Shown one piece after another: positions 1-64,000 of a DNA stretch of 64,000 bases. Position numbers and translations under genes: made by a program. The notes below the pieces were generated by a model that worked only from the letters and a program-made list of their open reading frames with translations, was not told where the DNA came from and searched no databases. This stretch comes from Polyangiaceae bacterium (GTDB lineage Bacteria; Myxococcota_A; Polyangia; Polyangiales; Polyangiaceae): assembly GCA_025937835.1 (NCBI GenBank), contig JAICQO010000023.1:1-64000 (forward strand). Direction: 5' to 3'. Every line of letters begins with the position of its first letter. The first letter of the stretch is position 1.

Positions 1-1
1 G

Positions 2-895
2 CGGCTGATGGGCGGTGAGCTCGGCTACCGCGCGCGCAGCAGCGGCGACGGCACCGGCAGCATCTTCTGGTTCACGCTACCCGCCGAGGCCGGCGAGGCA
101 CCGCACGCGAGCCAGCGCCCGCCGGAGAGCCTGCGCCCGCTGGTCGCCCAAAGGCCGATTTTGGTGGTCGACGACAACGAGATCAACCGCCTCGTCGCCA
201 AGGAGACCCTCGAAGAGCTCGGCCTGTCCACGCGCGTGGTCTCGAGCGGTCGCGAGGCGCTCGAAGCGCTGCGGCACGAGGACTTCGCGCTGGTTCTGAT
301 GGACTGCCAGATGCCCGAGATCGACGGCTACGAGGCGACGCGGCGCATCCGTCACTCCGAGCCGCCGGGACGGCACTTGCCGATCCTGGCCTTCACCGCG
401 CACGCGTTCCCCGGAGAGCTCGACAAGGCGCGCGCTGCGGGCATGGACGACGTCGTGACCAAGCCGCTCGACATGCCGGCGCTGCGACGCACGCTGCGCC
501 GCTTCCTCGAAACCGCGGCGCCTCCGCCGGAGGCCGCGCCGCGTGCCGAGCCCAGCCGCCCGCCGCCCGCGAGGCCAGCCGCGCTGACCACGCGCGCCCG
601 CTCGGCGAAGCTGATCGAGCTGTTCCTCGGGCAGGTCCCGGGACAGATCGCCAAGGTGCGCGCGTTCGTCGAAAGCGGCGATCGCGAGGCGCTGTCCGCC
701 GCGGCGCACAAGCTCAAGGGCAGCTGCGGCAGCGTCGGCGCCCCGCGCATGACCGAAATCTGCCGGCGGATTCAGCTCGAGTGCCGTGAGGCCCAGACGG
801 CGGAGCTCCAGGGCTGGGTCGAGGAGCTCGGCGTCGAATACCGCGAGGTCGAGGTTGGCCTGCTGAAGCAACGCGACGAGGTCACTGCCGCATGA
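2..895 (+). CDS. Hybrid sensor histidine kinase, C-terminal part (5' end outside window)
   Basis: The reading frame is open from the first bases of the window, so the gene starts upstream. The first residues (RLMGGELGY then GSIFWFTLP) are the G-box end of a HATPase_c kinase domain. A receiver domain follows (PILVVDDNEINR; phospho-acceptor Asp in VLMDCQMPEIDG, codon 302-304; conserved Lys in VVTKPLD). A Pro/Ala-rich linker leads to an HPt domain with the phosphotransfer His in AAHKLKGS (codon 707-709). The order kinase, receiver, HPt is that of a multistep phosphorelay kinase. Its stop overlaps the start of the next gene (ATGA), a single-domain response regulator that is the obvious candidate to receive the phosphoryl group. 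The sensor input is not visible. Confidence 0.93.
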   Translation, partial: RLMGGELGYRARSSGDGTGSIFWFTLPAEAGEAPHASQRPPESLRPLVAQRPILVVDDNEINRLVAKETLEELGLSTRVVSSGREALEALRHEDFALVLMDCQMPEIDGYEATRRIRHSEPPGRHLPILAFTAHAFPGELDKARAAGMDDVVTKPLDMPALRRTLRRFLETAAPPPEAAPRAEPSRPPPARPAALTTRARSAKLIELFLGQVPGQIAKVRAFVESGDREALSAAAHKLKGSCGSVGAPRMTEICRRIQLECREAQTAELQGWVEELGVEYREVEVGLLKQRDEVTAA

Positions 896-1305
896 CGCCG
901 CCGCGCCTTACCCACAAGCAGCCGATCCGCGTACTGGTGATCGACGACGACGACATCGCGCGCTTCGCGATGGTCGAGCTGCTGGCGGCCGCAGGTCACG
1001 AGGTGAGCGATCTGCCGTCGCCGATCGGCGCCACGCAGAAGCTGCTCCAAGAGCAGATCGACGTCGTGGTGCTGGACGTGATGATGCCCTCGCTGCGCGG
1101 CGACAAGCTCGCCAACCTGCTGCGCAAGAACCCGCGGCTGCAGCACCTCGGCGTGATCCTGGTCACGGGCGCGCTGCCCGACGAGCTCGAGGAGGTTGCG
1201 GGGCTCGTCGACGCGCAGGCGGTGATCGAGAAGGCCCGGATCGACGAAGCCCTGGTCGACGCGGTGAACCGCGCCGCCAGGGCTTCTCTCGAACTGCGCT
1301 CTTGA
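892..1305 (+). CDS. Single-domain response regulator
   Basis: This 137-residue protein is almost entirely one receiver domain. The acidic cluster is VIDDDD (residues 17-21), the phospho-acceptor is Asp62 in VVVLDVMMPS, the switch Thr is in LVTGA, and the conserved Lys is in VIEKAR near the end. No output domain is present, so it probably acts by protein contact or as a shuttle. The start ATG overlaps the stop of the upstream hybrid kinase (ATGA), which argues for translational coupling and a shared phosphorelay. The gene converges on rpsI with 16 bases between them. Confidence 0.92.
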   Translation: MTPPRLTHKQPIRVLVIDDDDIARFAMVELLAAAGHEVSDLPSPIGATQKLLQEQIDVVVLDVMMPSLRGDKLANLLRKNPRLQHLGVILVTGALPDELEEVAGLVDAQAVIEKARIDEALVDAVNRAARASLELRS

Positions 1306-1329
1306 GCGCCAGCTTCGAAGCTCAGCGCT
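1305..1329. terminator. Possible bidirectional hairpin between convergent genes
   Basis: Nested dyad: AGCGC (1305-1309) pairs with GCGCT (1325-1329), and inside it AGCTTC pairs with GAAGCT (1311-1322). It spans the stop codons of the response regulator and rpsI. No T-run follows on either strand, so intrinsic termination is uncertain. Confidence 0.3.
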
Positions 1330-1717
1330 TCGAGTACTGGAAGCGCTTACGGGCGCCGGCGCGACCGTACTTCTTGCGCTCTTTCTTGCGGTCGTCGCGG
1401 GTCAGGTGACCTGCGCGCTTGAGCGAGCGGCGGCGCTCGCCGTCTTCCGTGGTCAGGGCGCGAGCGATGCCGTGGCGCATGGCCTCGGCCTGGGCGCTGT
1501 GTCCGCCGCCCTTGACGGTGGCGGTCACGTCGTACTTGTCGAGCATCTCGAGGATCTCGAGGCTCTGCTTGGCCACCATGCGCGAGGTCTCGCGCTCGAA
1601 GTACTCTTCGATGGTGCGGCCGTTGACGGTCACGGCGCCGGAGCCGGGCCGGATCCACACGCGAGCCACCGCGGTCTTGCGCTTACCAGTGCTGTACGTC
1701 GATTGAGCGTCGGGCAT
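1322..1717 (-). CDS. rpsI: 30S ribosomal protein S9
   Basis: The protein has 131 residues, the usual size for S9. The N-terminal region has the family motif [11 protein letters not shown], the middle has [12 protein letters not shown] and [19 protein letters not shown], and the protein ends in the hallmark basic tail [14 protein letters not shown] that reaches the P-site of the small subunit. It lies 18 bases downstream of rplM on the same strand, the normal L13-S9 operon. The shared promoter is the one seen upstream of rplM. Confidence 0.98.
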
Positions 1718-1735
1718 TGTCGTTCGGTTCCTCGA

Positions 1736-2170
1736 TCAGACCGCGAGCGTTTCGGGCTTCTGCGCTCGGTGGGGATGATCCGAGCCGCCGTAGACATGGA
1801 GCTTCTCGAGCATCTGCCGTCCGAGCACGTTCTTCGGCAGCATGCCCTTCACCGCCAGGGTGAGCGGAGCGTCCGGGTGCTTCTCGATCAGGTGACGGAA
1901 GCTCTCGCCGCGGATGGCGCCGGGGTAACCGCTGTGGCGGTAGTACATCTTGTCGTTCGCCTTGTTGCCGGTGACCTTCACCTGGGCGGCGTTGACGACG
2001 ATCACGAAGTCGCCCGTGTCCACGTGCGGCTGGTAGATCGGCTTGTGTTTGCCGCGCAGCACGGTTGCGATCTTGGACGCCAGGCGCCCCAGCGGCTGAT
2101 CTTTGGCGTCCACGACGAACCACTTGCGGGTCGCCTGAGCTTCGGCGGGTTTCGCCACGTACGTGCGCAT
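1736..2170 (-). CDS. rplM: 50S ribosomal protein L13
   Basis: The protein has 144 residues, the normal size. Family motifs are [19 protein letters not shown] near the N-terminus, [20 protein letters not shown] in the centre, YYRHSGYPG, and [21 protein letters not shown] towards the end. L13 is an early-assembly protein of the large subunit. It is the first gene of the rplM-rpsI operon, with a sigma70-like promoter 55-83 bases upstream of its ATG. Confidence 0.98.
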
Positions 2171-2224
2171 TCGGTAGAATCCTCGAGGTAGGCCCCGGGC
2201 GGCCCCGGAGTCAGAAGGGTGCGT

Positions 2225-2253
2225 TTCCTAGCGTCCGACCCGTCGCGAGTCAA
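2225..2253 (-). promoter_or_regulatory. Sigma70-like promoter of rplM-rpsI
   Basis: On the minus strand, TTGACT (2253-2248) is followed after 17 bases by TAGGAA (2230-2225). A start of transcription near 2218 would give a leader of about 48 bases before the rplM ATG. Spacing and -35 match are good for a housekeeping promoter. The rest of the gap, 2254-2467, shows no convincing gene. Confidence 0.6.
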
Positions 2254-2467
2254 GCTCCGGGAGCGGGTCCATGGACCGGCCACGACCTCTAAACCGCGGA
2301 TCGGGCCGCGCCCAGGGCGAAGCGACCGCCGAACGTGCGGCCGGAACGCGCCAGAGCGCGCCGCAGCCTAGCAGCGATGTAGGTGGAAAGGGCAGAAACC
2401 CGACCGGCGCAGGACCACGGTCCCGCGCGCAGCGGGCCTGCGTCTGGGATAGTCTTTGGCTCTATCC

Positions 2468-4411
2468 ATGCACGCGGGGAACGCTCGGCTTCTCGAACGC
2501 CTCGTAGCGGACGGTCTAATACGGGCAGAACAGCAAGAGGTCGTTCTGAACCTGATCGCTCGTAGTGGCGAGCGTGCGGAAGAGGCCCTGCTCGAAGCCA
2601 AGGTGCTCGAGGAGGCACAGCTGCTGCGCTACCTGGCTGCGCAGCACCGCACGCGCTTCGTTTCGACCGAGAAGCTGGCGAAGGCCGACATCGACCGCGT
2701 CACCCTCGACAAGGTGCCGCGCAAGCTGGCCGAGCGGGAGTGCGTGTTCCCGGTGCTGTACGACGCCGATGCCGGCACGCTGAGCGTCGTCACCCCCGAC
2801 CCGGACAACTCGACCCTGCTCCACGACGTGCAGCTCGCGTCCGGAGTACGCGAGGTCCGCGCCTTCGTCGGCAGGCCGCGCGCCGTTCGGGCCGCGATTG
2901 CCAAGGCCTACGGCGGCGACATCCACGCGTTCGCCACGCTCGATCGGGACGCGCACGCGCAGTTCACGACCATGCTCGACGTCTACGAGCGCAACCTGGT
3001 CAGCGAAGAGAGCCTGGTCACTTCGCTCGCCAAGGAGGCCGTGGGCGAGCGCGTGCTCACCTCCGACGATCTCGAGCAGGGGCGCAAGTCGGCGGTTACG
3101 GGCGGCCGCTCGGTGCTCACCGACACGGCCTACCTCGAGACGCTGAACGTGGTCGTGACGCTGCTCGAGAACATGCGGCCGGATCTGCGCGGGCACTCGG
3201 CGCAGGTGGCGCGGCTGATGCGCAAGATCGCCGAGCGCATCGGGCTCTCGGACGTGCAGCAGGCATCGATGCAGGCCGCCGGCTACATCCACGACCTCGG
3301 CAAGATGGGCGCCTATCACCTGACGGCGCTGAACGTCGCCGAGTACGAGGGCCACAAGGCGCTCGCCCTGAAGCAACACGGCGTGCCGATCTCGCTGCTC
3401 GAAGCGGTCGGGCTCCCCGCCGAAATCACGCAGACCGTGCTGCTCATGTACGAGCGCTACGACGGTCAGGGCCTGCCCTCCGGCAACGCCGGCAAGGAAA
3501 TCCCGCTCGGCGCGCGCCTGCTCGCGATCGCCGACACGTACGCGGACCTGACGCAGAACCCCAAGAACCCGTTCAGAAAGACGCTCGGCCCCGCGCAGGC
3601 CTGCGAGGTGCTCGAGCGCTACCGGGGCTCGATCTTCGATCCGAACCTGATCGACCTGTTCAAGCACATGGTCACCGGTGAAGATCTGAAGGCGCGGCTG
3701 CTCGCGAACCGCCACCGCGCGCTCGTGATCGATCCGGATCCGGAAGAGACGACCGTGCTCGAGCTGCGGATGGTCGAGCAGGGCTTCGAGGTGAAGCAGG
3801 CGCGCAACGTCGAGCAGGCCCTGAAGCTGATGGAGAAGGGCGAGATCGAGATCGTCGTGAGCGAGGTGGATCTCGCGCCCGGCGACGGCTTCGGGCTGTT
3901 CCAGCAAGTGCGCAAGCAAGCCTGGGGTAAGAAGCTGCCGTGGGTGTTCCTGGCCAGTAAGAGCGGCGGGAACGTGGCGCAGAGGGCCTTCGAGCTCGGC
4001 GCCGCGGACTTCGTGATGAAGCCCGCGAGCCCCGAGGTGCTCGTCGCCAAGCTGCGTCAGATCCTCGAGCGCGAGAGCGAGCGTGGCGGCGGCGGGCGCG
4101 GCGTGTCCGGCTCACTCTCCGAGATGAGCTTGCCCGACATCGTCCAGGTGCTGTGGCACGGGCGCAAAACCGGGTCGCTCAAGATCCGCTCGCGCGGCAA
4201 CGCCGGCGAGATTCACTTCGTGGAAGGGGCCATCTTCAACGCGCTCTACGCGAACGTGCGGGGCGAAGAGGCCGTGTACGCGATGCTGGCGCTGACCGAA
4301 GGCGATTTCTCTTTGGATCCCAACTTTCGCGCCCCACAGCAGGTGATCGCCGGGAGCCCCGAGACGCTGCTGCTCGAGGGCATGCGTCGCCTGGACGAGC
4401 GCGCCCGTTAG
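2468..4411 (+). CDS. MshEN / degenerate HD-GYP / pseudo-receiver / PATAN multidomain protein
   Basis: The protein has 647 residues from the ATG at 2468; an in-frame TTG lies 12 bases upstream. Residues about 5-150 resemble the MshEN (GspE N-terminal) c-di-GMP-binding fold. Residues about 225-400 are an HD-GYP-like domain with the HD pair at His275-Asp276 (YIHDLGKMG) and a late IADTYADL. The usual HHE is MYE (327-329) and GYP is GLP. Residues about 415-540 are receiver-like, but the phospho-acceptor position is Glu466 (VVSEVDLAPGDG); the Lys in VMKPAS is kept. The C-terminus (about 545-645, GVSGSLSEMSLPDIVQVL) is a DUF4388/PATAN domain. This suggests a c-di-GMP-linked scaffold or receptor, probably with impaired catalysis and no classical phosphorylation. 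Confidence 0.85.
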   Translation: MHAGNARLLERLVADGLIRAEQQEVVLNLIARSGERAEEALLEAKVLEEAQLLRYLAAQHRTRFVSTEKLAKADIDRVTLDKVPRKLAERECVFPVLYDADAGTLSVVTPDPDNSTLLHDVQLASGVREVRAFVGRPRAVRAAIAKAYGGDIHAFATLDRDAHAQFTTMLDVYERNLVSEESLVTSLAKEAVGERVLTSDDLEQGRKSAVTGGRSVLTDTAYLETLNVVVTLLENMRPDLRGHSAQVARLMRKIAERIGLSDVQQASMQAAGYIHDLGKMGAYHLTALNVAEYEGHKALALKQHGVPISLLEAVGLPAEITQTVLLMYERYDGQGLPSGNAGKEIPLGARLLAIADTYADLTQNPKNPFRKTLGPAQACEVLERYRGSIFDPNLIDLFKHMVTGEDLKARLLANRHRALVIDPDPEETTVLELRMVEQGFEVKQARNVEQALKLMEKGEIEIVVSEVDLAPGDGFGLFQQVRKQAWGKKLPWVFLASKSGGNVAQRAFELGAADFVMKPASPEVLVAKLRQILERESERGGGGRGVSGSLSEMSLPDIVQVLWHGRKTGSLKIRSRGNAGEIHFVEGAIFNALYANVRGEEAVYAMLALTEGDFSLDPNFRAPQQVIAGSPETLLLEGMRRLDERAR

Positions 4412-4547
4412 CGGCGCCGCTATCGCATTTCTTGCCCGCCGGTGAGAGTGCGGAAGCGTGGGCAGCCCTACTACGAGGGCGGCCGCCTCGCACCAAAAGG
4501 ATCTATGGGGCGAAAGCCATGCTAGGCTGTTTTCCCCCGGGTTTCGC

Positions 4548-5276
4548 GTGTCGAACTTTCCCTCTCCCGTCGCTGGGTTCAACACCAATATCGCGCATCG
4601 CGGCGCGGTGTTCCATCTGCAGACGGAGGACTCGGGCGCCAAGAATCCGCGGATCGTCACGCACCTGTTCGCGGACGGCGGCCGTATCCTGCGCACGCTG
4701 CGCATCGACTACAAGGAGCACGTCGACCGCCCGGATCTTCACGGCTTCGTGCGCTCGCTGATGCGCTCGCAACACAAGAACCTGTTCCTTGCACTGCGCT
4801 CGGGGGAGCTCGACACGCTGATCGAGCAAGCGTGTGGCCCGTTCTCTCAACCGCCGCCGCGCCAATCCGCGACGCAGTTCTCGATTCCGCCGGAGCTATC
4901 GACCATCACCACGCTCCGCGCGGACATCCCCACGCGGAGCCCGTCGGATCGACCGTCGCGCGAAGAGCCGAGCGCCGTCCACGAGCTGCCCATCCCCGAA
5001 ATCGTGCGGCAGCGCCGCGAGTCCTCACCGGCTCCGCGCCAGTCCGGCGAGGTCACGGTCGTCTCTCCGAAGCCCCCCGGCGCCCGAAAGAGCGAGCCGC
5101 CGCGAAAGATGGCCGTCGGAGGTGACCACCCCCCGCGCATGCGCCCCGTGGCCTCCGCCACGCTGCCCGTCGCCCCGCCCACCACCCGCCGCGCTTCGGG
5201 CGCCATCAGCGAGCAGTCACTGGATGACGTGATCCTGAGTTGCTTGGATGACGAGCTGGACGGGTCGCGTCGGTAG
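4548..5276 (+). CDS. Conserved-looking protein of unknown function with Pro/Ser-rich tail
   Basis: I do not recognise the family. The first 100 residues are a compact region (VAGFNTNIAHRGAVFHLQTE, then VTHLFADGGRILRTLRIDYK and SLMRSQHKNLFLALRSGELD) that looks like a small folded domain. A long Pro/Ser/Arg-rich, probably disordered stretch follows, and the protein ends in a short acidic helix (EQSLDDVILSCLDDELDG). I chose GTG 4548 (242 residues) because the domain begins at once after it. An ATG at 4458 would add 30 residues of low-quality sequence. It follows the HD-GYP/PATAN gene on the same strand and may share its transcript. It converges on the next gene with 12 bases between them. Confidence 0.65.
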   Translation: MSNFPSPVAGFNTNIAHRGAVFHLQTEDSGAKNPRIVTHLFADGGRILRTLRIDYKEHVDRPDLHGFVRSLMRSQHKNLFLALRSGELDTLIEQACGPFSQPPPRQSATQFSIPPELSTITTLRADIPTRSPSDRPSREEPSAVHELPIPEIVRQRRESSPAPRQSGEVTVVSPKPPGARKSEPPRKMAVGGDHPPRMRPVASATLPVAPPTTRRASGAISEQSLDDVILSCLDDELDGSRR

Positions 5277-5288
5277 GCGACGGCAGTC

Positions 5289-6422
5289 TCAGCCATCCAC
5301 GCTGACGACGTCGATCAGCAGCCACTGGCCGGCGTTGTTTGCGTTTCGCTCCGGGACCAGCGCGGGTTGCAGCAGGCCGCCTTCGGTTGCCGGCGTCGTG
5401 GCGGGCTTGGGCTCGGCCTCGGAGACGTCGATCGTGCGGGCTTTCGACTCGCACGGGTAGCTTCCGGGGTTGCCGCAGTTCTTGATGCCCTTGCAGTTCT
5501 GGTCGTAGATGCGCGCGCGCACGCGGCCGCCGCCGATGACCTCGATCTGCTTCGAGAAGTTCAGCGCGTACGTCCAGTGGCCCTGCATCGTATCGGCGTT
5601 CAAGTAGTACGCCGCGACTTCCTGGTCGTTCTGATCGTCGATGCGAAGCTCGTAGGTGTCGTAGTCGGCGGCGGGGTACTTGTGCCCGGCCTTGGCCACG
5701 GCCCAGGGCGTGGGCATCGCGCCGGCGTCCTGATTTCCCGGGCGATCGCTGGCCTCGCGCGTCACGTCCGGGCCGTAGTCCCGAGGCTCGACGACGCCGT
5801 AGAAGTGGAACGTGACCTTGTACTTCTGCCCTTCGACGCCTCCCACGGGATAGGTGTGCGAGACGTCGAGCACGTTGCCCGAGCAAGCGATCAGCTTGCT
5901 CCGGTAGTAAGCGCCCGAGGGCGTGCAGTCGTCGCTGGTGCCGTTCGATGCGCAAGGCATCGTGACCAAGCGCCCGTCGAGCGCGCCGTCGGGGCCGTCA
6001 CTCGGGAAGAGCTCTGCGAGCGGCGGCAGGGAGCTCTGGCCGCCCGCGCCCGCGGCTCCACCGGACGAGGCTCCGCCCGGTGCTGCGCCTGCGGTCCCGC
6101 CGCCCGCCACGCTCGCTCCGCCGCTGCTCGTCGGGCTGCCACCGGTTGCCGTGGCGCCGCCCGTGACCGTCACGGATCCGCCCGTGTTCGCGGTGCCTCC
6201 GGTCGCTGCGACGCCTCCGGTCGGTGCAGCACCGCCGGTCGGAGTGGCGCCGCCCGTGTTTGCCGTTCCTCCGGTGAGCGGCACACCGCCTGTCGTTGCT
6301 GCGCCGCCGGTTGCCGGCACACCGCCGGTCGCTGGTGCGCTCGGTTCGCCTTCGTCCGACGACGAGCACTTCACCAGCCCCACGAGCAGCAGCGGGGCCA
6401 GCCAACGTTTGCGAGCGAGCAT
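5289..6422 (-). CDS. Exported protein with Thr-Gly-Gly repeats
   Basis: The 377-residue protein starts with a signal-like segment (MLARKRWLAPLLLVGLVKC). The Cys could be lipidated, but Lys at -1 makes the lipobox poor. Residues about 30-115 are a tandem array of short units of the type ATGG-VP, LTGG-TA, PTGG-AA. The remaining 250 residues are a folded domain with Cys pairs (MPCASNGTSDDC, KGIKNCGNPGSYPC) and no recognised family. The start ATG overlaps the stop of the DUF1552 gene (TGATG), so it is translated with the DUF1592/DUF1552 pair. A cell-surface or periplasmic role is likely; the repeat may be a flexible stalk. Confidence 0.75.
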   Translation of the reverse strand: MLARKRWLAPLLLVGLVKCSSSDEGEPSAPATGGVPATGGAATTGGVPLTGGTANTGGATPTGGAAPTGGVAATGGTANTGGSVTVTGGATATGGSPTSSGGASVAGGGTAGAAPGGASSGGAAGAGGQSSLPPLAELFPSDGPDGALDGRLVTMPCASNGTSDDCTPSGAYYRSKLIACSGNVLDVSHTYPVGGVEGQKYKVTFHFYGVVEPRDYGPDVTREASDRPGNQDAGAMPTPWAVAKAGHKYPAADYDTYELRIDDQNDQEVAAYYLNADTMQGHWTYALNFSKQIEVIGGGRVRARIYDQNCKGIKNCGNPGSYPCESKARTIDVSEAEPKPATTPATEGGLLQPALVPERNANNAGQWLLIDVVSVDG

Positions 6423-7831
6423 CAGGTGAGGCTGAGCGTACTCGGGAGCGCGCCGTCGGCGAAGCGTGAATCGCCGAAGCTCGTGCGCGTATCGCCGAAC
6501 AGGTTCAAGAGCGACACCAAGAGCCGGTTGTGCGGGAGGCCGCCGTACTTGAGCCAGCGCCCCGTGCGCATCCCCGCGCCTCCTGCGAGCAAGAACGGCA
6601 TGTTGCTCTTGCCGTGGCCGGGTGGATCCTGAAGCTCGGAGCCCACGAACACCACGCTCTCGTCGAGCAGCGTGTGACCGCCCATGTCGACCGCCTGCAT
6701 CTGCTGCAGCAGATAGGCGTGCTGCTCCGAGTACCAGGTGCAGATCTTCTCGCACTCGGCCGGCTTGAAGCCGCCGTCGTGCTGGTAGTAGTGGTGGTGC
6801 TCCGACAGGTTGAGCCAGGGGAAGGTGTGCTTGGCCTCGGTATCGCTCCACTGCAGCGTGGCCACGCCGGTGATGTCGCAAGCCAGCGCCATCACGATCA
6901 TGTCCATCATGAACTTGCCGACCTTGGGGATCGCCGCGTCCGTTTCGGTGTCGCGCACCTTGCCGTCGTTGTCGGCGCTGAGCCCGCTCTTCGGGTTGTA
7001 GTCGGAGGTGTCGATCTTGGTGGGCACCACGCAGCTCGACGTCATCGTCGGCGGCAGCGTGTCGAGGGACTTCTCGATGACGCGGATTTTCTCGAGGTGG
7101 CTCTCGAGCTTGATCTTGTCCTCGCTGCCGAGCTTTCCGGCCAGGGCCACGTAGCGCCTGTCCACGAAATCCAGGATCGATTTCTTGCGCTGCAGCGTCA
7201 GCGCGGCGGCATCGTTCGTGCCGGTCGAGCCACCCGGCATCAAGCTTCCGAACAGATCCGTGAAGATTTGCTGCGGATCGATGCGCGGCGGGATCGGCGA
7301 GAACGGCGACTTGGCCTCGAAGTTGAACGCGTTGATCGGATGGATCAAGCCGTGAGACTTGCCGGTTGCCCAGCGAACCGCGAGCTCGATGCTGTTGCGC
7401 GCCTTGCCGGCCGAGAGCTTTGCCGCCAACACCTGATCGATGGAAGGGGACTTCGGATAGTTGCCGGAGCCCGGTTGCACGGCGCCCGTGAGCATCCCGG
7501 TGATGCCGCCCTGGTGCTGCTCCACCATCAGCTTGTTCTGGTCGGCGCACTGCATGTCGAGGCCGTCGACCACCAGGAGCTTGCTCTTTACCGGCTCGAG
7601 CGGCAAAAGGATCGGCGACAGCTTGAAGTCCGTCTCGCTGCCCGTCGGGGTGTACTTGTTCCGGACCGTGCCGCCTGGCTGATAGATGGTGATGAAGCGC
7701 TTCGCCATGCCGGTCGCCGACTGCGCGGCGGCCCGGCGTTCGCCTGCCATGGCTTCGAGCCACGGCAGTGCGATCGCGATGCTTCCGGCGCCCCGGAGTA
7801 CGGCTCTGCGATTCAGTCTGAAGGGAGACAT
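6422..7831 (-). CDS. DUF1552 family protein, Tat-type signal
   Basis: The protein has 469 residues. The N-terminus NRRAVLRGAGSIAIALPWLE is a twin-arginine-type signal. The mature part fits the DUF1552 family: FITIYQPGGTVRNKYTPTG, DMQCADQNKLM, VEQHQGGITGMLTG, LNLSEHHHYYQHDGG and VVFVGSELQDPPGHGKSNMPFLLAGG. DUF1552 proteins are related to the alkaline-phosphatase/sulfatase-like DUF1501 group, and their activity is not established. The gene lies 13 bases after the DUF1592 gene and overlaps the next by one base. DUF1592 and DUF1552 genes regularly occur together in myxobacteria and planctomycetes, so joint function in the periplasm or envelope is likely. Confidence 0.9.
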   Translation of the reverse strand: MSPFRLNRRAVLRGAGSIAIALPWLEAMAGERRAAAQSATGMAKRFITIYQPGGTVRNKYTPTGSETDFKLSPILLPLEPVKSKLLVVDGLDMQCADQNKLMVEQHQGGITGMLTGAVQPGSGNYPKSPSIDQVLAAKLSAGKARNSIELAVRWATGKSHGLIHPINAFNFEAKSPFSPIPPRIDPQQIFTDLFGSLMPGGSTGTNDAAALTLQRKKSILDFVDRRYVALAGKLGSEDKIKLESHLEKIRVIEKSLDTLPPTMTSSCVVPTKIDTSDYNPKSGLSADNDGKVRDTETDAAIPKVGKFMMDMIVMALACDITGVATLQWSDTEAKHTFPWLNLSEHHHYYQHDGGFKPAECEKICTWYSEQHAYLLQQMQAVDMGGHTLLDESVVFVGSELQDPPGHGKSNMPFLLAGGAGMRTGRWLKYGGLPHNRLLVSLLNLFGDTRTSFGDSRFADGALPSTLSLT

Positions 7832-7844
7832 GATCTGGATGGCC

Positions 7845-9719
7845 TCACTGTGCCGCCGGCCGATACCGGAACGCGTCGGTTTGGGTCAGCTCCAAGAGCA
7901 GCTGCTTGACATCGTAGTTGGCGGCCTTGAACGCGGCCTCGACTGACCGGCGCGTGCATTCGTCGCCCGTGTCGAGCACGCGGCCGTACGCGAACTGCAT
8001 CCAATTCTTCGCGAAGCAGGCTTGCGTCTCCTCGGACGAGGCGAGCAGCCGGACCAGGTCGACCGGGCCACTCGCCGTCCCCATCACGCCTGGAACCGAG
8101 CCGCTCGAATCGATCGGCGTGTCGTACGTGACGCCGTCGATCTCCGTGCGCTCCATGGTTCGGTAGCGGCCGACCGCGTCGTAGTTCTCGAGTGCGAGCC
8201 CGATCGGGTCCATGTACTGGTGGCAGCCGGAGCAGCCGGGCTCCGCGCTGTGCTTGCCGAAACGCTCGCGCGCGGTCTTGCCTGTGTACGGCTCGGGCGG
8301 TGCCACCGGGAAGTTCGGCAGCGGGATGTCTCGGCACATCAGGTGCTTCACCACGTACCCGCCGCGGAGCACCGGGTTCGTCAGGTTCGTGGTCGCGGTT
8401 CCCGCCATCATCCCCGCGAGGGTCAGCACGCCGAGGCGCTGCGAAGGGTTGAGGTCGACCTTCTCGAGCTCGGTGCCGGTCACGCTCGCCGTGCCCGCAG
8501 CGAAGCTGTCGGCTCCGTAGAAGTTGAACAGGTCCTGGTTCACGAACGTGTACGGGGCCGTCAGCGCCGCCGGCCAGCTACCCGCGGCGTACGGCGAGCC
8601 CGGGGCCGCCGTCGTGTTCTCGAAGATCTCGTACTCGAGCACGCGTTGAACCTCGCGCCGCATCGAAGCCCCGATGTTCGCCGAGAACTGCGGGAACAGC
8701 CCCTTATCGCGCGTGAGGTTCGGCAGGATGGTGATCGGCAAGAGATTGTCGAAGAAATGGCCGACCATTCCGTGCGAGCGCTGATCGGTGAGCATCCGCT
8801 GCGCCTCGGCGAGGATGCCCTCGGGCGTGCCGAGCGCCCCCGCGGCTGCGGCCTGTTTCAAAGCGGCATCCGGCGGTTGCTGCCAGAAGAGGTACGAGAG
8901 GCGTGTCGCGACTTCGCTCCCCGTGAGCAGGCGCACCGTGGCGTTTCCTGCCACCTCGGTCCCAAACTCGACGCGGTACAGGAACTCCGGCGACTGCAGC
9001 ATGCCGGAGACGACGGCAGCGACGCCGTTGCTGAACGTGAGCGACGCGGCCAGCGCCCGGGTCGTCTTGTACAGGCCGAGGTACTCGTCGACCTCGGCTG
9101 CGGTGGCATCGCGCCGGAAGCCGCGGGGCAAGAGCGCTTCGATGATCGAGCGCGCGCACGCCTCTTCGTTGGCGGCGGTCACGCTCTGGGCGCAGGGGTG
9201 GAGCTTTGCGAGCGCTGCCGGAGTCTCGGTGGCTCGCGCGGCGACCGACTCGGCCACGCTGAAGTACTTCTCCGCGAGCAGATCCGAGACCGACTGCAGA
9301 TCGGCGTCGTTGCCGAAGCCCTTGCCGAGGATCTCGCTCGGGAACTCACTGCCGGGGTTGGTGGCGTCGCCCAGCACCTCTTGCACGGTCTGATTGAACT
9401 CGTGCGTGGTCAGTCGGCGCAGCGGAGCGCGGCCGGGTGTGATCGAGGTGCAGGCTGTTGGTAAAGGCGCTTCACCACCGCCCGCGCCGCCCGAGACCGC
9501 GGGGGCGCCGCCGCTGCCCGGGCTCTGCGTGGAGCCGCCAGCGCCCGGAACCTGCGAAGAACCGGCTGTTCCCGCGAGCGGCGCCGCGCCGGCCGATTGC
9601 CCCGGGAGCCCGCCGCTGCCACCAGCCGGAGGCGGCGCGCCGCCCATCGGGGGCGCCTCTCCCATCTCTGCGGTGCAGCCGATGAGCGACGCAGACAAAA
9701 ATGCGAAGCGCCGAAGCAT
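7845..9719 (-). CDS. DUF1592 family lipoprotein with a CxxCH motif
   Basis: The 624-residue protein begins with a good lipobox (ASLIGC, Cys15) followed by a Gly/Pro/Ala-rich spacer. The domain order is that of DUF1587-DUF1595-DUF1592-DUF1588-DUF1585 proteins: RAPLRRLTTHEFNQTVQEVL, then LLPRGFRRDATAAEVDEYL, GMLQSPEFLYRVEFG, SQRLGVLTLAGMMAG, and finally CSGCHQYMDPIGLALENYD. CSGCH fits the c-type haem-binding consensus, as is common in this family. It is the first gene of the operon with the DUF1552 protein and the Thr-Gly-Gly protein. The family is thought to act in the envelope, possibly in redox chemistry; the substrate is unknown. Confidence 0.9.
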   Translation of the reverse strand: MLRRFAFLSASLIGCTAEMGEAPPMGGAPPPAGGSGGLPGQSAGAAPLAGTAGSSQVPGAGGSTQSPGSGGAPAVSGGAGGGEAPLPTACTSITPGRAPLRRLTTHEFNQTVQEVLGDATNPGSEFPSEILGKGFGNDADLQSVSDLLAEKYFSVAESVAARATETPAALAKLHPCAQSVTAANEEACARSIIEALLPRGFRRDATAAEVDEYLGLYKTTRALAASLTFSNGVAAVVSGMLQSPEFLYRVEFGTEVAGNATVRLLTGSEVATRLSYLFWQQPPDAALKQAAAAGALGTPEGILAEAQRMLTDQRSHGMVGHFFDNLLPITILPNLTRDKGLFPQFSANIGASMRREVQRVLEYEIFENTTAAPGSPYAAGSWPAALTAPYTFVNQDLFNFYGADSFAAGTASVTGTELEKVDLNPSQRLGVLTLAGMMAGTATTNLTNPVLRGGYVVKHLMCRDIPLPNFPVAPPEPYTGKTARERFGKHSAEPGCSGCHQYMDPIGLALENYDAVGRYRTMERTEIDGVTYDTPIDSSGSVPGVMGTASGPVDLVRLLASSEETQACFAKNWMQFAYGRVLDTGDECTRRSVEAAFKAANYDVKQLLLELTQTDAFRYRPAAQ

Positions 9720-9849
9720 CCACCCGCAGTGTCGCTAGGCAGATAGTCCCGTCAAAGAAAAAACCTGTGTCGGGTGAAGGTGGCGTGACGCTGAGAAATT
9801 GCAGCGCACGGTGCGCGCATTTCACGCCGACCGGATCAGCGCGTCTCGC

Positions 9850-10524
9850 TCAGGGCGCGGGCGCGATTCCGGCGCACACCCAGCCCTCCACGCCGCTGAC
9901 GTCTCGGGCCCTCTGGCAGTCGAGCCCCGGATAGCAGTCCGCAGGGGTGACGCAGCCCATGAAACAGACGTTCGCGTTCGGCAGGGCGATGCAACCGTTG
10001 CCCGCGCCGCAATCCGCTGAGGTTGCGCACTGAGCCGTACACCACCCGCCCACGCGGCCCGAGCACAGCCCGCTCGCGCACTGTTCACCCAGATTGCAGG
10101 GTTCCAGCAAGTTTCCGCGCCGGCCTAGGCAAGCCAATTTACAAGTGGTGAACGCGCACGCCACGTCGGAGTACAGGTTCAGGAAGTCGTCGGCGCCGTC
10201 GGGGTTGTCCCCGATGCAGTCGTTGAAGCAGGTGGTGTTGCCGCTCGTGCAGCCCTCGGTGCAGTCGAGGATGGCTTCGCAGTCCGGGTTGCCGGCGCAG
10301 CCCCGGCACTCCGCCTCGCACGCGGTGTGCAGACAATTGGCGCAGGAGTTGGTGATCCGCGGCAGATCGCAGCTGAGGTCCGCGGGGGGCGTCTCGCGCT
10401 CTTCCTCGGCGGCCTCGTCGGTCTCTGTGAAATCGTCGAGACCGATCACCTTCGCGCAGCCGCCCGCCGACACGAGCAGCAAGCAGAGCGCCGTCGCAGA
10501 GGCGGCGCGCAACGGCTTCACCAT
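9850..10524 (-). CDS. Cys-rich lipoprotein
   Basis: The 224-residue protein has a clear lipoprotein signal (LLLVSAGGC, Cys23) followed by AKVIGLDDF. The mature part has over 25 cysteines in patterns such as CANCLHTACEAECRGC and CNLGEQCASGLC, consistent with many disulfides in the periplasm or on the surface. The last third (CATSADCGAGNGC) resembles short EGF-like or Dickkopf-like Cys repeats common in Polyangiales lipoproteins. Its ATG overlaps the stop of the PEGA-domain gene (TGATG), so it belongs to the kinase-PEGA-lipoprotein operon. The function is unknown. Confidence 0.8.
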   Translation of the reverse strand: MVKPLRAASATALCLLLVSAGGCAKVIGLDDFTETDEAAEEERETPPADLSCDLPRITNSCANCLHTACEAECRGCAGNPDCEAILDCTEGCTSGNTTCFNDCIGDNPDGADDFLNLYSDVACAFTTCKLACLGRRGNLLEPCNLGEQCASGLCSGRVGGWCTAQCATSADCGAGNGCIALPNANVCFMGCVTPADCYPGLDCQRARDVSGVEGWVCAGIAPAP

Positions 10525-11540
10525 CAGAAGCTCCCTTCGAGCCCGATCGTGCTGCCGCGTACGTATGGCCTCGTCCGGGCTGACGCCGCAGTCTGTGGGC
10601 GCTCGCTGGACCCGCCCGACACGAGCAGGATCGTCCCGATCACGGCACCCGCGATGCCCACGCCAAAGCCGATGGTCGACACCAGCGCGAGGCTGTTCGC
10701 GTTGTCGAGGTTGTCCTGCTGCGTGCCCGGCGGACACTCATGGTCCGGGCAATCCAGGTCGTTCTTCTTGCTGAGCGCCATCAAACCCGTGACGCTGCCG
10801 GTCACGAGCCCGGCCGCGCCGACGCCGAGCAGTACGTAGGCCGCCGTCTTCGGCTGCGACTCCGGAACGGGCGGCGGCTGAGAGATCGGCGCGGCCGGCT
10901 GAGCGGGCGCTGGCGCCGTCGCCGGCGCTGCAGGCGTGGCCACGGCGTTCGGATCCTTCACCAGCGACAGCGTGAGCTCCTGGCGTCCGCCTTCCGTGAG
11001 GGTCACGTACGATTGCGCCTCCAGATAACCGGGCGCCGAAGCGGTGACCTGGTGCGTCCCGGGATCGGTCGGGCGCTCGGCGCCGAGCAACGCGGCGGGC
11101 ACCTCGGCATCGCCGACCCGGACTTTCACGTCCGGCACCTCCGGAGACACGCGGATCAACAGCTTCGCGATCCGCGGCAGCGCTGCGTCCAGCACCTTCT
11201 GCGCTCGCGTTTGCGCGTCGCGGAACGCTTGCGGCGCATTCGCGGCCAGCGGCTCGCGAACGGTGCGGTTCAGATTCTCCGTGCCGAGCACGATCTGCCC
11301 GACGGCCACCTGGCACTCGCCCAGGCGCCCGAGAATGCTCGGCGCGTGGTACAGCGCTTCGGCGCGCTCGAGCGGAGGGATCGCCTCGGTGCACTTGCCG
11401 TCGTCCGCGAGCTGCACGCCCTGGATGCCGAGCGCGCGAGCGGCCGCGATGTTTTCGGCCTGGGTTTGCGCGAACACTGGCCGCGGTAGCGACAAGCCGA
11501 GCGAGAGCGCGAGCACTGGAACGGACCAAGAGCGAAGCAT
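10524..11540 (-). CDS. PEGA-domain exported protein with C-terminal membrane helices
   Basis: From ATG 11540 the protein has 338 residues. The signal peptide (VLALSLGLSLPRPVFA) is followed by an all-helical TPR-like stretch (IAAARALGIQGVQLADDGKC, IPPLERAEALYHAPSI). A PEGA-type beta domain comes next (HQVTASAPGYLEAQSYVTLT), then a Pro/Ala linker and two hydrophobic segments (AAYVLLGVGAAGLVTGSVTG and LALVSTIGFGVGIAGAVIGT). AGGA lies 8 bases before this ATG; a second ATG at 11561 would add 7 residues. The gene directly follows a Ser/Thr kinase, an arrangement typical of myxobacteria in which the PEGA protein may sense or transmit an envelope signal. This link is inferred from context. Confidence 0.8.
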   Translation of the reverse strand: MLRSWSVPVLALSLGLSLPRPVFAQTQAENIAAARALGIQGVQLADDGKCTEAIPPLERAEALYHAPSILGRLGECQVAVGQIVLGTENLNRTVREPLAANAPQAFRDAQTRAQKVLDAALPRIAKLLIRVSPEVPDVKVRVGDAEVPAALLGAERPTDPGTHQVTASAPGYLEAQSYVTLTEGGRQELTLSLVKDPNAVATPAAPATAPAPAQPAAPISQPPPVPESQPKTAAYVLLGVGAAGLVTGSVTGLMALSKKNDLDCPDHECPPGTQQDNLDNANSLALVSTIGFGVGIAGAVIGTILLVSGGSSERPQTAASARTRPYVRGSTIGLEGSF

Positions 11541-11590
11541 CGAGGAAATCCTGATCCCCATTTCTAGTCCGATTCCTGGCCGAGCTGAAC

Positions 11591-12976
11591 TCAGAAACCG
11601 AGGTCGGTGGTGCGGCGAGCGTTCTTCGGGCGCGCCGACGGGGCCGCCGTTGCTGCGGGGCGCTTCGGAGTGGAGGCCGGGCGAACCGCGATGCTGCGTG
11701 CTGGAACTTCGACGGAGGGTCGTGCGGACGGCGTCGGCACCGGCGGTTCGCTCGGGGCGACGCTTCCGAGCGGCTCCGGCGCGACGGGCTCCCGCACGAC
11801 GGGCTGGGGCTCGGGCTCGGCCGCAGGCGCGGCGGTGAGCGCGAGCGTGGAGGCGGCCTGTTGCGGCTCGCCACTCCGGACGAGTCTCACCAGCGCGAGC
11901 GCTCCGATCGCGGCCACCAGCGTGGCTCCCAGGAGACCGAGCATGAGCGCGAGCCGCCGCTTGGGCGCGGGGACCGCCACGCGGTGGCTCGCGTCCGCGC
12001 CGGGATAGCTCGCCGAGTCGGTGGTCTGGAGCGGCGGGCTGCGCTGCGAGAGCGGCCCGCGGTGACCGCGCAGCGTGTCGTCGTGATCGCCTGCCGGGAC
12101 CGCGCGTTCGGCCGCGGCACGGAGCGCCGCGAACGCCTCCTCGGCGCTCTGAAAACGGGCGTTCGCGTCGCGAGCGCAGCAGCGCTCGAACCAGCTCACG
12201 ACCTCCGGCGGCAGCCCCGGACACTGCAGCCGCAGGCTCGGCAACGGCTTGGTGCAGATCGCCACCAGCACCTCGGCGAACGAATCACTATCGAAGGCAT
12301 AGCGACCGGTCAGCATGTTGTAGAAGCACATCCCGAGCGAATAGATATCCGCGCGGTGATCGACGAAGCTCGCGCGCTGTACCTGCTCGGGGCTCATGAA
12401 CAGCGGCGTCCCGAGCATGGCGCCCGGCTTGGTGGTCGCGGCTTCTCCCAGGCCCTCCGCCTTCGCGACGCCGAAATCGAGCACCTTGGCGACCCAGCCG
12501 TGCTCGTCTTCGTCGCTGCGCGAGAGGTGGATGTTACCCGGCTTCAGATCGCGGTGGACGATGCCGCGCGCGTGCGCCCGCCGCAGCGCTCGCGCGACGT
12601 GGCCGGTGATCCGCACCGCGTCGAACAGCGGGACCGAGCCCTCGCGCTCGAGCCGCTGCTCGAGGGTCTCGCCCTCGAGGTACTGCATCACGATGTAGGG
12701 AGTGCCCTCCTGCGTCTCTCCGTCGTCGTAGACCTGCACGACGTAGCGGGACTTCAGGTGCGCGGCTGCGCGGGCCTCGGTACGGAACCGCAGCCGGGCC
12801 TCGACCGAGTCCGCGAACTCCGCGCCGATGAACTTGATCGCGACGCGTTGCTCGAGCGTGAGGTGCACCGCGGACCAGACCGTGCCCATGGCGCCACGCC
12901 CGAGCTCGCGCTCCAGGCGATATTTCGCCGCAAGGACTTCACCTTCTCGAATCGACGGGCCCGGACCGCCGGCCAT
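11591..12976 (-). CDS. Serine/threonine protein kinase, single membrane span
   Basis: The 461-residue protein has a complete N-terminal Hanks-type kinase domain: the Gly-rich loop GRGAMGTVW (26-34), the ATP Lys48 in VAIK, the catalytic Asp143 in HRDLKPGN, DFG at 167-169, and FMSPEQVQ in the activation/APE region. A linker leads to one hydrophobic helix (LALMLGLLGATLVAAIGALA) and then a Pro/Ala-rich extracytoplasmic tail with no recognised sensor domain. It is the first gene of an operon with the PEGA protein (29-50 bases downstream, depending on its start) and a Cys-rich lipoprotein, so the three may form one signalling unit. It diverges from an outer-membrane-type gene at 13187. Confidence 0.96.
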   Translation of the reverse strand: MAGGPGPSIREGEVLAAKYRLERELGRGAMGTVWSAVHLTLEQRVAIKFIGAEFADSVEARLRFRTEARAAAHLKSRYVVQVYDDGETQEGTPYIVMQYLEGETLEQRLEREGSVPLFDAVRITGHVARALRRAHARGIVHRDLKPGNIHLSRSDEDEHGWVAKVLDFGVAKAEGLGEAATTKPGAMLGTPLFMSPEQVQRASFVDHRADIYSLGMCFYNMLTGRYAFDSDSFAEVLVAICTKPLPSLRLQCPGLPPEVVSWFERCCARDANARFQSAEEAFAALRAAAERAVPAGDHDDTLRGHRGPLSQRSPPLQTTDSASYPGADASHRVAVPAPKRRLALMLGLLGATLVAAIGALALVRLVRSGEPQQAASTLALTAAPAAEPEPQPVVREPVAPEPLGSVAPSEPPVPTPSARPSVEVPARSIAVRPASTPKRPAATAAPSARPKNARRTTDLGF

Positions 12977-13186
12977 CGTCCAATCCTCTGCGCTTCCGGC
13001 GAGAATGCAAGCTCCGGACCGCTAGGAGGAAGATTGGCCTCGCGGACCGCCGCGTGTGTGCCCGAGTCGTGTCGTGTGGGAGCGCGAGTTTGACGCCCAC
13101 CGTGGCTCGAAAAGGTCGTAGAAGTGCTGGTCGGCGCGACCGCGGCCTCGGATCGGGCCACGCGCCAGGGAGTAGAGGGACAGATC

Positions 13187-14314
13187 ATGGAGTGTCGCAG
13201 ACTTTTGCGTTCGAGCGTGCAAGCCGCGACGTCGGCCCTGGTGCTCGGGGCTGGCCTTTTCACGAGCCAGGTCGCTTTGGCCAAGCCCGGGACGCATCCG
13301 GTCACCGTTTCCACTTGGGATACGCGCGCGTCGAGCGTGCTGCTTCAGTACCGACATGGCTTCGTCAGCGACGGCGGCTTGAACAGCTTCAGCTACGAAG
13401 CGAACTTCAGCTCGACGAGCGGCAAGCTGAGCGCGCAGTTCGGCATCCACTATCAGAACTACGACGAGGCAGGAGACGATCCGACCCAGCACGGCATGTC
13501 CGGCTCCGCCGTGGCGCTGTTCAACTTCCCGGTGGCGCCGCGCTACGAGAACGGCCTCGCCCGCGCCGGCGTCGCCTTCTACGTCGGGGCCGTGCCCACC
13601 GCGCTGATCAGCGGCGAGCGCAATTACTTGTCGATCCCGTTCGTGCTCGGCTTCGGAGTGCCGATCACCCCCACGCGCCTGCTCTCCATCACGCCGTGGT
13701 TCGAGTTCTCTCCGGGCATCAACCTGGACACGGTGATCGAAGATTTCTCGTTCGAGAACGAAGATCCCGAGGATTACATCAACCTCGAGACCAACACCAT
13801 CGAGCTCGATCAGGCCGACATCGAGCGCGTGCTGCGTGAGTCGGTCGAGCTCGATTTCTCGTTCAAGGTCGGCGCGCGTGCGGGCCTCGATCTCGCGCTC
13901 CACGCTTCGGACGTGTTCGACATCACCGCCAACGTCACCCTGTCGTCGATCGGCACGGCGTTCAGCGGGGAACGCGTGATCTACGCGGGCGGCGGTCTGG
14001 TGTTCCGCTGGGACGACGTGGTCCCGGCGGTGCTCCCGCCCGAAAAGCGTTTGCTCAACGAGAGCTGCGACGATGTCGAGGCACGCTTCCGCTCGTGCCC
14101 CAATCGCCAGCGTTGGAAGAGCCCGGAAGAGCTTCAGGTCGCGCCGCCCGCGCCCGCCGCGCTCCCACCGCCACCGCCGCCGCCCGAACCCGAGCCGCCG
14201 TTACCGCCGCCGACGGTTCAGCCCACCGAGCCCGCGCCGGACGCCGCTCCGCCCCCCGCGCCGCCCGCCGAGGGCACCGTGCCGGGCGCCTCGTTCCCCG
14301 CGCCCGCTCAGTGA
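13187..14314 (+). CDS. Outer-membrane-type beta-barrel protein with Pro-rich tail
   Basis: The 375-residue protein starts at ATG 13187, preceded by GAGGGACAG; an in-frame GTG at 13124 lacks this. A signal peptide (ALVLGAGLFTSQVALA) is followed by alternating hydrophobic/polar strands typical of an outer-membrane barrel (SVLLQYRHGFVSDGG, KLSAQFGIHYQNY, LSIPFVLGFGVPI, VIYAGGGLVFRWDD). The last 85 residues are Pro/Glu-rich, with poly-Pro stretches. No family is recognised and the terminal residue is not aromatic. The 210-base gap to the divergent kinase gene must hold both promoters; I see no strong consensus in it. Confidence 0.75.
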   Translation: MECRRLLRSSVQAATSALVLGAGLFTSQVALAKPGTHPVTVSTWDTRASSVLLQYRHGFVSDGGLNSFSYEANFSSTSGKLSAQFGIHYQNYDEAGDDPTQHGMSGSAVALFNFPVAPRYENGLARAGVAFYVGAVPTALISGERNYLSIPFVLGFGVPITPTRLLSITPWFEFSPGINLDTVIEDFSFENEDPEDYINLETNTIELDQADIERVLRESVELDFSFKVGARAGLDLALHASDVFDITANVTLSSIGTAFSGERVIYAGGGLVFRWDDVVPAVLPPEKRLLNESCDDVEARFRSCPNRQRWKSPEELQVAPPAPAALPPPPPPPEPEPPLPPPTVQPTEPAPDAAPPPAPPAEGTVPGASFPAPAQ

Positions 14315-14341
14315 TCCGACGGCCGATAGCTGGCAGCCGAG

Positions 14342-15301
14342 TCAGAGCGCACAGTTGCTCGCCGCACCGAACACGGGCTCGAGCCCGAGCGAGTCCGCGT
14401 AATAGACGCGTGTGGCGTCGGCTGCCCAGCACTCGGTGACGTCGAGCCGCACGCCGCCGACGGTGTCGCCGCCGGACACGCTGACGTCTGCGCGGCCCGC
14501 GCCGTCAACGCGCCATTTGCTCGAAATGCTCGCGTCTTCGAGCGCGGTCTCGCCCGGATCGGTATCGACCAGGCCCTTTACCTCGAGCTCGGCCGTGCCG
14601 TCCGCGAAGGTCCTGGAGGTGAACTGACCAAGCGAGTCTCCGTCGGGGTCGAGCTGCGCCGAAAGCGTACGCGGCGTCGCGTTCGGGTCTTCGTCGATGT
14701 TGGCCGGCAACTCGTGCGTGAACACGGCAGTGCCCGAGCCCTCGTCGAAGCGCTCCGGATTGAGCTCGCGCGCGACGTCGATGTAGGTGGTGAACTGTCC
14801 ATCGCCGTGGCGCTCGTCGTCCAGGCCGTAGCCTTTGCCCTCGAGCACGACCTTGAAATCGGCATCCGAGGTCGAGCTGCGCGGACGCCCAGAGAAGGCG
14901 TAGTGGTATTCACCGGCCGCGTCGCGTTGGATGTGCAGCTTCCACGAGCCGGGCTCGTCGAACAGCGTGAACGGGCCCCAGACCGCGTAGTCGTCACCGA
15001 CCTCGCTCGGAATGGTGTGCGCCACGAAGTTCACCGTGCCGACGACGGACTGGGTCGCCTCGTTCAGATCTTGGGTGGCGCGCCGCGTGTAGTCGTACCA
15101 CTTCGCAGGTGAGGGGCTCGGGGCAGCGGCGCCCTCTGCGTCCTTCGAATCGTCGGGCGCCGCAATGCGGACGCTCTCCGATTTCGGGACGGCTGCGCTG
15201 TACTCGGAACCGTCGAGCGACGACTCCAGCGTGCAACCAGAAAGGAGCGAGAGGACGCTGGCGAGCAGCGCCGAGTGAAACACCGGGTTACGCGCGATCA
15301 T
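14342..15301 (-). CDS. Lipoprotein of unknown function
   Basis: The 319-residue protein has a canonical lipobox (SVLSLLSGC, Cys23). The mature part looks like a soluble, beta-rich domain, with motifs such as DDYAVWGPFTLFDEPGSWKL, HYAFSGRP and DGTAELEVKG, and few cysteines. It resembles generic periplasmic lipoproteins of myxobacteria; I do not recognise a family. A GGAAAGG ribosome-binding site precedes the ATG, directly after a small hairpin at 15309-15326. The upstream helicase gene ends 112 bases before. Confidence 0.72.
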   Translation of the reverse strand: MIARNPVFHSALLASVLSLLSGCTLESSLDGSEYSAAVPKSESVRIAAPDDSKDAEGAAAPSPSPAKWYDYTRRATQDLNEATQSVVGTVNFVAHTIPSEVGDDYAVWGPFTLFDEPGSWKLHIQRDAAGEYHYAFSGRPRSSTSDADFKVVLEGKGYGLDDERHGDGQFTTYIDVARELNPERFDEGSGTAVFTHELPANIDEDPNATPRTLSAQLDPDGDSLGQFTSRTFADGTAELEVKGLVDTDPGETALEDASISSKWRVDGAGRADVSVSGGDTVGGVRLDVTECWAADATRVYYADSLGLEPVFGAASNCAL

Positions 15302-15308
15302 GGCCTTT

Positions 15309-15326
15309 CCAGAGAACGGTCTCTGG
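15309..15326 (-). promoter_or_regulatory. Small hairpin just upstream of a ribosome-binding site
   Basis: CCAGAGA (15309-15315) and TCTCTGG (15320-15326) form a 7-bp perfect stem with a 4-base loop. It ends next to the GGAAAGG that precedes the lipoprotein ATG at 15301. It could tune translation or be a weak terminator of the helicase transcript; no T-run is present. Confidence 0.3.
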
Positions 15327-15413
15327 AGGCCGTTCCTAAGATCGGAAAACCGCGCGCCGGGATTTCACTCGGTCGCCCGAGTGGGGGTGCCTATCCCCCG
15401 AACAGGCGTTCGT

Positions 15414-16832
15414 TCAGCTATACGAGCGGGAATCGCTGCGCTTCCGCGGCTGGAAGTGCGCAGGGCGACCCTGGCTCGGGCCGTTCGGGCGCTGGCCGTG
15501 CGCGGGCCGCTGCTCGCGCGGGCGTTCCGGCGCCACGTCGGTGCGCGCTTCGGCGAGCCCCGCCGTGGGCATGGACTGGTTCACCGCCAACCGCTGCCGG
15601 ATCAGCCGCTCGATTTGCGTCAGCAAGCTGCGCTCACTCGGATCGCAGAACGAGATGGCCTCGCCCGTCGCGCCCGCGCGGCCCGTGCGGCCGATGCGGT
15701 GCACGTAGCACTCGGGCGTGTTCGGCAGATCGAAGTTGATGACGTGCGAGATGCCGTCGACGTCGATGCCGCGCGACGCCACGTCGGTGGCGATCAGCAC
15801 CCGCTGTTCGCCGCTGCGGAACGCGTTCAGCGCCCGGTCGCGGGCGTTTTGCGACTTGTCGCCGTGGATCGCGGCCGAGTCGATGCCGGCGCGCGACAGC
15901 TGCTCCGCGAGGCGGTTCGCGCCGCGCTTCGTGGCCGTGAAAATGATCGCGCGCAGCACCTTCGAGTCGGTGAGGATCCGCTCGAGCAGCGCCCGGCGAT
16001 CGGCCTTGGACACGAACACCACCGACTGCTCGATGGTCGGCGCCGTGGTCGCAGGCGGCGTCACGGTGACCTCCGCCGGGTCCGTCAGCATCGCGCGCGC
16101 AAGGCTCGCGACGCCGGGAGGCATGGTGGCCGAGAACAGCAGCGTCTGGCGCTGTTTCGGCAAGACCGAGCAGATCCGGCGCACGTCGGGCACGAAGCCC
16201 ATGTCCAGCATCCGGTCCGACTCGTCGAGCACTAGGTGTTCGACCTGGTTCAAGCGCACGATGCCCTGATGCATCAAGTCCAAGAGGCGCCCCGGGCAAG
16301 CCACGAGGATCTCCGGCGCGTACGACAGAGCCTGCTCTTGCCGGCGTTGATTCACGCCGCCGAACACGATCGCGTGTCGGGCGCCCGTGTAGCGCCCGTA
16401 AGCCGCGATGCGCTCGCCGATCTGCGTCGCGAGCTCGCGCGTGGGCGTCAGGATCAACACGCGGATCGGACCGCGGGGCTTGTTGGCCGCGGCCAGCCGC
16501 TCGAGCAGCGGCAACACGAACGCCGCGGTCTTGCCCGTGCCGGTCTGCGCGCAGGCGATCGCGTCGCGCGCGGCGAGCACGTGCGACAGCACCTTCTCCT
16601 GGATCGGCGTGGGGATCGTGTAGCCTTCCTCGACCACGGCGCGCACGATTTCGGGGCGCAACCCGAGCGCCGTGAACGGCGAAGCCGCGATCACGGCTGG
16701 ATCCGGCGGCGGAAGCGAAGGAGCGGGAGCGCGTTCGGGGGCAGGGGCGAAGGTCGCAGCACGCTCGGGAGATTGGGCGCGCGAAGACCCGGCGGGCCGG
16801 AAATGCCGGCCGCGGGAACGGGAATGATTCAT
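15414..16832 (-). CDS. DEAD-box ATP-dependent RNA helicase, RhlE-like
   Basis: The 472-residue protein has all core motifs: Q-motif (YTIPTPIQ), motif I AQTGTGKT (Lys101), PTRELA, motif II, SAT, and the second RecA-like domain with IIFTATKRGAN, IATDVASRGIDV and HRIGRTGRAG. Motif II reads DESD (203-206) rather than DEAD. The N- and C-terminal tails are basic or Pro-rich (the C-terminus is GRPAHFQPRKRSDSRSYS), as in RhlE-type helicases that act in ribosome assembly and cold adaptation. The gene has a long upstream non-coding region, which is common for cold-regulated helicases, but no cold-shock element is obvious. Confidence 0.95.
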   Translation of the reverse strand: MNHSRSRGRHFRPAGSSRAQSPERAATFAPAPERAPAPSLPPPDPAVIAASPFTALGLRPEIVRAVVEEGYTIPTPIQEKVLSHVLAARDAIACAQTGTGKTAAFVLPLLERLAAANKPRGPIRVLILTPTRELATQIGERIAAYGRYTGARHAIVFGGVNQRRQEQALSYAPEILVACPGRLLDLMHQGIVRLNQVEHLVLDESDRMLDMGFVPDVRRICSVLPKQRQTLLFSATMPPGVASLARAMLTDPAEVTVTPPATTAPTIEQSVVFVSKADRRALLERILTDSKVLRAIIFTATKRGANRLAEQLSRAGIDSAAIHGDKSQNARDRALNAFRSGEQRVLIATDVASRGIDVDGISHVINFDLPNTPECYVHRIGRTGRAGATGEAISFCDPSERSLLTQIERLIRQRLAVNQSMPTAGLAEARTDVAPERPREQRPAHGQRPNGPSQGRPAHFQPRKRSDSRSYS

Positions 16833-17429
16833 GAAGTTTTTCGGTCTTTCTGACTGCGGCCGAGCCCGTAGAGAGGGCTTTCGTTCACGCTATTCGAACA
16901 CCCGCGCGGCCGCGCTGGGGGTGGGCGACGAGACGGCCCCGTTTGGACCGTCATCACGCTTCGTCACCCCGCAAAGTAGCGTTCGAACGAAGAAACCGCG
17001 TCCCGTGTCGTGTTGGCGACAGGCCCGCGGTTACGTGAGCCGCGCGGAACCTAGCTCGCTTTGCCCGCTCGCGCAAGCCCGTGGCTCGAAACGGCCCGAC
17101 GATGGTCTTGTCCGCGCGTGTCCGCGTGTCCGCGCGTGCGCGTGAATCCGCCCGCGCGCGTGAAGCACGGCCGCTCGAGCTCTCGGAGCGCGGCGTGAGC
17201 GTTGGCGCGCCGGACCGCGCGGGTGATCGCGTGCCACGGCGAGCTCGGCTCCGGCTTCAGCGTGTCGGAGACCACGCAGCTCGCCGATGCCGTCGTCGAG
17301 GCGCGCGTTCTCTCGAACCATTGGCGGCTAAATTCGAGCGCAACGGTCCCCGCGCGCCCCCAGAGGATTCGCCGCAGCAGCTGAGTGCGAAGCACGAAGC
17401 GAACAGGCTAAATTCGAGCCGCTACCGCA
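16833..17429. other. Long intergenic region upstream of the helicase
   Basis: About 600 bases without a credible gene. Small open frames here have arginine-rich, shadow-like compositions and no ribosome-binding site. It contains the simple repeat at 17102-17141 and the first copy of a 14-base direct repeat, GGCTAAATTCGAGC, at 17326-17339; the second copy is at 17406-17419 beside tRNA-Cys. Part of it must be the helicase leader and promoter on the minus strand; no clean TTGACA/TATAAT pair is visible. Confidence 0.5.
17102..17141. repeat. Simple GTCCGCG/CGTG repeat tract
   Basis: A low-complexity tract built from tandem variants of GTCCGCGCGT and GTCCGCGT, in the gap between the helicase and tRNA-Cys. 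Unit length varies and there are no unique spacers. Confidence 0.5.
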
Positions 17430-17450
17430 AGCAGACCCGAAGGGTCTGCT
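17430..17450 (-). terminator. Hairpin directly after tRNA-Cys
   Basis: On the minus strand AGCAGACCC and GGGTCTGCT form a 9-bp perfect stem around a TTC loop. The first base of the hairpin is the final A of the encoded CCA end of tRNA-Cys. No T-run follows. It may end the tRNA transcript or guide 3' processing. Confidence 0.5.
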
Positions 17451-17524
17451 GGAGGTGCGGATCGGATTCGAACCGACGTGTGATGGTTTTGCAAACCATT
17501 GCCTAACCGCTTGGCTACCGCACC
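17450..17524 (-). tRNA. tRNA-Cys (anticodon GCA), CCA end encoded
   Basis: On the minus strand the acceptor stem is GGTGCGG with CCGCACC, the D-arm contains GCCAAGCGGTTAGGC, and the anticodon stem-loop is ATGGTTTGCAAAACCAT, giving GCA. The T-arm is GTCGGTTCGAATCCGAT, with one G-T pair. U is the discriminator base and CCA is encoded. The fold is complete. Confidence 0.96.
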
Positions 17525-17639
17525 AGGAAGGTCTTGGGCGCCGGAAGCTGCCACGATGCTCGGGGGAGATCAAGGGTTCGCGCGCGTGTCTCTAGCGCGA
17601 AAACCTTGGAAAACGCGCCGGGCCGCGGGCCAGCCGTCG

Positions 17640-18605
17640 TTACTCGCACATGCAGTCGTAGACCTGGGCCGCGTACGGGTACGGCGCGGAGCCCTGCTGG
17701 AGGGCGTTGTTGCCGCAGACCTGGGTGACGCCCGTGCACGACGTGGGACCGCAATCGTTCTCGACGAAGCAGTCGAGCACCTGTTCGCAGGCGCGCTGGT
17801 CCGATTGCGTGCGTGACAGGCAGAGCTCGCCGCAGGCGTCGTCTTGCCAGCCGTAGACACAGTTGCCGGGGACGGCGCAGGTGCCGGCGTCGCAGTTACC
17901 GCCGTCGCAGTCGTTGCCCGTTTCGCAGGCCATGCCGAGAGCACACACCGAGCAGCTGCCGCCGCAGTCCTCGTCGCTCTCGTCGCCGGACGGTTCGCCG
18001 TCGCCGCAGTGGTCGGGCGCGCACACGCCAGCGTTGCACAGCGCGCCCGCGCAATCGCCGCCGACCTTGCAGGCCTGTCCTTCGGCGCACGGGTCACACG
18101 AGCCGCCGCAGTCGACGTCCGTCTCGCTGCCGTTGCGCTTGCCGTCGTTGCAGGGGTCGAGTGGCGTCGCGCCGCCGGTGCCGGTCATCACGCCGCCCGT
18201 CGACGAAACCGGCGGCTCGCCGCCGTCGCCCGTGTCCCCGCCGGGCTCGCTGCCGCCGCCGAAGATGCCGGAGCCGCCCTGGCCCGACTTGCCGCCGGTG
18301 CCCGTGGCCTGGCCACCTGTCGCCGTCCGCCCGCCGGAGCCGCTGCCGGGCGAGGCGCCGCCCGTGGCTTTGCGGCCGCCAGAGGCCCCGCCGCTCGCGC
18401 CGGGCAAGCCTCCGTTCATCATCGGGTTGAACACGCCCCCGCTGGGGCGGACCCCGCCCGTGGTCTTTTCGCCGCCGGTCGTCGACACGCCACCCGTTCC
18501 GGGGAAGGGCTGCCCGTCGGGGTCGTCTTGCTCGGCGGTCGCGCAGTGCGCGAGGCACAGCGAGACACCGAGGATCAACCAGCTCAGGCGATCGGAGTTT
18601 CGCAA
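17640..18605 (-). CDS. Cys-rich lipoprotein with Thr-Gly-Gly repeats
   Basis: The 321-residue protein starts at TTG 18605, with AAAGG seven bases before it; no ATG fits. The signal-like segment LSWLILGVSLCLAHC could be lipidated, with His at -1. Residues about 30-155 are Gly/Thr-rich repeats (STTGGEKTTGGVRPSGGV and similar). Two tandem Cys modules follow, each containing DCGGSC-x-x-C and spaced CxxxxDC motifs (ETDVDCGGSCDPCAEGQAC; DESDEDCGGSCSVCALGMAC). The C-terminal segment has eight more cysteines. Such Cys modules are frequent in secreted myxobacterial proteins. The protein is probably surface-exposed; its function is unknown. It is monocistronic, between tRNA-Cys and a dyad-rich region. 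Confidence 0.78.
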   Translation of the reverse strand: MRNSDRLSWLILGVSLCLAHCATAEQDDPDGQPFPGTGGVSTTGGEKTTGGVRPSGGVFNPMMNGGLPGASGGASGGRKATGGASPGSGSGGRTATGGQATGTGGKSGQGGSGIFGGGSEPGGDTGDGGEPPVSSTGGVMTGTGGATPLDPCNDGKRNGSETDVDCGGSCDPCAEGQACKVGGDCAGALCNAGVCAPDHCGDGEPSGDESDEDCGGSCSVCALGMACETGNDCDGGNCDAGTCAVPGNCVYGWQDDACGELCLSRTQSDQRACEQVLDCFVENDCGPTSCTGVTQVCGNNALQQGSAPYPYAAQVYDCMCE

Positions 18606-19041
18606 ACCGAACCTTTAGAGCGACAAACGGTTAGGAACTTGCCGAGATTGCCGGAAAACTCCGGCGAAGAGAGTGAGTGCGAAGGGCGGCGCGTGCCGCC
18701 CCTGAGAACACGGCTAGAACGCCGAGCAGTCAAACTGATCGGCGTTCTAGCTAACTCATGAGTTTCTCACGCACGGCACTCCGTCGCAATCGGCAATCCG
18801 GCGCTTCTCCAGATTCAGTGCGACGACCGTGGTGTTCGGATCACAGCTCCGCCTCCGCGACTACATCGGGACACGCGCTGGCTTTCACCCGAAATGAATG
18901 CGAGCGACCGGGGAGCGAGGCATGGCGCGATGCGTGAGCGGATGACGCGCTGCGGGCCCTGGCGGTTCCGTGACAATTGACCCGAAACGCTGACGTGAAC
19001 ATGACGGCAAGCCGCGTGCGCCGTGCCCATACCGAAGGGTG
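18606..19041. other. Non-coding region between divergent lipoprotein and desaturase genes
   Basis: About 436 bases without a credible gene. It holds a strong 13-bp inverted repeat and an adjacent 12-bp palindrome (18713-18764). On the plus strand a possible promoter for the desaturase is TTGACC (18977-18982) with CATGAC 17 bases later, a weak -10. Small open frames on the minus strand are rich in Arg/Ser and have no ribosome-binding site. Confidence 0.5.
18713..18764. promoter_or_regulatory. Adjacent 13-bp inverted repeat and 12-bp palindrome
   Basis: GCTAGAACGCCGA (18713-18725) and TCGGCGTTCTAGC (18739-18751) are perfect inverted copies around a 13-base spacer. Two bases further on, AACTCATGAGTT (18753-18764) is a perfect palindrome. 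The pair lies 108 bases upstream of the Cys-rich lipoprotein start and 278 upstream of the desaturase start. It could be an operator for one or two dimeric regulators or a structured RNA. Confidence 0.55.
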
Positions 19042-20142
19042 ATGTCATCCAGCACTGGTTCGAGCACGCGGTCGAGGAGCGCCGGCGAATACGTGCGAGA
19101 GCTCAGACCGTACCTGCCCGTTGAGGCGTTCGAGCCTGCGCACTCGCGGCTCTGGTGGCTGCCCTTGCATCTCGCCGTGATCACGCTCGGAACGCTGTGG
19201 ATCGCCTCGAATGCCGTGCCGCTCTGGCTGCTGCCGCTGGTCTCGCTCACGCTCGGCGCGTCGTTCGCAGGCCTCGTGTTCCTCGGTCACGAGACGCTGC
19301 ACGGCGCGGTGGTGCGCGACAAGCGCGTCCGCTACCTGGTCGGCTTCGTCACGTTCTTGCCCTTCGCCGTCTCGCCGCGCTTGTGGACGGCGTGGCACAA
19401 CCGCGTTCACCACGGCAACGCCAACCACGCCGGCGTCGATCCCGACGCGTACCCCACGCTCGCCGAGCACCGCGCCGACCTCGGCGTGCGGATCTCCACC
19501 GACTGGTTCGGGATCGGAAGGCGGCGGCTCTACGGGTTGGTTTCGCTGTTCATCGGCTTCGCGGTCCAGAGCGCGCACGTGCTCGCGGTCGCCGGGCGCC
19601 GCGGTTACCTGAAGCCGCGTGAGCACCGCCTGGCCGTGCTCGAGACCGCGCTCGGCGCCGCGCTCTGGCTCGGGCTTGCCTTCGCGCTCGGTCCGACGGG
19701 CTTCTTTTTCGCGTGTTTCGTGCCCTGGATCGTCGCCAACACCGCCGTGATGGCGTTCATCCTCACGAACCACTCGCTGTCGCCGCTCACCGACGAAAAC
19801 GACCCGCTCGAAAACTCGCTGACCGTCACCGTACCGCGCTGGGTCGATGTCTGGACGCTGAACTTCGGCGCCCACGTCGAGCACCACCTATTCCCGTGGA
19901 TGAGCTCACGCTACGCGCCCGCGGTGACGCGCCTCGTGCAGGAGCGCTGGCCCGAGCGCTACCAATCACTCCCGCTCGTCACGGCCCTCCGCGCAGTCCA
20001 CCGCAGCGCCCGCGTCTACCTGAACCCGACCACGCTGTTCGATCCCAAGACCGGCGAATGCTTCCCCACCCTCGGCGCACACAACACTCCCCCGCGGCCC
20101 GGCAACGACACCCGAGGCTCTACCAGCCCGCACGCTGCTTAG
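19042..20142 (+). CDS. Membrane fatty-acid desaturase / hydroxylase family protein
   Basis: From ATG 19042 (a GTG sits directly before it) the protein has 366 residues. It carries the three His boxes of membrane di-iron desaturases: GHETLHGAV (HxxxH), WHNRVHHGNANH (HxxHH) and HVEHHLFP (HxxHH). Between them are hydrophobic segments consistent with four membrane spans (LPLHLAVITLGTLWIA, LWLLPLVSLTLGASFAGLVF, VSLFIGFAVQSAHVLAV, LGAALWLGLAFALGPTGFFF). The family inserts double bonds or hydroxyl groups into acyl chains using O2 and an electron donor. The substrate and position cannot be read from sequence. No ferredoxin or reductase gene is adjacent. Confidence 0.93.
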   Translation: MSSSTGSSTRSRSAGEYVRELRPYLPVEAFEPAHSRLWWLPLHLAVITLGTLWIASNAVPLWLLPLVSLTLGASFAGLVFLGHETLHGAVVRDKRVRYLVGFVTFLPFAVSPRLWTAWHNRVHHGNANHAGVDPDAYPTLAEHRADLGVRISTDWFGIGRRRLYGLVSLFIGFAVQSAHVLAVAGRRGYLKPREHRLAVLETALGAALWLGLAFALGPTGFFFACFVPWIVANTAVMAFILTNHSLSPLTDENDPLENSLTVTVPRWVDVWTLNFGAHVEHHLFPWMSSRYAPAVTRLVQERWPERYQSLPLVTALRAVHRSARVYLNPTTLFDPKTGECFPTLGAHNTPPRPGNDTRGSTSPHAA

Positions 20143-20177
20143 CTCCGTGGCGCTCTGCCTGGCGCCCGTGGCGGTTT

Positions 20178-20191
20178 CTCCGGATCCGGAG
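20178..20191. terminator. 14-bp palindrome between convergent genes
   Basis: CTCCGGATCCGGAG is a perfect palindrome in the 161-base gap between the converging desaturase and GH94 genes. A second weak stem, GCGCAC/GTGCGC, is at 20273-20292. Neither has a T-run, so a role in termination is only possible. Confidence 0.3.
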
Positions 20192-20303
20192 CCTTTACGG
20201 TGCCGGCGAGGCGCGGCTGCAGCGACGGGCCGCGTTTGGTGCGGAACCCAGGGTCGCAGCGAGCCGTGTTGCGCGCACTTTTCAGGGTGCGCACCCAATC
20301 TAG

Positions 20304-22715
20304 TTAGCCGAGCGTCACGACGACTTCGACCGTGGTGCCGGGCTTGGCGAGCGGGATCACGTTGCCGTCGAGCTTCTGGCCGTTGACGGTGACCGAGGTC
20401 ACGCCCTTGGAGACGCCGCGCGGGTTCTGGACGCGGATCTGGTATTCGGCGCCGCGGAACTGACGCTTGGCGCGGTAGCCTTGCCAACCCTTGGGGATGC
20501 AGGGGTCTACTTTCAGGCCCTGGTGCGTGGGCATGATGCCGAGGATGTACTTGGTGGCCGCGGTGTAGGTCCACGCCGAGGTGCCGCTCAGCCAGCTGTT
20601 GCGCGCGAGGCCGAACTGCGGGTGCTCGTCGCCGAGCACGTTTTGCGGGTAGACGTACGGCTCGCACTCGAACTCGTCGATCTTGTCGTTCTTCGCGGCG
20701 GGGTTGATCTGGTGATAGTACTCGTAGGCGTAGTCGCCGTTGCCGAGCAGGCACTCCGCGATCATCACCCAGGGGTTGGCGTGCAGGAAGATGCCGCCGT
20801 TCTCTTTGGCGCCCGGCGGGTAGGTGGTGACGCCGCCCTTGGCTTGATCGAAGCCGTTGAAGCCGGGGTAGCTGAGCTTGATGCCGTTCTTGGTGTTGAG
20901 TAGGCGCCGCACGCTGTCGAGCGCGGTGCGGGCGCGGGCGGGATCCGCGAAGCCGCTGATCACCGGCCAGCTCTGGCCGTTCGTGTAGATCTTGCCGTCG
21001 GTGTTCTTGTTGCTGCCGAGCGGCGAGCCGTCGGCGTCGAAGTAGCGGATGAACCACTCGCCGTCCCAGGCGACCTCGCCGAAGGTGGCCTTCATCGCGG
21101 CGTAGTCGCGGCGCAGCCCCTCGGTGGTGGCCGCGTCCCCGAGCACCTCGGTGAGCTCGCTCAGCTCTCGCAGGGCCACGCCGTACAGGTTGGCGTTGAA
21201 GCTCGACTCGGCGCCCGTCGCCAGGTTGACGGTGTCGTTCCAGTCCGCGAAGCCGAGCAGCGGCAGCTTGTGCTTGCCGAGGTCGCCCTTGGTGAAGGCG
21301 ACCGAGCGCTTCAGGTGCTCGAGCACGGTCCCGCTCTCGAGCGGCGCGCCCTCGCGGTCCTTCTCGTAGAAGGGGATCGACTTTTCGAGGAACGCGAGGT
21401 CGCCCGTCTCCTTCAGGTACCAGCAGGTGGCGAGCACGATCCACAGGTGGTCGTCGCCGTAGTATTGGGGGCGGTCGTCGCGTTCGCGCGAGTCGCCCTC
21501 GTTCGCCACCATCGACAGCGGGTTGAACTGGTGCATCGCGGAGCCGTTCCGCTTCTGCACGCTGAGCAGCATCTCGAGCAGCGTCCTGGCTTCGCTCGGT
21601 ACGCGGTCGAGGACACCGAGGACGTCCTGCGAGCTGTCGCGGAAGCCGATGCCGCGCTCGCCGAGGCCGAGCTGATACAGGGACAGATAGCGCGACCAGT
21701 TCTTGGTCGTGTAACACTGGCGGGGGTTGTGGATGTTGACCATCGAGTTGAAGCTCGGGTCGGGCGACTCCACCTCGAGCCGCGACAGGTAGCCGTCCCA
21801 GAACGCGCGCTCGGCTGCGAAGGCGGCGTCGACGGCCGCCGGATCGCGGTACTTTGCCGCCTCTTTGCGGGCGGCCTCGGCGTTTGCGGACTGGCCGAGC
21901 TGGGTGATGAGCCGCTTGGTCTCGCCGGGGCGGAGCTCGCCGAGATGGTGCAGCAGCGCGCCGATGTTGTCGCCGCGCAGCGCCTCGTAGTTGCCGAGCT
22001 CGGCCTGTTCGAGCGCGAGCGGGCGCTTCCAGGTGCCGTACTCGTTGTCGCCGAGGAAGCGCTTGCGATCCGACTCGAACGAGGAAACCGGCAGGTTCGA
22101 GGTCAGGTAATTGACCATCGTGTCCTTGTGCATGAACGCGTATTGCGCGAGCAGAAGGCCGCCACCGGGCTCGCGGTAGGCCTTGCTCTGCATGGTCTGC
22201 GGGACCCAGTCGGCGTTGTTGAACTGCTTGAGCGCGTCGAAATGCGTGTACTCGACGACCGGGATCGCATCGACCGACACCGGCTCTTTACGCAAGTTCG
22301 TGATCTTGATGTCGCGCACGACCGAGCTCGCGCCCTGCGGCACGAACACGGTCACCTCGGTGCGGATGCCGTAGAACTCGCTGACGTAGCGGTTGTAGCC
22401 GAGCCCGACGTGGCACTCGTAGCGGTCGTACGGATCGAGCGTGGGCACGAAGAACGGCGAGAACAGCTGGTATCCGCCCGCCTCCTTCACGCGCAGGTAC
22501 AGAGTCTCGCCCTTGAAGTCGGAGGACGGGAGCTGCGGGATGTACTTGACGATGCGGTTCAGCGCCGGATCCGTCTTGCACAAGAGCGAGCCGCCGGTGT
22601 GGTCGACGATTCCGCCGAAGCGCATCGTGCCGACGTAGTTGACCCATTTGACGGGGGTCTTCGGCGTGGTGATCACGTACTCGCGCGCGGCGTCGTCGAA
22701 ATATCCGTACTTCAT
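20304..22715 (-). CDS. GH94 family glycoside phosphorylase (cellobiose/chitobiose phosphorylase-like)
   Basis: The 803-residue protein has the normal length for GH94 inverting phosphorylases, which split a beta-linked disaccharide with phosphate to a sugar 1-phosphate. The N-terminal beta-sandwich (MKYGYFDDAAREYVITTPKT) is followed by an (alpha/alpha)6 barrel with GIGFRDSSQDVLG, QYYGDDHLWIV and the catalytic-acid motif GFADWNDTVN. Asp491 there aligns with the known catalytic Asp of cellobiose phosphorylases. YPPGAKENGGIF, EYYHQINPA and SGTSAWTYTA near the C-terminus also fit. There is no signal peptide, so it acts on imported disaccharide. Exact specificity (cellobiose, diacetylchitobiose, laminaribiose) cannot be decided, and no transporter is adjacent. 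Confidence 0.94.
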   Translation of the reverse strand: MKYGYFDDAAREYVITTPKTPVKWVNYVGTMRFGGIVDHTGGSLLCKTDPALNRIVKYIPQLPSSDFKGETLYLRVKEAGGYQLFSPFFVPTLDPYDRYECHVGLGYNRYVSEFYGIRTEVTVFVPQGASSVVRDIKITNLRKEPVSVDAIPVVEYTHFDALKQFNNADWVPQTMQSKAYREPGGGLLLAQYAFMHKDTMVNYLTSNLPVSSFESDRKRFLGDNEYGTWKRPLALEQAELGNYEALRGDNIGALLHHLGELRPGETKRLITQLGQSANAEAARKEAAKYRDPAAVDAAFAAERAFWDGYLSRLEVESPDPSFNSMVNIHNPRQCYTTKNWSRYLSLYQLGLGERGIGFRDSSQDVLGVLDRVPSEARTLLEMLLSVQKRNGSAMHQFNPLSMVANEGDSRERDDRPQYYGDDHLWIVLATCWYLKETGDLAFLEKSIPFYEKDREGAPLESGTVLEHLKRSVAFTKGDLGKHKLPLLGFADWNDTVNLATGAESSFNANLYGVALRELSELTEVLGDAATTEGLRRDYAAMKATFGEVAWDGEWFIRYFDADGSPLGSNKNTDGKIYTNGQSWPVISGFADPARARTALDSVRRLLNTKNGIKLSYPGFNGFDQAKGGVTTYPPGAKENGGIFLHANPWVMIAECLLGNGDYAYEYYHQINPAAKNDKIDEFECEPYVYPQNVLGDEHPQFGLARNSWLSGTSAWTYTAATKYILGIMPTHQGLKVDPCIPKGWQGYRAKRQFRGAEYQIRVQNPRGVSKGVTSVTVNGQKLDGNVIPLAKPGTTVEVVVTLG

Positions 22716-22860
22716 GGTGGTTCGGCTGGGTCTCTGACCAGGGGCGGCCCCGGGATGGAGCGCGACGGGTGCGTGTCTAGCACGACCCCAAGCGGAGGCA
22801 GCCGACGGCGCCGTGCGTCAGCGCCTTACCTGGCGAGGAAGATGCTTTGACTAACGCCGC

Positions 22861-23706
22861 CTAGCGCCGCTTGAGCTCGAGCTCGAGCCCTTCCCGGGCG
22901 ACCAAAAGCTCGACGGACGGGGCAAGCTCGGCGAGGCGGGCCTTCGAGTTCGCGCCGAGCTCGTCGAGCGCGTCGTCGGTGCGATCCGGGTCGTGGTGGA
23001 ACAGGGCGAGGCGGGCCGGCTGGGCCAACTCCGCGAGGTGCAAGACGTCGTCCACCAGCGAGTGCCCCCAGCCGAGCTTGTGCGGCATGTCGCTGCGCAC
23101 GTACTGCGAGTCGTGGATGATGAGGTCGGTGTCCGCCGAGAAGCGCGCCAGCGCCTCGGTGGTGATCACCGCCGTCGGCGCGTTGAGCTCGTTGTCGGTG
23201 AGATAACAGAGCGACGAGCCGTCCTCGTCCTCGATGCGGAAGCCTTGCGCGCCGCCGGGGTGGTTCAGCTGCACGGGGCGCACCGTGGCGCCGCCGATGC
23301 GCCAGGCGCTGGCGTCCGGCTTTGCCAGCTCGACCTTGGCGGGGACGTCGTGAACGCTGACCGGGAAATGGATGTCGTCGAAGATGTTGCGCTGAAAGCG
23401 CTGCTGCGCCTCGTTGGCGAGCGGATACACGATCAAGTGGTTCGACTTCTTCCACAGCGGGGCGAAGAACGGCAGCCCCATCACGTGATCCCAGTGCGTG
23501 TGACTCAAGAGCAGATGTACCTGCTGCTCGCGACCTTCACGAACCAGCGCCTTGCCGAGCGCGCGCAAACCGGTGCCTGCGTCGAGCGCCAGCGTGGTGC
23601 CGTCGAGCAAGCGGACTTCGACGCACGAAGTGTTGCCTCCGTAACGCGCGGTTTGCGCGCCGGGCGCCGGCACCGAGCCGCGGACTCCGTAGAAGGTGAC
23701 GTGCAT
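22861..23706 (-). CDS. MBL-fold metallo-hydrolase
   Basis: The 281-residue protein starts at ATG 23706 (MHVTFYGVRGSVPAPG), which aligns with family N-termini; an upstream in-frame start adds 23 unlikely residues. The metal-binding motif is LLLSHTHWDHVMGLPFF, with further ligands in LNHPGGAQGFRIED, LTDNE and DLIIHDSQY, and a late FHHDPDRTDD. This is the group of PhnP/RNase Z-like beta-lactamase-fold phosphodiesterases often found in delta-proteobacteria and cyanobacteria. The substrate is unknown; nucleic acid or a cyclic phosphate are options. It diverges from the algH gene. Confidence 0.9.
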   Translation of the reverse strand: MHVTFYGVRGSVPAPGAQTARYGGNTSCVEVRLLDGTTLALDAGTGLRALGKALVREGREQQVHLLLSHTHWDHVMGLPFFAPLWKKSNHLIVYPLANEAQQRFQRNIFDDIHFPVSVHDVPAKVELAKPDASAWRIGGATVRPVQLNHPGGAQGFRIEDEDGSSLCYLTDNELNAPTAVITTEALARFSADTDLIIHDSQYVRSDMPHKLGWGHSLVDDVLHLAELAQPARLALFHHDPDRTDDALDELGANSKARLAELAPSVELLVAREGLELELKRR

Positions 23707-23869
23707 CGGAGCCAACGTCTTACACCAGTTCGTGTCATTCCGATACAATTCCGGCCATTTGACCGAGCTGAGCACGGTTCAATCGAGTCTGATTCCAGGC
23801 ACCTCGACGCATGCGAGGGGTCGAGCCCGCTCGACGACGACATCGCTATCCGTTAGCTTCGAGTACTTG

Positions 23870-24430
23870 ATGTCGGATCTCGCGCCTGGGTTTCTGGTCG
23901 CCGCTCCGCCGCTCGGGGACCCGAACTTCGATCGTTCGGTGGTGTTGCTCGCCGCTCACGGGGAAGAGGGCGCGTTCGGCTGGGTGCTGAACGGCCGCGA
24001 GGTGATGACACTCTCGGATCTGGTGGTGCGCGCGGACATGGCCAAGGTCGCGCCCGATGTCCCGGGCACGGTGCGGATCGGCGGCCCGGTCTCGCCGGAG
24101 CAAGTCTGGCTCGTGTACCCGACGAGCGATCGTTTCCCGGACATCGAAGGTCAATTCGAGGTCGGCGAGGGCGTGCTCGCCTGCGCCTCCAAACGGATCC
24201 TGGCGCGCGTCGCCGAGGGCCGCGTCCCGGAAAACATGTTCGGACTGCTCGGCTATGCCGGCTGGGCCCCCCAGCAGCTCGAGAACGAGATCCGCCGCGG
24301 CTCGTGGTTGCCGACCGACTTCGACGCCGGCCTGGTGTTCTCGTCCCCGCTGAGCGATCTCTGGCAACGCGCGTACGCCCGGGTCGGTACCACGCCGATC
24401 GCGTTCACGTCGCGCGTTGGCCTGGCCTAG
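23870..24430 (+). CDS. YqgE/AlgH family protein
   Basis: The 186-residue protein starts MSDLAPGFLVAAPPLGDPNF, the classical AlgH N-terminus, which fixes the start at ATG 23870. Other family motifs are SVVLLAAHGEEGAFGWVLN, IGGPVSPEQVWLVYP and LLGYAGWAPQQLENEIRRG-SW. Family members are conserved cytoplasmic proteins of unclear biochemical role, named from alginate regulation in Pseudomonas. The stop codon shares bases with that of the convergent pcm gene (CTAG). Confidence 0.95.
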   Translation: MSDLAPGFLVAAPPLGDPNFDRSVVLLAAHGEEGAFGWVLNGREVMTLSDLVVRADMAKVAPDVPGTVRIGGPVSPEQVWLVYPTSDRFPDIEGQFEVGEGVLACASKRILARVAEGRVPENMFGLLGYAGWAPQQLENEIRRGSWLPTDFDAGLVFSSPLSDLWQRAYARVGTTPIAFTSRVGLA

Positions 24431-25095
24431 CTCGGGATCAACGGCACGAAGATGCAGGGCACGGTGTTGCGGAACGACAGCTCGCCGTCGGCCGTTTTCT
24501 CGCCGATCACCAGATCTTGGCCGAGCTCGTCGCCGATCGGCACCACGATTTTCCCGGACGGCGCGAGCTCTTCGAGCAACGCCTTCGGGATCTCTTCGGG
24601 CGCCGCCGAGACCAGGATCCGATCGTAGGGCGCGCGCGGCGCGTACCCTTCGCGGCCGTTACCCTCGATCACGGTCACGTTGTCGGCGTGGAGCTCGGCG
24701 AGCGTCGAGCGGGCGCGCACGGCGAGCTCGTTCAGGATCTCGATCGCAATCACCTCGCGCGCGAGCTCACCGAGCAACGCCGCGGCGTAACCGGAGCCGG
24801 CTCCGACCTCGAGCACGCGGTGCTCGGGTCGCAGATCGAGCTCGGCCAGCATCAGCGCGATCATGCTGGGCTGGCTGATGGTCTGCTCGTGACCGATCGG
24901 CAGCGCGCGATCGGCGTAGGCCTGGCGTGGCTGCTCGGGCACGAAGCGGTGCCGCGGGATCCGTGAGAACGCAGCGAGGATCGCCTCGTCCGTGATCCCG
25001 GTCTGTCGCACGATCTCGCGCACCAGATCCGCGCGTTCGTCGGCCCGCTCGGGCTCGGAGCGTTCGGCGTGGGGCCGCCCTGGCTCGGTTTCCAC
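24427..25095 (-). CDS. pcm: Protein-L-isoaspartate O-methyltransferase
   Basis: The 222-residue protein starts at GTG 25095. It has the PCMT motifs: IPRHRFVPE, YADRALPIGHEQTISQPSM, and the SAM-binding motif I VLEVGAGSGYAAALL, followed by VIAIEI, PYDRILVSAAPEEIP and GKIVVPIG. It transfers a methyl group from SAM to isoaspartyl residues in damaged proteins, starting their repair. It is divergent from the SUMF1-like gene (73 bases between starts) and convergent with algH. Confidence 0.95.
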   Translation of the reverse strand: METEPGRPHAERSEPERADERADLVREIVRQTGITDEAILAAFSRIPRHRFVPEQPRQAYADRALPIGHEQTISQPSMIALMLAELDLRPEHRVLEVGAGSGYAAALLGELAREVIAIEILNELAVRARSTLAELHADNVTVIEGNGREGYAPRAPYDRILVSAAPEEIPKALLEELAPSGKIVVPIGDELGQDLVIGEKTADGELSFRNTVPCIFVPLIPS

Positions 25096-25168
25096 GCGCG
25101 AAGCCTACCTCAGCGGGCTCGGCTGGGTCAGGCGTACGATACGCGGCTTGCGGCCTGCGTGTATTTCG

Positions 25169-26038
25169 ATGCAGCCTCGGCGGGTGTCGAGACAGCGAAT
25201 CGCGCTCGGATGCCTGGCGACGCTTTCCGCGTTCGCGCTGGCGTCGGTGAACCCGGCGCCAGCGCCCGCACAGCCTTCGCCCGCGCGGATTTGCCCGCGC
25301 GACATGGTCGCGGTCCGCGGTTTTTGCATCGACCGCTTCGAGATGTCGACGGTCGACAACCGCACCGGCAAGCCGCTCTCTCCGTTTTATCCCCCGCACC
25401 CGAAGCTCGTGGCGTCAGCGCTCGGCTCCTGGACGGTCGAGCGAGTGCGCGTCGGGGCCGCCGGAGCGCGCGGGATCCCACTGCCCCTGCTCCCGGAAAT
25501 CCAGTACTCCCGCAGCGACTACGTGCCGCGCGCGATCTCGCGCCCGGGGGTCGTCCCTCAGGGGTATCTGCCGCAATGGCTGGCCAAGGTCGCCTGCGCA
25601 AACGCCGGAAAACGATTGTGCACGGAGGACGAATGGGTCGAGGCGTGCCGGGGCAGCGCGGGCCGCAAGTTCCCGTACGGGGCGCGCTTCGAGGACGGGA
25701 GCTGCAACGTGTACCGGCACTTGCACCCGGCGGCGCTGCTCCACGCGGCCTCGTTTTACGGCCACCTCGATCCGCGGCTGAACCTGGTCTCCGACGCCAA
25801 CCGCGACCCGTTGCTGCGGCTCACGGGAGCCACGGCGAGCTGTCGCAGTCAGTGGGGCGAGGACGCCGCCTTCGACATGGTCGGCAACCTCGACGAGTGG
25901 ATCGACGATCCGAAGGGTGCGTTCCTCGGAGGCTTTTACGCGCGCTCGACCCGTGAGGGCTGTGAGTCGCGGGTCGGCGTCCACCCGACGACGTACTACG
26001 ACTATTCGACCGGCGCGCGCTGCTGCAAGAATCAGTGA
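25169..26038 (+). CDS. Exported formylglycine-generating-enzyme (SUMF1)-like protein
   Basis: From ATG 25169 the protein has 289 residues. A signal peptide (ALGCLATLSAFALASVNPAP) is followed by MVAVRGFCIDRFEMS, which matches the N-terminus of SUMF1/FGE domains, then CANAGKRLCTEDEWVEACRG, RKFPYG, FDMVGNLDEWIDD and a C-terminal GGFYARS, all typical of the C-type-lectin-like FGE fold. The catalytic Cys pair of true FGEs is not evident at the usual spacing, so it is more likely a non-catalytic or differently acting SUMF1 member. Export suggests a periplasmic role. Confidence 0.88.
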   Translation: MQPRRVSRQRIALGCLATLSAFALASVNPAPAPAQPSPARICPRDMVAVRGFCIDRFEMSTVDNRTGKPLSPFYPPHPKLVASALGSWTVERVRVGAAGARGIPLPLLPEIQYSRSDYVPRAISRPGVVPQGYLPQWLAKVACANAGKRLCTEDEWVEACRGSAGRKFPYGARFEDGSCNVYRHLHPAALLHAASFYGHLDPRLNLVSDANRDPLLRLTGATASCRSQWGEDAAFDMVGNLDEWIDDPKGAFLGGFYARSTREGCESRVGVHPTTYYDYSTGARCCKNQ

Positions 26039-26045
26039 GCGGCTG

Positions 26046-26822
26046 CTACGCCGAACCGGCGCGATCGAGCTTTCGCGCGAGCTGACTCACGGCTCGGCGC
26101 AGCTCGGTCTGCACGCTCTCGACTTCGGGCTGCTCGCTCCAGCGGGACCAGCCGAGCAACAAGTACCGGGCACCGGGATCCGTGTCGACCGGCAGCGTGC
26201 GGAACACGAGCACCGAGTCGTCGGCCTCGCGCCAGCGGAGCGCCAGATCGCGCCCCGGCGTGTGCGCCAACATGGGCCCGCTCACGCGCCGCCCGCTGGC
26301 GAGCGTGAGCGCGACGTTGCTGTCGACCTTGCCGAGCGCCGAGGTCGTGGAGCCGAGCCACGAGCCGAGCAGCTCCGGCTCGGTGAAGTAAGCGTGGCAG
26401 AGCTCGACGCTGCCGCGCGCTCGGGCTACCGCCCAGTACACGCGTCGCTGCCGCCCTGCGTGGCGCGCCAGATAGTTTTTCAGGGTCGCGAGCGCGATCC
26501 GCCAGGACGAGGCCGTACCGGCCAGCGTGTCGTCGTCGAAGGGCGCCGTGTGGCGGAGCTCGAGCCCACCTCGAACCATCTCGAACTCGAGCCGCGCCGA
26601 GCCGTGAGTGAACGCGACGGACCGCCCGGCATCGACGCGCGCGACCTCGAGCGACAGCGAGATCCCGAGCATCGGCCAGCCGAACGTCAGATTCGCGCCG
26701 GGGCGGACGTGGCCCTCGACCTTGTCCGCCTGCCAGGCCGAGAGCTCGCGCGGCTCGGTCAAAGCCTGGAAAACGCGGCTGGGTCGCGCGGACAGTGGCT
26801 GAAAAAGCTTAATTGTTTTCAT
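26046..26822 (-). CDS. Tandem SRPBCC (AHSA1-like) domain protein
   Basis: The 258-residue protein starts at ATG 26822 (MKTIKLFQPLSARPSRVFQA). It contains two AHSA1/START-like halves: residues about 1-120 (FQALTEPRELSAWQADKVEG, then GLELRHTAPF and TASSWRIALATLKNYLARH) and about 130-225 (ELCHAYFTEPELLGSWLGS, VSGPMLAHTPGRDLALRWRE). Such proteins bind hydrophobic ligands or act as Hsp90-ATPase activator homologs; many in bacteria are of unknown function. It is convergent with the SUMF1-like gene (7 bases between them). Its start faces the protease start with 72 bases between. Confidence 0.82.
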   Translation of the reverse strand: MKTIKLFQPLSARPSRVFQALTEPRELSAWQADKVEGHVRPGANLTFGWPMLGISLSLEVARVDAGRSVAFTHGSARLEFEMVRGGLELRHTAPFDDDTLAGTASSWRIALATLKNYLARHAGRQRRVYWAVARARGSVELCHAYFTEPELLGSWLGSTTSALGKVDSNVALTLASGRRVSGPMLAHTPGRDLALRWREADDSVLVFRTLPVDTDPGARYLLLGWSRWSEQPEVESVQTELRRAVSQLARKLDRAGSA

Positions 26823-26894
26823 TGGATACGGCAGGCGCGCCCGCGGCTTCCTCGAAGCACCGAGCAAGAGATTCTACACTCCCGTGACCTCACC

Positions 26895-28205
26895 ATGCTG
26901 CCCGCGCGTTGCCGGCTCGTTCTGGGTGTCCTCGTCGTGGGCTGCTTTTCGGCAGCATGTTCCGGCGCCGGGGACGAGTCGTCCGGTCGATTGTCGCAAA
27001 GCATCGACGGGGGGCAAACCGATACCGAGCACCTGAGCGTGTTCGGAACAGTGTCACTGAAGAACGGGGAAGCCTCCACCTGCACGGCGACGCTGATTGC
27101 CCCGAACCTGCTGGTCACGGCCCGGCACTGTATCGCCAGCGTGCCGAGCCCGGAGGTGATTTGCGGCCAGGCCTCCTTCAGCGACCCGATCCCGGTCAGC
27201 GACTTCATCGCCACGAACTCGCGGGTGATCGAGACCAGCCGCGTCTGGTCCAAGGCCTCGCGCATCGACGTCCCCTCCGAAGGCAACGACACGTGCGGTT
27301 TCGACATCGCGCTCGTGACGCTCACGCAGAACGTGCCGCCCGACGTGGCCGAGCCGAGCGTGCCGCGCATCGACCGCGGCGTGACGTCCGGCGAGGAGTA
27401 CACCGCCGTCGGCTACGGCATCGACGTGCGCGGTCAATCGAACGGCCGCAACGTGCTCACGGGTCTCGAGGTGGCCTGTGATCCCGGCAGCTGCGGACAG
27501 GGCGTCCGAGTCAGCGAGTTCCGCGGCAGCTCCGGTATCTGCGAGGGTGACTCGGGTGGCCCCGCGCTCGACGCACAGGGCAAGGTGGTCGGCGTCGTCT
27601 CACGCGGAAGCGAGAAGTGCACCGGCCCGGTTTACGGTTCGATCAGCGCCTGGAGCGAGCTGATCCAGCGCGTGGCCATCGCCGCGGCGGAAGCGGGCGG
27701 CTACGAAGCGCCGTTCTGGGCCCTCTCCGGCAAGAGCGATCCAGAGCCCACGCCGGAGCCCGCCCCGACCCCCGCGCCCACGCCCACTCCGGCTCCCACA
27801 CCGACGCCCGCGCCGACCACGCCTCCCGATCCGGAGCTTGGAGGTCAGGGCGAGGCTTGTAGCAGCGGGGGCGAGTGCCTGTCCGGCTACGGCTGTTATC
27901 AGCCCAACGGCGGCGACGCTTACTGCGTCGAGAAATGCTCGACGAGCGCCGACTGCGGCGCGGGCCTGTCGTGCGTCGCGCTCGGCTCGGGCTCGGGCTC
28001 GGGAGCGGCTTCGGTCTGCCTCGAGCGCCGCGCACCGGCTCCAATCCCCACGGGTGAGCCCGATGTCGAGGACGACGACTCCGGGGAGACGTCGAAGGCG
28101 GGCTGCTCGGTCGCGGGCACGTCTCCGTCGTCGCCGAGCCGCGGCGTGGAGGGGCTAGCCCTGCTGGGAGCGCTGGCGTTGGTGAGCCGACGTCGGCGGA
28201 GCTGA
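26895..28205 (+). CDS. Secreted trypsin-like serine protease with MYXO-CTERM-like tail
   Basis: The 436-residue protein has a lipoprotein-type signal (VLVVGCFSAAC). The S1 protease domain has the catalytic triad in LVTARHCIA (His), CGFDIALVTL (Asp) and GICEGDSGGPALD (Ser). A Pro/Thr-rich linker of about 35 residues (PTPEPAPTPAPTPTPAP) leads to a Cys-rich module (GGECLSGYGCYQPNGGDAYC). The protein ends with a Cys, a hydrophobic helix and an Arg cluster (KAGCSVAGTS, LALLGALALVSRRRRS), the layout of MYXO-CTERM sorting tails, which anchor proteins to the cell surface for later processing. No clear ribosome-binding site precedes ATG 26895. It is probably a predatory or nutritional exoprotease. Confidence 0.9.
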   Translation: MLPARCRLVLGVLVVGCFSAACSGAGDESSGRLSQSIDGGQTDTEHLSVFGTVSLKNGEASTCTATLIAPNLLVTARHCIASVPSPEVICGQASFSDPIPVSDFIATNSRVIETSRVWSKASRIDVPSEGNDTCGFDIALVTLTQNVPPDVAEPSVPRIDRGVTSGEEYTAVGYGIDVRGQSNGRNVLTGLEVACDPGSCGQGVRVSEFRGSSGICEGDSGGPALDAQGKVVGVVSRGSEKCTGPVYGSISAWSELIQRVAIAAAEAGGYEAPFWALSGKSDPEPTPEPAPTPAPTPTPAPTPTPAPTTPPDPELGGQGEACSSGGECLSGYGCYQPNGGDAYCVEKCSTSADCGAGLSCVALGSGSGSGAASVCLERRAPAPIPTGEPDVEDDDSGETSKAGCSVAGTSPSSPSRGVEGLALLGALALVSRRRRS

Positions 28206-28377
28206 CGACGGGGGCCCGTCAGCCGTCAGCCAGAACGGAACGCACGGCGAACCTCGCAGCCTGAACCGGCGAGGCGAAGCCGAAGCCCGCGACGAGCGAA
28301 GCGAGTCGCGTTGGGGGCGCGGGGGCGATGAGCTCCCGAGGAGGATTACGGTGGGGGTGGGCGGGTGGGATAAAAAG

Positions 28378-28450
<73 letters not shown>

Positions 28451-28468
28451 GGGGGAGTGGGGGCCGGG

Positions 28469-28496
28469 AAAGTAGCCTCGTGGTCGTAGGAGTCAA
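28469..28496 (-). promoter_or_regulatory. Sigma70-like promoter of tRNA-Ala
   Basis: On the minus strand TTGACT (28496-28491) is followed after 16 bases by TACTTT (28474-28469), placing the transcription start about 12 bases before the mature tRNA 5' end. Confidence 0.65.
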
Positions 28497-28589
28497 CAGG
28501 ATTCCTTCGGGGGACGCGCGGAAAACGCGGCGTTGCCGCGGGCCAGCGGCCGGGGCTCGAGAGTGGAGGCAGCCTCGAACCGCGACGTG

Positions 28590-28617
28590 TTGACCCGCGG
28601 ATCGACGTGGTTATGTT
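28590..28617 (+). promoter_or_regulatory. Sigma70-like promoter of dnaK
   Basis: TTGACC (28590-28595) and TATGTT (28612-28617) are separated by 16 bases, about 90 bases before the dnaK ATG. I see no convincing sigma32-type element or CIRCE inverted repeat in the 255-base gap. Confidence 0.5.
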
Positions 28618-28705
28618 GCGGCCCGTCACCAGTTTCGGCCGCATTTCGGCCTACGGTGAGATCGCGCGGCGCTCCGGAAGGGCCGGCGAATTCGAGGAGC
28701 AGACA

Positions 28706-30616
<1,911 letters not shown>

Positions 30617-30640
30617 CCAGAGCAACTAGCCGTCAGTCAT

Positions 30641-30721
30641 CGGGAGCGCCGCAGCTCCCGCCCCGCTGGAGTGAATCCAGCGGGGGCCCACCCCCAGGTT
30701 TTGGGGCCCCAGCCCCAAAAC
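30641..30721. repeat. Three consecutive perfect hairpins after dnaK
   Basis: Stem 1: CGGGAGC (30641-30647) with GCTCCCG (30654-30660). Stem 2: CCCCGCTGG (30661-30669) with CCAGCGGGG (30677-30685). Stem 3: GTTTTGGGGC (30698-30707) with GCCCCAAAAC (30712-30721), 10 bp around a 4-base loop. They fill the space behind dnaK. They may terminate the transcript, protect its 3' end, or be a dispersed extragenic palindromic repeat. Confidence 0.65.
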
Positions 30722-30756
30722 GATCCCGCGTGTGGGCGCCCGCGAAGCGCGGTGAC

Positions 30757-30791
30757 CATGGGCACGGACTTGAGTAGAGTCCGTGCCCATG
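30757..30791 (+). promoter_or_regulatory. 14-bp perfect inverted repeat covering a start codon
   Basis: CATGGGCACGGACT (30757-30770) and AGTCCGTGCCCATG (30778-30791) are perfect inverted copies around the spacer TGAGTAG. The last three bases are the ATG of the following lipoprotein gene. If transcribed, the hairpin would bury the start codon, leaving only GAG-type sequence in the loop. As DNA it could be an operator. Confidence 0.6.
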
Positions 30792-32669
30792 TCGCTTCGT
30801 AGGGTCGCGTGGGTCTGTCTGTTCCTGGGTTCCGTCTCTTGTGCGGCCAAGCCGGCTCCGGCTCCGCTTTCGGTCGAGCCCGCCGCCACCAAGCCGGACG
30901 CCGAAGCCGCGCCCGACTTGTCGCCGGTCGCAGCCCCTGCGGAGCTGGTCGGCGTCGGCCGCGTGAAGCGTCCGCGCGAGTTCGTCGAAACGCTGGCGAG
31001 CTGGACGGGACTACCGCTCGCGTTGCGCACGCTGTTGCCCTCGCACCTGCGCGAGGCGGAGGCGCTCGTGGATTGGAACGCGCCGCTCGAGGCTGCGGCG
31101 GTGCTCGACCAGAGCTCGACCAGCAAGACGGCGCCGCCGCTGTTCGTGGTGTCGGTCGGCCTGACGGGGCTCGACAGCGCGCGCTCGTTCGTCGAGTCGC
31201 AGGGCGGGCACCCGACGCGCGTGGCGCCGGGCGTGTATCGCGTAGAGATCCAGGGCGCGGACTGCGCGATCGCGGCGTCGCTCGGCCCGAGCCCGGCGCG
31301 GCTCGTGTGCGGCGACGACTGGAAGGACGTCGAAGCGTTGCTCCCGTACGCGACGCGCGGCTTGCCGAACGAGCGCCTGACCGAGCGCGACCTCTTGCTC
31401 GAGCTCCGGCTGCGCCCGGTCGAGAAGCGCTACCACGACGAGATCCGCTCACTGCGGATCCTGTCGGGCCTGTTCTTGCGGCAGATCGGCGCCGACGACG
31501 CGCGGCTCGATCGCGCCCTGTCGGAGATCGTCTACGCGCTCGCCGACGAGCTGATGCTGGTCGCGGGCGAAGCCGAACGACTGACGCTCGGCGCGACGCT
31601 CGACAAGCAGGCGCAGGTGCTCGACATCGACTACGGGCTCAGCCTCGAGGGCAACGCCTCGACGATCGGCCAGATGTTGCGCGAGACGTCGAAGCGCGCG
31701 GCTCCGGCTCCGGCGCTGTTCTTCCGGCTGCCTGCGGAGGCGCACTCGGGTGTCTATGGCGTCCCGGGTGACAAGGAACGGCTCTCGAAGCTCGTTCCTC
31801 CGCTCGCCGAGCTGGTCGATGCGTTCTTCGCGCACGCCAAGCTGGGAGTGAAGTTCCGGGAGCGCGTGAAGTCGGCGACGCTGTCGTTGCCCGAGCTCTA
31901 CGGGCTGTCGGCGTACGCGTCGGGCGCGAGCCCGGCCAAGAAGGACGCGCCGCCCGCCGAGCGTTTTGCAGCGCAAGTAGGCTGGCACGTCGGTGCCGTG
32001 GAGGTGCGCATCGACCTCATGACCAAGCTCTTCGGTGAGCTGACGCTCGCGCTGAACGACAAGGACCTCGGCAAGTGGCTCGCCGAAAAGCACAAGCTCG
32101 AACGTGACCTGTTCCCGAGGGCGAAGTCGGCGCAGGCGCGCGTGCCGACCTTTACCGCGGCCGGCACCGCTTACACCCTCGAGCTGCCGCCGAAGCTCGC
32201 TCAGAAGCTGCTCGATATCGAGGACGTCGCGGGCCCGGCGTCCGCCCAGGGCAAGCCCAAGCCGATCCCGCTGTCGCTGGTGCTCGCGCCCGACGGCAAC
32301 ACGACCTGGTTCGCGATCGCCGGCAGTCAGAAGGCGGCGATCGAGAAGCTCGCTCAGGCGCACGGCGAAGGCGCGCCGACCCTCGCCACCCGTCCTGGTC
32401 TGGAAGCGCTCAAGGCCATCCCGAGCGTCTCGGGCGGCTTCACCAGCGTCCAGAGCTTGAGCCACATGCTGGCCGAAGCCTGGAAGAAAGCGGACGTCGA
32501 TCTCGAAGAAGCCCTGAACCGCGTCCCCCAACACGGCCGCACGCCGATCCTCTGGTGGGGCATCCTGTCGGAAGCGGGCAAGAGCGCCACCCTGGGCGGC
32601 AAGCTGCGGATCCCGGCGGCGGCATTCGCGGACGCCGGGGCGTTGATTCCGCAGCTCAAGGGCAGGTGA
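30789..32669 (+). CDS. Large lipoprotein of unknown function
   Basis: The 626-residue protein starts at ATG 30789 and has a lipobox (CLFLGSVSC, Cys18), followed by a Pro/Ala-rich spacer and then a mostly helical and soluble body (ELVGVGRVKRPREFVETLAS, LRGAKQ-poor, Leu/Ala/Glu-rich). Recurrent features are lines such as FFRLPAEAHSGVYGVPGDKE and LTLALNDKDLGKWLAEKHKL. I do not recognise a family. It lies behind the dnaK hairpin cluster and its start codon is part of a strong inverted repeat. The GTG six bases upstream, inside the same repeat, is a less likely start. Confidence 0.75.
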   Translation: MSLRRVAWVCLFLGSVSCAAKPAPAPLSVEPAATKPDAEAAPDLSPVAAPAELVGVGRVKRPREFVETLASWTGLPLALRTLLPSHLREAEALVDWNAPLEAAAVLDQSSTSKTAPPLFVVSVGLTGLDSARSFVESQGGHPTRVAPGVYRVEIQGADCAIAASLGPSPARLVCGDDWKDVEALLPYATRGLPNERLTERDLLLELRLRPVEKRYHDEIRSLRILSGLFLRQIGADDARLDRALSEIVYALADELMLVAGEAERLTLGATLDKQAQVLDIDYGLSLEGNASTIGQMLRETSKRAAPAPALFFRLPAEAHSGVYGVPGDKERLSKLVPPLAELVDAFFAHAKLGVKFRERVKSATLSLPELYGLSAYASGASPAKKDAPPAERFAAQVGWHVGAVEVRIDLMTKLFGELTLALNDKDLGKWLAEKHKLERDLFPRAKSAQARVPTFTAAGTAYTLELPPKLAQKLLDIEDVAGPASAQGKPKPIPLSLVLAPDGNTTWFAIAGSQKAAIEKLAQAHGEGAPTLATRPGLEALKAIPSVSGGFTSVQSLSHMLAEAWKKADVDLEEALNRVPQHGRTPILWWGILSEAGKSATLGGKLRIPAAAFADAGALIPQLKGR

Positions 32670-32775
32670 GGGACGCGGTTCGGCGTAGCTGGCGGCCGTC
32701 GAATCGCGCCTGATTTTCAGGAGTTAGCCTGAATCTTGGCCGCTGCTGGCCAACCTTTGTAGGTATCGAGCCTAC

Positions 32776-34557
32776 ATGTTTTTTCGTCTGGCCCGCTGCG
32801 CGCTCTGGGTCTGCCTGGCGCTGTTCGCCCTGACCCGAGTGGGGAACGCGGCCTGGCTCGAGACACGTGTGAAGGCGCATCGGGCGGTGGTCGCGGTGGA
32901 GCGGGACGGGCGCGCCACCGTCGATCACGAGCTGACGCTCGGCGTGCGCGGCGGGCCGCTCAAGACGCTGGAGCTGCCCGGCGTCGATACGGGTGCGGTG
33001 ATGGAGCCGGAAGCGACGGTCGTCCCGATCGTGCGCTACGGAGTCCCGGCTGCCATCCCGCTCGTGCTTGCGCTCGGCGAAGACGGCACGTTGCGGATCG
33101 ACATCGATCACCCGAAGGGGCTCCGTACCGGCAGCTACCTGTTCCGCTTTCGGTACTCGACCAATTTGCTCGCCCGCGACAAGATCCGGCGGCGCGGCCC
33201 CGCTGCGGAGGTCGAGTGGGTCGGACCGCGCTTCGCCGACGGCGTCGACGTGGCCAAGGTCGTGTTCCGCTTGCCTGCCGGTCCCGTGCCGCCTTCGCTG
33301 CCGGTGCCCGAGGACGGCGACGAGGCGCAGCTGCTCGGCGGCGCGTTCCTGTCGCAGCTCCGCCACGACGGCGACAAGGTCGAGGTCGAGCTGGTGCGCC
33401 CGCACCTGGCGCGCGGGGAGCCCGCGGTCTGGCGCGTGCTCGCGAGCCCCAAGGTGTTCTACGGCTTGCCGGAGCCGAGCCAGGTCCGGCGGAGCCGTAC
33501 ACTCTCGCCGGGGGTGGCGGAGCCACCGGTGCGTCGCGTCTTCGGCCTCGGCTTCGCGTTGCTCGGCGCGGTCGCCTACGCCCTGGCCGTGACCCTGAAA
33601 TGGGGACTCTTCCGCCGTGATTGCCGGGCCTCGCGCGTGACGGCGGTGGCGCTCTTGCCGCTACCGATCGGCGTGCGCGCGTCGCTCGCGGGCGCGTTGG
33701 CCTCGGGCGCAGCGGTGCTCGGCGTGGCCGGAGATTATCCGACGCTCGCCGGCGTGCTGCTGGTGCTGGCGGTGATCGCCGCCTCGATCGCCGCGCCGAA
33801 GCTGTTGCTGAGCCCCCGCGCAGCCGGACACTGGCTGCTGCTCAAGGACGAAGACGCGTTCACCGGCAAGGCCGTGCGCCGCGCCGGGCGCTTCCTCGAT
33901 TTCGGAACCTTGCCGGGTGCGCTGCTCGCGCTGCTCTGCTTCGGCAGTGTCGCGCTGGGCGTGGCCGCGGTTTTCCCGCGCTCACCGTACCACGCGCTGT
34001 GCCTCGCGCTCGGCTCGGTGTTGCTGCTGCCGCTGTTCGCGACCGGCCGCGGCGCGCACTTGCCCGGCTCGCGCAGCGAACGCGCTCGCCGGATCTTGCC
34101 GCGGGTCGCGCGCGATCTGCGGGCGCGCGGGCTCAAGGTGCACCCCTGGGCGAGGCTCGCAGCGGGTGAGTCCGAGCCGGACGAGCTCAGGCTCTTGGTG
34201 CGGAGCGCGCGCCCGCGCGACGGGCTGCTCGCGCTCGAAGTCGGCGTCGAGCAGCAGGCGACGGTCGGCGGCTTCTTGCTCTTGCCGTTCGTCTTGATCC
34301 GCGTGAGAGACGGCTCCCAGGCTCAGCGCAGCCTCGGGCGGCAATGCTCGTGGCAGCGCGGGCGAACGCCGGAAGAGCGCGTGGCGCTGGTGCGGCCGGG
34401 CGTGCCGGCGCGGGGTCTGCTCGTCGATCTGGTCGCCGAGCTGGTGCTTCAGCTTTCGGACGAGTCGCGCCCGCCCACGAGGAGCTCGCGAAACTCGGGC
34501 GGCACCTCGTCGTTCACCTCGAAGCTTGCGCCGGCATCGCCCGCCCACGCCACGTAG
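32776..34557 (+). CDS. Membrane protein with large extracytoplasmic N-terminal domain
   Basis: The 593-residue protein has a signal peptide (ALWVCLALFALTRVGNAAWL), a beta-rich domain of about 230 residues (VKAHRAVVAVERDGRATVDH, TGSYLFRFRYSTNLLARDKI), and then about six hydrophobic segments (FGLGFALLGAVAYALAVTL, ASLAGALASGAAVLGVAG, LLVLAVIAASIAAP, LLALLCFGSVALGVAAVF, ALCLALGSVLLLPLFATG). A cytoplasmic region follows. The layout loosely recalls DUF2207-type proteins, but I cannot assign it. Its last 36 codons overlap the pseudouridine synthase gene on the other strand, and that tail (SRPPTRSSRNSGGTSSFTSK) looks like antisense read-through. Confidence 0.72.
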   Translation: MFFRLARCALWVCLALFALTRVGNAAWLETRVKAHRAVVAVERDGRATVDHELTLGVRGGPLKTLELPGVDTGAVMEPEATVVPIVRYGVPAAIPLVLALGEDGTLRIDIDHPKGLRTGSYLFRFRYSTNLLARDKIRRRGPAAEVEWVGPRFADGVDVAKVVFRLPAGPVPPSLPVPEDGDEAQLLGGAFLSQLRHDGDKVEVELVRPHLARGEPAVWRVLASPKVFYGLPEPSQVRRSRTLSPGVAEPPVRRVFGLGFALLGAVAYALAVTLKWGLFRRDCRASRVTAVALLPLPIGVRASLAGALASGAAVLGVAGDYPTLAGVLLVLAVIAASIAAPKLLLSPRAAGHWLLLKDEDAFTGKAVRRAGRFLDFGTLPGALLALLCFGSVALGVAAVFPRSPYHALCLALGSVLLLPLFATGRGAHLPGSRSERARRILPRVARDLRARGLKVHPWARLAAGESEPDELRLLVRSARPRDGLLALEVGVEQQATVGGFLLLPFVLIRVRDGSQAQRSLGRQCSWQRGRTPEERVALVRPGVPARGLLVDLVAELVLQLSDESRPPTRSSRNSGGTSSFTSKLAPASPAHAT

Positions 34558-35396
34558 CTCGCATGCAGGGCGTGCCGCCCGGGTAGGCGTGGATCCGGCT
34601 CCCCGCCGTAGCTTGCATCGCCGACGATCGGGTAGCCGATCGAGGCGAGGTGCACGCGGATCTGGTGACGAAACGCGGCGCCGACCTCGAGCTCGACGAG
34701 CGCGCGCCCGGAGCCACGCTCGACCACGCGGTACCGGGTCAGCGTGTGCTTGGCATAGCTCTCGCCGATGCCGGCGATGCGCACGCGTCCGTTCGAGTCG
34801 GTAGCCAACCACTCCTCGATCGTTCCCGAAGCGGCGAGGCCGGGGCTCGCGACCACCGCGAGGTAGCGTTTCGCGAGCGCCCCGGTCTTCAGCCCCTGGC
34901 TCAGCGCCGCGAACGCCCGCTCGCTGCGAGCGGCGACGACCAGACCGGAGGTGTGCGTGTCCAGGCGGTGGATCACGCCCGGCTCGCGCTCGCGATGGCC
35001 GACGCCGCGCATTTCCGGGTAGCGCGCGAGCAGCGCTCCGGCGAGCGTGCCGCGCTCGCCGGGCCCGAGCGGCACCGTGGGCATCCCGGCGGGTTTCGAG
35101 ACCACGACCAGGTCCGGGCGCTCGAGCCGCACGTCGAGCGGGATTTGGGGCTCGGCCTCCGGCGACTCGGAGGCGGGTTCGCGGAGCTCGATCAGCGTCG
35201 CGCCGGTGAGCAGCTGGCCCTTCTTGCCGACCCGCCCGTCGACGCGCACCTGGCCTGTGTCGCACAGCGCCTGCGCGCGCTTGCGGCCGACAGCGAGAGC
35301 TCGCGCCACGAACTGATCGAGGCGCAATTCGCGGTCAGTCGTGTCGAGCTCGAAGATCCGCGGCGGACGGTCGCTGCCGCCCGGCGCGAGCGTCAC
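34449..35396 (-). CDS. RluA/RluD-family rRNA pseudouridine synthase
   Basis: From GTG 35396, which overlaps the stop of the upstream gene (GTGA), the protein has 315 residues. An S4-type RNA-binding region (LRLDQFVARALAVGRKRAQA, VRVDGRVGKKGQLL) precedes the catalytic domain with the signature GVIHRLDTHTSGLVVAARSE; the Asp in HRLD is the nucleophile. Later motifs AKRYLAVV, ALVELEVGAAFRHQIRVHLA and GDASYGG complete the RluA family pattern. It converts uridine to pseudouridine in large-subunit rRNA or tRNA; the site cannot be told. The 3' end overlaps a plus-strand gene by 109 bases. Confidence 0.94.
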   Translation of the reverse strand: MTLAPGGSDRPPRIFELDTTDRELRLDQFVARALAVGRKRAQALCDTGQVRVDGRVGKKGQLLTGATLIELREPASESPEAEPQIPLDVRLERPDLVVVSKPAGMPTVPLGPGERGTLAGALLARYPEMRGVGHREREPGVIHRLDTHTSGLVVAARSERAFAALSQGLKTGALAKRYLAVVASPGLAASGTIEEWLATDSNGRVRIAGIGESYAKHTLTRYRVVERGSGRALVELEVGAAFRHQIRVHLASIGYPIVGDASYGGEPDPRLPGRHALHASYVAWAGDAGASFEVNDEVPPEFRELLVGGRDSSES

Positions 35397-36721
35397 CAGA
35401 CTCCTCCGAGCCCCGCGCCGTAGACCGGCCCCTGCTCCGTCATCGACACGACTCCGATCGACGGCCACAGGTCTTGGGCGGCGTGGCTCGGGCTCCGCGT
35501 GGTCCAGAGCCCGATCGCCGCGCCTGCGACCGTGCCCGTCATGATGCTCGCGAGCCAGAGCCGGGTGCGCGTGGGATGGCCGCTCTCTTCGTCGACCAAC
35601 AACAGCGGGCTCGCCGCCGCAGCCCCCGTCAGCGCGCCGAGGCTCGCGCCGAGATCGACGAGCAGTACGCGCGACGCGCTCGGGCGGAGGTGCAAGCTGA
35701 GCGCCCCGGCCAGCACCACACCCGCGCCGGCACCGATGCCCATGCCCTGACGTGGGGTGCGGTCGGTGCTGCCGTCGACCGTGAGCTCGACCAGGCCGCC
35801 GAGCAGCGTGCCGAAAGCGCCGCCCGAGTGAGCGAGCGCCGCGCCGCCCTGCGTGACGTGACCGAACCCGACCACGGCCCCCGCGAGCGACAGCCCCGTG
35901 ACCGCGGACACGACTCCGTAGGCGTATCGATCCTCGTCCGCGACGTCGAGCGTGTCCGAGATCAACCAGCCCGCCGCCGTCGGCCACCACATGCCGGCGG
36001 ACAGGAACCAGGCGTCGCCGTATCCGATGTCCCACTCCTCGGAGACCAAGATCGAGCCGCCGAGCCCGATGCCCGCGCCGAGCGCCGCGAGCGGGTAGGT
36101 GAGTCGCTCGTCGCGCGAGCCGCTGGCCTGCTGCAGTGAGTAACCGACGTAGGCGCCGAGCAGCGCGGAGTTGAAGGCGAGCACGGCGCGGCCGGGCGAG
36201 CGTGCCCGGTCCGCCACCTCACCGCTCGCGACCGGGACCGGCTCGCGCAGCGCCTTCGCCGCGCGGCGGCCGCGCCCGGCCTCCACCAGATCGCGCATCA
36301 TCACGGCCACGCGCATCTCGAGCTCCTCCGGCTCGATGCGCTCGATGCGCTGGTAGAGCACCCGTGAATGCGGCGGGATCAGCCGCAGCTCGAGCGAGAG
36401 CCCGGCGCGCCTGCGGGACAGCCGCGAGGCGAGCAGCCAGCTGTCCGAGGACAGCCCGAGCAGCGCCTCGTCGGAGAGCTCGTGGTCGTGCTCGCCGCGC
36501 CGCGACAGATCGATCGCGAGCTCGAGATCCTGCGCCGCCTCGCGGATCAGCATGTCGATGTGCCTGGCGAGCTGCATCGCCTCGAGGTCGGTTTCGTCGT
36601 CGCGCGCGGGAGATTCGCTGCGCGTCTGCGTGCGCAGCGCGACCAGGTCGTTTTCACCGGCGAACGCCGAGCTACCGAACAAAGCCGTGGCTAGCCCGAT
36701 GCAGGCGGCGGCGGCGCGCAA
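35393..36721 (-). CDS. Exported envelope protein with many hydrophobic segments
   Basis: I place the start at TTG 36721, 14 bases after the stop of the preceding gene; it gives a good signal peptide (RAAAACIGLATALFGSSAFA) and 442 residues. No ATG lies nearby. A helical, charged region (AMQLARHIDMLIREAAQDLE, RIEPEELEMRVAVMMRDLVE) is followed by a Gly/Ala-rich half with about eight short hydrophobic stretches (YPLAALGAGIGLGGSILVSE, GVVSAVTGLSLAGAVVGFGH). The pattern fits a membrane protein or a glycine-rich barrel. No family is recognised. It sits between the outer-membrane protein gene and the pseudouridine synthase, overlapping the latter. Confidence 0.66.
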   Translation of the reverse strand: MRAAAACIGLATALFGSSAFAGENDLVALRTQTRSESPARDDETDLEAMQLARHIDMLIREAAQDLELAIDLSRRGEHDHELSDEALLGLSSDSWLLASRLSRRRAGLSLELRLIPPHSRVLYQRIERIEPEELEMRVAVMMRDLVEAGRGRRAAKALREPVPVASGEVADRARSPGRAVLAFNSALLGAYVGYSLQQASGSRDERLTYPLAALGAGIGLGGSILVSEEWDIGYGDAWFLSAGMWWPTAAGWLISDTLDVADEDRYAYGVVSAVTGLSLAGAVVGFGHVTQGGAALAHSGGAFGTLLGGLVELTVDGSTDRTPRQGMGIGAGAGVVLAGALSLHLRPSASRVLLVDLGASLGALTGAAAASPLLLVDEESGHPTRTRLWLASIMTGTVAGAAIGLWTTRSPSHAAQDLWPSIGVVSMTEQGPVYGAGLGGVW

Positions 36722-36735
36722 CGCTCGAAGCCGCC

Positions 36736-38256
36736 CTAGAACAGGACCGTGGCGTTCAGCCAAGCGTCGAGCCCCATCGAGTCGTCCACCTTCAGGCGGC
36801 GTCCCGTATCGTTCAGCACCTTGCGGTAGTTCGGGTTCGGCAGCCCCGACGAGCGCTGGGTCGTGCCGCCCGCTGCGCTGCGGCAATAGCCCGATTTCGA
36901 GAGATCGCGGTCGAAGTCGGGGTTGCATGCCTGATCGAATGTAATGAAATGCCCCTGCGTCAAGTTGAGCGCGGTGCCCAGGTTGAATTTGACGTATTCG
37001 CCGGCTTGCCACGTGAACGAGCCGCTCAGCGCGTAGGTGCCGTGCGCCTGCACGTCCGTGAGCCCGGTGAAGTAGACGCGGCGCGAGCTCGGGTCCACGA
37101 CCGACGGCGCGGCGCTCGCCGTGTCGGGATCGGGGTTCGACATGTACCCCGAGTAGTTCGGGTCGCGGAGCGAGGGGGCGTCGCTCGAGCCGAGCGCGTC
37201 GAACAACTCCGAGTAGTCGCGGCCTTCCGACACGTAGGTCCCGGAAAACCTGAAATCGAGCGTGATGCGCTGGAAGCGATCGCGGATCTCCCACGGGATC
37301 ACGTTCATGCCCACGAGCATCGTGCCGCGGAGCGGCGGGTGATTGACGAGCGAGCCCTGGAAGTCGACCGAGCCGTAGTCGCTGTCGCCGGTCGGGAACT
37401 CGAGCAGGGCGCGGAACCCGGCGTAGGGCTCGATGTATTTCACGCGCCGGGAGATCAGCGTGTGCAGCTCGAGCCCGGTCACGCCCCGGCTCACTCCGGG
37501 CTCACGCTCGCCCGAAAATGAGCCCTCGCGCGGCTCCTCCGAGGGCGCCTGGGCCACGCCGTCACGGTTGATGTCAGACGGGTGAGCGCAGCGCCGCTGG
37601 GTCGTGCCCGACAGGTTCAGGGAGCCCGTGGAGTCGTTGCAAGCGTGCATCGGCTCCGAGACGTCGAAGCGCCCCTCGATGCCCAGGACCCAGGTGGGCT
37701 TGCTCCGATCGCGCGCCTGGTTCATCACCGCCACGTCGAGCCCGACCGCGAGGTACTCGATGCCGCTACGGGTCGGCGACTCGAACGGAAGCCGGAACAG
37801 CTGCTCACCGGGCAGGCCCTCGAGCGAAAGCGCCTGCTGCGCGCCGCTGCCGTCCAGCGTGGAGAGCTTCTGCGAGTGCGAGAGTACGATCGGCAGCCGG
37901 AACACCAGCGCGACGTCCTTGTAGACGCCGACGTCGGCTCGCGCGACGAGCCGGCTGATCGTCGCTTCGTACTTGGCCACGTTCAGGTTGTCTGGCGTGT
38001 AACCGCCCGTCGCGAAGCGCGGCTGCGTGATCGAGGTCTCGCGCAAGATCTTGGCGGAGCGGCGGCTGCTCTCGAAGCCGAGCGACAGGCTCAGATCGAA
38101 CGGATCGTCGTCGTCGAAGGCATCCACCACCTGGGTGATTTCGGCGGGTTCGCGCAGCACGCTCGGCTCGGCGACGCGGCGCGGCTCATCGGCGAGCGCC
38201 GGGGCCGCGACCAGCAGCCAGGCGGCGAGACAGGAGCAAACTCCAACTTTGAGCAT
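36736..38256 (-). CDS. Putative outer-membrane beta-barrel protein
   Basis: The 506-residue protein has a signal peptide (LAAWLLVAAPALA) and a body of alternating strands typical of outer-membrane barrels (ADVGVYKDVALVFRLPIVL, RVKYIEPYAGFRALLEFP, ITLDFRFSGTYV, YVKFNLGTALNLTQG). It ends in WLNATVLF, a terminal Phe as in barrel-assembly signals. Several Asp/Asn/Ser-rich loops are present. No specific family is recognised; the layout is that of transporter- or porin-like proteins of delta-proteobacteria. The next gene downstream is the exported protein starting 14 bases later. Confidence 0.8.
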   Translation of the reverse strand: MLKVGVCSCLAAWLLVAAPALADEPRRVAEPSVLREPAEITQVVDAFDDDDPFDLSLSLGFESSRRSAKILRETSITQPRFATGGYTPDNLNVAKYEATISRLVARADVGVYKDVALVFRLPIVLSHSQKLSTLDGSGAQQALSLEGLPGEQLFRLPFESPTRSGIEYLAVGLDVAVMNQARDRSKPTWVLGIEGRFDVSEPMHACNDSTGSLNLSGTTQRRCAHPSDINRDGVAQAPSEEPREGSFSGEREPGVSRGVTGLELHTLISRRVKYIEPYAGFRALLEFPTGDSDYGSVDFQGSLVNHPPLRGTMLVGMNVIPWEIRDRFQRITLDFRFSGTYVSEGRDYSELFDALGSSDAPSLRDPNYSGYMSNPDPDTASAAPSVVDPSSRRVYFTGLTDVQAHGTYALSGSFTWQAGEYVKFNLGTALNLTQGHFITFDQACNPDFDRDLSKSGYCRSAAGGTTQRSSGLPNPNYRKVLNDTGRRLKVDDSMGLDAWLNATVLF

Positions 38257-38310
38257 CGTCGGCCGAGGCGGCTTCGCAGCCTATCGCACTCGCCGCGAAT
38301 TCGAAAACGC

Positions 38311-39159
38311 TCAGCGCGCGGGCACGGTGCGCCAGGCCCGTTCAGCCGCGACGAGCCGCTGTTCCAGCGCCGATTTCCGGGTCGGATCCGGCTCCCGTTC
38401 GATGCCCGAGGCCGCGATGGCACACACCGCCCGCGCGCGCCGCCGGACCACGAGCTGGTCCGCCGCTGCCTTGCCCATCGCCTGTTTCTCGGAGGCCGAG
38501 AGCACACGGGAGGCCGCCTCGATCGCGTCCTTGGCGGCCGACTCGCAGCCGGCCATCAGCTGGTCGGGGGCGACCGCGCCCTCGAGCTTTGCACGGCCTT
38601 TGGCCTTCAAGCCAGCCTCCGGGTAGCCGCTGGTGCCGGGCGGAAGCTCCGTCACGAGCTCACCGCGGCCGAGCTCGAGCTCGAGGCTCGAGGCTCCGAC
38701 GCTCACCTCGAGCTCTGCGTCTCCGAAGGACACGCTGGCGAGCGGCGTCGCGATCAGGAACTCTCCTCCCGGTCGCACGCCGGTTCCCGGGACGCTCTTC
38801 ACGCGCCCCTCGCTCGCCAGCACCTGCTCGAGCCCGCCGCGGCAGGGCAGAAAGCGCCCGGGGCCTCGCAGCTCGAACTCGCGCGCCGAAACACCGTGAC
38901 GCACTGCGAGCTCCGCACCTTCCCCGAGGGTGACCCAGGTGCGCCCGTCGAGCGGCGTCAGCACCGCGACCGCGCCGGCGGCGCTCTTCACGTCGCCCCG
39001 GACCTGAATCGCGCGGCAGGCCGGCGGCGGGCTCGCTTTCACGAGCGGTGCCGAGGCCGACGCCGACGCTGCGCTCCTTGCGCCACCCACGGCGGGTTTG
39101 TCCTTGCAGCCGAAGATTGCCGCGCCGATCCACAGCGCCCAGCAGAACGGTAGCCGCAT
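38311..39159 (-). CDS. FecR-like lipoprotein
   Basis: The 282-residue protein has a lipobox (IGAAIFGC, Cys18) and a Ser/Ala-rich spacer. A FecR-like beta region follows (QVRGDVKSAAGAVAVLTPLD, WVTLGEGAELAVRHG, VRPGGEFLIATPLASVSFGD), then a helical Lys/Ala-rich C-terminus. FecR domains usually sense an envelope signal and control an ECF sigma factor through a membrane helix. This one has no helix and no sigma factor gene beside it. Its ATG overlaps the stop of the PP2C-cNMP phosphatase gene (TGATG), so the two are made together. Confidence 0.78.
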   Translation of the reverse strand: MRLPFCWALWIGAAIFGCKDKPAVGGARSAASASASAPLVKASPPPACRAIQVRGDVKSAAGAVAVLTPLDGRTWVTLGEGAELAVRHGVSAREFELRGPGRFLPCRGGLEQVLASEGRVKSVPGTGVRPGGEFLIATPLASVSFGDAELEVSVGASSLELELGRGELVTELPPGTSGYPEAGLKAKGRAKLEGAVAPDQLMAGCESAAKDAIEAASRVLSASEKQAMGKAAADQLVVRRRARAVCAIAASGIEREPDPTRKSALEQRLVAAERAWRTVPAR

Positions 39160-40520
39160 CAGCCGTGACCGCGGAGCGAGGGAGGCGGCGGCAAGAGCAA
39201 CGTCTTGCGATCTTCGTCGTCCTCGTCGACGTCGAAGATCGCCGCGGTGACGTCTTCGGCCAGGAGCTCTTCTTTGGCGTGGCCGAGCTCGCGGCTCGTC
39301 TCTTCCAGCCGGTCGGCGAGCACGCCGAGGAACTGCCACAGCAGCTTGACCGCGAGCTGGTGCTCTTTCCGGAGGATCTCGAAGAAATCCAGGCGCCGGA
39401 TCAGCATCAGCTCGCTCGGCTCGGCCGCGACCACGGACGCCGAGCGCGGCTGGCTGCGCACCAGCGCCATCTCGCCGAAGTGATCGCCCGGTCCGAACTC
39501 GGCGAGCACGGCCTCGCCGCGCTGCACCTTGAGCTTGCCGCGGAGGACGATGAACACCTCTTCGCCCTTGTCGCCCTCGCGGATCACGCTGGCGCCGGTC
39601 TCGTAAGCGTTGACGTGCGTCACCTGGAGCACGCGCAACAGCTCGCGTTCGTTCAGCGGGCGGAACAGCGGCATGCGCGCCAGGGTGTCGCGGCGCAGCT
39701 TGAGCTGCTCGGCGCGCCGCTCGTCCTTGGCCGAGAGATCGCCGACCGTGACGATCACCGCGGTGATGTTGTCTTTCCCGCCCTGTTCGTTGGCGCGGTC
39801 GATCATCTTCCGCGCGGACTGCTCGGCGTCGGGCAGGCGCAGGTAGTGGCCGAGCCGCGACAGGTCGTCCTCGAAGTAGCCGCTCAGCCCGTCCGAGCAC
39901 AAAAGGAAGCGGTCGCCGCCGACCACGTCCATGAACAGCGACTCCGGCTCGGCGTGCTCGTAAACGCCCACGGCGCGCGTGACCGCGTTCTTCTGAGCGA
40001 CCTTTGCGGCCTGCTCGCGGGTCATTTTCTTGCGCCGCACGAGCTCGTTGTAAACGTTGTGATCTTCGGTCACTTGCGAGATCACGGCGCCGCGCAGGTG
40101 ATAGATGCGGCTGTCGCCGACCCAGACGATGAACGCTTCGCTCCCGATCAGCAGCAACGCGGCGAGCGTGGTGCCCATGCCGCGCTTCTTCTCGTCCTTC
40201 AACGCCTCGGCGTGGACGCGGCTCGAGGCTCGGTTCACGGCGAACTCGAGCATGTTGGTGATGTCGCGCTTGTTGACCTTCGAGCCGCCGCTCTTGCCCT
40301 CGACGTAGTCGCGGATCAGGTCGGACTCGCGCTTGATCTCTTCGTGCAGCGTGCGCACCGCGAGCGCGCTCGCGACCTCGCCCGCGGCGTGCCCGCCCAT
40401 GCCGTCGCAGACGACGAACAAACCGAGCTTCTTGTCGACGAGGAAGTTGTCCTCGTTGTGATCCCGCTGCCGCCCAACGTCGGTCAGCGCGGCGAACTGG
40501 GACTCCTCACCGGCGGGCAT
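39159..40520 (-). CDS. PP2C-type Ser/Thr phosphatase fused to a cyclic-nucleotide-binding domain
   Basis: The 453-residue protein begins with a PP2C domain (about 8-260): metal-ligand motifs DHNEDNFLVD, VCDGMGGHAAGE, then GMGTTLAALL, VWVGDSRIYHLR, LLCSDGLSGYF and GGKDNITAVIV. Residues about 275-400 are a cNMP-binding domain (LFRPLNERELLRVLQVTHVN, GEEVFIVLRGKLKVQ, GPGDHFGEMALVRSQPRSAS), with the phosphate-binding GEMAL and RSAS. An acidic tail follows. It should remove phosphate from Ser/Thr kinase targets, with activity or localisation tuned by cAMP or cGMP. It is coupled to the FecR-like lipoprotein. Several Hanks kinases exist in such genomes, one at 11.6 kb in this window. Confidence 0.94.
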   Translation of the reverse strand: MPAGEESQFAALTDVGRQRDHNEDNFLVDKKLGLFVVCDGMGGHAAGEVASALAVRTLHEEIKRESDLIRDYVEGKSGGSKVNKRDITNMLEFAVNRASSRVHAEALKDEKKRGMGTTLAALLLIGSEAFIVWVGDSRIYHLRGAVISQVTEDHNVYNELVRRKKMTREQAAKVAQKNAVTRAVGVYEHAEPESLFMDVVGGDRFLLCSDGLSGYFEDDLSRLGHYLRLPDAEQSARKMIDRANEQGGKDNITAVIVTVGDLSAKDERRAEQLKLRRDTLARMPLFRPLNERELLRVLQVTHVNAYETGASVIREGDKGEEVFIVLRGKLKVQRGEAVLAEFGPGDHFGEMALVRSQPRSASVVAAEPSELMLIRRLDFFEILRKEHQLAVKLLWQFLGVLADRLEETSRELGHAKEELLAEDVTAAIFDVDEDDEDRKTLLLPPPPSLRGHG

Positions 40521-40637
40521 GCGGGGGCTAGGATACTCAAGCCCGGCTGCGAGGTGAAGACGGGGCCTCGTGGGGTGAGGTGGGGTGACTCGGGGTGAAT
40601 GTGCGAGGCCTCGCGTCAGCCGGCCTGTTCGGGCTCG

Positions 40638-41066
40638 TCATTTGAAGGCGACCACGGCCAGCACGACGATCATCACGCTGGTCAGCATGCCGAGCCTACC
40701 GAGCAGCGGCAGCCGCGCCATCAGCTTCGGATCGCCGGTCTTGCGTGCCTTCTTCATGGTCGCCTGCATCACGCCGACCAGGCCGCACAGCACCACGACC
40801 AGGGTGAGCTTGGCGTGGAATGCGCCGCCACCCCAGGACATGACGTTGGCGAAGCCGCGGTAGAAGGCGATTCCGAGGCCGGACAGGATCAACAGCAACA
40901 GGCCGAACGAGCCGTTCTTGCTGAGCGCCGAGGCACGCATCATGAACTTCGCGCGCTCCGGCCCCTCGAGGTCTTTGGTGGCGAGGGTGAGCGTGAACAT
41001 GGCGAAGCTGGTCCCGAGCCCGAGCGCCAGCCCGATGAAGTGTAAAATCTTCAGAGTTTCGTACAT
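40638..41066 (-). CDS. Small four-helix membrane protein
   Basis: The 142-residue protein has four hydrophobic helices: ILHFIGLALGLGTSFAMFTL, GSFGLLLLILSGLGIAFY, AKLTLVVVLCGLVGVMQAT and GMLTSVMIVVLAVVAF. The first and third carry His (LHFIG, FHAKL) in positions like those of CopD/DUF2269/HemJ-type proteins, in which such His residues bind haem or copper. Family assignment is tentative. It is monocistronic, between the phosphatase gene and the divergent GreA-like gene. Confidence 0.75.
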   Translation of the reverse strand: MYETLKILHFIGLALGLGTSFAMFTLTLATKDLEGPERAKFMMRASALSKNGSFGLLLLILSGLGIAFYRGFANVMSWGGGAFHAKLTLVVVLCGLVGVMQATMKKARKTGDPKLMARLPLLGRLGMLTSVMIVVLAVVAFK

Positions 41067-41200
41067 CGTGGCTCCTTCGCTCGCCGATCGACCGAGCGAG
41101 GTCCACCTAATGCGGCCGGGTCAGGTCGTCCAGGGCGGCGCGAACGGCTCCCCGCCCGGGAGCCTCGCGCGCACCCGAGTTTGCTAACCTACGAAGCCCG

Positions 41201-41680
41201 ATGGACAAGGCCGAGCTCCTCGCGTTGCTCGCGGAAGCGCTGCAGAAAGAGCTGAACGCAGCCCAACGCCTCGCCAAAGACACGGCGGAGGCCGCCAATC
41301 ACCCCGAAGCGCGCCCCGAGAACGACAAAGACACGAGAAAAATCGAGCTCTCGTACCTGGCTGCGGGCCAGGCTTCGCGGGCGAAGGAGCTCGAGACGGG
41401 TCTATCGTGGATCGGTCAGATCCCGAAGAAGCCGTTCGGCTCGGCCGATCCGCTGCAAGCGGGCGCGCTCGCCGAGCTCGACGTCGGCGGCAAGCCGCAA
41501 CGCGTGCTGCTGAGCCCGGCGGGCGGCGGCATCAAGCTCTCGACACCGGGCGGCGAGATCAGCGTCGTCACGCCGTCTTCCCCGCTCGGGCGCGGCCTGC
41601 TCGGCAAACACGTGGGAGAGTCGTTCGAGCTCGTGATCGCCGGGCAGCGGCGCGAGGTGGTGATCGTCGGAGTGACTTGA
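41201..41680 (+). CDS. GreA/GreB C-terminal-domain protein
   Basis: The 159-residue protein has an N-terminal helical part (LLALLAEALQKELNAAQRLA, KIELSYLAAGQASRAKELET) and a C-terminal FKBP-like Gre domain (GALAELDVGGKPQRVLLSP, VVTPSSPLGRGLLGKHVGES, REVVIVGV). The shape recalls transcription elongation factors and Rnk-like proteins that bind RNA polymerase near the secondary channel. The N-terminal part is short and lacks the standard GreA acidic tip pair in an obvious form, so cleavage-factor activity is uncertain. It is monocistronic and convergent with the purine operon (7 bases apart). Confidence 0.85.
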   Translation: MDKAELLALLAEALQKELNAAQRLAKDTAEAANHPEARPENDKDTRKIELSYLAAGQASRAKELETGLSWIGQIPKKPFGSADPLQAGALAELDVGGKPQRVLLSPAGGGIKLSTPGGEISVVTPSSPLGRGLLGKHVGESFELVIAGQRREVVIVGVT

Positions 41681-41687
41681 ATCGGTC

Positions 41688-43121
41688 CTAACCGCCGGTC
41701 CCGAGCCGTTCGCGGCGCGCCGCCAAGATCTTCGCGAACGAGCGCAAATTGAGCTCGTCCGGCGTGAGCCCCGTTGCCCGCGCCTCTTCGAGGTCGATCG
41801 CCCCGGAGTTCTGCGCGCGCAGGAAGTAGTTGAGCAGGCCCTGACCCGTCGCCGCGTCGTCGAACACGTCGCCCACCAGCGTGGCCTGCGCCGCCTTGTC
41901 TACGAAGTTGCGGAGGCGCTCGGCGGCTTGTGCGAAGCCCTCCAGGAAAAACGCGTAGCAAGTGGCGTAGCGCACCGGGAGCTGCGCGGGGTGCAGGTCC
42001 CAGCCCTGGTAGTAGCCGTTCTCGAGCGAGTGGCGGATGCTCTGGTGCGAGAGCTGCCACGCGGAATGTACGGCCGCGCGATTTTCGGCGAGCTGTTCGG
42101 GGCTGAGCCCCTTGCCCCTGTGCGGGCCGACGGGCATCACGTTGGTGGCGCCGTCCGACAGGAAGATGCCCGTGCCGGCGTAGGCCAGCGTCATCATCCC
42201 TTTGGCGAGATCGCACATCGGGTGGCGCATGTGCTGGTAGGCGGCGGTGATGTTGGCGGACGCCGTGAAGTCGTAGGTGCCGAAATGCGCGGCCTGGCAG
42301 CGGCCTTCGCAGGCGTCGAGCAGCTTCGGCAGCGGCGAGTAGCCGTTCGGGCCGAGCAGCGACTGGGTCGTCTCGATCATCAGCTCGAGCCGCAGCGCAC
42401 CGTGCTCGAGGCCGTGGCGGCGCTCGAGCAGCTCGAACAGCCGGACCAGCGTGCGCGGCTGCTCGGGGATCGTCACTTTCGGCAGCGTGACAACGAAGTT
42501 CGGAGGCAACACGCCGCTCGTGGCCTTGAGCAGCGTGTCGACGAACAGCTCGAGCGTGCGCGCGGCGCGGTGCTTCCACTCCTCGCTCAGGGATTTGATG
42601 CGGATGCCGATGAACGGCGGGAGCTGCTCTTCGGCGAGTGCGTGCGCGACCTCGAGCGCTGCGCGTTGCGCGGTGTCGTCTTCCTCGCTGTCGGGGCGCG
42701 CCCCGAAGCCGTCCTCGAAGTCGATCCGGAAGTCTTCGACGGGCTCGCGGGCGAGCTTGGCCTGGACGCGCGAGTGCACGGCGAACACGAGCCAGGCCTC
42801 GGGATCCCGCTGCTTCAGGGCGAGCGGATCGCGCTCGAGCTCAGCGGCGAGGTTTGCGCTCGCGAGCCGTTCCAGGGTTTTCGGCGAGGCGAAGCCGACG
42901 CCGCGCGCGAACTCCAGCGGATCCTTGCCGTAGGCTTCGAGCGACGCGAGCGCGAGCTCCCCGAGGCGCTTCGTGGTTTCGGCCTTGTAGAGCTGCGCGC
43001 CACCGTAGACCGTGTGCACGGGCTGGCGTGTCGGGCGGTCCCCCGGGTAAAGGCGCGCGAGCGTGCGGTTTGCCTCGCCGAGCGCGGCGAAATGAGCGGT
43101 GGCTTCGTCGACCAGACTCAT
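41688..43121 (-). CDS. CitE/HpcH-HpaI/malate-synthase-like TIM-barrel protein of the ureide operon
   Basis: The 477-residue protein matches the CitE-like/malate-synthase superfamily in its key motifs: an acidic metal site FRIDFEDGFGARPDSEEDD, LPKVTIPEQPRTLVRLFEL, the metal-ligand LRLELMIETTQSLLG, CEGRCQAAHFGTYDFTAS and a late LENGYYQGWDLHPAQLPVRY. Members of this subgroup (often called DUF6986) occur beside uric-acid and allantoin genes in other bacteria; I state this from memory. It is the last gene of the purine operon, 10 bases after the HIU hydrolase stop. A role in using glyoxylate, for example as an unusual malate synthase, is inferred from context. Confidence 0.8.
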   Translation of the reverse strand: MSLVDEATAHFAALGEANRTLARLYPGDRPTRQPVHTVYGGAQLYKAETTKRLGELALASLEAYGKDPLEFARGVGFASPKTLERLASANLAAELERDPLALKQRDPEAWLVFAVHSRVQAKLAREPVEDFRIDFEDGFGARPDSEEDDTAQRAALEVAHALAEEQLPPFIGIRIKSLSEEWKHRAARTLELFVDTLLKATSGVLPPNFVVTLPKVTIPEQPRTLVRLFELLERRHGLEHGALRLELMIETTQSLLGPNGYSPLPKLLDACEGRCQAAHFGTYDFTASANITAAYQHMRHPMCDLAKGMMTLAYAGTGIFLSDGATNVMPVGPHRGKGLSPEQLAENRAAVHSAWQLSHQSIRHSLENGYYQGWDLHPAQLPVRYATCYAFFLEGFAQAAERLRNFVDKAAQATLVGDVFDDAATGQGLLNYFLRAQNSGAIDLEEARATGLTPDELNLRSFAKILAARRERLGTGG

Positions 43122-43131
43122 GGGCTTGTCC

Positions 43132-43485
43132 TCAGGATCCCCGGTACGTGGAATAACCGAACGGGCTCAAGAGCAGCGGCACGTGATAGTGCGCGGCGGG
43201 ATCGTCGACGCTGAAGATCACCTCGACGCGGGGGTAGAAACAGGGCCGGCCGCTTTGCGCGTGATACGCGCCCGTCTCGAAGGTCAGGCGGTAGGTGCGC
43301 GCCTCGAGGGAGCCTTCCTGCATCAGGTCCGGCACGCGTCCGTCCTCGTTGGTCGTCGAGTGCGCGACGCTCTTCCAGTCGCCGCTCGGCTCGAGCACGT
43401 CGAGGCGGACGGCGAGGCCGCGCGCCGGCGTGCCGAGCGCGGTGTCGATAACGTGCGAGCTCAGGGGACTCTTGCTCTTGCTCAT
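43132..43485 (-). CDS. uraH: 5-hydroxyisourate hydrolase
   Basis: The 117-residue transthyretin-like protein begins SKSPLSSHVIDTALGTPARG, with the family His in SSHVLD-type context, has ARTYRLTFETGAYH and PRVEVIFSVDDPAAHYHVPL, and ends in the signature tetrapeptide YRGS. It opens the ring of 5-hydroxyisourate, the product of urate oxidation, to OHCU. The ATG overlaps the stop of the decarboxylase gene (ATGA). No signal peptide is present, so the enzyme is cytoplasmic. Confidence 0.97.
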   Translation of the reverse strand: MSKSKSPLSSHVIDTALGTPARGLAVRLDVLEPSGDWKSVAHSTTNEDGRVPDLMQEGSLEARTYRLTFETGAYHAQSGRPCFYPRVEVIFSVDDPAAHYHVPLLLSPFGYSTYRGS

Positions 43486-44000
43486 GCGGCGAGCTTCTCC
43501 AGCCGGAGGCGCGTGATTTTGGCTTGTTCTGTGGCCGCGATCGACAGCTCGCGGTCCGGAGCGTTGTCGAGGCGCGCCTCGAGCAGTCGGAGCATTTCCT
43601 CGGCGCTCTTGCCGCTCGCGCAGACGATGAACAGGAAGCCGAAGCGCGCGAGGTAGCGGGCGTTGCCGGCGGCGAGGCGTTCTATGGTGCGCCGAGCCGC
43701 CCGCGTGACTCCCGCCTGCTCGGAGCTCGACCAATCTGCGGTGGTTGCGAAGCGCTCGGCGAGCTCGGCAGGGTCAGCGCCGATCTGCGGGTGGTGCGAG
43801 AAGGCTTCCAGGAAATCGGCGCGTTCCAGCCCGGCCCAGACCGCCTCCGCATCTCGGAACAGAGCTTCTCGCGAGGCGAACGGGCGACGCGCGAGCATGC
43901 CCGCGACCCAGCGGCTCGAACCGCAGCAACGCTCGAGCGCGCGCTCGGCGTCTCTGGTGGAGAGCGCATTCAGCCGCGCGTGCGGTGCCGAATCACCCAT
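43482..44000 (-). CDS. uraD: 2-oxo-4-hydroxy-4-carboxy-5-ureidoimidazoline (OHCU) decarboxylase
   Basis: The 172-residue helical protein carries the conserved HPQIG catalytic region (LEAFSHHPQIGADPAELAER), EQAGVTRAARRTIERLAAGN and FGFLFIVCASGKSAEEMLR, all signatures of OHCU decarboxylase. It removes CO2 stereospecifically to give S-allantoin. The start overlaps the end of the allantoicase gene by eight bases and its end overlaps uraH. Together with uraH it shows that this operon degrades urate through the enzymatic, not spontaneous, route. Confidence 0.97.
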   Translation of the reverse strand: MGDSAPHARLNALSTRDAERALERCCGSSRWVAGMLARRPFASREALFRDAEAVWAGLERADFLEAFSHHPQIGADPAELAERFATTADWSSSEQAGVTRAARRTIERLAAGNARYLARFGFLFIVCASGKSAEEMLRLLEARLDNAPDRELSIAATEQAKITRLRLEKLAA

Positions 44001-45027
44001 CGCGCGTCCCCCACAGCCGGAGCCGGCTCACGCCTCCGTCGGGGAAAATGTTGAGGCGCACGTGGCTGACGCTTCCGCTCGACCTGAGCTCGGCAGGGCC
44101 GAAGAAATGGCGCGTGTCGGCCTCGAGCTTGGTTTCGGCCAAAAGGGGCAGAAAGTCCCGGGATTCGAGCAGCTGGGTGATGCGCGCGCCCGGGGCGTCG
44201 ATGGCCTCGAGCGCAGCGCGATCGGGGTAGTTGCCCTTGAAGTGGTGGGTGTCGACCTCGGCGCAGCGCACCTGGCCGCGCGCCGCGAGCTTCACCAGCA
44301 CCCAGTCGTAACCAGGTCCGCGGCGACGGCGCGTCTCCCAGCCTCCGCCCATGTCGGCGGCGCGCCCGGGGAGCAACAAATGATTCATCGGGCCGAAGTG
44401 CGCGTCCGAGCAAGCCAGGCACGAGGCTCCGTTCTTCAGCGCTGCGAGGTCGACCCAATCGGCGGCGACATGGGTCGCGGCGAGCTCGTCGACGTCGCGC
44501 TCTGCCCAGTTCGGCGCCACGCGGCCGAAGGCGCGGAAACGCGCCACGCCGCCGTCCGGGAAAATGTTGAGGCGCAGGTGCGTGACGGGCGCGGCGGCGA
44601 CGGCCGCGAACAGGTTCTGCGAATCGGGTCGAAGCGGGCTCTCTGGCAAGAGCTCGGTCCAGCTCGCACGCTCGAGCGCGTCGAGCGGCGTCGAGCGCGG
44701 TGCGTTGAGGCCGTCGACCGAGGCGAACGCCGGCTGATTACCGGAAAAATGGCCGGTGTCGATGTCGAAGCCGAGCAGCGTCCCCGGGCTACCGAGCTCG
44801 AGGATCGAGTAGTCGTAGCCCGGCGTGCGCTTTCTGCGGCTTTCCCAGCCGTCCATCCACTTGCCGCGGTCCGTGTATTTGCCTTCGATGAACACGGCGC
44901 GGCCGGGCTCGAGCATCCGGCTCGCGCTCGCGAAGAAGTCGTCGCTCGTGAACAGCACCTTGCCGCCGAAATCGCGTCCGGCGAGGTCGACGAGACCCGT
45001 GAAGGTGGCGGCGCCCGCGGGCTTCAC
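43993..45027 (-). CDS. alc: Allantoicase
   Basis: From GTG 45027, overlapping the allantoinase stop (GTGA), the protein has 344 residues, as expected. It has the two repeats of the family: the first with DDFFASASRMLEPGRAVFIE, KYTDRGKWMDGWESRRKR, GFDIDTGHFSGNQPAFASVD and HLRLNIFPDGGVARFRAFG; the second with MGGGWETRRRRGPGYDW, CAEVDTHHFKGNYPDRAALE and HVRLNIFPDGGVSRLRLWG. It converts allantoate to ureidoglycolate and urea. No ureidoglycolate lyase gene is seen in the cluster, so that last step is elsewhere or spontaneous. Confidence 0.96.
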   Translation of the reverse strand: MKPAGAATFTGLVDLAGRDFGGKVLFTSDDFFASASRMLEPGRAVFIEGKYTDRGKWMDGWESRRKRTPGYDYSILELGSPGTLLGFDIDTGHFSGNQPAFASVDGLNAPRSTPLDALERASWTELLPESPLRPDSQNLFAAVAAAPVTHLRLNIFPDGGVARFRAFGRVAPNWAERDVDELAATHVAADWVDLAALKNGASCLACSDAHFGPMNHLLLPGRAADMGGGWETRRRRGPGYDWVLVKLAARGQVRCAEVDTHHFKGNYPDRAALEAIDAPGARITQLLESRDFLPLLAETKLEADTRHFFGPAELRSSGSVSHVRLNIFPDGGVSRLRLWGTRDG

Positions 45028-46370
45028 GCGCTGGCTCCGCGGCTCAGCAACGGCCGCCCCGTGGGCTCGGCGAGGTGCCCGTCCGCTCCGTACACGCGCT
45101 GCCCTCCGAGCCAGGTTTCCCGAACCTTGCCCGTGAACGTCTTGCCGAGGAACGGCGAGATCCGATGCTTGAAGAACAGCTCGCTCTCCTTCACCTGAAA
45201 CGTGCTCTCGGGATCCCAGATCACGACATCGGCATCGAAGCCCGGAGCGAGCTTGCCCTTTTTGCGCTCGAGGCCGGCAAAGCGTGCCGGCGCCTGGCTC
45301 ATCCAGCGCGAGAGCTGTTCGACGCTGGCGCCGCGGGCGCGCGCTTCGGTCCAGATCGCCGGCAAGCCGAGGCCGAGCGAGGCGATGCCGCCCCAGGCCG
45401 CCTGGAAATCGCCGCGCTCGGGCAGCTTGAGCGCGGGCGTGCACGGGCTGTGGTCGCTGATCACGAAGTCGATCACTCCTTCGAACAACGCGCGCCAGAG
45501 CGCCTCGCGGTTTTCATGTTCCCGGATCGGCGGCGCGCACTTGAAGTGGGTGGCGCCGTCGGGGATCGATTCTGCCTCGAGACACAGGTAGTGGGGGCAG
45601 GTTTCGACCGTAACCGGCAGACCCTCGTCCCTGGCCTGGCGAAGCTGCGGCACCGACCCCGCCGAGGACAGGTGCACGATGTGCACGGGGCAGCCAGTCT
45701 CGCGGCAGAGCCGGATCAACAGCGCGATGGCAGCGTCTTCCCAGGCGGCCGGCCGCGAGCCGAGGTAAGCGCGGTAGGCGCGCGGGTCGTCGCCCGACGC
45801 GGGACCGCCGAGCTCGAGCTCGGCGTGGGCGAGCAGCGGCAGCCCCGAGTCGCGCAACGCCGGCATGGCGCGCCGCAGATCCGCCTCGGTCGACCGCGGG
45901 AATTCTTCGATGCCCGAATCGCACAGGAAGGCCTTGCAGCCGAGCGCGCCCGCTTCGCCGAGCCGGCGGAGCTCGGTCTGGTTGCCGGGGACGACTCCGC
46001 CCCAGAAACCGACATCGACGAACAGATGGCCGCGCGCGCTGTCGAGCTTTTGCTCGAGCGCGGCTCGCGTCGTCGTGACGGGCAGCGAGTTCAGGGGCAT
46101 ATCGACCAGCGACGTGACGCCGCCAGCGGCCGCAGCGCGCGTCGCGGTCTCGAAGCCTTCCCACTCGGTGCGTCCGGGCTCGTTCACGTGCACGTGGCAG
46201 TCCACGAGCCCGGGGGCGAGCACCGATTTGCCGTAGTCGTAGAGCGTCGGCAGCGCCGTTTCGTAGGCTTCGAGCGCGCGGATTTGCCGGCCTTCGATGA
46301 CCACTGTCGCGGGAGCGACGCCCTGCGCGGTGACCACTCGCTCGCTCTTCAGCCCGACTAGCGCGCTCAA
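45024..46370 (-). CDS. allB: Allantoinase
   Basis: I start it at TTG 46370, which overlaps the stop of the flavoprotein gene (TTGA) and has GGAGGAG just before it. This gives 448 residues; an ATG at 46394 would add 8. Amidohydrolase metal motifs are present: LVDCHVHVNEPGRTEWEGF (HxH), LGCKAFLCDSG (carboxylated Lys), LLAHAELELG, CPVHIVHLSSAG and VISDHSPCTPALK (Asp). It hydrolyses allantoin to allantoate. The position between the flavoprotein and allantoicase follows the pathway. Confidence 0.95.
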   Translation of the reverse strand: MSALVGLKSERVVTAQGVAPATVVIEGRQIRALEAYETALPTLYDYGKSVLAPGLVDCHVHVNEPGRTEWEGFETATRAAAAGGVTSLVDMPLNSLPVTTTRAALEQKLDSARGHLFVDVGFWGGVVPGNQTELRRLGEAGALGCKAFLCDSGIEEFPRSTEADLRRAMPALRDSGLPLLAHAELELGGPASGDDPRAYRAYLGSRPAAWEDAAIALLIRLCRETGCPVHIVHLSSAGSVPQLRQARDEGLPVTVETCPHYLCLEAESIPDGATHFKCAPPIREHENREALWRALFEGVIDFVISDHSPCTPALKLPERGDFQAAWGGIASLGLGLPAIWTEARARGASVEQLSRWMSQAPARFAGLERKKGKLAPGFDADVVIWDPESTFQVKESELFFKHRISPFLGKTFTGKVRETWLGGQRVYGADGHLAEPTGRPLLSRGASA

Positions 46371-47767
46371 AACTCCTCCGCTGCGAAAGCGCACAAGCTC
46401 TGGTAGTGCTCTTCGCAGTCTTCGCGGAACAGCGAGCCGGTGATGCCGTGGACCAGGCGCGGGTTCGAGTACTTCATGCCCGAGATGCTGGCGCCGCCGA
46501 AGCCCAGGCTGAGCAGCCCTCCGAACGTGTAGTTGTAGAGCGTCGAAAGATACGGAGCCTCGCCCGGCGTGCGCTCGGTGAACTCGAAGTTCGGCCCGAG
46601 GTAGGGGTGGCGGCCGAGATCGTCGTGGCGTTCGGCTCTGGGCGGCGTGTAGCGGTCGGCCCAGCGCGCGATCTGCGGCTCGATCGCTTCGAGCTCCGGG
46701 CGCAGCTTCAGATCCGTCACGAAGCCGGTGCCGACGATCACGAAGTCGGCCTCGTGGCGCCCGCCCTCGGTTTCAATCGCGATCCGGTCGCCGTCCATCC
46801 GGAGCGACTTCCACGCGGACCCCGGGTGCAGATGAAACCCCGGGTGCTCGCTCGCCCGACGGAAAGTGTCCGCCGGTGGCAGCTGCCCCATCCGCAGGAT
46901 CTGCGAAATGAAGCGCCACTTCTCGGCGTCGCCGAGATCCCCGAGGTGCTTCAAGAATCCGACGAACTCCGCCCAGCGGTAGGCGTTGACGTTGACCAGA
47001 GTCTTGCGCCGAAAATACAGCCGCACTTCGCGAGCGCCCTGCTCGAGCGCGGTCGCGGCGTTGTCGAACGCGGACGCCCCGGCTCCCAGCACCGCGACGC
47101 GCCGACCACGCAGCCGCGCGAAGTCGATGTCATGGCGCGTGTGCGCGTAACGCTCGGGCGGGAGCGCTTTCGAAAGCCATTCGGGCACGTGCCAGTTGCC
47201 GGAGCCCTCGATGCCCGTGGCGAGCACCACGCGGCGGGCGAAGGCGAGCTCTGTGTTCCCTGCTCGTTCGAGCGGCACCCGCCAGGCGCGCTCGGCGGGG
47301 TCGTAACCAAGGGCGCCGACGCGCGTCTCCGGGCTAACCGGGATGCCCAGCGTTCGGCGGTAAAAGCTCAGGTACTCCGCCCAGGTCTCCTTGGGGATCA
47401 GGCCCAGCTTTTCCCAGCTACCCTCGCCATGCACCGACTCGTACCAGCTCCGCGGGGTCAGGCTCGGGATCCCCAGATCCGGGCCGGTCAGGTATTTCGG
47501 GGTGCGCAGGGTGCGCATGCGCGCGAAGCTCAACCACGGTCCGGCGCGATCGAGCGGGTTCTGATCGACCACCAAGAGGTTCCGGATCCGCTCGCGCATC
47601 AGCCCGAAGGCAGCGCTGAGCCCGCTCTGGCCCGCGCCCACGATCAACACGTCCAGGATCGGCTGGCCTTCGCGGGTCGAGCGTGGCGCGAGCCACTCGC
47701 GCTCGGGGTAGCTGAGGAGCTCGAGGTCGCGCCGCACACGCTCGGCCAGGCGATCTTCCGGCGTCAT
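46367..47767 (-). CDS. FAD/NAD(P)-binding monooxygenase-like protein; candidate urate hydroxylase
   Basis: The 466-residue protein has two dinucleotide-binding motifs: FAD at residues 44-49 (VLIVGAGQSGLSAAFG) and NAD(P) at 228-233 (VAVLGAGASAFDNAA). Between them RYAHTRHDIDFARLRG sits where class B flavin monooxygenases carry their His fingerprint. VVDQNPLDRAGPWLSFARMR and ADFVIVGTGFVTDLKLRPEL also fit that superfamily. It is not similar to UaZ (uricase), PuuD or, as far as I can see, class A HpxO. Its start overlaps xdhC and its end overlaps allB, so it is translated within the urate pathway, which otherwise lacks an oxidase. Assigning urate hydroxylation is inference from this gap. Confidence 0.8.
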   Translation of the reverse strand: MTPEDRLAERVRRDLELLSYPEREWLAPRSTREGQPILDVLIVGAGQSGLSAAFGLMRERIRNLLVVDQNPLDRAGPWLSFARMRTLRTPKYLTGPDLGIPSLTPRSWYESVHGEGSWEKLGLIPKETWAEYLSFYRRTLGIPVSPETRVGALGYDPAERAWRVPLERAGNTELAFARRVVLATGIEGSGNWHVPEWLSKALPPERYAHTRHDIDFARLRGRRVAVLGAGASAFDNAATALEQGAREVRLYFRRKTLVNVNAYRWAEFVGFLKHLGDLGDAEKWRFISQILRMGQLPPADTFRRASEHPGFHLHPGSAWKSLRMDGDRIAIETEGGRHEADFVIVGTGFVTDLKLRPELEAIEPQIARWADRYTPPRAERHDDLGRHPYLGPNFEFTERTPGEAPYLSTLYNYTFGGLLSLGFGGASISGMKYSNPRLVHGITGSLFREDCEEHYQSLCAFAAEEF

Positions 47768-48612
47768 ACCGGCTCGTCCGTCTCGGCGGGCTCGATCAGC
47801 TCCTCGAGCACGCGCTGCAAGCGGAGATCCTCGACGGAGCGGAGGTGCGGTGCGGCCTTGTCATGGCGCAGCGCGACGAGCTCCGCCGCGATGCTGATCG
47901 CGATTTCCTCGGGGCCGACGGCGCCGAGGTCGAGCCCCACGGGGGCGTAGACGCGATCCAGCGGCAGCTCTTGTCCGCGCCTGAGGGCGATGCGCTGGAG
48001 CAGCCGGAACACCTTGCGCTTGCTGCCGACGAGCCCGATGTAGCGCGGCCGGCGCTGGATGGACAGCTCGAGCGCCTGCTGATCGAGCCGGTGATCGTGG
48101 GTCACGATCAAGAGCCAGTCGCGGTCCGTGAAGCGGGTTTCGGCCAGCACGCTTGCTGGATCGCGGAGCTCGCGCCGGCACCCGGGAAAGCGCTCCGCCG
48201 TGTTCAGCTCCTCGCGCTCGTCGACCACGGTGAGCTCGAAGCCGATGCGCTGGCAGACCGCGGCCGTTGCCCGGGCGACGTGACCCGCGCCGAACAAGTA
48301 GAGCCGCGGCGCAGCTTCGACGGGCTCGATGAAGATCTCCATCCGCCCGCCGCAGCACATCCCGAGGTCTCGTCCCAGATCTCTCGCCAGTAGCTCGGAC
48401 TTTCCCGTCGCGATCGCCGACTCCAGCGCCCGTTCGACGACTTCTTCGATCGCGCCACCGCCCACGGTTCCGAGGCGCGTGCCGTCCGGACGGAGCAAGA
48501 GCCGTGCGCCCGGGCGTTGCGGCGTGGACCCCGAGACCCGCACCACCGTCGCGAGCGCGCCGCGCCGGCCGCTCTCCAGTACGTCGAGCAATGCTTTGGC
48601 AACCTCGCGCAC
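47764..48612 (-). CDS. xdhC: Xanthine dehydrogenase accessory protein XdhC
   Basis: The 282-residue protein starts at GTG 48612. The N-terminal XdhC_CoxI domain has SGSTPQRPGARLLLRPDGT, GTVGGGAIEEVVERAL and the cysteine motif LGMCCGGRMEIFIEP. The C-terminal Rossmann-like domain has LYLFGAGHVARATAAVCQ, DWLLIVTHDHRLDQQALE, YIGLVGSKRK and the late PVGLDLGAVGPEEIAISIAA. XdhC binds and sulfurates the molybdenum cofactor and inserts it into XdhB. It is the first gene of the minus-strand operon and diverges from xdhA with 145 bases between. Confidence 0.96.
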   Translation of the reverse strand: MREVAKALLDVLESGRRGALATVVRVSGSTPQRPGARLLLRPDGTRLGTVGGGAIEEVVERALESAIATGKSELLARDLGRDLGMCCGGRMEIFIEPVEAAPRLYLFGAGHVARATAAVCQRIGFELTVVDEREELNTAERFPGCRRELRDPASVLAETRFTDRDWLLIVTHDHRLDQQALELSIQRRPRYIGLVGSKRKVFRLLQRIALRRGQELPLDRVYAPVGLDLGAVGPEEIAISIAAELVALRHDKAAPHLRSVEDLRLQRVLEELIEPAETDEPV

Positions 48613-48615
48613 GCT

Positions 48616-48632
48616 GTAAGACGATAGCTTAC
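48616..48632. promoter_or_regulatory. Small dyad at the xdhC start, possible operator
   Basis: GTAAG (48616-48620) and CTTAC (48628-48632) face each other around ACGATAG, only four bases from the xdhC GTG. A TATCGT on the minus strand lies inside it. On the plus side TATCCT at 48737-48742 could be the -10 of xdhA; no good -35 is seen for either gene. Confidence 0.3.
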
Positions 48633-48757
48633 TCAGCCGAGTTGTCCCGAGGGTTTCGTGGAGGGAGCTCGGAGCCAGGCTTTCTGGGTCGAACGCGTTT
48701 CGTAGAACCCCGCCGAGCCGGCGCGCTTTTTTGGCGTATCCTGAGCTTCGGCCTGAG

Positions 48758-50185
48758 ATGAGCGTGCGCTTTCTCTTGAACGGCGAGCGGGTTCATGTCG
48801 GCGACGTGGACCCACACACGACGTTGCTCGGCTGGCTGCGCGAGCGCGGCCTCACCGGCAGCAAGGAGGGCTGCGCCGAGGGCGAGTGCGGCGCGTGCGC
48901 CGTGGCGCTCTTGCGCCGCGGACCCGACGGCACGCCGCGCTACGACGCCGTGAACTCGTGCCTCGTGCCGCTGCCGTCCCTCGACGGACAAAACGTGTGG
49001 ACCGTCGAGGGCGTGGCCGAGCCCGACGGCAGCTTGCATCCGGTACAGGCGGCGCTGGTGGAGCGCGGCGGCTCGCAGTGCGGTTACTGCACACCGGGCT
49101 TCGTTGTCAGCTTGTTCTGCGAATACTACCGGCCGGGGCGCGTCGAGCCCGATCCGGAGTCGATCAGCGGCAACCTGTGTCGTTGCACCGGCTACCGGCC
49201 GATCCTCGACGTGTTGAAGGCGATACCCGCGGCCGCGCCCGAAGATCCGCGGCGTCCGGAGCGGCGCCTGCCCGTCGTCGCGAGCGACACCGAGTCGCGC
49301 CTCGAGCACGTGGCGGGCGCGCGGCGCTTCTTGCTGCCCGAGCGGCTAGAAGCAGTGTTCGAGGCGCTGGAGCGCTTCCCCGAGGCGACCCTGATCGCCG
49401 GCGGCACCGATCTGATGGTGTACGTGAACCAACGGGCAGCTCGCTATCCCGTGCTGGTATCACTCCAAGGCGTGACTGAGCTCCGTCGCTGCGAGGCCGC
49501 CCCTCACGAGCTCGTGCTGGGCGCAGGGCTTCCGCTCTCGGAGCTCGAGGCCGAGCTCGCCGAGCGGTGCCGGGGCGAGCTCGGCCTGCTGGAGCAGCTC
49601 TTGCCGCTGTTTTCGTCGCGGCTGATCCGCAACCGGGCGACGCTCGGTGGCAACCTCGGTACGGCCTCGCCGATCGGTGATTCGCCGCCGGCGCTGCTCG
49701 CCCTGGACGCCGAGCTCACGCTGGTTTCGAGGGGCGGCGCGAGACGCGTGCCGCTCATCGAATTCTTTACGGGCTACCGCGAGAGCCTGCTCCGCGCGGG
49801 AGAGTTGATCGTGTCCGTGCACGTGCCGCGGCCCGCGCCGCGTTTTCAGCGCTTCTACAAGGTGAGCAAGCGCGTGCTCGACGACATTTCGACGGTCGCC
49901 GCTGCGTTCGGGCTCGATCTGGATGCCGCGGGTAGGGTCGAGCGCTTGCGGATCGCCTTCGGCGGCGTCGCGGCGACACCGGTGCGCGCGCTCGCAGCGG
50001 AGTCGGCGGCGCGCGGCCTTCCCTGGGATCGCGCGACCGTCGAAGGGCTGCTCGACGCGGTTTCGGCGGCCGCGACGCCGATCACGGACCACCGAGGAAG
50101 CGCCGAGTACCGCCGGGCGATGGTGCGACGGCTGTTCCAGAAGTTCTTCGCGGACACGGCGCTCGCGGCGGAGGCTGCAGAATGA
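48758..50185 (+). CDS. xdhA: Xanthine dehydrogenase small subunit (2Fe-2S and FAD domains)
   Basis: From ATG 48758 (MSVRFLLNGERVHVGDVDPH) the protein has 475 residues. It carries both iron-sulfur clusters: the plant-type site GSKEGCAEGECGACAV and the alpha-helical site CGYCTPGFVVS with CRCTGYRPILDV. The FAD domain has ATLIAGGTDLMVYVNQ, LIRNRATLGGNLGTASPIGD and KVSKRVLDDISTVAAAFGLD. It passes electrons from the molybdenum centre in XdhB to FAD and NAD. Its stop overlaps the xdhB start (ATGA). Confidence 0.97.
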   Translation: MSVRFLLNGERVHVGDVDPHTTLLGWLRERGLTGSKEGCAEGECGACAVALLRRGPDGTPRYDAVNSCLVPLPSLDGQNVWTVEGVAEPDGSLHPVQAALVERGGSQCGYCTPGFVVSLFCEYYRPGRVEPDPESISGNLCRCTGYRPILDVLKAIPAAAPEDPRRPERRLPVVASDTESRLEHVAGARRFLLPERLEAVFEALERFPEATLIAGGTDLMVYVNQRAARYPVLVSLQGVTELRRCEAAPHELVLGAGLPLSELEAELAERCRGELGLLEQLLPLFSSRLIRNRATLGGNLGTASPIGDSPPALLALDAELTLVSRGGARRVPLIEFFTGYRESLLRAGELIVSVHVPRPAPRFQRFYKVSKRVLDDISTVAAAFGLDLDAAGRVERLRIAFGGVAATPVRALAAESAARGLPWDRATVEGLLDAVSAAATPITDHRGSAEYRRAMVRRLFQKFFADTALAAEAAE

Positions 50186-52503
50186 GCAGCGTCGGTAAGC
50201 CGCTGCCGCACGAGTCCGCCGGCCTGCACGTGACGGGCAAGGCCCGCTACGTGGACGACCTGGTTCCGACGCTAGCGGGCACGCTGCACGCTTACCCGGT
50301 GCTCGCGCCGCATCCCCACGCGCGCGTGCTCGCGATCGACGCCGTCGCTTGCCGGGCCTTGCCGGGCGTGGTGACGGTGCTCACCGCAGCAGACGTTTCC
50401 GGCGAAAACGACACTGGACCCGCGCGCCACGACGAGCCGCTGTTCCCGTCCGAGGTCGCGTTCGCGAGCCAGCCCGTTGCGTGGGTGCTCGCCGAGACCG
50501 AGGAGCAGGCGCGGCTCGGGGCGGCCGAGGTCCGCGTCGGCTATGAGCCGCTCCCGGCCGTGCTGTCGATCGAACAGGCCATCGCCGAGAATAACTTTCT
50601 CACGGAGGAAGAGCGCATTTGCCGCGGTGATCCGCAGCGAGCGCTGGCCTCGGCGCGTTTCCGCACGGCGGGCGAGCTATTCATCGGCGGGCAGGAGCAT
50701 TTCTACCTCGAGACGCAGGCCGCGCTCGCCTTCGTCGACGAAACCGGCAGTGTGTTCGTTCATTCCTCGACCCAGCACCCGTCCGAGACACAAGAGATCG
50801 TGGCGCGTGTCCTCGGCCTGCCGAAGAACGAGGTCGTGGTGCAGTGCCTGCGCATGGGCGGCGCTTTCGGCGGCAAGGAGGTGCAGGCGAACGCGTGGGC
50901 CGCGGTCGCCGCGCTCGGCGCCGTGAAGACGCGGCGCCCGGTGCGGGTGCGCCTGTCGCGGCAACACGACATGCTGACTACCGGCAAGCGGCACCCGTTC
51001 CTGGGCCGCTTCGAGGTCGGCTTCGGCGCGGACGGCCTGCTCGAGGCGGTTCGGATCGAGCTCTACTCCGACGGCGGCTACAGCCTCGACCTCAGCTCGC
51101 CGGTGCTGATGCGCGCGCTGTTCCACGTCGACAACTGTTACTACCTGCCGAACATCGAGGTGCGGGGCCGGCCGTGCCGCACGAATACCACGTCACACAC
51201 GGCCTTTCGCGGCTTCGGCGGACCGCAGGGCATGCTCGTGATCGAAGAGATCCTCGATCGCGTAGCGCGAAAGCTCGAGTTATCGCCGCACGTGGTGCGG
51301 GAGCGGAACTTCTATCGGCCCGGGCAGACCGCGCACTACGGGCAGGTCGTGAAAGACGCCGAGCGCATCGCGCGGATCTGGACAGAGCTCCGCGCTTCGA
51401 GCGACTTCGACGCGCGCTGGGAGGCGGTCCAGCGGTTCAACGCGGAGCACCCCGAGACCAAGCGCGGCCTCGCGATCACGCCCGTCAAGTTCGGCATCTC
51501 GTTCACGACCGCCTTCTTCAATCAGGCGGGTGCGCTGGTCCTGGTTTACAAGGACGGAACCGTGCAGGTGAACCACGGCGGCACCGAGATGGGGCAGGGG
51601 CTTCACACCAAGATCCTCGCCATTGCCGCGGACGCGCTCGGGCTGCCCGCCAGCGCCGTGCGCGTGATGGCGACGCGCACGGACAAGGTCCCGAACACCT
51701 CCGCCACGGCCGCTTCGAGCGGCTCGGACCTGAACGGCGCCGCGGTGCGCGCGGCCTGCGACGAGATCCGCGGGCGGCTCGCCGAGATCGCCGCGCGGCG
51801 CTTCCTCACCGAGCCGGAGGCCGTGCGCTTCGAGGACGGCCGGGTCTTTCGGCCCGGCTTTCCCGAACACAGCGCGAGCTTCGGCGAGATCGCCGCCGAG
51901 GGATACCTGGCGCGGCTCCCGCTTTTTGCCACGGGCTATTACCGCACCCCGAACATCCATTTCGACCGCGCGAGCGGCACCGGCAAGCCGTTCCACTACT
52001 ACGCCTACGGAGCCGCCGTGAGCGAGGTCGAGGTCGACGGTTTCACCGGTCAGTACCGGCTACTCCGAACCGACATCTTGCACGACGTCGGCGATTCCCT
52101 GTCGCCGCTCGTCGATCGCGGTCAAGTCGAGGGCGGCTTCATCCAGGGCGTGGGCTGGCTGACGACGGAGGAGCTGGTGTGGTCGGATGGCGTGCTCAAG
52201 ACGAACGGCGCCTCGACCTACAAGCTACCGACGCTCGGCGAGTGTCCCCCCGTGTTTCGCGTCGAGCTTTTGACGCGCGCGCGCGAGCCCGACGTGATCC
52301 ACGGCAGCAAGGCCGTTGGCGAGCCGCCGTTCATGCTCGCGTTCAGCGTGCGCGAGGCCCTGCGCGCCGCCGTAGCGGCCTTCGGCTCCGGCGGCATCGT
52401 CGAGCTCGCGAGCCCGGCCACACCGGAGGCCGTCTTCTGGGCCATCGAAAAGACGCGCGCTCGCACGGCCTGCACCACCTCACGAACGAATGCGGCGGAG
52501 TGA
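50182..52503 (+). CDS. xdhB: Xanthine dehydrogenase large, molybdopterin-binding subunit
   Basis: The 773-residue protein has the normal length. Family motifs are QEHFYLETQAALAF, SSTQHPSETQEIVARVLGLP, MGGAFGGKEVQAN, FRGFGGPQGMLVIEEILD, VNHGGTEMGQGLHTKI, and TSATAA-like TSATAASSGSDLNGAA. The catalytic Glu is Glu714 in KAVGEPPFMLAFSVREAL. It oxidises hypoxanthine to xanthine and xanthine to urate at a Mo-pterin centre matured by XdhC. There is no signal peptide, so the enzyme is cytoplasmic. The gene ends next to a large inverted-repeat element. Confidence 0.97.
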   Translation: MSSVGKPLPHESAGLHVTGKARYVDDLVPTLAGTLHAYPVLAPHPHARVLAIDAVACRALPGVVTVLTAADVSGENDTGPARHDEPLFPSEVAFASQPVAWVLAETEEQARLGAAEVRVGYEPLPAVLSIEQAIAENNFLTEEERICRGDPQRALASARFRTAGELFIGGQEHFYLETQAALAFVDETGSVFVHSSTQHPSETQEIVARVLGLPKNEVVVQCLRMGGAFGGKEVQANAWAAVAALGAVKTRRPVRVRLSRQHDMLTTGKRHPFLGRFEVGFGADGLLEAVRIELYSDGGYSLDLSSPVLMRALFHVDNCYYLPNIEVRGRPCRTNTTSHTAFRGFGGPQGMLVIEEILDRVARKLELSPHVVRERNFYRPGQTAHYGQVVKDAERIARIWTELRASSDFDARWEAVQRFNAEHPETKRGLAITPVKFGISFTTAFFNQAGALVLVYKDGTVQVNHGGTEMGQGLHTKILAIAADALGLPASAVRVMATRTDKVPNTSATAASSGSDLNGAAVRAACDEIRGRLAEIAARRFLTEPEAVRFEDGRVFRPGFPEHSASFGEIAAEGYLARLPLFATGYYRTPNIHFDRASGTGKPFHYYAYGAAVSEVEVDGFTGQYRLLRTDILHDVGDSLSPLVDRGQVEGGFIQGVGWLTTEELVWSDGVLKTNGASTYKLPTLGECPPVFRVELLTRAREPDVIHGSKAVGEPPFMLAFSVREALRAAVAAFGSGGIVELASPATPEAVFWAIEKTRARTACTTSRTNAAE

Positions 52504-52508
52504 GCAGG

Positions 52509-52733
52509 AAAGTCGTGGGCGGTGTTCGCCGCAAAGGCGCAAAGATCGCCAAGAGTCGCAAAGGGGATTGGGTTTGCGCTGCGAGTCGGAGCGGCCCACG
52601 GAAAAGCCGGTCTGAGTCTTTACGTCGGGGCGCGGTGCCCCTCAGAGCGACCCCCAAAAAATCTTTGCGAGTCTTTGCGACCTTTGCGTCTTTGCGGCAA
52701 AATCTCGCCACGACTTTTTCGGCAAAATCTCGC
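52509..52733. repeat. Long imperfect inverted-repeat element built from CGCAAAG units
   Basis: Core arms 52528-52563 and 52663-52698 (36 bases each) are inverted copies with 32 of 36 positions matching, each made of four near-tandem units of the GCAAAG-GTC type. Outer arms AAAGTCGTGG (52509-52518) and its complement (52708-52717) extend the pairing. A 14-base direct repeat CGGCAAAATCTCGC occurs at 52695-52708 and 52720-52733. The loop is 99 bases with no gene. It fills the gap between the convergent xdhB and radC genes. Confidence 0.8.
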
Positions 52734-52738
52734 TCGGT

Positions 52739-53392
52739 TTAGACAATGCTGTCCTCGAAGAGGGAGCTCGAGCCGCCGCGGGCTACCACGACGTGATCGA
52801 GCAGGGGCACGCCGACGATGTCGCAGGCGGCGCGGATGGCGCGGGTCATCGCCAGATCCTCGGGGCTCGGGCGCGGATCGCCGCTCGGGTGGTTGTGGAT
52901 CAGGATGATGGCGCTCGCGTGATCGCGCAGCGCGGGGGCCAGCACGTCGCGGGTCGTGAGCGCGCAGCCGTGGGCGCCGCCGCGAGCGATGCGCCGGGCC
53001 GATTTTACGGCGTTGCGTGAGTCGAGCGAGAGCAGCCACACCTCTTCGTGGTCGAGCCCCGAGAGCCGGGGGTGCGCCCAGGCCACGACCTCGGTGTGGT
53101 CCTTCACACTGAAGGAGTTGGTGCGGAGCCGGCCGATCTGTACCCGGCGCCCGAGCTCGAACGCCGCGGCGAGCCGCGCGGCCTTGGCCGGCCCGATGCC
53201 GCGGCGGATCGCGATGCCGTGGGGCGCGCTGCGGGCGACGCTGTCGAGCCCGCCCTCCGCTTCGAGCAGCTGGGCGGCGACCAGACCCACGGGCTCTCCG
53301 CGGGCGCCGGTGCCGAGCACTATCGCCAAGAGGTCGGCGTCGTGCAGAGATTCCACGCCTTCGTGCAGGGCTCGTTCGCGGCGGTCCGTCAT
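52739..53392 (-). CDS. radC: RadC/JAB-domain (MPN+) protein
   Basis: From ATG 53392 (MTDRRERALHEGVESLHDAD) the protein has 217 residues. A helix-hairpin-helix part (HGIAIRRGIGPAKAARLAAA) precedes the JAB metalloprotease-like domain with its metal motif LIHNHPSGDPRPSPEDLAMT (HxH, Ser, Asp). VWLLSLDSRNAVKSARRIA and CDIVGVPLLDHVVVARGG complete the RadC pattern. The name comes from an old DNA-repair assignment that has not held up; the biochemical role is unknown. It is monocistronic. Confidence 0.95.
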   Translation of the reverse strand: MTDRRERALHEGVESLHDADLLAIVLGTGARGEPVGLVAAQLLEAEGGLDSVARSAPHGIAIRRGIGPAKAARLAAAFELGRRVQIGRLRTNSFSVKDHTEVVAWAHPRLSGLDHEEVWLLSLDSRNAVKSARRIARGGAHGCALTTRDVLAPALRDHASAIILIHNHPSGDPRPSPEDLAMTRAIRAACDIVGVPLLDHVVVARGGSSSLFEDSIV

Positions 53393-53520
53393 GTCGTGAC
53401 CGCGTTGCACCCGGGATGCCGCGCGGCTTCTCCGGAAAAGAATCGTCTCGAGCAGCGGCGGCCCGCCGGAGCTGGCGCCGACTCGCCGGGGCACACGGAT
53501 CGCGTCGGAGCCGATTGATC

Positions 53521-53555
53521 TTGACCCGCGGTACTAAAACAAGTATCCCGAGTAC
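53521..53555 (+). promoter_or_regulatory. Promoter and flanking dyad of the truncated-haemoglobin operon
   Basis: TTGACC (53521-53526) is followed after 17 bases by TATCCC (53544-53549). GTACT (53531-53535) and AGTAC (53551-53555) form a dyad around the -10, and ACAAGT occurs twice (53539 and 53554). This arrangement suits a repressor that would block the promoter, for example a nitric-oxide or redox regulator; that is inference. Confidence 0.55.
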
Positions 53556-53596
53556 AAGTTTAACGGCGGGGGTAGGGGACGGAGATAAAGTAAGTA

Positions 53597-53962
53597 ATGT
53601 CGAGCATTTACGAGCAAATCGGCGGCGCCGCCGCGGTTGAAAAGGCAGTCGACATCTTCTATCGGAAGATGCTGATCGACGACCGAGTCGCCAGCTACTT
53701 CGACGACGTCGACATGGACCGACAGCGCGCGAAGCAGATGGCCTTCCTCACCATGGTGCTGGGAGGACCGAGCCACTACGCGGGCCAAGATATGCGTCGT
53801 GCGCACGCTCACCTCGTCAAACGCGGGCTCGGTGATCTACACGTCGACGTCGTCATCGAGCACCTGGGTGACACGCTCAAGGAGCTCGGCGCCAACGAGC
53901 AGCAGATCGCTGCGGTCGCTGCGATCGCCAACTCGGTCAGGAACGACGTCCTCGGTCGCTGA
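53597..53962 (+). CDS. Group 1 truncated haemoglobin
   Basis: The 121-residue protein matches group 1 truncated globins throughout: SIYEQIGGAAAVEKAVDIFY at the N-terminus and ADFDDVDMDRQRAKQMAFLT-type B/E helices. Tyr22 is at B10, Gln43 near E7 and Gln47 near E11. The proximal haem ligand is His70 in MRRAHAHLVKRG. The distal His found in cyanobacterial GlbN is replaced by Lys46. This combination fits tight O2 binding and nitric-oxide or peroxide chemistry. It lies eight bases before an Fe-S/flavin reductase gene, which would supply electrons. Confidence 0.95.
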   Translation: MSSIYEQIGGAAAVEKAVDIFYRKMLIDDRVASYFDDVDMDRQRAKQMAFLTMVLGGPSHYAGQDMRRAHAHLVKRGLGDLHVDVVIEHLGDTLKELGANEQQIAAVAAIANSVRNDVLGR

Positions 53963-53970
53963 GTCATCCC

Positions 53971-54945
53971 ATGCCGCGCGTACATTGCGACGGGCGTGAC
54001 TTGACGCTCTCATCCGACGACAACCTGCTCGACGCGTTGCTGGGCGCCGGCGTCCAGGTGGCGAGCTCCTGCCGAGCCGGAGCCTGCCAGCAGTGCCTGG
54101 TAAAAGCCGTGCGCGGGGTCCCCCCGGCCAGCGCCCAGTCGGGCCTCAAAGACGCGCAGCGCGCGCAGGGCTATTTCCTGGCCTGCCAGGCCAAGCTGAC
54201 GGAGGATCTGACGCTCTCTTTGTCGGCGGCTCGAGAGCTCGATACACCCGGCAGCGTCGTCTCGCTCGACGCGCTGTCGTCGAGTGTGGTTCGAGTGCTC
54301 GTCAGACCCGGAGCGGCGTTCGAGTACCGAGCGGGTCAGTACGTCACGCTGATTCGCTCGGATGGCTTGGCGCGATCGTATTCGCTCGCGAGCCGGCCCG
54401 ACTCGGACGGCGGCTGCCTGGAGCTGCACGTCCGGGTCTTTCCTCAGGGGCGGATGAGCGGCTGGCTCGCAAGCGCCAGGGCGTTGCACGCGGAGGTCTC
54501 GCTGCGGGGACCGCTCGGAGAGTGCTTCTACGTGCCGGGGCAGCCGGCGCAGCCGCTGTTGCTGGTCGGCACGGGCACCGGTTTGGCCCCGCTCTGGGGC
54601 ATCCTGCACGATGCCCTGGCTGCGGGTCACACCGGTCCGATCGAGCTCTGGCACGGCGCACGCACCGCTGGTGGGCTGTACTTGGTGAGCGAGCTGGAAG
54701 CGCTCGCTGCCAGGCATCGGAACTTCACCTACCGGCGTTGCCTCCTCGAAGGCCCGGCGGGAGTCGGCGTCGAGCTCGGCAATCTGGACGTCGCAGTCCT
54801 CGCCTCTGCCACGTCCTTCGAGGGCCGCCGCGTGTTCCTCTGTGGGGATGCCCAGCTCGTCCAGCAGACGAAGCGCAAGATCTTCTTGAAGGGCGCCGCG
54901 ATGCGCGAGATTCACGCCGACGCGTTCCTCGCCTCGCCGGCGTAA
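53971..54945 (+). CDS. Ferredoxin-domain / FAD / NAD(P)H oxidoreductase, likely globin reductase
   Basis: The 324-residue protein begins with a 2Fe-2S ferredoxin domain with ligands Cys34, Cys39, Cys42 and Cys72 (SSCRAGACQQCLVKA, YFLACQ). A flavin domain follows (AGQYVTLIRSDGLARSYSLA, the RxYS flavin motif), then an NAD(P)H domain (LLLVGTGTGLAPLWGIL, RVFLCGDAQLVQQ). The order is that of phenol/benzoate dioxygenase reductases and related enzymes. It starts eight bases after the truncated-haemoglobin stop. The two genes together resemble a flavohaemoglobin split into separate chains. Confidence 0.92.
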   Translation: MPRVHCDGRDLTLSSDDNLLDALLGAGVQVASSCRAGACQQCLVKAVRGVPPASAQSGLKDAQRAQGYFLACQAKLTEDLTLSLSAARELDTPGSVVSLDALSSSVVRVLVRPGAAFEYRAGQYVTLIRSDGLARSYSLASRPDSDGGCLELHVRVFPQGRMSGWLASARALHAEVSLRGPLGECFYVPGQPAQPLLLVGTGTGLAPLWGILHDALAAGHTGPIELWHGARTAGGLYLVSELEALAARHRNFTYRRCLLEGPAGVGVELGNLDVAVLASATSFEGRRVFLCGDAQLVQQTKRKIFLKGAAMREIHADAFLASPA

Positions 54946-54962
54946 CCGCGCCGAGCCAGCTG

Positions 54963-55706
54963 CTATTCGACGCGCACCACGGCGCCCGGCTCGAGCTGAG
55001 CCAGAAAATCCTGGAGCGCGCTCTCGACGGCGGCGCGATCGCGCGCGTCGAAGGTGACCTTGGTGCGGTACGCAGGGTCGCGCCACTTCGGATACGAACC
55101 GACCTCGACGTCCGGGTGGCGCGTGACCACGGCGTCGAGCCGCTCCTTGAGCTCCACCTCTTCCAGAGTCACGAACGCGGCTTGCGAAATGAACGGCAGC
55201 GAGCCGCGGAGGTGCGCCCGCACCGATTCGAGCTTCATGCGGAAGATCTCGGGTACGCCGGGTAGCACGAACACGTTGCGCACCAGCGTCGCGGGCCAGT
55301 GCGCGTCGGTCTTGCTCACGAGCTCGGATCCGCGCGGGACGAGCGCCATCCTGAGGTGTGCTTCGGTCAGGTCTTCGCCGTAGACCTGCTTCAGCAGCCG
55401 CTCGAGCACCGGATCGACCACACAGTCGACCCCGAACGCCTGCGCCACGGCTTCCATCGTCACGTCGTCGTGGGTCGGGCCGACGCCGCCGCTCGTGAAC
55501 ACCACGTCCACCGTGCGCGAGAGCTCCTCGACCTCGCGGCGGATCACCGCGATTTCGTCGGCGATCACCACCGCGCGGACGAAGCGGATCCCGAGCTCGC
55601 GCAGCATTCGCGACAGCTCGAGCAGGTTTTTTTCTTCGATCTTGCCCGAGAGCAGCTCGTTGCCGATCACGATCGCGGCCGCGGTGCTGGCGCAGAGGGC
55701 CGTCAT
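54963..55706 (-). CDS. CinA N-terminal (molybdopterin-binding) domain protein
   Basis: The 247-residue protein carries the MoCF/CinA domain alone: AAAIVIGNELLSGKIEEKNL at the N-terminus, VVFTSGGVGPTHDDVTMEAV in the nucleotide-binding region, and NVFVLPGVPEIFRMKLESVR. The nicotinamide-nucleotide deamidase domain of full-length CinA is missing. Proteins of this type hydrolyse ADP-ribose or FAD-like nucleotides in some species. The ATG overlaps the xseB stop (ATGA), placing it last in a four-gene operon. Confidence 0.92.
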   Translation of the reverse strand: MTALCASTAAAIVIGNELLSGKIEEKNLLELSRMLRELGIRFVRAVVIADEIAVIRREVEELSRTVDVVFTSGGVGPTHDDVTMEAVAQAFGVDCVVDPVLERLLKQVYGEDLTEAHLRMALVPRGSELVSKTDAHWPATLVRNVFVLPGVPEIFRMKLESVRAHLRGSLPFISQAAFVTLEEVELKERLDAVVTRHPDVEVGSYPKWRDPAYRTKVTFDARDRAAVESALQDFLAQLEPGAVVRVE

Positions 55707-55981
55707 CCGCCGTCGTCTCCGAGCTCGCGCACGATCGGATTACCGTCCGGGTCGATGCCGAGCAGCTCTTCGACGCGCTTCTCGGCAGCGTCGAGCCGGG
55801 ACTCGGCGGTGCGAGCCAGGCGCACCCCTTCCTCGAACAGCTTCAGCGATTCTTCGAGCGGCAGCTCGCCGCCCTCGAGGCGATTCACGATGTCGCCGAG
55901 GCGCGAGAGCGCGGTCTCGAAGCTCTGCGCCGCGGCTTCGTTGCTCGGCGGATCGCTCCGCATCTTCTTCGCTTCCTTCAT
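55703..55981 (-). CDS. xseB: Exodeoxyribonuclease VII small subunit
   Basis: The 92-residue protein has the family signature FETALSRLGDIVNRLEGGEL followed by PLEESLKLFEEGVRLARTAE, then the coiled-coil RLDAAEKRVEEL. It pairs with XseA to degrade single-stranded DNA. The ATG 55981 overlaps the HEAT-repeat gene stop, which supports this start over the internal ATG at 55963. xseA is not in the window. Confidence 0.95.
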   Translation of the reverse strand: MKEAKKMRSDPPSNEAAAQSFETALSRLGDIVNRLEGGELPLEESLKLFEEGVRLARTAESRLDAAEKRVEELLGIDPDGNPIVRELGDDGG

Positions 55982-57999
55982 GGGGTGCCTCGGCCGGGAG
56001 ATTTCCCCTCGGCGGGCAAGAGTGCAACCCGGACGTCTATCGGGCCATTCGGTAGCCCTGCCAGCGCGAGCTCGCCGTCGGGATCCGCGAGCACCGGCAA
56101 GGCGAGACCGCCGGGGGCGGTGACGACGGCGCCGCGCGGCGCGCCGTCGCTGCGCTCCAGCGTGGCCGTGAAGATCCCCGTGCCCGGCACGAACGCGGCG
56201 GGTCGGACGCCCGCGAGCGCGAGCGCTGCCAGGCTGCGCGTGGCGCGATCGGGATCCAGGCGGGCCGCGAGCGCGAGCGCGCGCCGGCGCACCGGTTGGC
56301 GGCGGCGCGCAAGCCCGTGGACCAGCGCGTGGCGCACCTCGGGCTCGAGCTCGAAGCGGTACGCCGACTCGAGCAGACCGAGCGCGGTCGCGTCGTCGCT
56401 GTCGCCGAGGCCGAGCGCGACCTGGGCGCGCAGCAAAGGGTCGGGTGACGAAAGCTGCTCGAGCAAGCGCGCGCGGGTCTCTTCGCTGTCTCGCTCGGCG
56501 AGCGCGAACAGCGCGATCGGCGTCGCAGGCCCTTGCTCCTCGATCAACGCGATCAGCACCGAGGTCGGCACGCGCGCGCGCGCTCGCGCGTCCACGAGCG
56601 AGAGCGCGAGCTGGGTGCGCAGCCGTCCGCTCGGTTCCCTGGCGAGTCGATCCGCGGCGGCCAAGGCGGCACCGGCGAACGGCGCTGCGCGCGCCGCACC
56701 CTCGGCCAGCTCCGGATCGCTCGAAGTGACGAGCTCGCGCGCGCGGCCGGGATCGCGAAGGGCGAGGCCGAAGCCGGCGACGGCGCGATCGGCGCCGAGC
56801 TTCGAGCGCGCGAGCGCCTCGAGCTCGGCGTCGAGGCCGTGCGGCGGATCGTCGAGCCAGGCGCCGCGCAATACCCCGGCGCGCGCCGCGCCCCTCCGTG
56901 ACTCCGGCTTGGAGAGCAGGCGTTCGAGCGCTGCGCGCGCCCGCTCGCCCGGGGCGCGTGATAGCGCCTGCAGCGCGAGCGGCGCCGTCGCTTTCGAGCT
57001 CGCGGCGCGCTCGAGCGCTTCGCAGGCCTCGGCGCTGGCGCTCTGGGACAGAGCGGCGAACACCGGCGCCAACAGACTCGAATCGCCCTCGGACAGCACC
57101 GAAAGCAGCGCGGGGTCGAGCGCGGGATCCGCTAGCTTGTGAGCGAGCGCTAGCGCGCGCTCGCGGGTCTCCGGAGCGCCGAGCAAGCGCGCCACCAGGG
57201 ACGCGGCGTCCGGGTCGTTCGCGCGCACCAGGAGCTCGGCGGCAGAGAGTGACAGCGCCGGATCCGCCGCGGCCCGCGCCGGACTCGGCAACGGCCCGAT
57301 CGAATCGAAGTTGCCGAGCCGGGTCAGCGCCTTCCCAGCTTCGGCGCGGAGCTCGGCTCCGCCGCGTTCGAGCAGGGCGCGCAGCGGCTCGTAAGCGCGC
57401 TCGTCGTCGAGCTCCTCGAGCAGGCGCACGAGCTCGAGCGACGGAGTTCCGTGAGCGCGCACCAGGCGAGCCAGATCCGCGGGAGGGTGCGCGACCAGCG
57501 CGTTGCGCGCGGCCTGGGCTACGCGTCCCGGCTGGCGCAAGGCCCGCGCAAGGCCGGCCAGAGCGCCGTCCTCTCCGCTCGCCGACAGCGCGAGCGCCGC
57601 CGTGTCGCGGATCAGCGCTTGAAGCGGATCGGCGCGCTCGGCTCCGGCGCTGATGCTGGTCATGACGCGCAGCAAGCAATCCCGCACGCGCGCCTCTCGC
57701 GCCGCCGGAGCCAGCGCCCGCACCGAGAGCAACCGCTCACGAGCGGATTGCGCGAGCCCGTTCGGCTCGAGCCCCTTCACGAGCAGCTCGATCGCGCGCG
57801 GTGTCCCGAGCGCGCCGAGCCCCAAGATCGCGCGTTCGTGCGCTGCGGGATCCGTTCCGCGCAGCTCACGCTCGGCCAGCGAAATGCCGGTGCGATCGAG
57901 CAGCGATTCCGTGACGGGCGCAGTGGGCGGCGGCGCGGCCTGGGCGCTGCCGGCGAGCGACGTCGCGAGCAACCACCACCACGCCCGGCGAATCGACAC
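55978..57999 (-). CDS. Exported HEAT-repeat protein
   Basis: The 673-residue protein starts at GTG 57999, sharing one base with the stop of the preceding gene (TAGTG). It has a signal peptide (WWWLLATSLAGSAQA). The body is Ala/Leu/Arg-rich, with repeated helical units of about 30 residues such as AILGLGALGTPRAIELLVKG, EPLRALLERGGAELRAEAGK and LLRAQVALGLGDSDDATALG, typical of HEAT repeats. The last 60 residues form a small beta domain (FVPGTGIFTATLERSDGAPR). It is likely a periplasmic scaffold. The function is unknown. Confidence 0.82.
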   Translation of the reverse strand: MSIRRAWWWLLATSLAGSAQAAPPPTAPVTESLLDRTGISLAERELRGTDPAAHERAILGLGALGTPRAIELLVKGLEPNGLAQSARERLLSVRALAPAAREARVRDCLLRVMTSISAGAERADPLQALIRDTAALALSASGEDGALAGLARALRQPGRVAQAARNALVAHPPADLARLVRAHGTPSLELVRLLEELDDERAYEPLRALLERGGAELRAEAGKALTRLGNFDSIGPLPSPARAAADPALSLSAAELLVRANDPDAASLVARLLGAPETRERALALAHKLADPALDPALLSVLSEGDSSLLAPVFAALSQSASAEACEALERAASSKATAPLALQALSRAPGERARAALERLLSKPESRRGAARAGVLRGAWLDDPPHGLDAELEALARSKLGADRAVAGFGLALRDPGRARELVTSSDPELAEGAARAAPFAGAALAAADRLAREPSGRLRTQLALSLVDARARARVPTSVLIALIEEQGPATPIALFALAERDSEETRARLLEQLSSPDPLLRAQVALGLGDSDDATALGLLESAYRFELEPEVRHALVHGLARRRQPVRRRALALAARLDPDRATRSLAALALAGVRPAAFVPGTGIFTATLERSDGAPRGAVVTAPGGLALPVLADPDGELALAGLPNGPIDVRVALLPAEGKSPGRGTP

Positions 58000-59930
58000 T
58001 ACAAGCTCTTCTCGGAAGCGGGCGAGCTCTGCGCCCCCGCCCGGAGAACCAGGAAACCGACCCCGCGTTGGGCGGCCCCCGGGACCTTCTTCACGGCGCT
58101 CCAGCCGATCGTCTCGGCTGCGTCGTCGCGCAGCGACAGCCGCCGCAGCAGCTCGACGAGCGTGAAGGAGCGGCTCAGCGCGAGCTGCTCGGCGTCGCGG
58201 CCGGCGCCCGCGGGCTTCACCCCGACCAGCACGACCATGCCCGAGTTTTGCGCGAGGATCGCCGCCACCGCCCGCACCATGCCGAGCGAGCGCGTGTCGA
58301 TCTCCGTGCCCTTGAACTCGATCGGATGCGCGAGCGCGAGCCTCGTGGCCTCGCCTCTGGCGACCAGGGTCGCGAGCGGCTTCGGCTCCGGGTTCCCGGC
58401 GTCCGGGCAGCCGTCGCCGTCGTTCACGCCGTCGAAGTCCTCGGATTGCTTCGGGCAGGCGTCGGCGTCACCCCAGAAGGTGTCGAAATCGGGATCCGGG
58501 TTCGGGCACCCGTTCAGGTTCGGATCGGTTCGCTCGGGGCCGGCTTGAGCCGGGCACGCATCGACTGCTTCCGGGACACCGTCGCCGTCGTCGTCGTGCT
58601 CCGGGCAGCCGTCCGAGTCTTCGACGCCGTCGCGGTCCTCGGGTTCGGTCGGGCATTTGTCGGCGGGATCGGGGATGCCGTCGATGTCGCGGTCCTTGAA
58701 GGGACAGCCGGGAGCGCCTCCACCCCCGGACGCGGGTCCCGGTTCGTTCAGGCACTGGTCGGCGCTGTCCGCGATGCCATCGTGGTCGTTGTCCGGATCC
58801 GGGCAGCCGTCCTCGTCCTGGAACTCGTCCGCGTCTTCCTTCTGGCGCGGGCACTTGTCGGACTCGTCGGGCACGCCGTCGTCGTCGTCGTCGAAATCGG
58901 GGCAGCCGTCGCCGTCCTGGAACCCGTCGCGGTCCTCGGCGAGCTCGGCGCATTCGTCCTCGTCGTCGACCACGCCGTCCTCGTCGACGTCGGGGAAGCG
59001 CGGCGCGAAGCCGATCCCGACCGTGACGCGCGCGAGCGGCGCGCCGATCGCGTCCGATACGGCCATTTCACCCCCCAGGTTGAAGGCGAATGCGCCGATG
59101 CCGTAGCGCGCCGAGAGCCCCAGGAACGCAGGCGAGGCGCGGCGGGCGCCGAACGACGGGGTCATCGCCACCGCGCCGTGCGACTCGATCCCGAAGCGCA
59201 GCCGTCCGCTCGGGTCGATGCCGAACGCTTGGGGCCGCACGATGATGCCGGCGGCCCAAGGCAGATCGTGCCCGAACTCGCTGCCCGCGTACTCCTGCTT
59301 CGAGCCGCGGATGCGCGCACCCGCCGCAGCCCGCAGCTCGAGCACCACCAGCCGCAGCTCGCCGAGCAGCTTCAGCTCGCCGCGCGGCGAGGCCTCCGAG
59401 GCGAACGACGAGCTATCGCCCGTCGGCATCGAGACGCGCCCGACCGCTGCCAGGCCGAACCCGCCCAGCGCCCCGCTCGGGAGCAGCGTGGCCTTGGCGA
59501 CGCCAGCGACGTCTCCGAGCGACGTCGTCGTCACCGGCTCCGACTCGGGCAAGAAGCGGCTCACGTCCGCCCCCGACTGGTACAACATCGCCGGCACCAC
59601 CACGCCGAGCGCCAGTCGATCCGAGAGGCCCAGGTTGGCCACGAAGTCCGCGGAGAACTGGTGCTGCAGCGGGACGCCGAGCGTTCCGCGCACGCGGTCG
59701 TCGAGCTCGATCGAGCGGTAGGCGTAGGAGCCCCAGAGCCCGACGTTCCACTCGAGGTGACCCGGCGTCGCCGTCGGTTCGAGCGCAGGGCTCGCTTCCG
59801 GATCGGGCGAGACCTCGAACGGACGCAAGTCCAGCGAGACGGGCTCCGCCGCGAGTGAAGCGGGGAAGGCCAGCAGACCGAGCCAGAAAGCCGAAGCGCG
59901 GCGGAGGGACCGAGCACTACCCCGAACCAT
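57999..59930 (-). CDS. Outer-membrane-type protein with TSP3 calcium repeats and degenerate OmpA-like end
   Basis: The 643-residue protein has a signal peptide (AFWLGLLAFPASLAA) and a barrel-like region of about 290 residues (LEWNVGLWGSYAYRSIEL, RLALGVVVPAMLYQSGADV, LPWAAGIIVRPQAFGID). Seven to eight thrombospondin type 3 repeats of the type DxDxDGxxDxxDxC follow (DVDEDGVVDDEDECAELAED and others). The C-terminal 110 residues are OmpA-like (IEFKGTEIDTRSLGMVRAVA), but the Asp and Arg that bind peptidoglycan are replaced (VGVKPAGAGRD, LSRSFTLVELL). It probably spans the outer membrane and binds calcium. Confidence 0.88.
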   Translation of the reverse strand: MVRGSARSLRRASAFWLGLLAFPASLAAEPVSLDLRPFEVSPDPEASPALEPTATPGHLEWNVGLWGSYAYRSIELDDRVRGTLGVPLQHQFSADFVANLGLSDRLALGVVVPAMLYQSGADVSRFLPESEPVTTTSLGDVAGVAKATLLPSGALGGFGLAAVGRVSMPTGDSSSFASEASPRGELKLLGELRLVVLELRAAAGARIRGSKQEYAGSEFGHDLPWAAGIIVRPQAFGIDPSGRLRFGIESHGAVAMTPSFGARRASPAFLGLSARYGIGAFAFNLGGEMAVSDAIGAPLARVTVGIGFAPRFPDVDEDGVVDDEDECAELAEDRDGFQDGDGCPDFDDDDDGVPDESDKCPRQKEDADEFQDEDGCPDPDNDHDGIADSADQCLNEPGPASGGGGAPGCPFKDRDIDGIPDPADKCPTEPEDRDGVEDSDGCPEHDDDGDGVPEAVDACPAQAGPERTDPNLNGCPNPDPDFDTFWGDADACPKQSEDFDGVNDGDGCPDAGNPEPKPLATLVARGEATRLALAHPIEFKGTEIDTRSLGMVRAVAAILAQNSGMVVLVGVKPAGAGRDAEQLALSRSFTLVELLRRLSLRDDAAETIGWSAVKKVPGAAQRGVGFLVLRAGAQSSPASEKSL

Positions 59931-60091
59931 CGCGGCCGAGCCTAGCCGCTCGCAGGCCCGCGCGGCCACCGTTTCCGTTGTTTGCCGCTTTCTTGACCTC
60001 TCTGCCCGTTTCACGCCTTTTGGCGAGAGCACCTGGTCGCCGTCGCTCTCGTCTTGCACGGAGGGCGACGACGGCGTAGGGCCCCCGACCC

Positions 60092-61363
60092 ATGGACGCC
60101 ATCCTGATCCGCGGAAACCGACCCCTCCAGGGTCAGATCCGCGTGAGCGGCGCGAAAAATGCCGCCCTCCCGATCCTGTGCGCCACGCTGCTGTCCGACG
60201 GCGCCAGCATCCTGCGCAACGTTCCCAACCTGAAGGATATCGAGACCACGTCGGCCCTGCTGCGGTTCCTCGGCCGGGACGTGACCCTCGACCTACCCGA
60301 GGTCCGGGTACAACCCGCGACGCGAGAGGCGAACCCCGAGGCGCCCTACGATCTCGTACGGCAAATGCGCGCCAGCGTGCTGGTCCTTGGTCCATTGCTC
60401 GCGCGCTACGGGCGTGCGCGCGTCTCCTTGCCCGGCGGCTGCGCGATCGGCGCCCGCCCGGTCGACCAACACCTGATGGGCCTCGAGGCGCTCGGCGCCA
60501 AGATCGCGGTGGAGCACGGCTACATCCATGCCGAAGCTCCGCGGCTGCGCGGCGCCGAGGTCGTGTTCGACATGCAGACCGTGACCGGCACCGAGAACCT
60601 GATGATGGCCGCAGCGCTCGCGCGCGGGCGCACCACGCTGGTCAATGCCGCGTGCGAGCCCGAGGTGGAGGAGCTCGGTCGGGTCTTGAACAAGATGGGC
60701 GCGCGCGTCGACGGCGCCGGCACCTCGGTCATCCACATCGAAGGCCGGGACGAGCTCTTGCCCTTCGATCACGCGATCATCGCCGATCGTATCGAGGCCG
60801 GGACGTTCATGGCGGCGGTCGGTGCCGCGGGCGGCGACGTGCTGCTCGAGAACGCGCCGCTCGAGAGCCTCGAGCCGGTCGTGGTCAAGCTGCGCAAGGC
60901 GCGGGTCGAGATCGAGCGCGAGGGGCCGCACGTCCGCGTACGGCGCCTGGACCGGCTCTCGCCAGTGGACGTCGCCACCGCCCCGCACCCCGGCTTTCCC
61001 ACGGACATGCAGGCCCAGTTCATGGCCATGATGTGCGTGGCCGGCGGCCGCAGCGTGCTCACCGAGACCGTGTTCGAGAACCGCTTCATGCACGTTCCCG
61101 AGCTCAGCCGCATGGGCGCGCGCATCGAGACCCACAGCAATACGGCGATCGTCGAGGGCGTGCGCCAGTTGTCGGGAGCGAGCGTGATGGCCACCGATCT
61201 CCGCGCCAGCGCGTCGCTCGTGATCGCGGGCCTGGTCGCCGAGGGCGAGACGCTGGTCCGCCGTGTCTACCACCTGGACCGCGGCTACGAGCAGATCGAG
61301 AAGAAGCTGAAGGGCGTCGGCGCCGACGTCTCCCGCGTCAAGGTCTCGTCGGAGGAGCCGTGA
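60092..61363 (+). CDS. murA: UDP-N-acetylglucosamine 1-carboxyvinyltransferase
   Basis: The 423-residue protein has family motifs [38 protein letters not shown], the catalytic-loop Cys117 in [17 protein letters not shown] (so it should be sensitive to fosfomycin), [20 protein letters not shown] and [19 protein letters not shown]. It adds enolpyruvate to UDP-GlcNAc, the first committed step of peptidoglycan synthesis. Its stop overlaps the hisG start (GTGA). Confidence 0.98.
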
Positions 61364-61992
61364 AGGTCCCGCTCACCCTGGCCGTGCCCAAGGGGCGCGT
61401 CACGCGCGCTCTCGCGCCGCTGTTCCGCCGCGCGGGCATCGATCCCACGCCGCTCGAAGCCGACGATCGCCGCTTGATCCGCGAGTCCGACGACAAGAGC
61501 TTGCGCTTTTTGCTGCTGAAGCCGGACGACGTGCCGACCTACGTCGAATACGGCACGGCCGACCTGGGCGTGAGCGGACGCGACGTGCTGCGCGAGCGGG
61601 CCTACGATCTGTATCAGCCGCTCGATCTGAACGTCGGTCGCTGCCGGCTGGTCGTCGCGGGTCCGCGCCAGGCGCCGCCCGTGCCGAGCGTGCCGCGCAT
61701 CGCCACCAAGTACCCGCGGATCGCGGCCGAGCACTTCGCCTCCAAGGGCATCCAGGCCGAGATCATCTACGTTCAGGGCTCGGTCGAGCTCGCGCCGCTG
61801 GTCGGCCTGAGCGATCTGATCGTGGACCTGGTCGAGTCCGGCGCGACGCTCAAGGACAACGACCTGGTCGAGCTCGAGACGATCGCGCCCGTGTCGAGCG
61901 TGCTGGTCGCGAACCGCTCGCTCTACAAGCTGCGCCACGCCGAGATCCAGCCGCTCGTCGATCGCCTGCGCGCGGCGCTCGCCAGCGAGTGA
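61360..61992 (+). CDS. hisG: ATP phosphoribosyltransferase, short form
   Basis: From GTG 61360, with GGAGGAG just before it and overlapping the murA stop, the protein has 210 residues. Motifs are [40 protein letters not shown], and [20 protein letters not shown] followed by [11 protein letters not shown], the PRPP-binding region. It makes phosphoribosyl-ATP, the first step of histidine synthesis. The length is that of the short HisG, which needs the regulatory partner HisZ; none is in the window. Confidence 0.97.
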
Positions 61993-61998
61993 GCTGGC

Positions 61999-62508
61999 TC
62001 ACTTGGTCTTGGTCGCTTCGGCCACGACCTGACCGAGCTCGTTCGCCGTCACCTCGGGCCCCGACATCCAGCGGATGAACCCGAGCGAGTCGAGCACGAC
62101 CGCGGTCGGCACCGAAGACACCAAAAATAGCTTCTTCAGCCGCTCCTGCTCGTCGATCACCACCGGGTACTCGAGGCCGGTCTTGGCGGCGAACGACTTC
62201 ACCTTCTTGTCGTCGCCGGGTGAGAAGATCGCCCAGGCCACGGTGCGCTCGTTGTCGTGGAACACCGCGGTCGTCGCCTCGAGCATCCGCTCGCACGGCG
62301 CGCAGTCGGTCTTCACGAACGCCAGCACCACCGGGTGGCCGCCGAACGAATCGCTCGACACGGCCTTGCCGCTGAGCGTCTCCGTCTGGAACGGCGGCGG
62401 GCGCTGATCGAGCAATTCGCTCGGCTGCGACTTGGGCGGGGGAGGCGAGGCGCACGAGAGCGACAGCGCGAACAGCGAGAGCAATGCCAGCGGCTTCACG
62501 CCGAGCAC
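61999..62508 (-). CDS. TlpA/ResA-like thioredoxin-fold lipoprotein
   Basis: The 169-residue protein has a lipobox (LFALSLSC, Cys19) and a thioredoxin-like domain with the redox motif CAPC in FVKTDCAPCERMLEATT. VVIDEQERLKKLFLVSSVPT and VVLDSLGFIRWMSGPEV fit the TlpA/AhpC-TSA group. It probably acts as a periplasmic thiol reductant, for example in cytochrome maturation. It converges on hisG with six bases between. Confidence 0.9.
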   Translation of the reverse strand: MLGVKPLALLSLFALSLSCASPPPPKSQPSELLDQRPPPFQTETLSGKAVSSDSFGGHPVVLAFVKTDCAPCERMLEATTAVFHDNERTVAWAIFSPGDDKKVKSFAAKTGLEYPVVIDEQERLKKLFLVSSVPTAVVLDSLGFIRWMSGPEVTANELGQVVAEATKTK

Positions 62509-62532
62509 GGTAACACCCCGCGCGATCTCGAC

Positions 62533-63132
62533 TCAACTCGGCCCCGTGGGCGGCTTTTCGGGGTTTGCGGGCGGCTTTTCGGGGTTTGGCGCAGGTGTCG
62601 GTGGATCGAGCACGAAGTGCGGCTGGAGTCGCTTCAAGCTCTTCACGCCGATGCCCTTCACGCGCAAGAGGTCGGTGGCGCGCTTGAAGCGCCCGCCGAG
62701 CTTCTCGCGCAGCAGGATGATGGCCTGCGCGCGCTTGGCACCGATCCCCGGTAAGCGCCGGAGGTCGTCGGCGGAGGCCTTGTTCAAGATCACCTTGCCG
62801 TCCGCCGTGAGCGCTTCCGAGGGCGGGGCGGGCGGAGGCGCGGCGCTCGCGGCCGGCAGCGCGGCCTCGCCCGAAAGCGAAGCCGTCAGTGTCGTCACGA
62901 GCCCTGCCTCGGCGGGTGGCGCGGAGTGACGCGGGGCCGTGCGCGCGAGGCCCGACGCCGAGGGCTCGGCGAGCGCGATCCGCTCACCGCCGAGCCCTCG
63001 CGCCGTCGCGAACGCGCCGATCGCGGCGAGCGCGAGCATGCCGCAGGTGATGCCCGCGACCTTGCCGAGAACTTGCGACCAGACGCTGCGCTGCAGCCGT
63101 CGCACGATTTCAACGAGCCGCTCGCGATCCAT
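62533..63132 (-). CDS. ComEA-like helix-hairpin-helix membrane protein
   Basis: The 199-residue protein has an N-terminal membrane helix (VAGITCGMLALAAIGAFATA), a long Ala/Pro/Ser linker, and a ComEA-type HhH pair (ILNKASADDLRRLPGIGAKR, AQAIILLREKLGGRFKRATD, LLRVKGIGVKSLKRLQPHF). The end holds a tandem NPEKPPANPEKPP. ComEA binds incoming DNA during natural transformation. Myxobacterial HhH proteins of this form may also act in other DNA contacts; the exact role is not shown. Confidence 0.88.
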   Translation of the reverse strand: MDRERLVEIVRRLQRSVWSQVLGKVAGITCGMLALAAIGAFATARGLGGERIALAEPSASGLARTAPRHSAPPAEAGLVTTLTASLSGEAALPAASAAPPPAPPSEALTADGKVILNKASADDLRRLPGIGAKRAQAIILLREKLGGRFKRATDLLRVKGIGVKSLKRLQPHFVLDPPTPAPNPEKPPANPEKPPTGPS

Positions 63133-63144
63133 GGCCCGTTCCTC

Positions 63145-63390
63145 TCAAGCCATGTCCGCGAGGGAGTCTTCCTCGCGGTGGTGACCGTTGGACCCGCGCA
63201 GCGTGGTGCCCGTGACCTCTTCGCGCGGGACGTAGTCCCTGATCTGAATTTCGCCGCTCACGGGCACGGCCTCGAGCTTCACGTTGATCGAGCCGTCGCT
63301 GTTGACGAACGCGACGCCCACCCGGTTCCAGAAGCTCCGGCCGTTGCGGTTGACGATGACGTACGCGATTTTCATTTTGGTGTTGTCCAT
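63145..63390 (-). CDS. Small protein of unknown function
   Basis: The 81-residue protein starts at ATG 63390, with GGAG six bases before it; a second ATG at 63375 is possible. MKIAYVIVNRNGRSFWNRVG then VAFVNSDGSINVKLEAVPVS and EIQIRDYVPREE look like one small beta-rich domain, and the tail is acidic. Similar short proteins with the pattern NRNGRSFWNRVGVAFVNSDG are widespread in delta-proteobacteria, from memory. It lies 12 bases upstream of comEA on the same strand. Confidence 0.72.
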   Translation of the reverse strand: MDNTKMKIAYVIVNRNGRSFWNRVGVAFVNSDGSINVKLEAVPVSGEIQIRDYVPREEVTGTTLRGSNGHHREEDSLADMA

Positions 63391-63603
63391 GTGTGTCTCC
63401 TCGCGGCGTGGAAAAGGCCGCCGCACGCGCGGGACCATTGCCAGGCGCATGCCACGCACCGACACCGCAAAATCCGGCGCTTTCCCCACGAAGAGCGCGC
63501 GATGTGCGCTGGCGGGCGCTGGCGGTCCCCTGGCGGCCCGGCGGCGCTGCCGCTCGTTGCTCGGGTGCAGTCGGCGTGTTACTCGACCGGTCTGGAGGCT
63601 CCG

Positions 63604-64000
63604 ATGGCCAACGCACCTGCTCCCGTTCGTTCTCTCTCTCGTCGAACCCTGGTGCAGGGCGCTGCGCTGGCAGCCGGCAGCGCGGCCTTGCTCCGCAGCG
63701 AACGCGCGGAGGCAGCGGGCCCGAGCCTCGATTCGTTGATCGCCGCCCCGCCCGCCGCCTTCTCGCCGCTGAACGCGCCGGGCAAGGTGACGAAGGTCGC
63801 CGCCAAGGGCGACTTCGCGTCGATCATGCAACCGAACCAGCTCTGGCCCAAGGCCGAGGTGGCGAAGCGCCTGCTCGAGAAGGCGATGATGGAGTTCACG
63901 GGCGCGCCGGATCTGAACGCCGCGATGGGGCGCTTCATCTCCAAGGACGACAAGGTGGCGATCAAGGTCAACGGCATCGCGGGCCAGACCGGCGCCACCA
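63604..64000 (+). CDS. Tat-exported DUF362-like protein, 5' part (cut by window end)
   Basis: The frame opens at ATG 63604 and runs off the window, 132 codons seen. The N-terminus SLSRRTLVQGAALAAGSAAL is a twin-arginine signal. The mature part contains MEFTGAPDLNAAMGRFISKD and DKVAIKVNGIAGQTGA; VAIKVN is the hallmark of the DUF362 family, whose members are often Tat-exported and adjoin iron-sulfur proteins. The rest of the gene and its function lie outside the window. The 213-base gap before it shows no other gene. Confidence 0.8.
   Translation, partial: MANAPAPVRSLSRRTLVQGAALAAGSAALLRSERAEAAGPSLDSLIAAPPAAFSPLNAPGKVTKVAAKGDFASIMQPNQLWPKAEVAKRLLEKAMMEFTGAPDLNAAMGRFISKDDKVAIKVNGIAGQTGAT

Follow-up and report, generated by a model that had tools for sequence, protein, structure and literature searches.

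A predicted HpyO-type urate hydroxylase encoded in the purine catabolism operon of a Polyangiaceae bacterium

Gene content and organization of the purine catabolism locus

The window (the whole 64,000-nucleotide stretch of DNA analysed here, from the genome of a Polyangiaceae bacterium) contains a set of genes for purine degradation arranged in two divergent groups. On the minus strand, an open reading frame of 466 codons with an ATG start, at 46367-47767, encodes a flavoprotein with two dinucleotide-binding motifs and lies between xdhC and allB. The sequence-only reading had placed this protein at the urate oxidation step and had listed xdhABC and the genes for 5-hydroxyisourate hydrolase, OHCU decarboxylase, allantoinase and allantoicase around it. 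Family models matched each of these neighbours, xdhA slightly below its cut-off, as follows:

41688..43121, minus strand: DUF6986 protein, next gene of the operon after uraH (PF22484, 579 bits; starts 10 nt past the uraH stop)
43132..43485, minus strand: uraH, 5-hydroxyisourate hydrolase (PF00576, 131 bits, cut-off 25; C-terminus YRGS)
43482..44000, minus strand: uraD, OHCU decarboxylase (TIGR03180, 173 bits, cut-off 139)
43993..45027, minus strand: allantoicase (TIGR02961, 391 bits, cut-off 278; GTG start overlapping the allB stop)
45024..46394, minus strand: allB, allantoinase (TIGR03178, 541 bits, cut-off 358; overlaps the end of hpyO)
46367..47767, minus strand: hpyO-type gene, 466-aa product predicted to hydroxylate urate to 5-hydroxyisourate with FAD and NAD(P)H, assigned on homology, motifs, tree and fold model
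47764..48612, minus strand: xdhC, xanthine dehydrogenase maturation factor (Pfam XdhC domains matched; 4-bp overlap with hpyO)
48758..50185, plus strand, divergent: xdhA, xanthine dehydrogenase small subunit (TIGR02963, 450 bits, just below the cut-off of 467; ATG start)
50182..52503, plus strand, divergent: xdhB, xanthine dehydrogenase molybdopterin subunit (TIGR02965, 986 bits, cut-off 849.5)

The minus-strand genes form a tight operon in the order xdhC, hpyO, allB, allantoicase, uraD, uraH, each adjacent pair overlapping or abutting, and the overlaps first read around the flavoprotein gene are present on both sides (ATGA shared with xdhC; allB overlapped or abutted). The operon does not end at uraH, and the DUF6986 gene continues it. 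Homologs of the DUF6986 protein were found in six related uraD/uraH loci, in most of them directly after uraH (L127, L128, L132 and L134), and no AllA-type ureidoglycolate lyase (PF04115) was detected in the 95.8% complete genome. The DUF6986 protein may serve the ureidoglycolate step, as a candidate ureidoglycolate-cleaving enzyme. Elsewhere in the window, at 53597-54945 on the plus strand, a truncated-haemoglobin-like gene (Bac_globin) adjoins a 2Fe-2S/FAD/NAD reductase gene, and the two make a plausible globin-reductase pair.

Other urate oxidases in the genome

The assembly to which the window belongs comprises 6.9 Mb in 227 contigs and is 95.8% complete, and the flavoprotein is present in it as a single copy. 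Whole-genome searches gave zero matches both to the UaZ/PucL uricase family (PF01014) and to PuuD (PF06181). No protein exceeded the cut-off of the NCBIfam urate_HpxO model anywhere in the genome; only sub-threshold class A flavoproteins were retrieved, the best of them at 97.6 bits for a cut-off of 500, and the window flavoprotein did not match this model at all. The absence of UaZ-, PuuD- and HpxO-like proteins, originally read from the window, thus extends to the whole of the available assembly, for HpxO at the level of the model cut-off. Because the other genes of the pathway are present while UaZ, PuuD and any HpxO over the cut-off are absent genome-wide, the gap at urate oxidation is confirmed. 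There remains a slight chance that a uricase gene lies in the missing part of the 95.8% complete assembly.

The class A FAD monooxygenase encoded on contig C215 was considered as the true urate hydroxylase, being the top match of the genome to the HpxO model. It lies far under the 500-bit cut-off, however, and the same model also retrieves generic flavoproteins in 12 of 14 control genomes. Moreover, the neighbours of this gene (open reading frames read by eye) code for a DUF389-like membrane protein and a peptidase-like protein, with no purine genes among them. We therefore rejected it as an HpxO on its sub-threshold score and its neighbourhood, and give this explanation almost no credence.

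Motifs and predicted fold

The two dinucleotide-binding sites noticed by the sequence-only reading are both present, as GAGQSG at residues 44-49 and GAGASA at residues 228-233, the second ending in A and so departing from the GxGxx(G/S) pattern under which it had been described. The class B monooxygenase-like character attributed to the region between them is borne out at the level of the predicted fold but not of the classical signatures, as the strict FMO and BVMO fingerprints (FxGxxxHxxx[YF] and FxGxxxHxxxW[PD]) are absent from the protein. In the family alignment A208 is invariant and H209-T210 near-invariant, which would place the linker nearer to that of N-hydroxylases than to those of FMOs or BVMOs.

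An AlphaFold2 model built with 35 homologs (mean pLDDT 92, pTM 0.91) confidently predicted a class B-like architecture in which one domain serves FAD and another NAD(P)H. The top matches among solved structures were the ornithine/lysine N-hydroxylases PvdA, KtzI and SidA (Z 25-29, best 29), together with bacterial flavin-containing monooxygenases, and the predicted fold matches NADP-bound N-hydroxylases. A sequence search of the PDB retrieved two weak matches only, and no close relative whose structure has been solved. The model supports a class B flavin monooxygenase fold of the N-hydroxylase kind.

Relationship to HpyO of Xanthomonas

An FAD-dependent urate hydroxylase of Xanthomonas named HpyO was reportedly the subject of a 2012 article by Michiel et al. 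(Environ Microbiol Rep 4:642). In the passages of PMC4562309 and PMC10117892 that cite Michiel et al. 2012, HpyO is reported to hydroxylate urate with FAD and NAD(P)H and to have no relationship to HpxO. A family-alignment scan of named genomes reached homologs in X. euvesicatoria and X. dyei, encoded in a cluster with the order aminotransferase, puuE, uraD, flavoprotein, uraH. The flavoprotein of this cluster aligns with the window protein across 460 residues, that is over the full length, at 44% identity (E 9e-135). It is flanked by uraD and uraH and is the sole flavoprotein in the cluster, and we infer from this position and from the literature statement that it is the HpyO assayed in 2012.

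By analogy with Xanthomonas HpyO, the window gene very probably encodes a urate hydroxylase of the HpyO type. The sequence-only reading had gone further and proposed a new type of enzyme, on the premise that all known FAD urate hydroxylases are class A proteins with a single dinucleotide fold. HpyO, which is non-homologous to HpxO, contradicts this premise. The role itself stands, on synteny, class-wide complementarity, phylogeny and the structure model, with the activity argued by analogy; the novelty is not supported, because HpyO was already described and the flavoprotein encoded between uraD and uraH in Xanthomonas is homologous to the window protein over its whole length. A previously unknown type of urate hydroxylase, the fourth or fifth and independent of HpyO, might be suggested by the fact that the protein is not HpxO, UaZ or PuuD and is named by no NCBIfam model. 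NCBIfam holds no HpyO model, and the matches of the protein there are weak generic flavoproteins. Its identity to the Xanthomonas protein over the full length, the single continuous family that the two form in the tree and the earlier description of HpyO make such a new type very unlikely. The protein is almost certainly a further example of the known HpyO enzyme type.

Linkage and complementarity across genomes

In 36 loci examined, members of the family accompany uraD, uraH or both; these loci come from Myxococcota, Pseudomonadota and Bacillota, including Comamonas, Xanthomonas, sphingomonads, Acetobacteraceae, Niveispirillum and Priestia, and in several gene orders. The same linkage was seen again in five further regions from the class of the window, read at greater length. 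The varying order around a constant pair speaks for functional linkage and against the shared descent of one block.

Of 290 genomes surveyed in the class, 120 have uraD, 112 have PuuD (101 of them with strong matches), 4 have UaZ and 17 carry the window family. Every one of these 17 carriers also has uraD, and PuuD and UaZ are missing from all of them. Conversely, the family is present in 17 of the 18 uraD genomes that lack a strong PuuD or UaZ. Fisher tests of this pattern gave p values of about 1e-19 to 1e-26 with relatedness ignored, and the carriers are spread over many genera, several families and several orders. In this class of bacteria HpyO thus regularly takes the place of PuuD and UaZ. 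In one of the carriers (G072; L133 and L134) the hpyO-type gene and a uraH-uraD-allB-allantoicase cluster lie on separate contigs, so that physical linkage alone does not account for the pattern.

A separate observation concerns the related genome G212 (L126, contig C398), where uraH and allB occur with a gene for an allantoicase-UraD fusion, and in which PuuD, UaZ and HpyO were not found; its want of a known urate oxidase reflects a gap in the assembly or the use of a different urate oxidase. The gene adjoining allB there codes for a protein resembling copper type II monooxygenases, which shows no evident connection with urate, and it stands as a lead only.

Paralogs, distinguishing residues and phylogeny

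Not all relatives of the window protein are linked to uraD or uraH. Diverged paralogs or a Bradyrhizobium-type form occur in four genomes (two of Bradyrhizobium, one of Kaistia and one of Enhydrobacter; L064, L085, L023 and L035), all of which hold a full-length PuuD. No full-length PuuD or UaZ was found in the named genomes carrying the linked gene (Xanthomonas, Acetobacter, sphingomonad, Priestia and myxobacterial genomes), and one Phenylobacterium genome showed a short partial match. Relatives without the linkage also adjoin genes for sarcosine oxidase or for questin oxidase.

At eight positions, three urate-linked clades share a constant residue (90% or more) that differs from that of the Bradyrhizobium-type clade: T89, I186, N261, E267, Q295, P297, S429 and G430. 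The window protein carries the urate-linked residue at all eight. In the tree it falls within the myxobacterial clade with 100% SH-aLRT support, its nearest named relatives being Myxococcota MAGs (L016 and L017); on both grounds a myxobacterial host is most likely. The branch uniting this clade with the Xanthomonas/sphingomonad/Bacillota clade has only moderate support (85), and a few unlinked sequences fall on it as well.

The paralogs give some ground for supposing that the window protein, though a class B flavin monooxygenase of this family, has a different purine-derived or heterocyclic substrate, urate being oxidized by an enzyme encoded elsewhere: they stand apart from uraD and uraH in Bradyrhizobium and other PuuD-holding genomes, and some adjoin the oxidase genes mentioned above. 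This explanation is nevertheless highly improbable in view of the lack of UaZ, PuuD and any HpxO over the cut-off in the genome itself, the near-perfect complementarity across the class, and the urate-linked residues at every distinguishing position. There is likewise only a small chance that the myxobacterial clade has come to differ from Xanthomonas HpyO in its substrate or product, for example a relative of urate or a stereochemically different product. For the HpyO-type assignment, the eight residues combined with the confident fold model offer a means of separating true HpyO from look-alike paralogs, most of which are named merely "NAD(P)/FAD-dependent oxidoreductase" in databases.

Proposed reaction

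In the HpyO-type reaction that we propose, the first Rossmann domain, with the motif at 44-49, would bind FAD, and the second, with the motif at 228-233, would bind NAD(P)H. The flavin would be reduced by NAD(P)H, and O2 would then yield a C4a-(hydro)peroxyflavin, from which one oxygen atom would be placed onto C5 of urate to give 5-hydroxyisourate, the other being released as water. This flavin chemistry is likely by analogy with class B monooxygenases in general, likeness of fold being no proof of it. The UraH and UraD of this operon would convert the unstable 5-hydroxyisourate to (S)-allantoin, which AllB and allantoicase would take to ureidoglycolate. The HpyO-type assignment would in this way settle the apparent gap in the purine pathway.

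Comparison with known systems

The window protein shares its overall fold (Z 25-29) with the ornithine/lysine N-hydroxylases PvdA, KtzI and SidA and with bacterial FMOs, but the identity is about 15-19%, and those enzymes carry out amine hydroxylation or heteroatom oxygenation in other pathways. PuuD and UaZ serve the same pathway step and are the alternatives in related genomes, whereas they are unrelated proteins and are absent from the genome studied here. The HpxO of Klebsiella catalyzes the reaction predicted for the window protein, also with FAD and NAD(P)H; it differs in having a class A fold and a single dinucleotide-binding domain, and HpyO is described as non-homologous to it where PMC4562309 mentions the two. 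Finally, the protein differs from Xanthomonas HpyO by an identity of 44% and by a gene order with xdhC, allB and allantoicase where Xanthomonas has puuE, but shares with it full-length homology, a two-Rossmann flavoprotein architecture, clustering with uraD and uraH, and a place in the pathway where it would stand in for UaZ, HpxO or PuuD.
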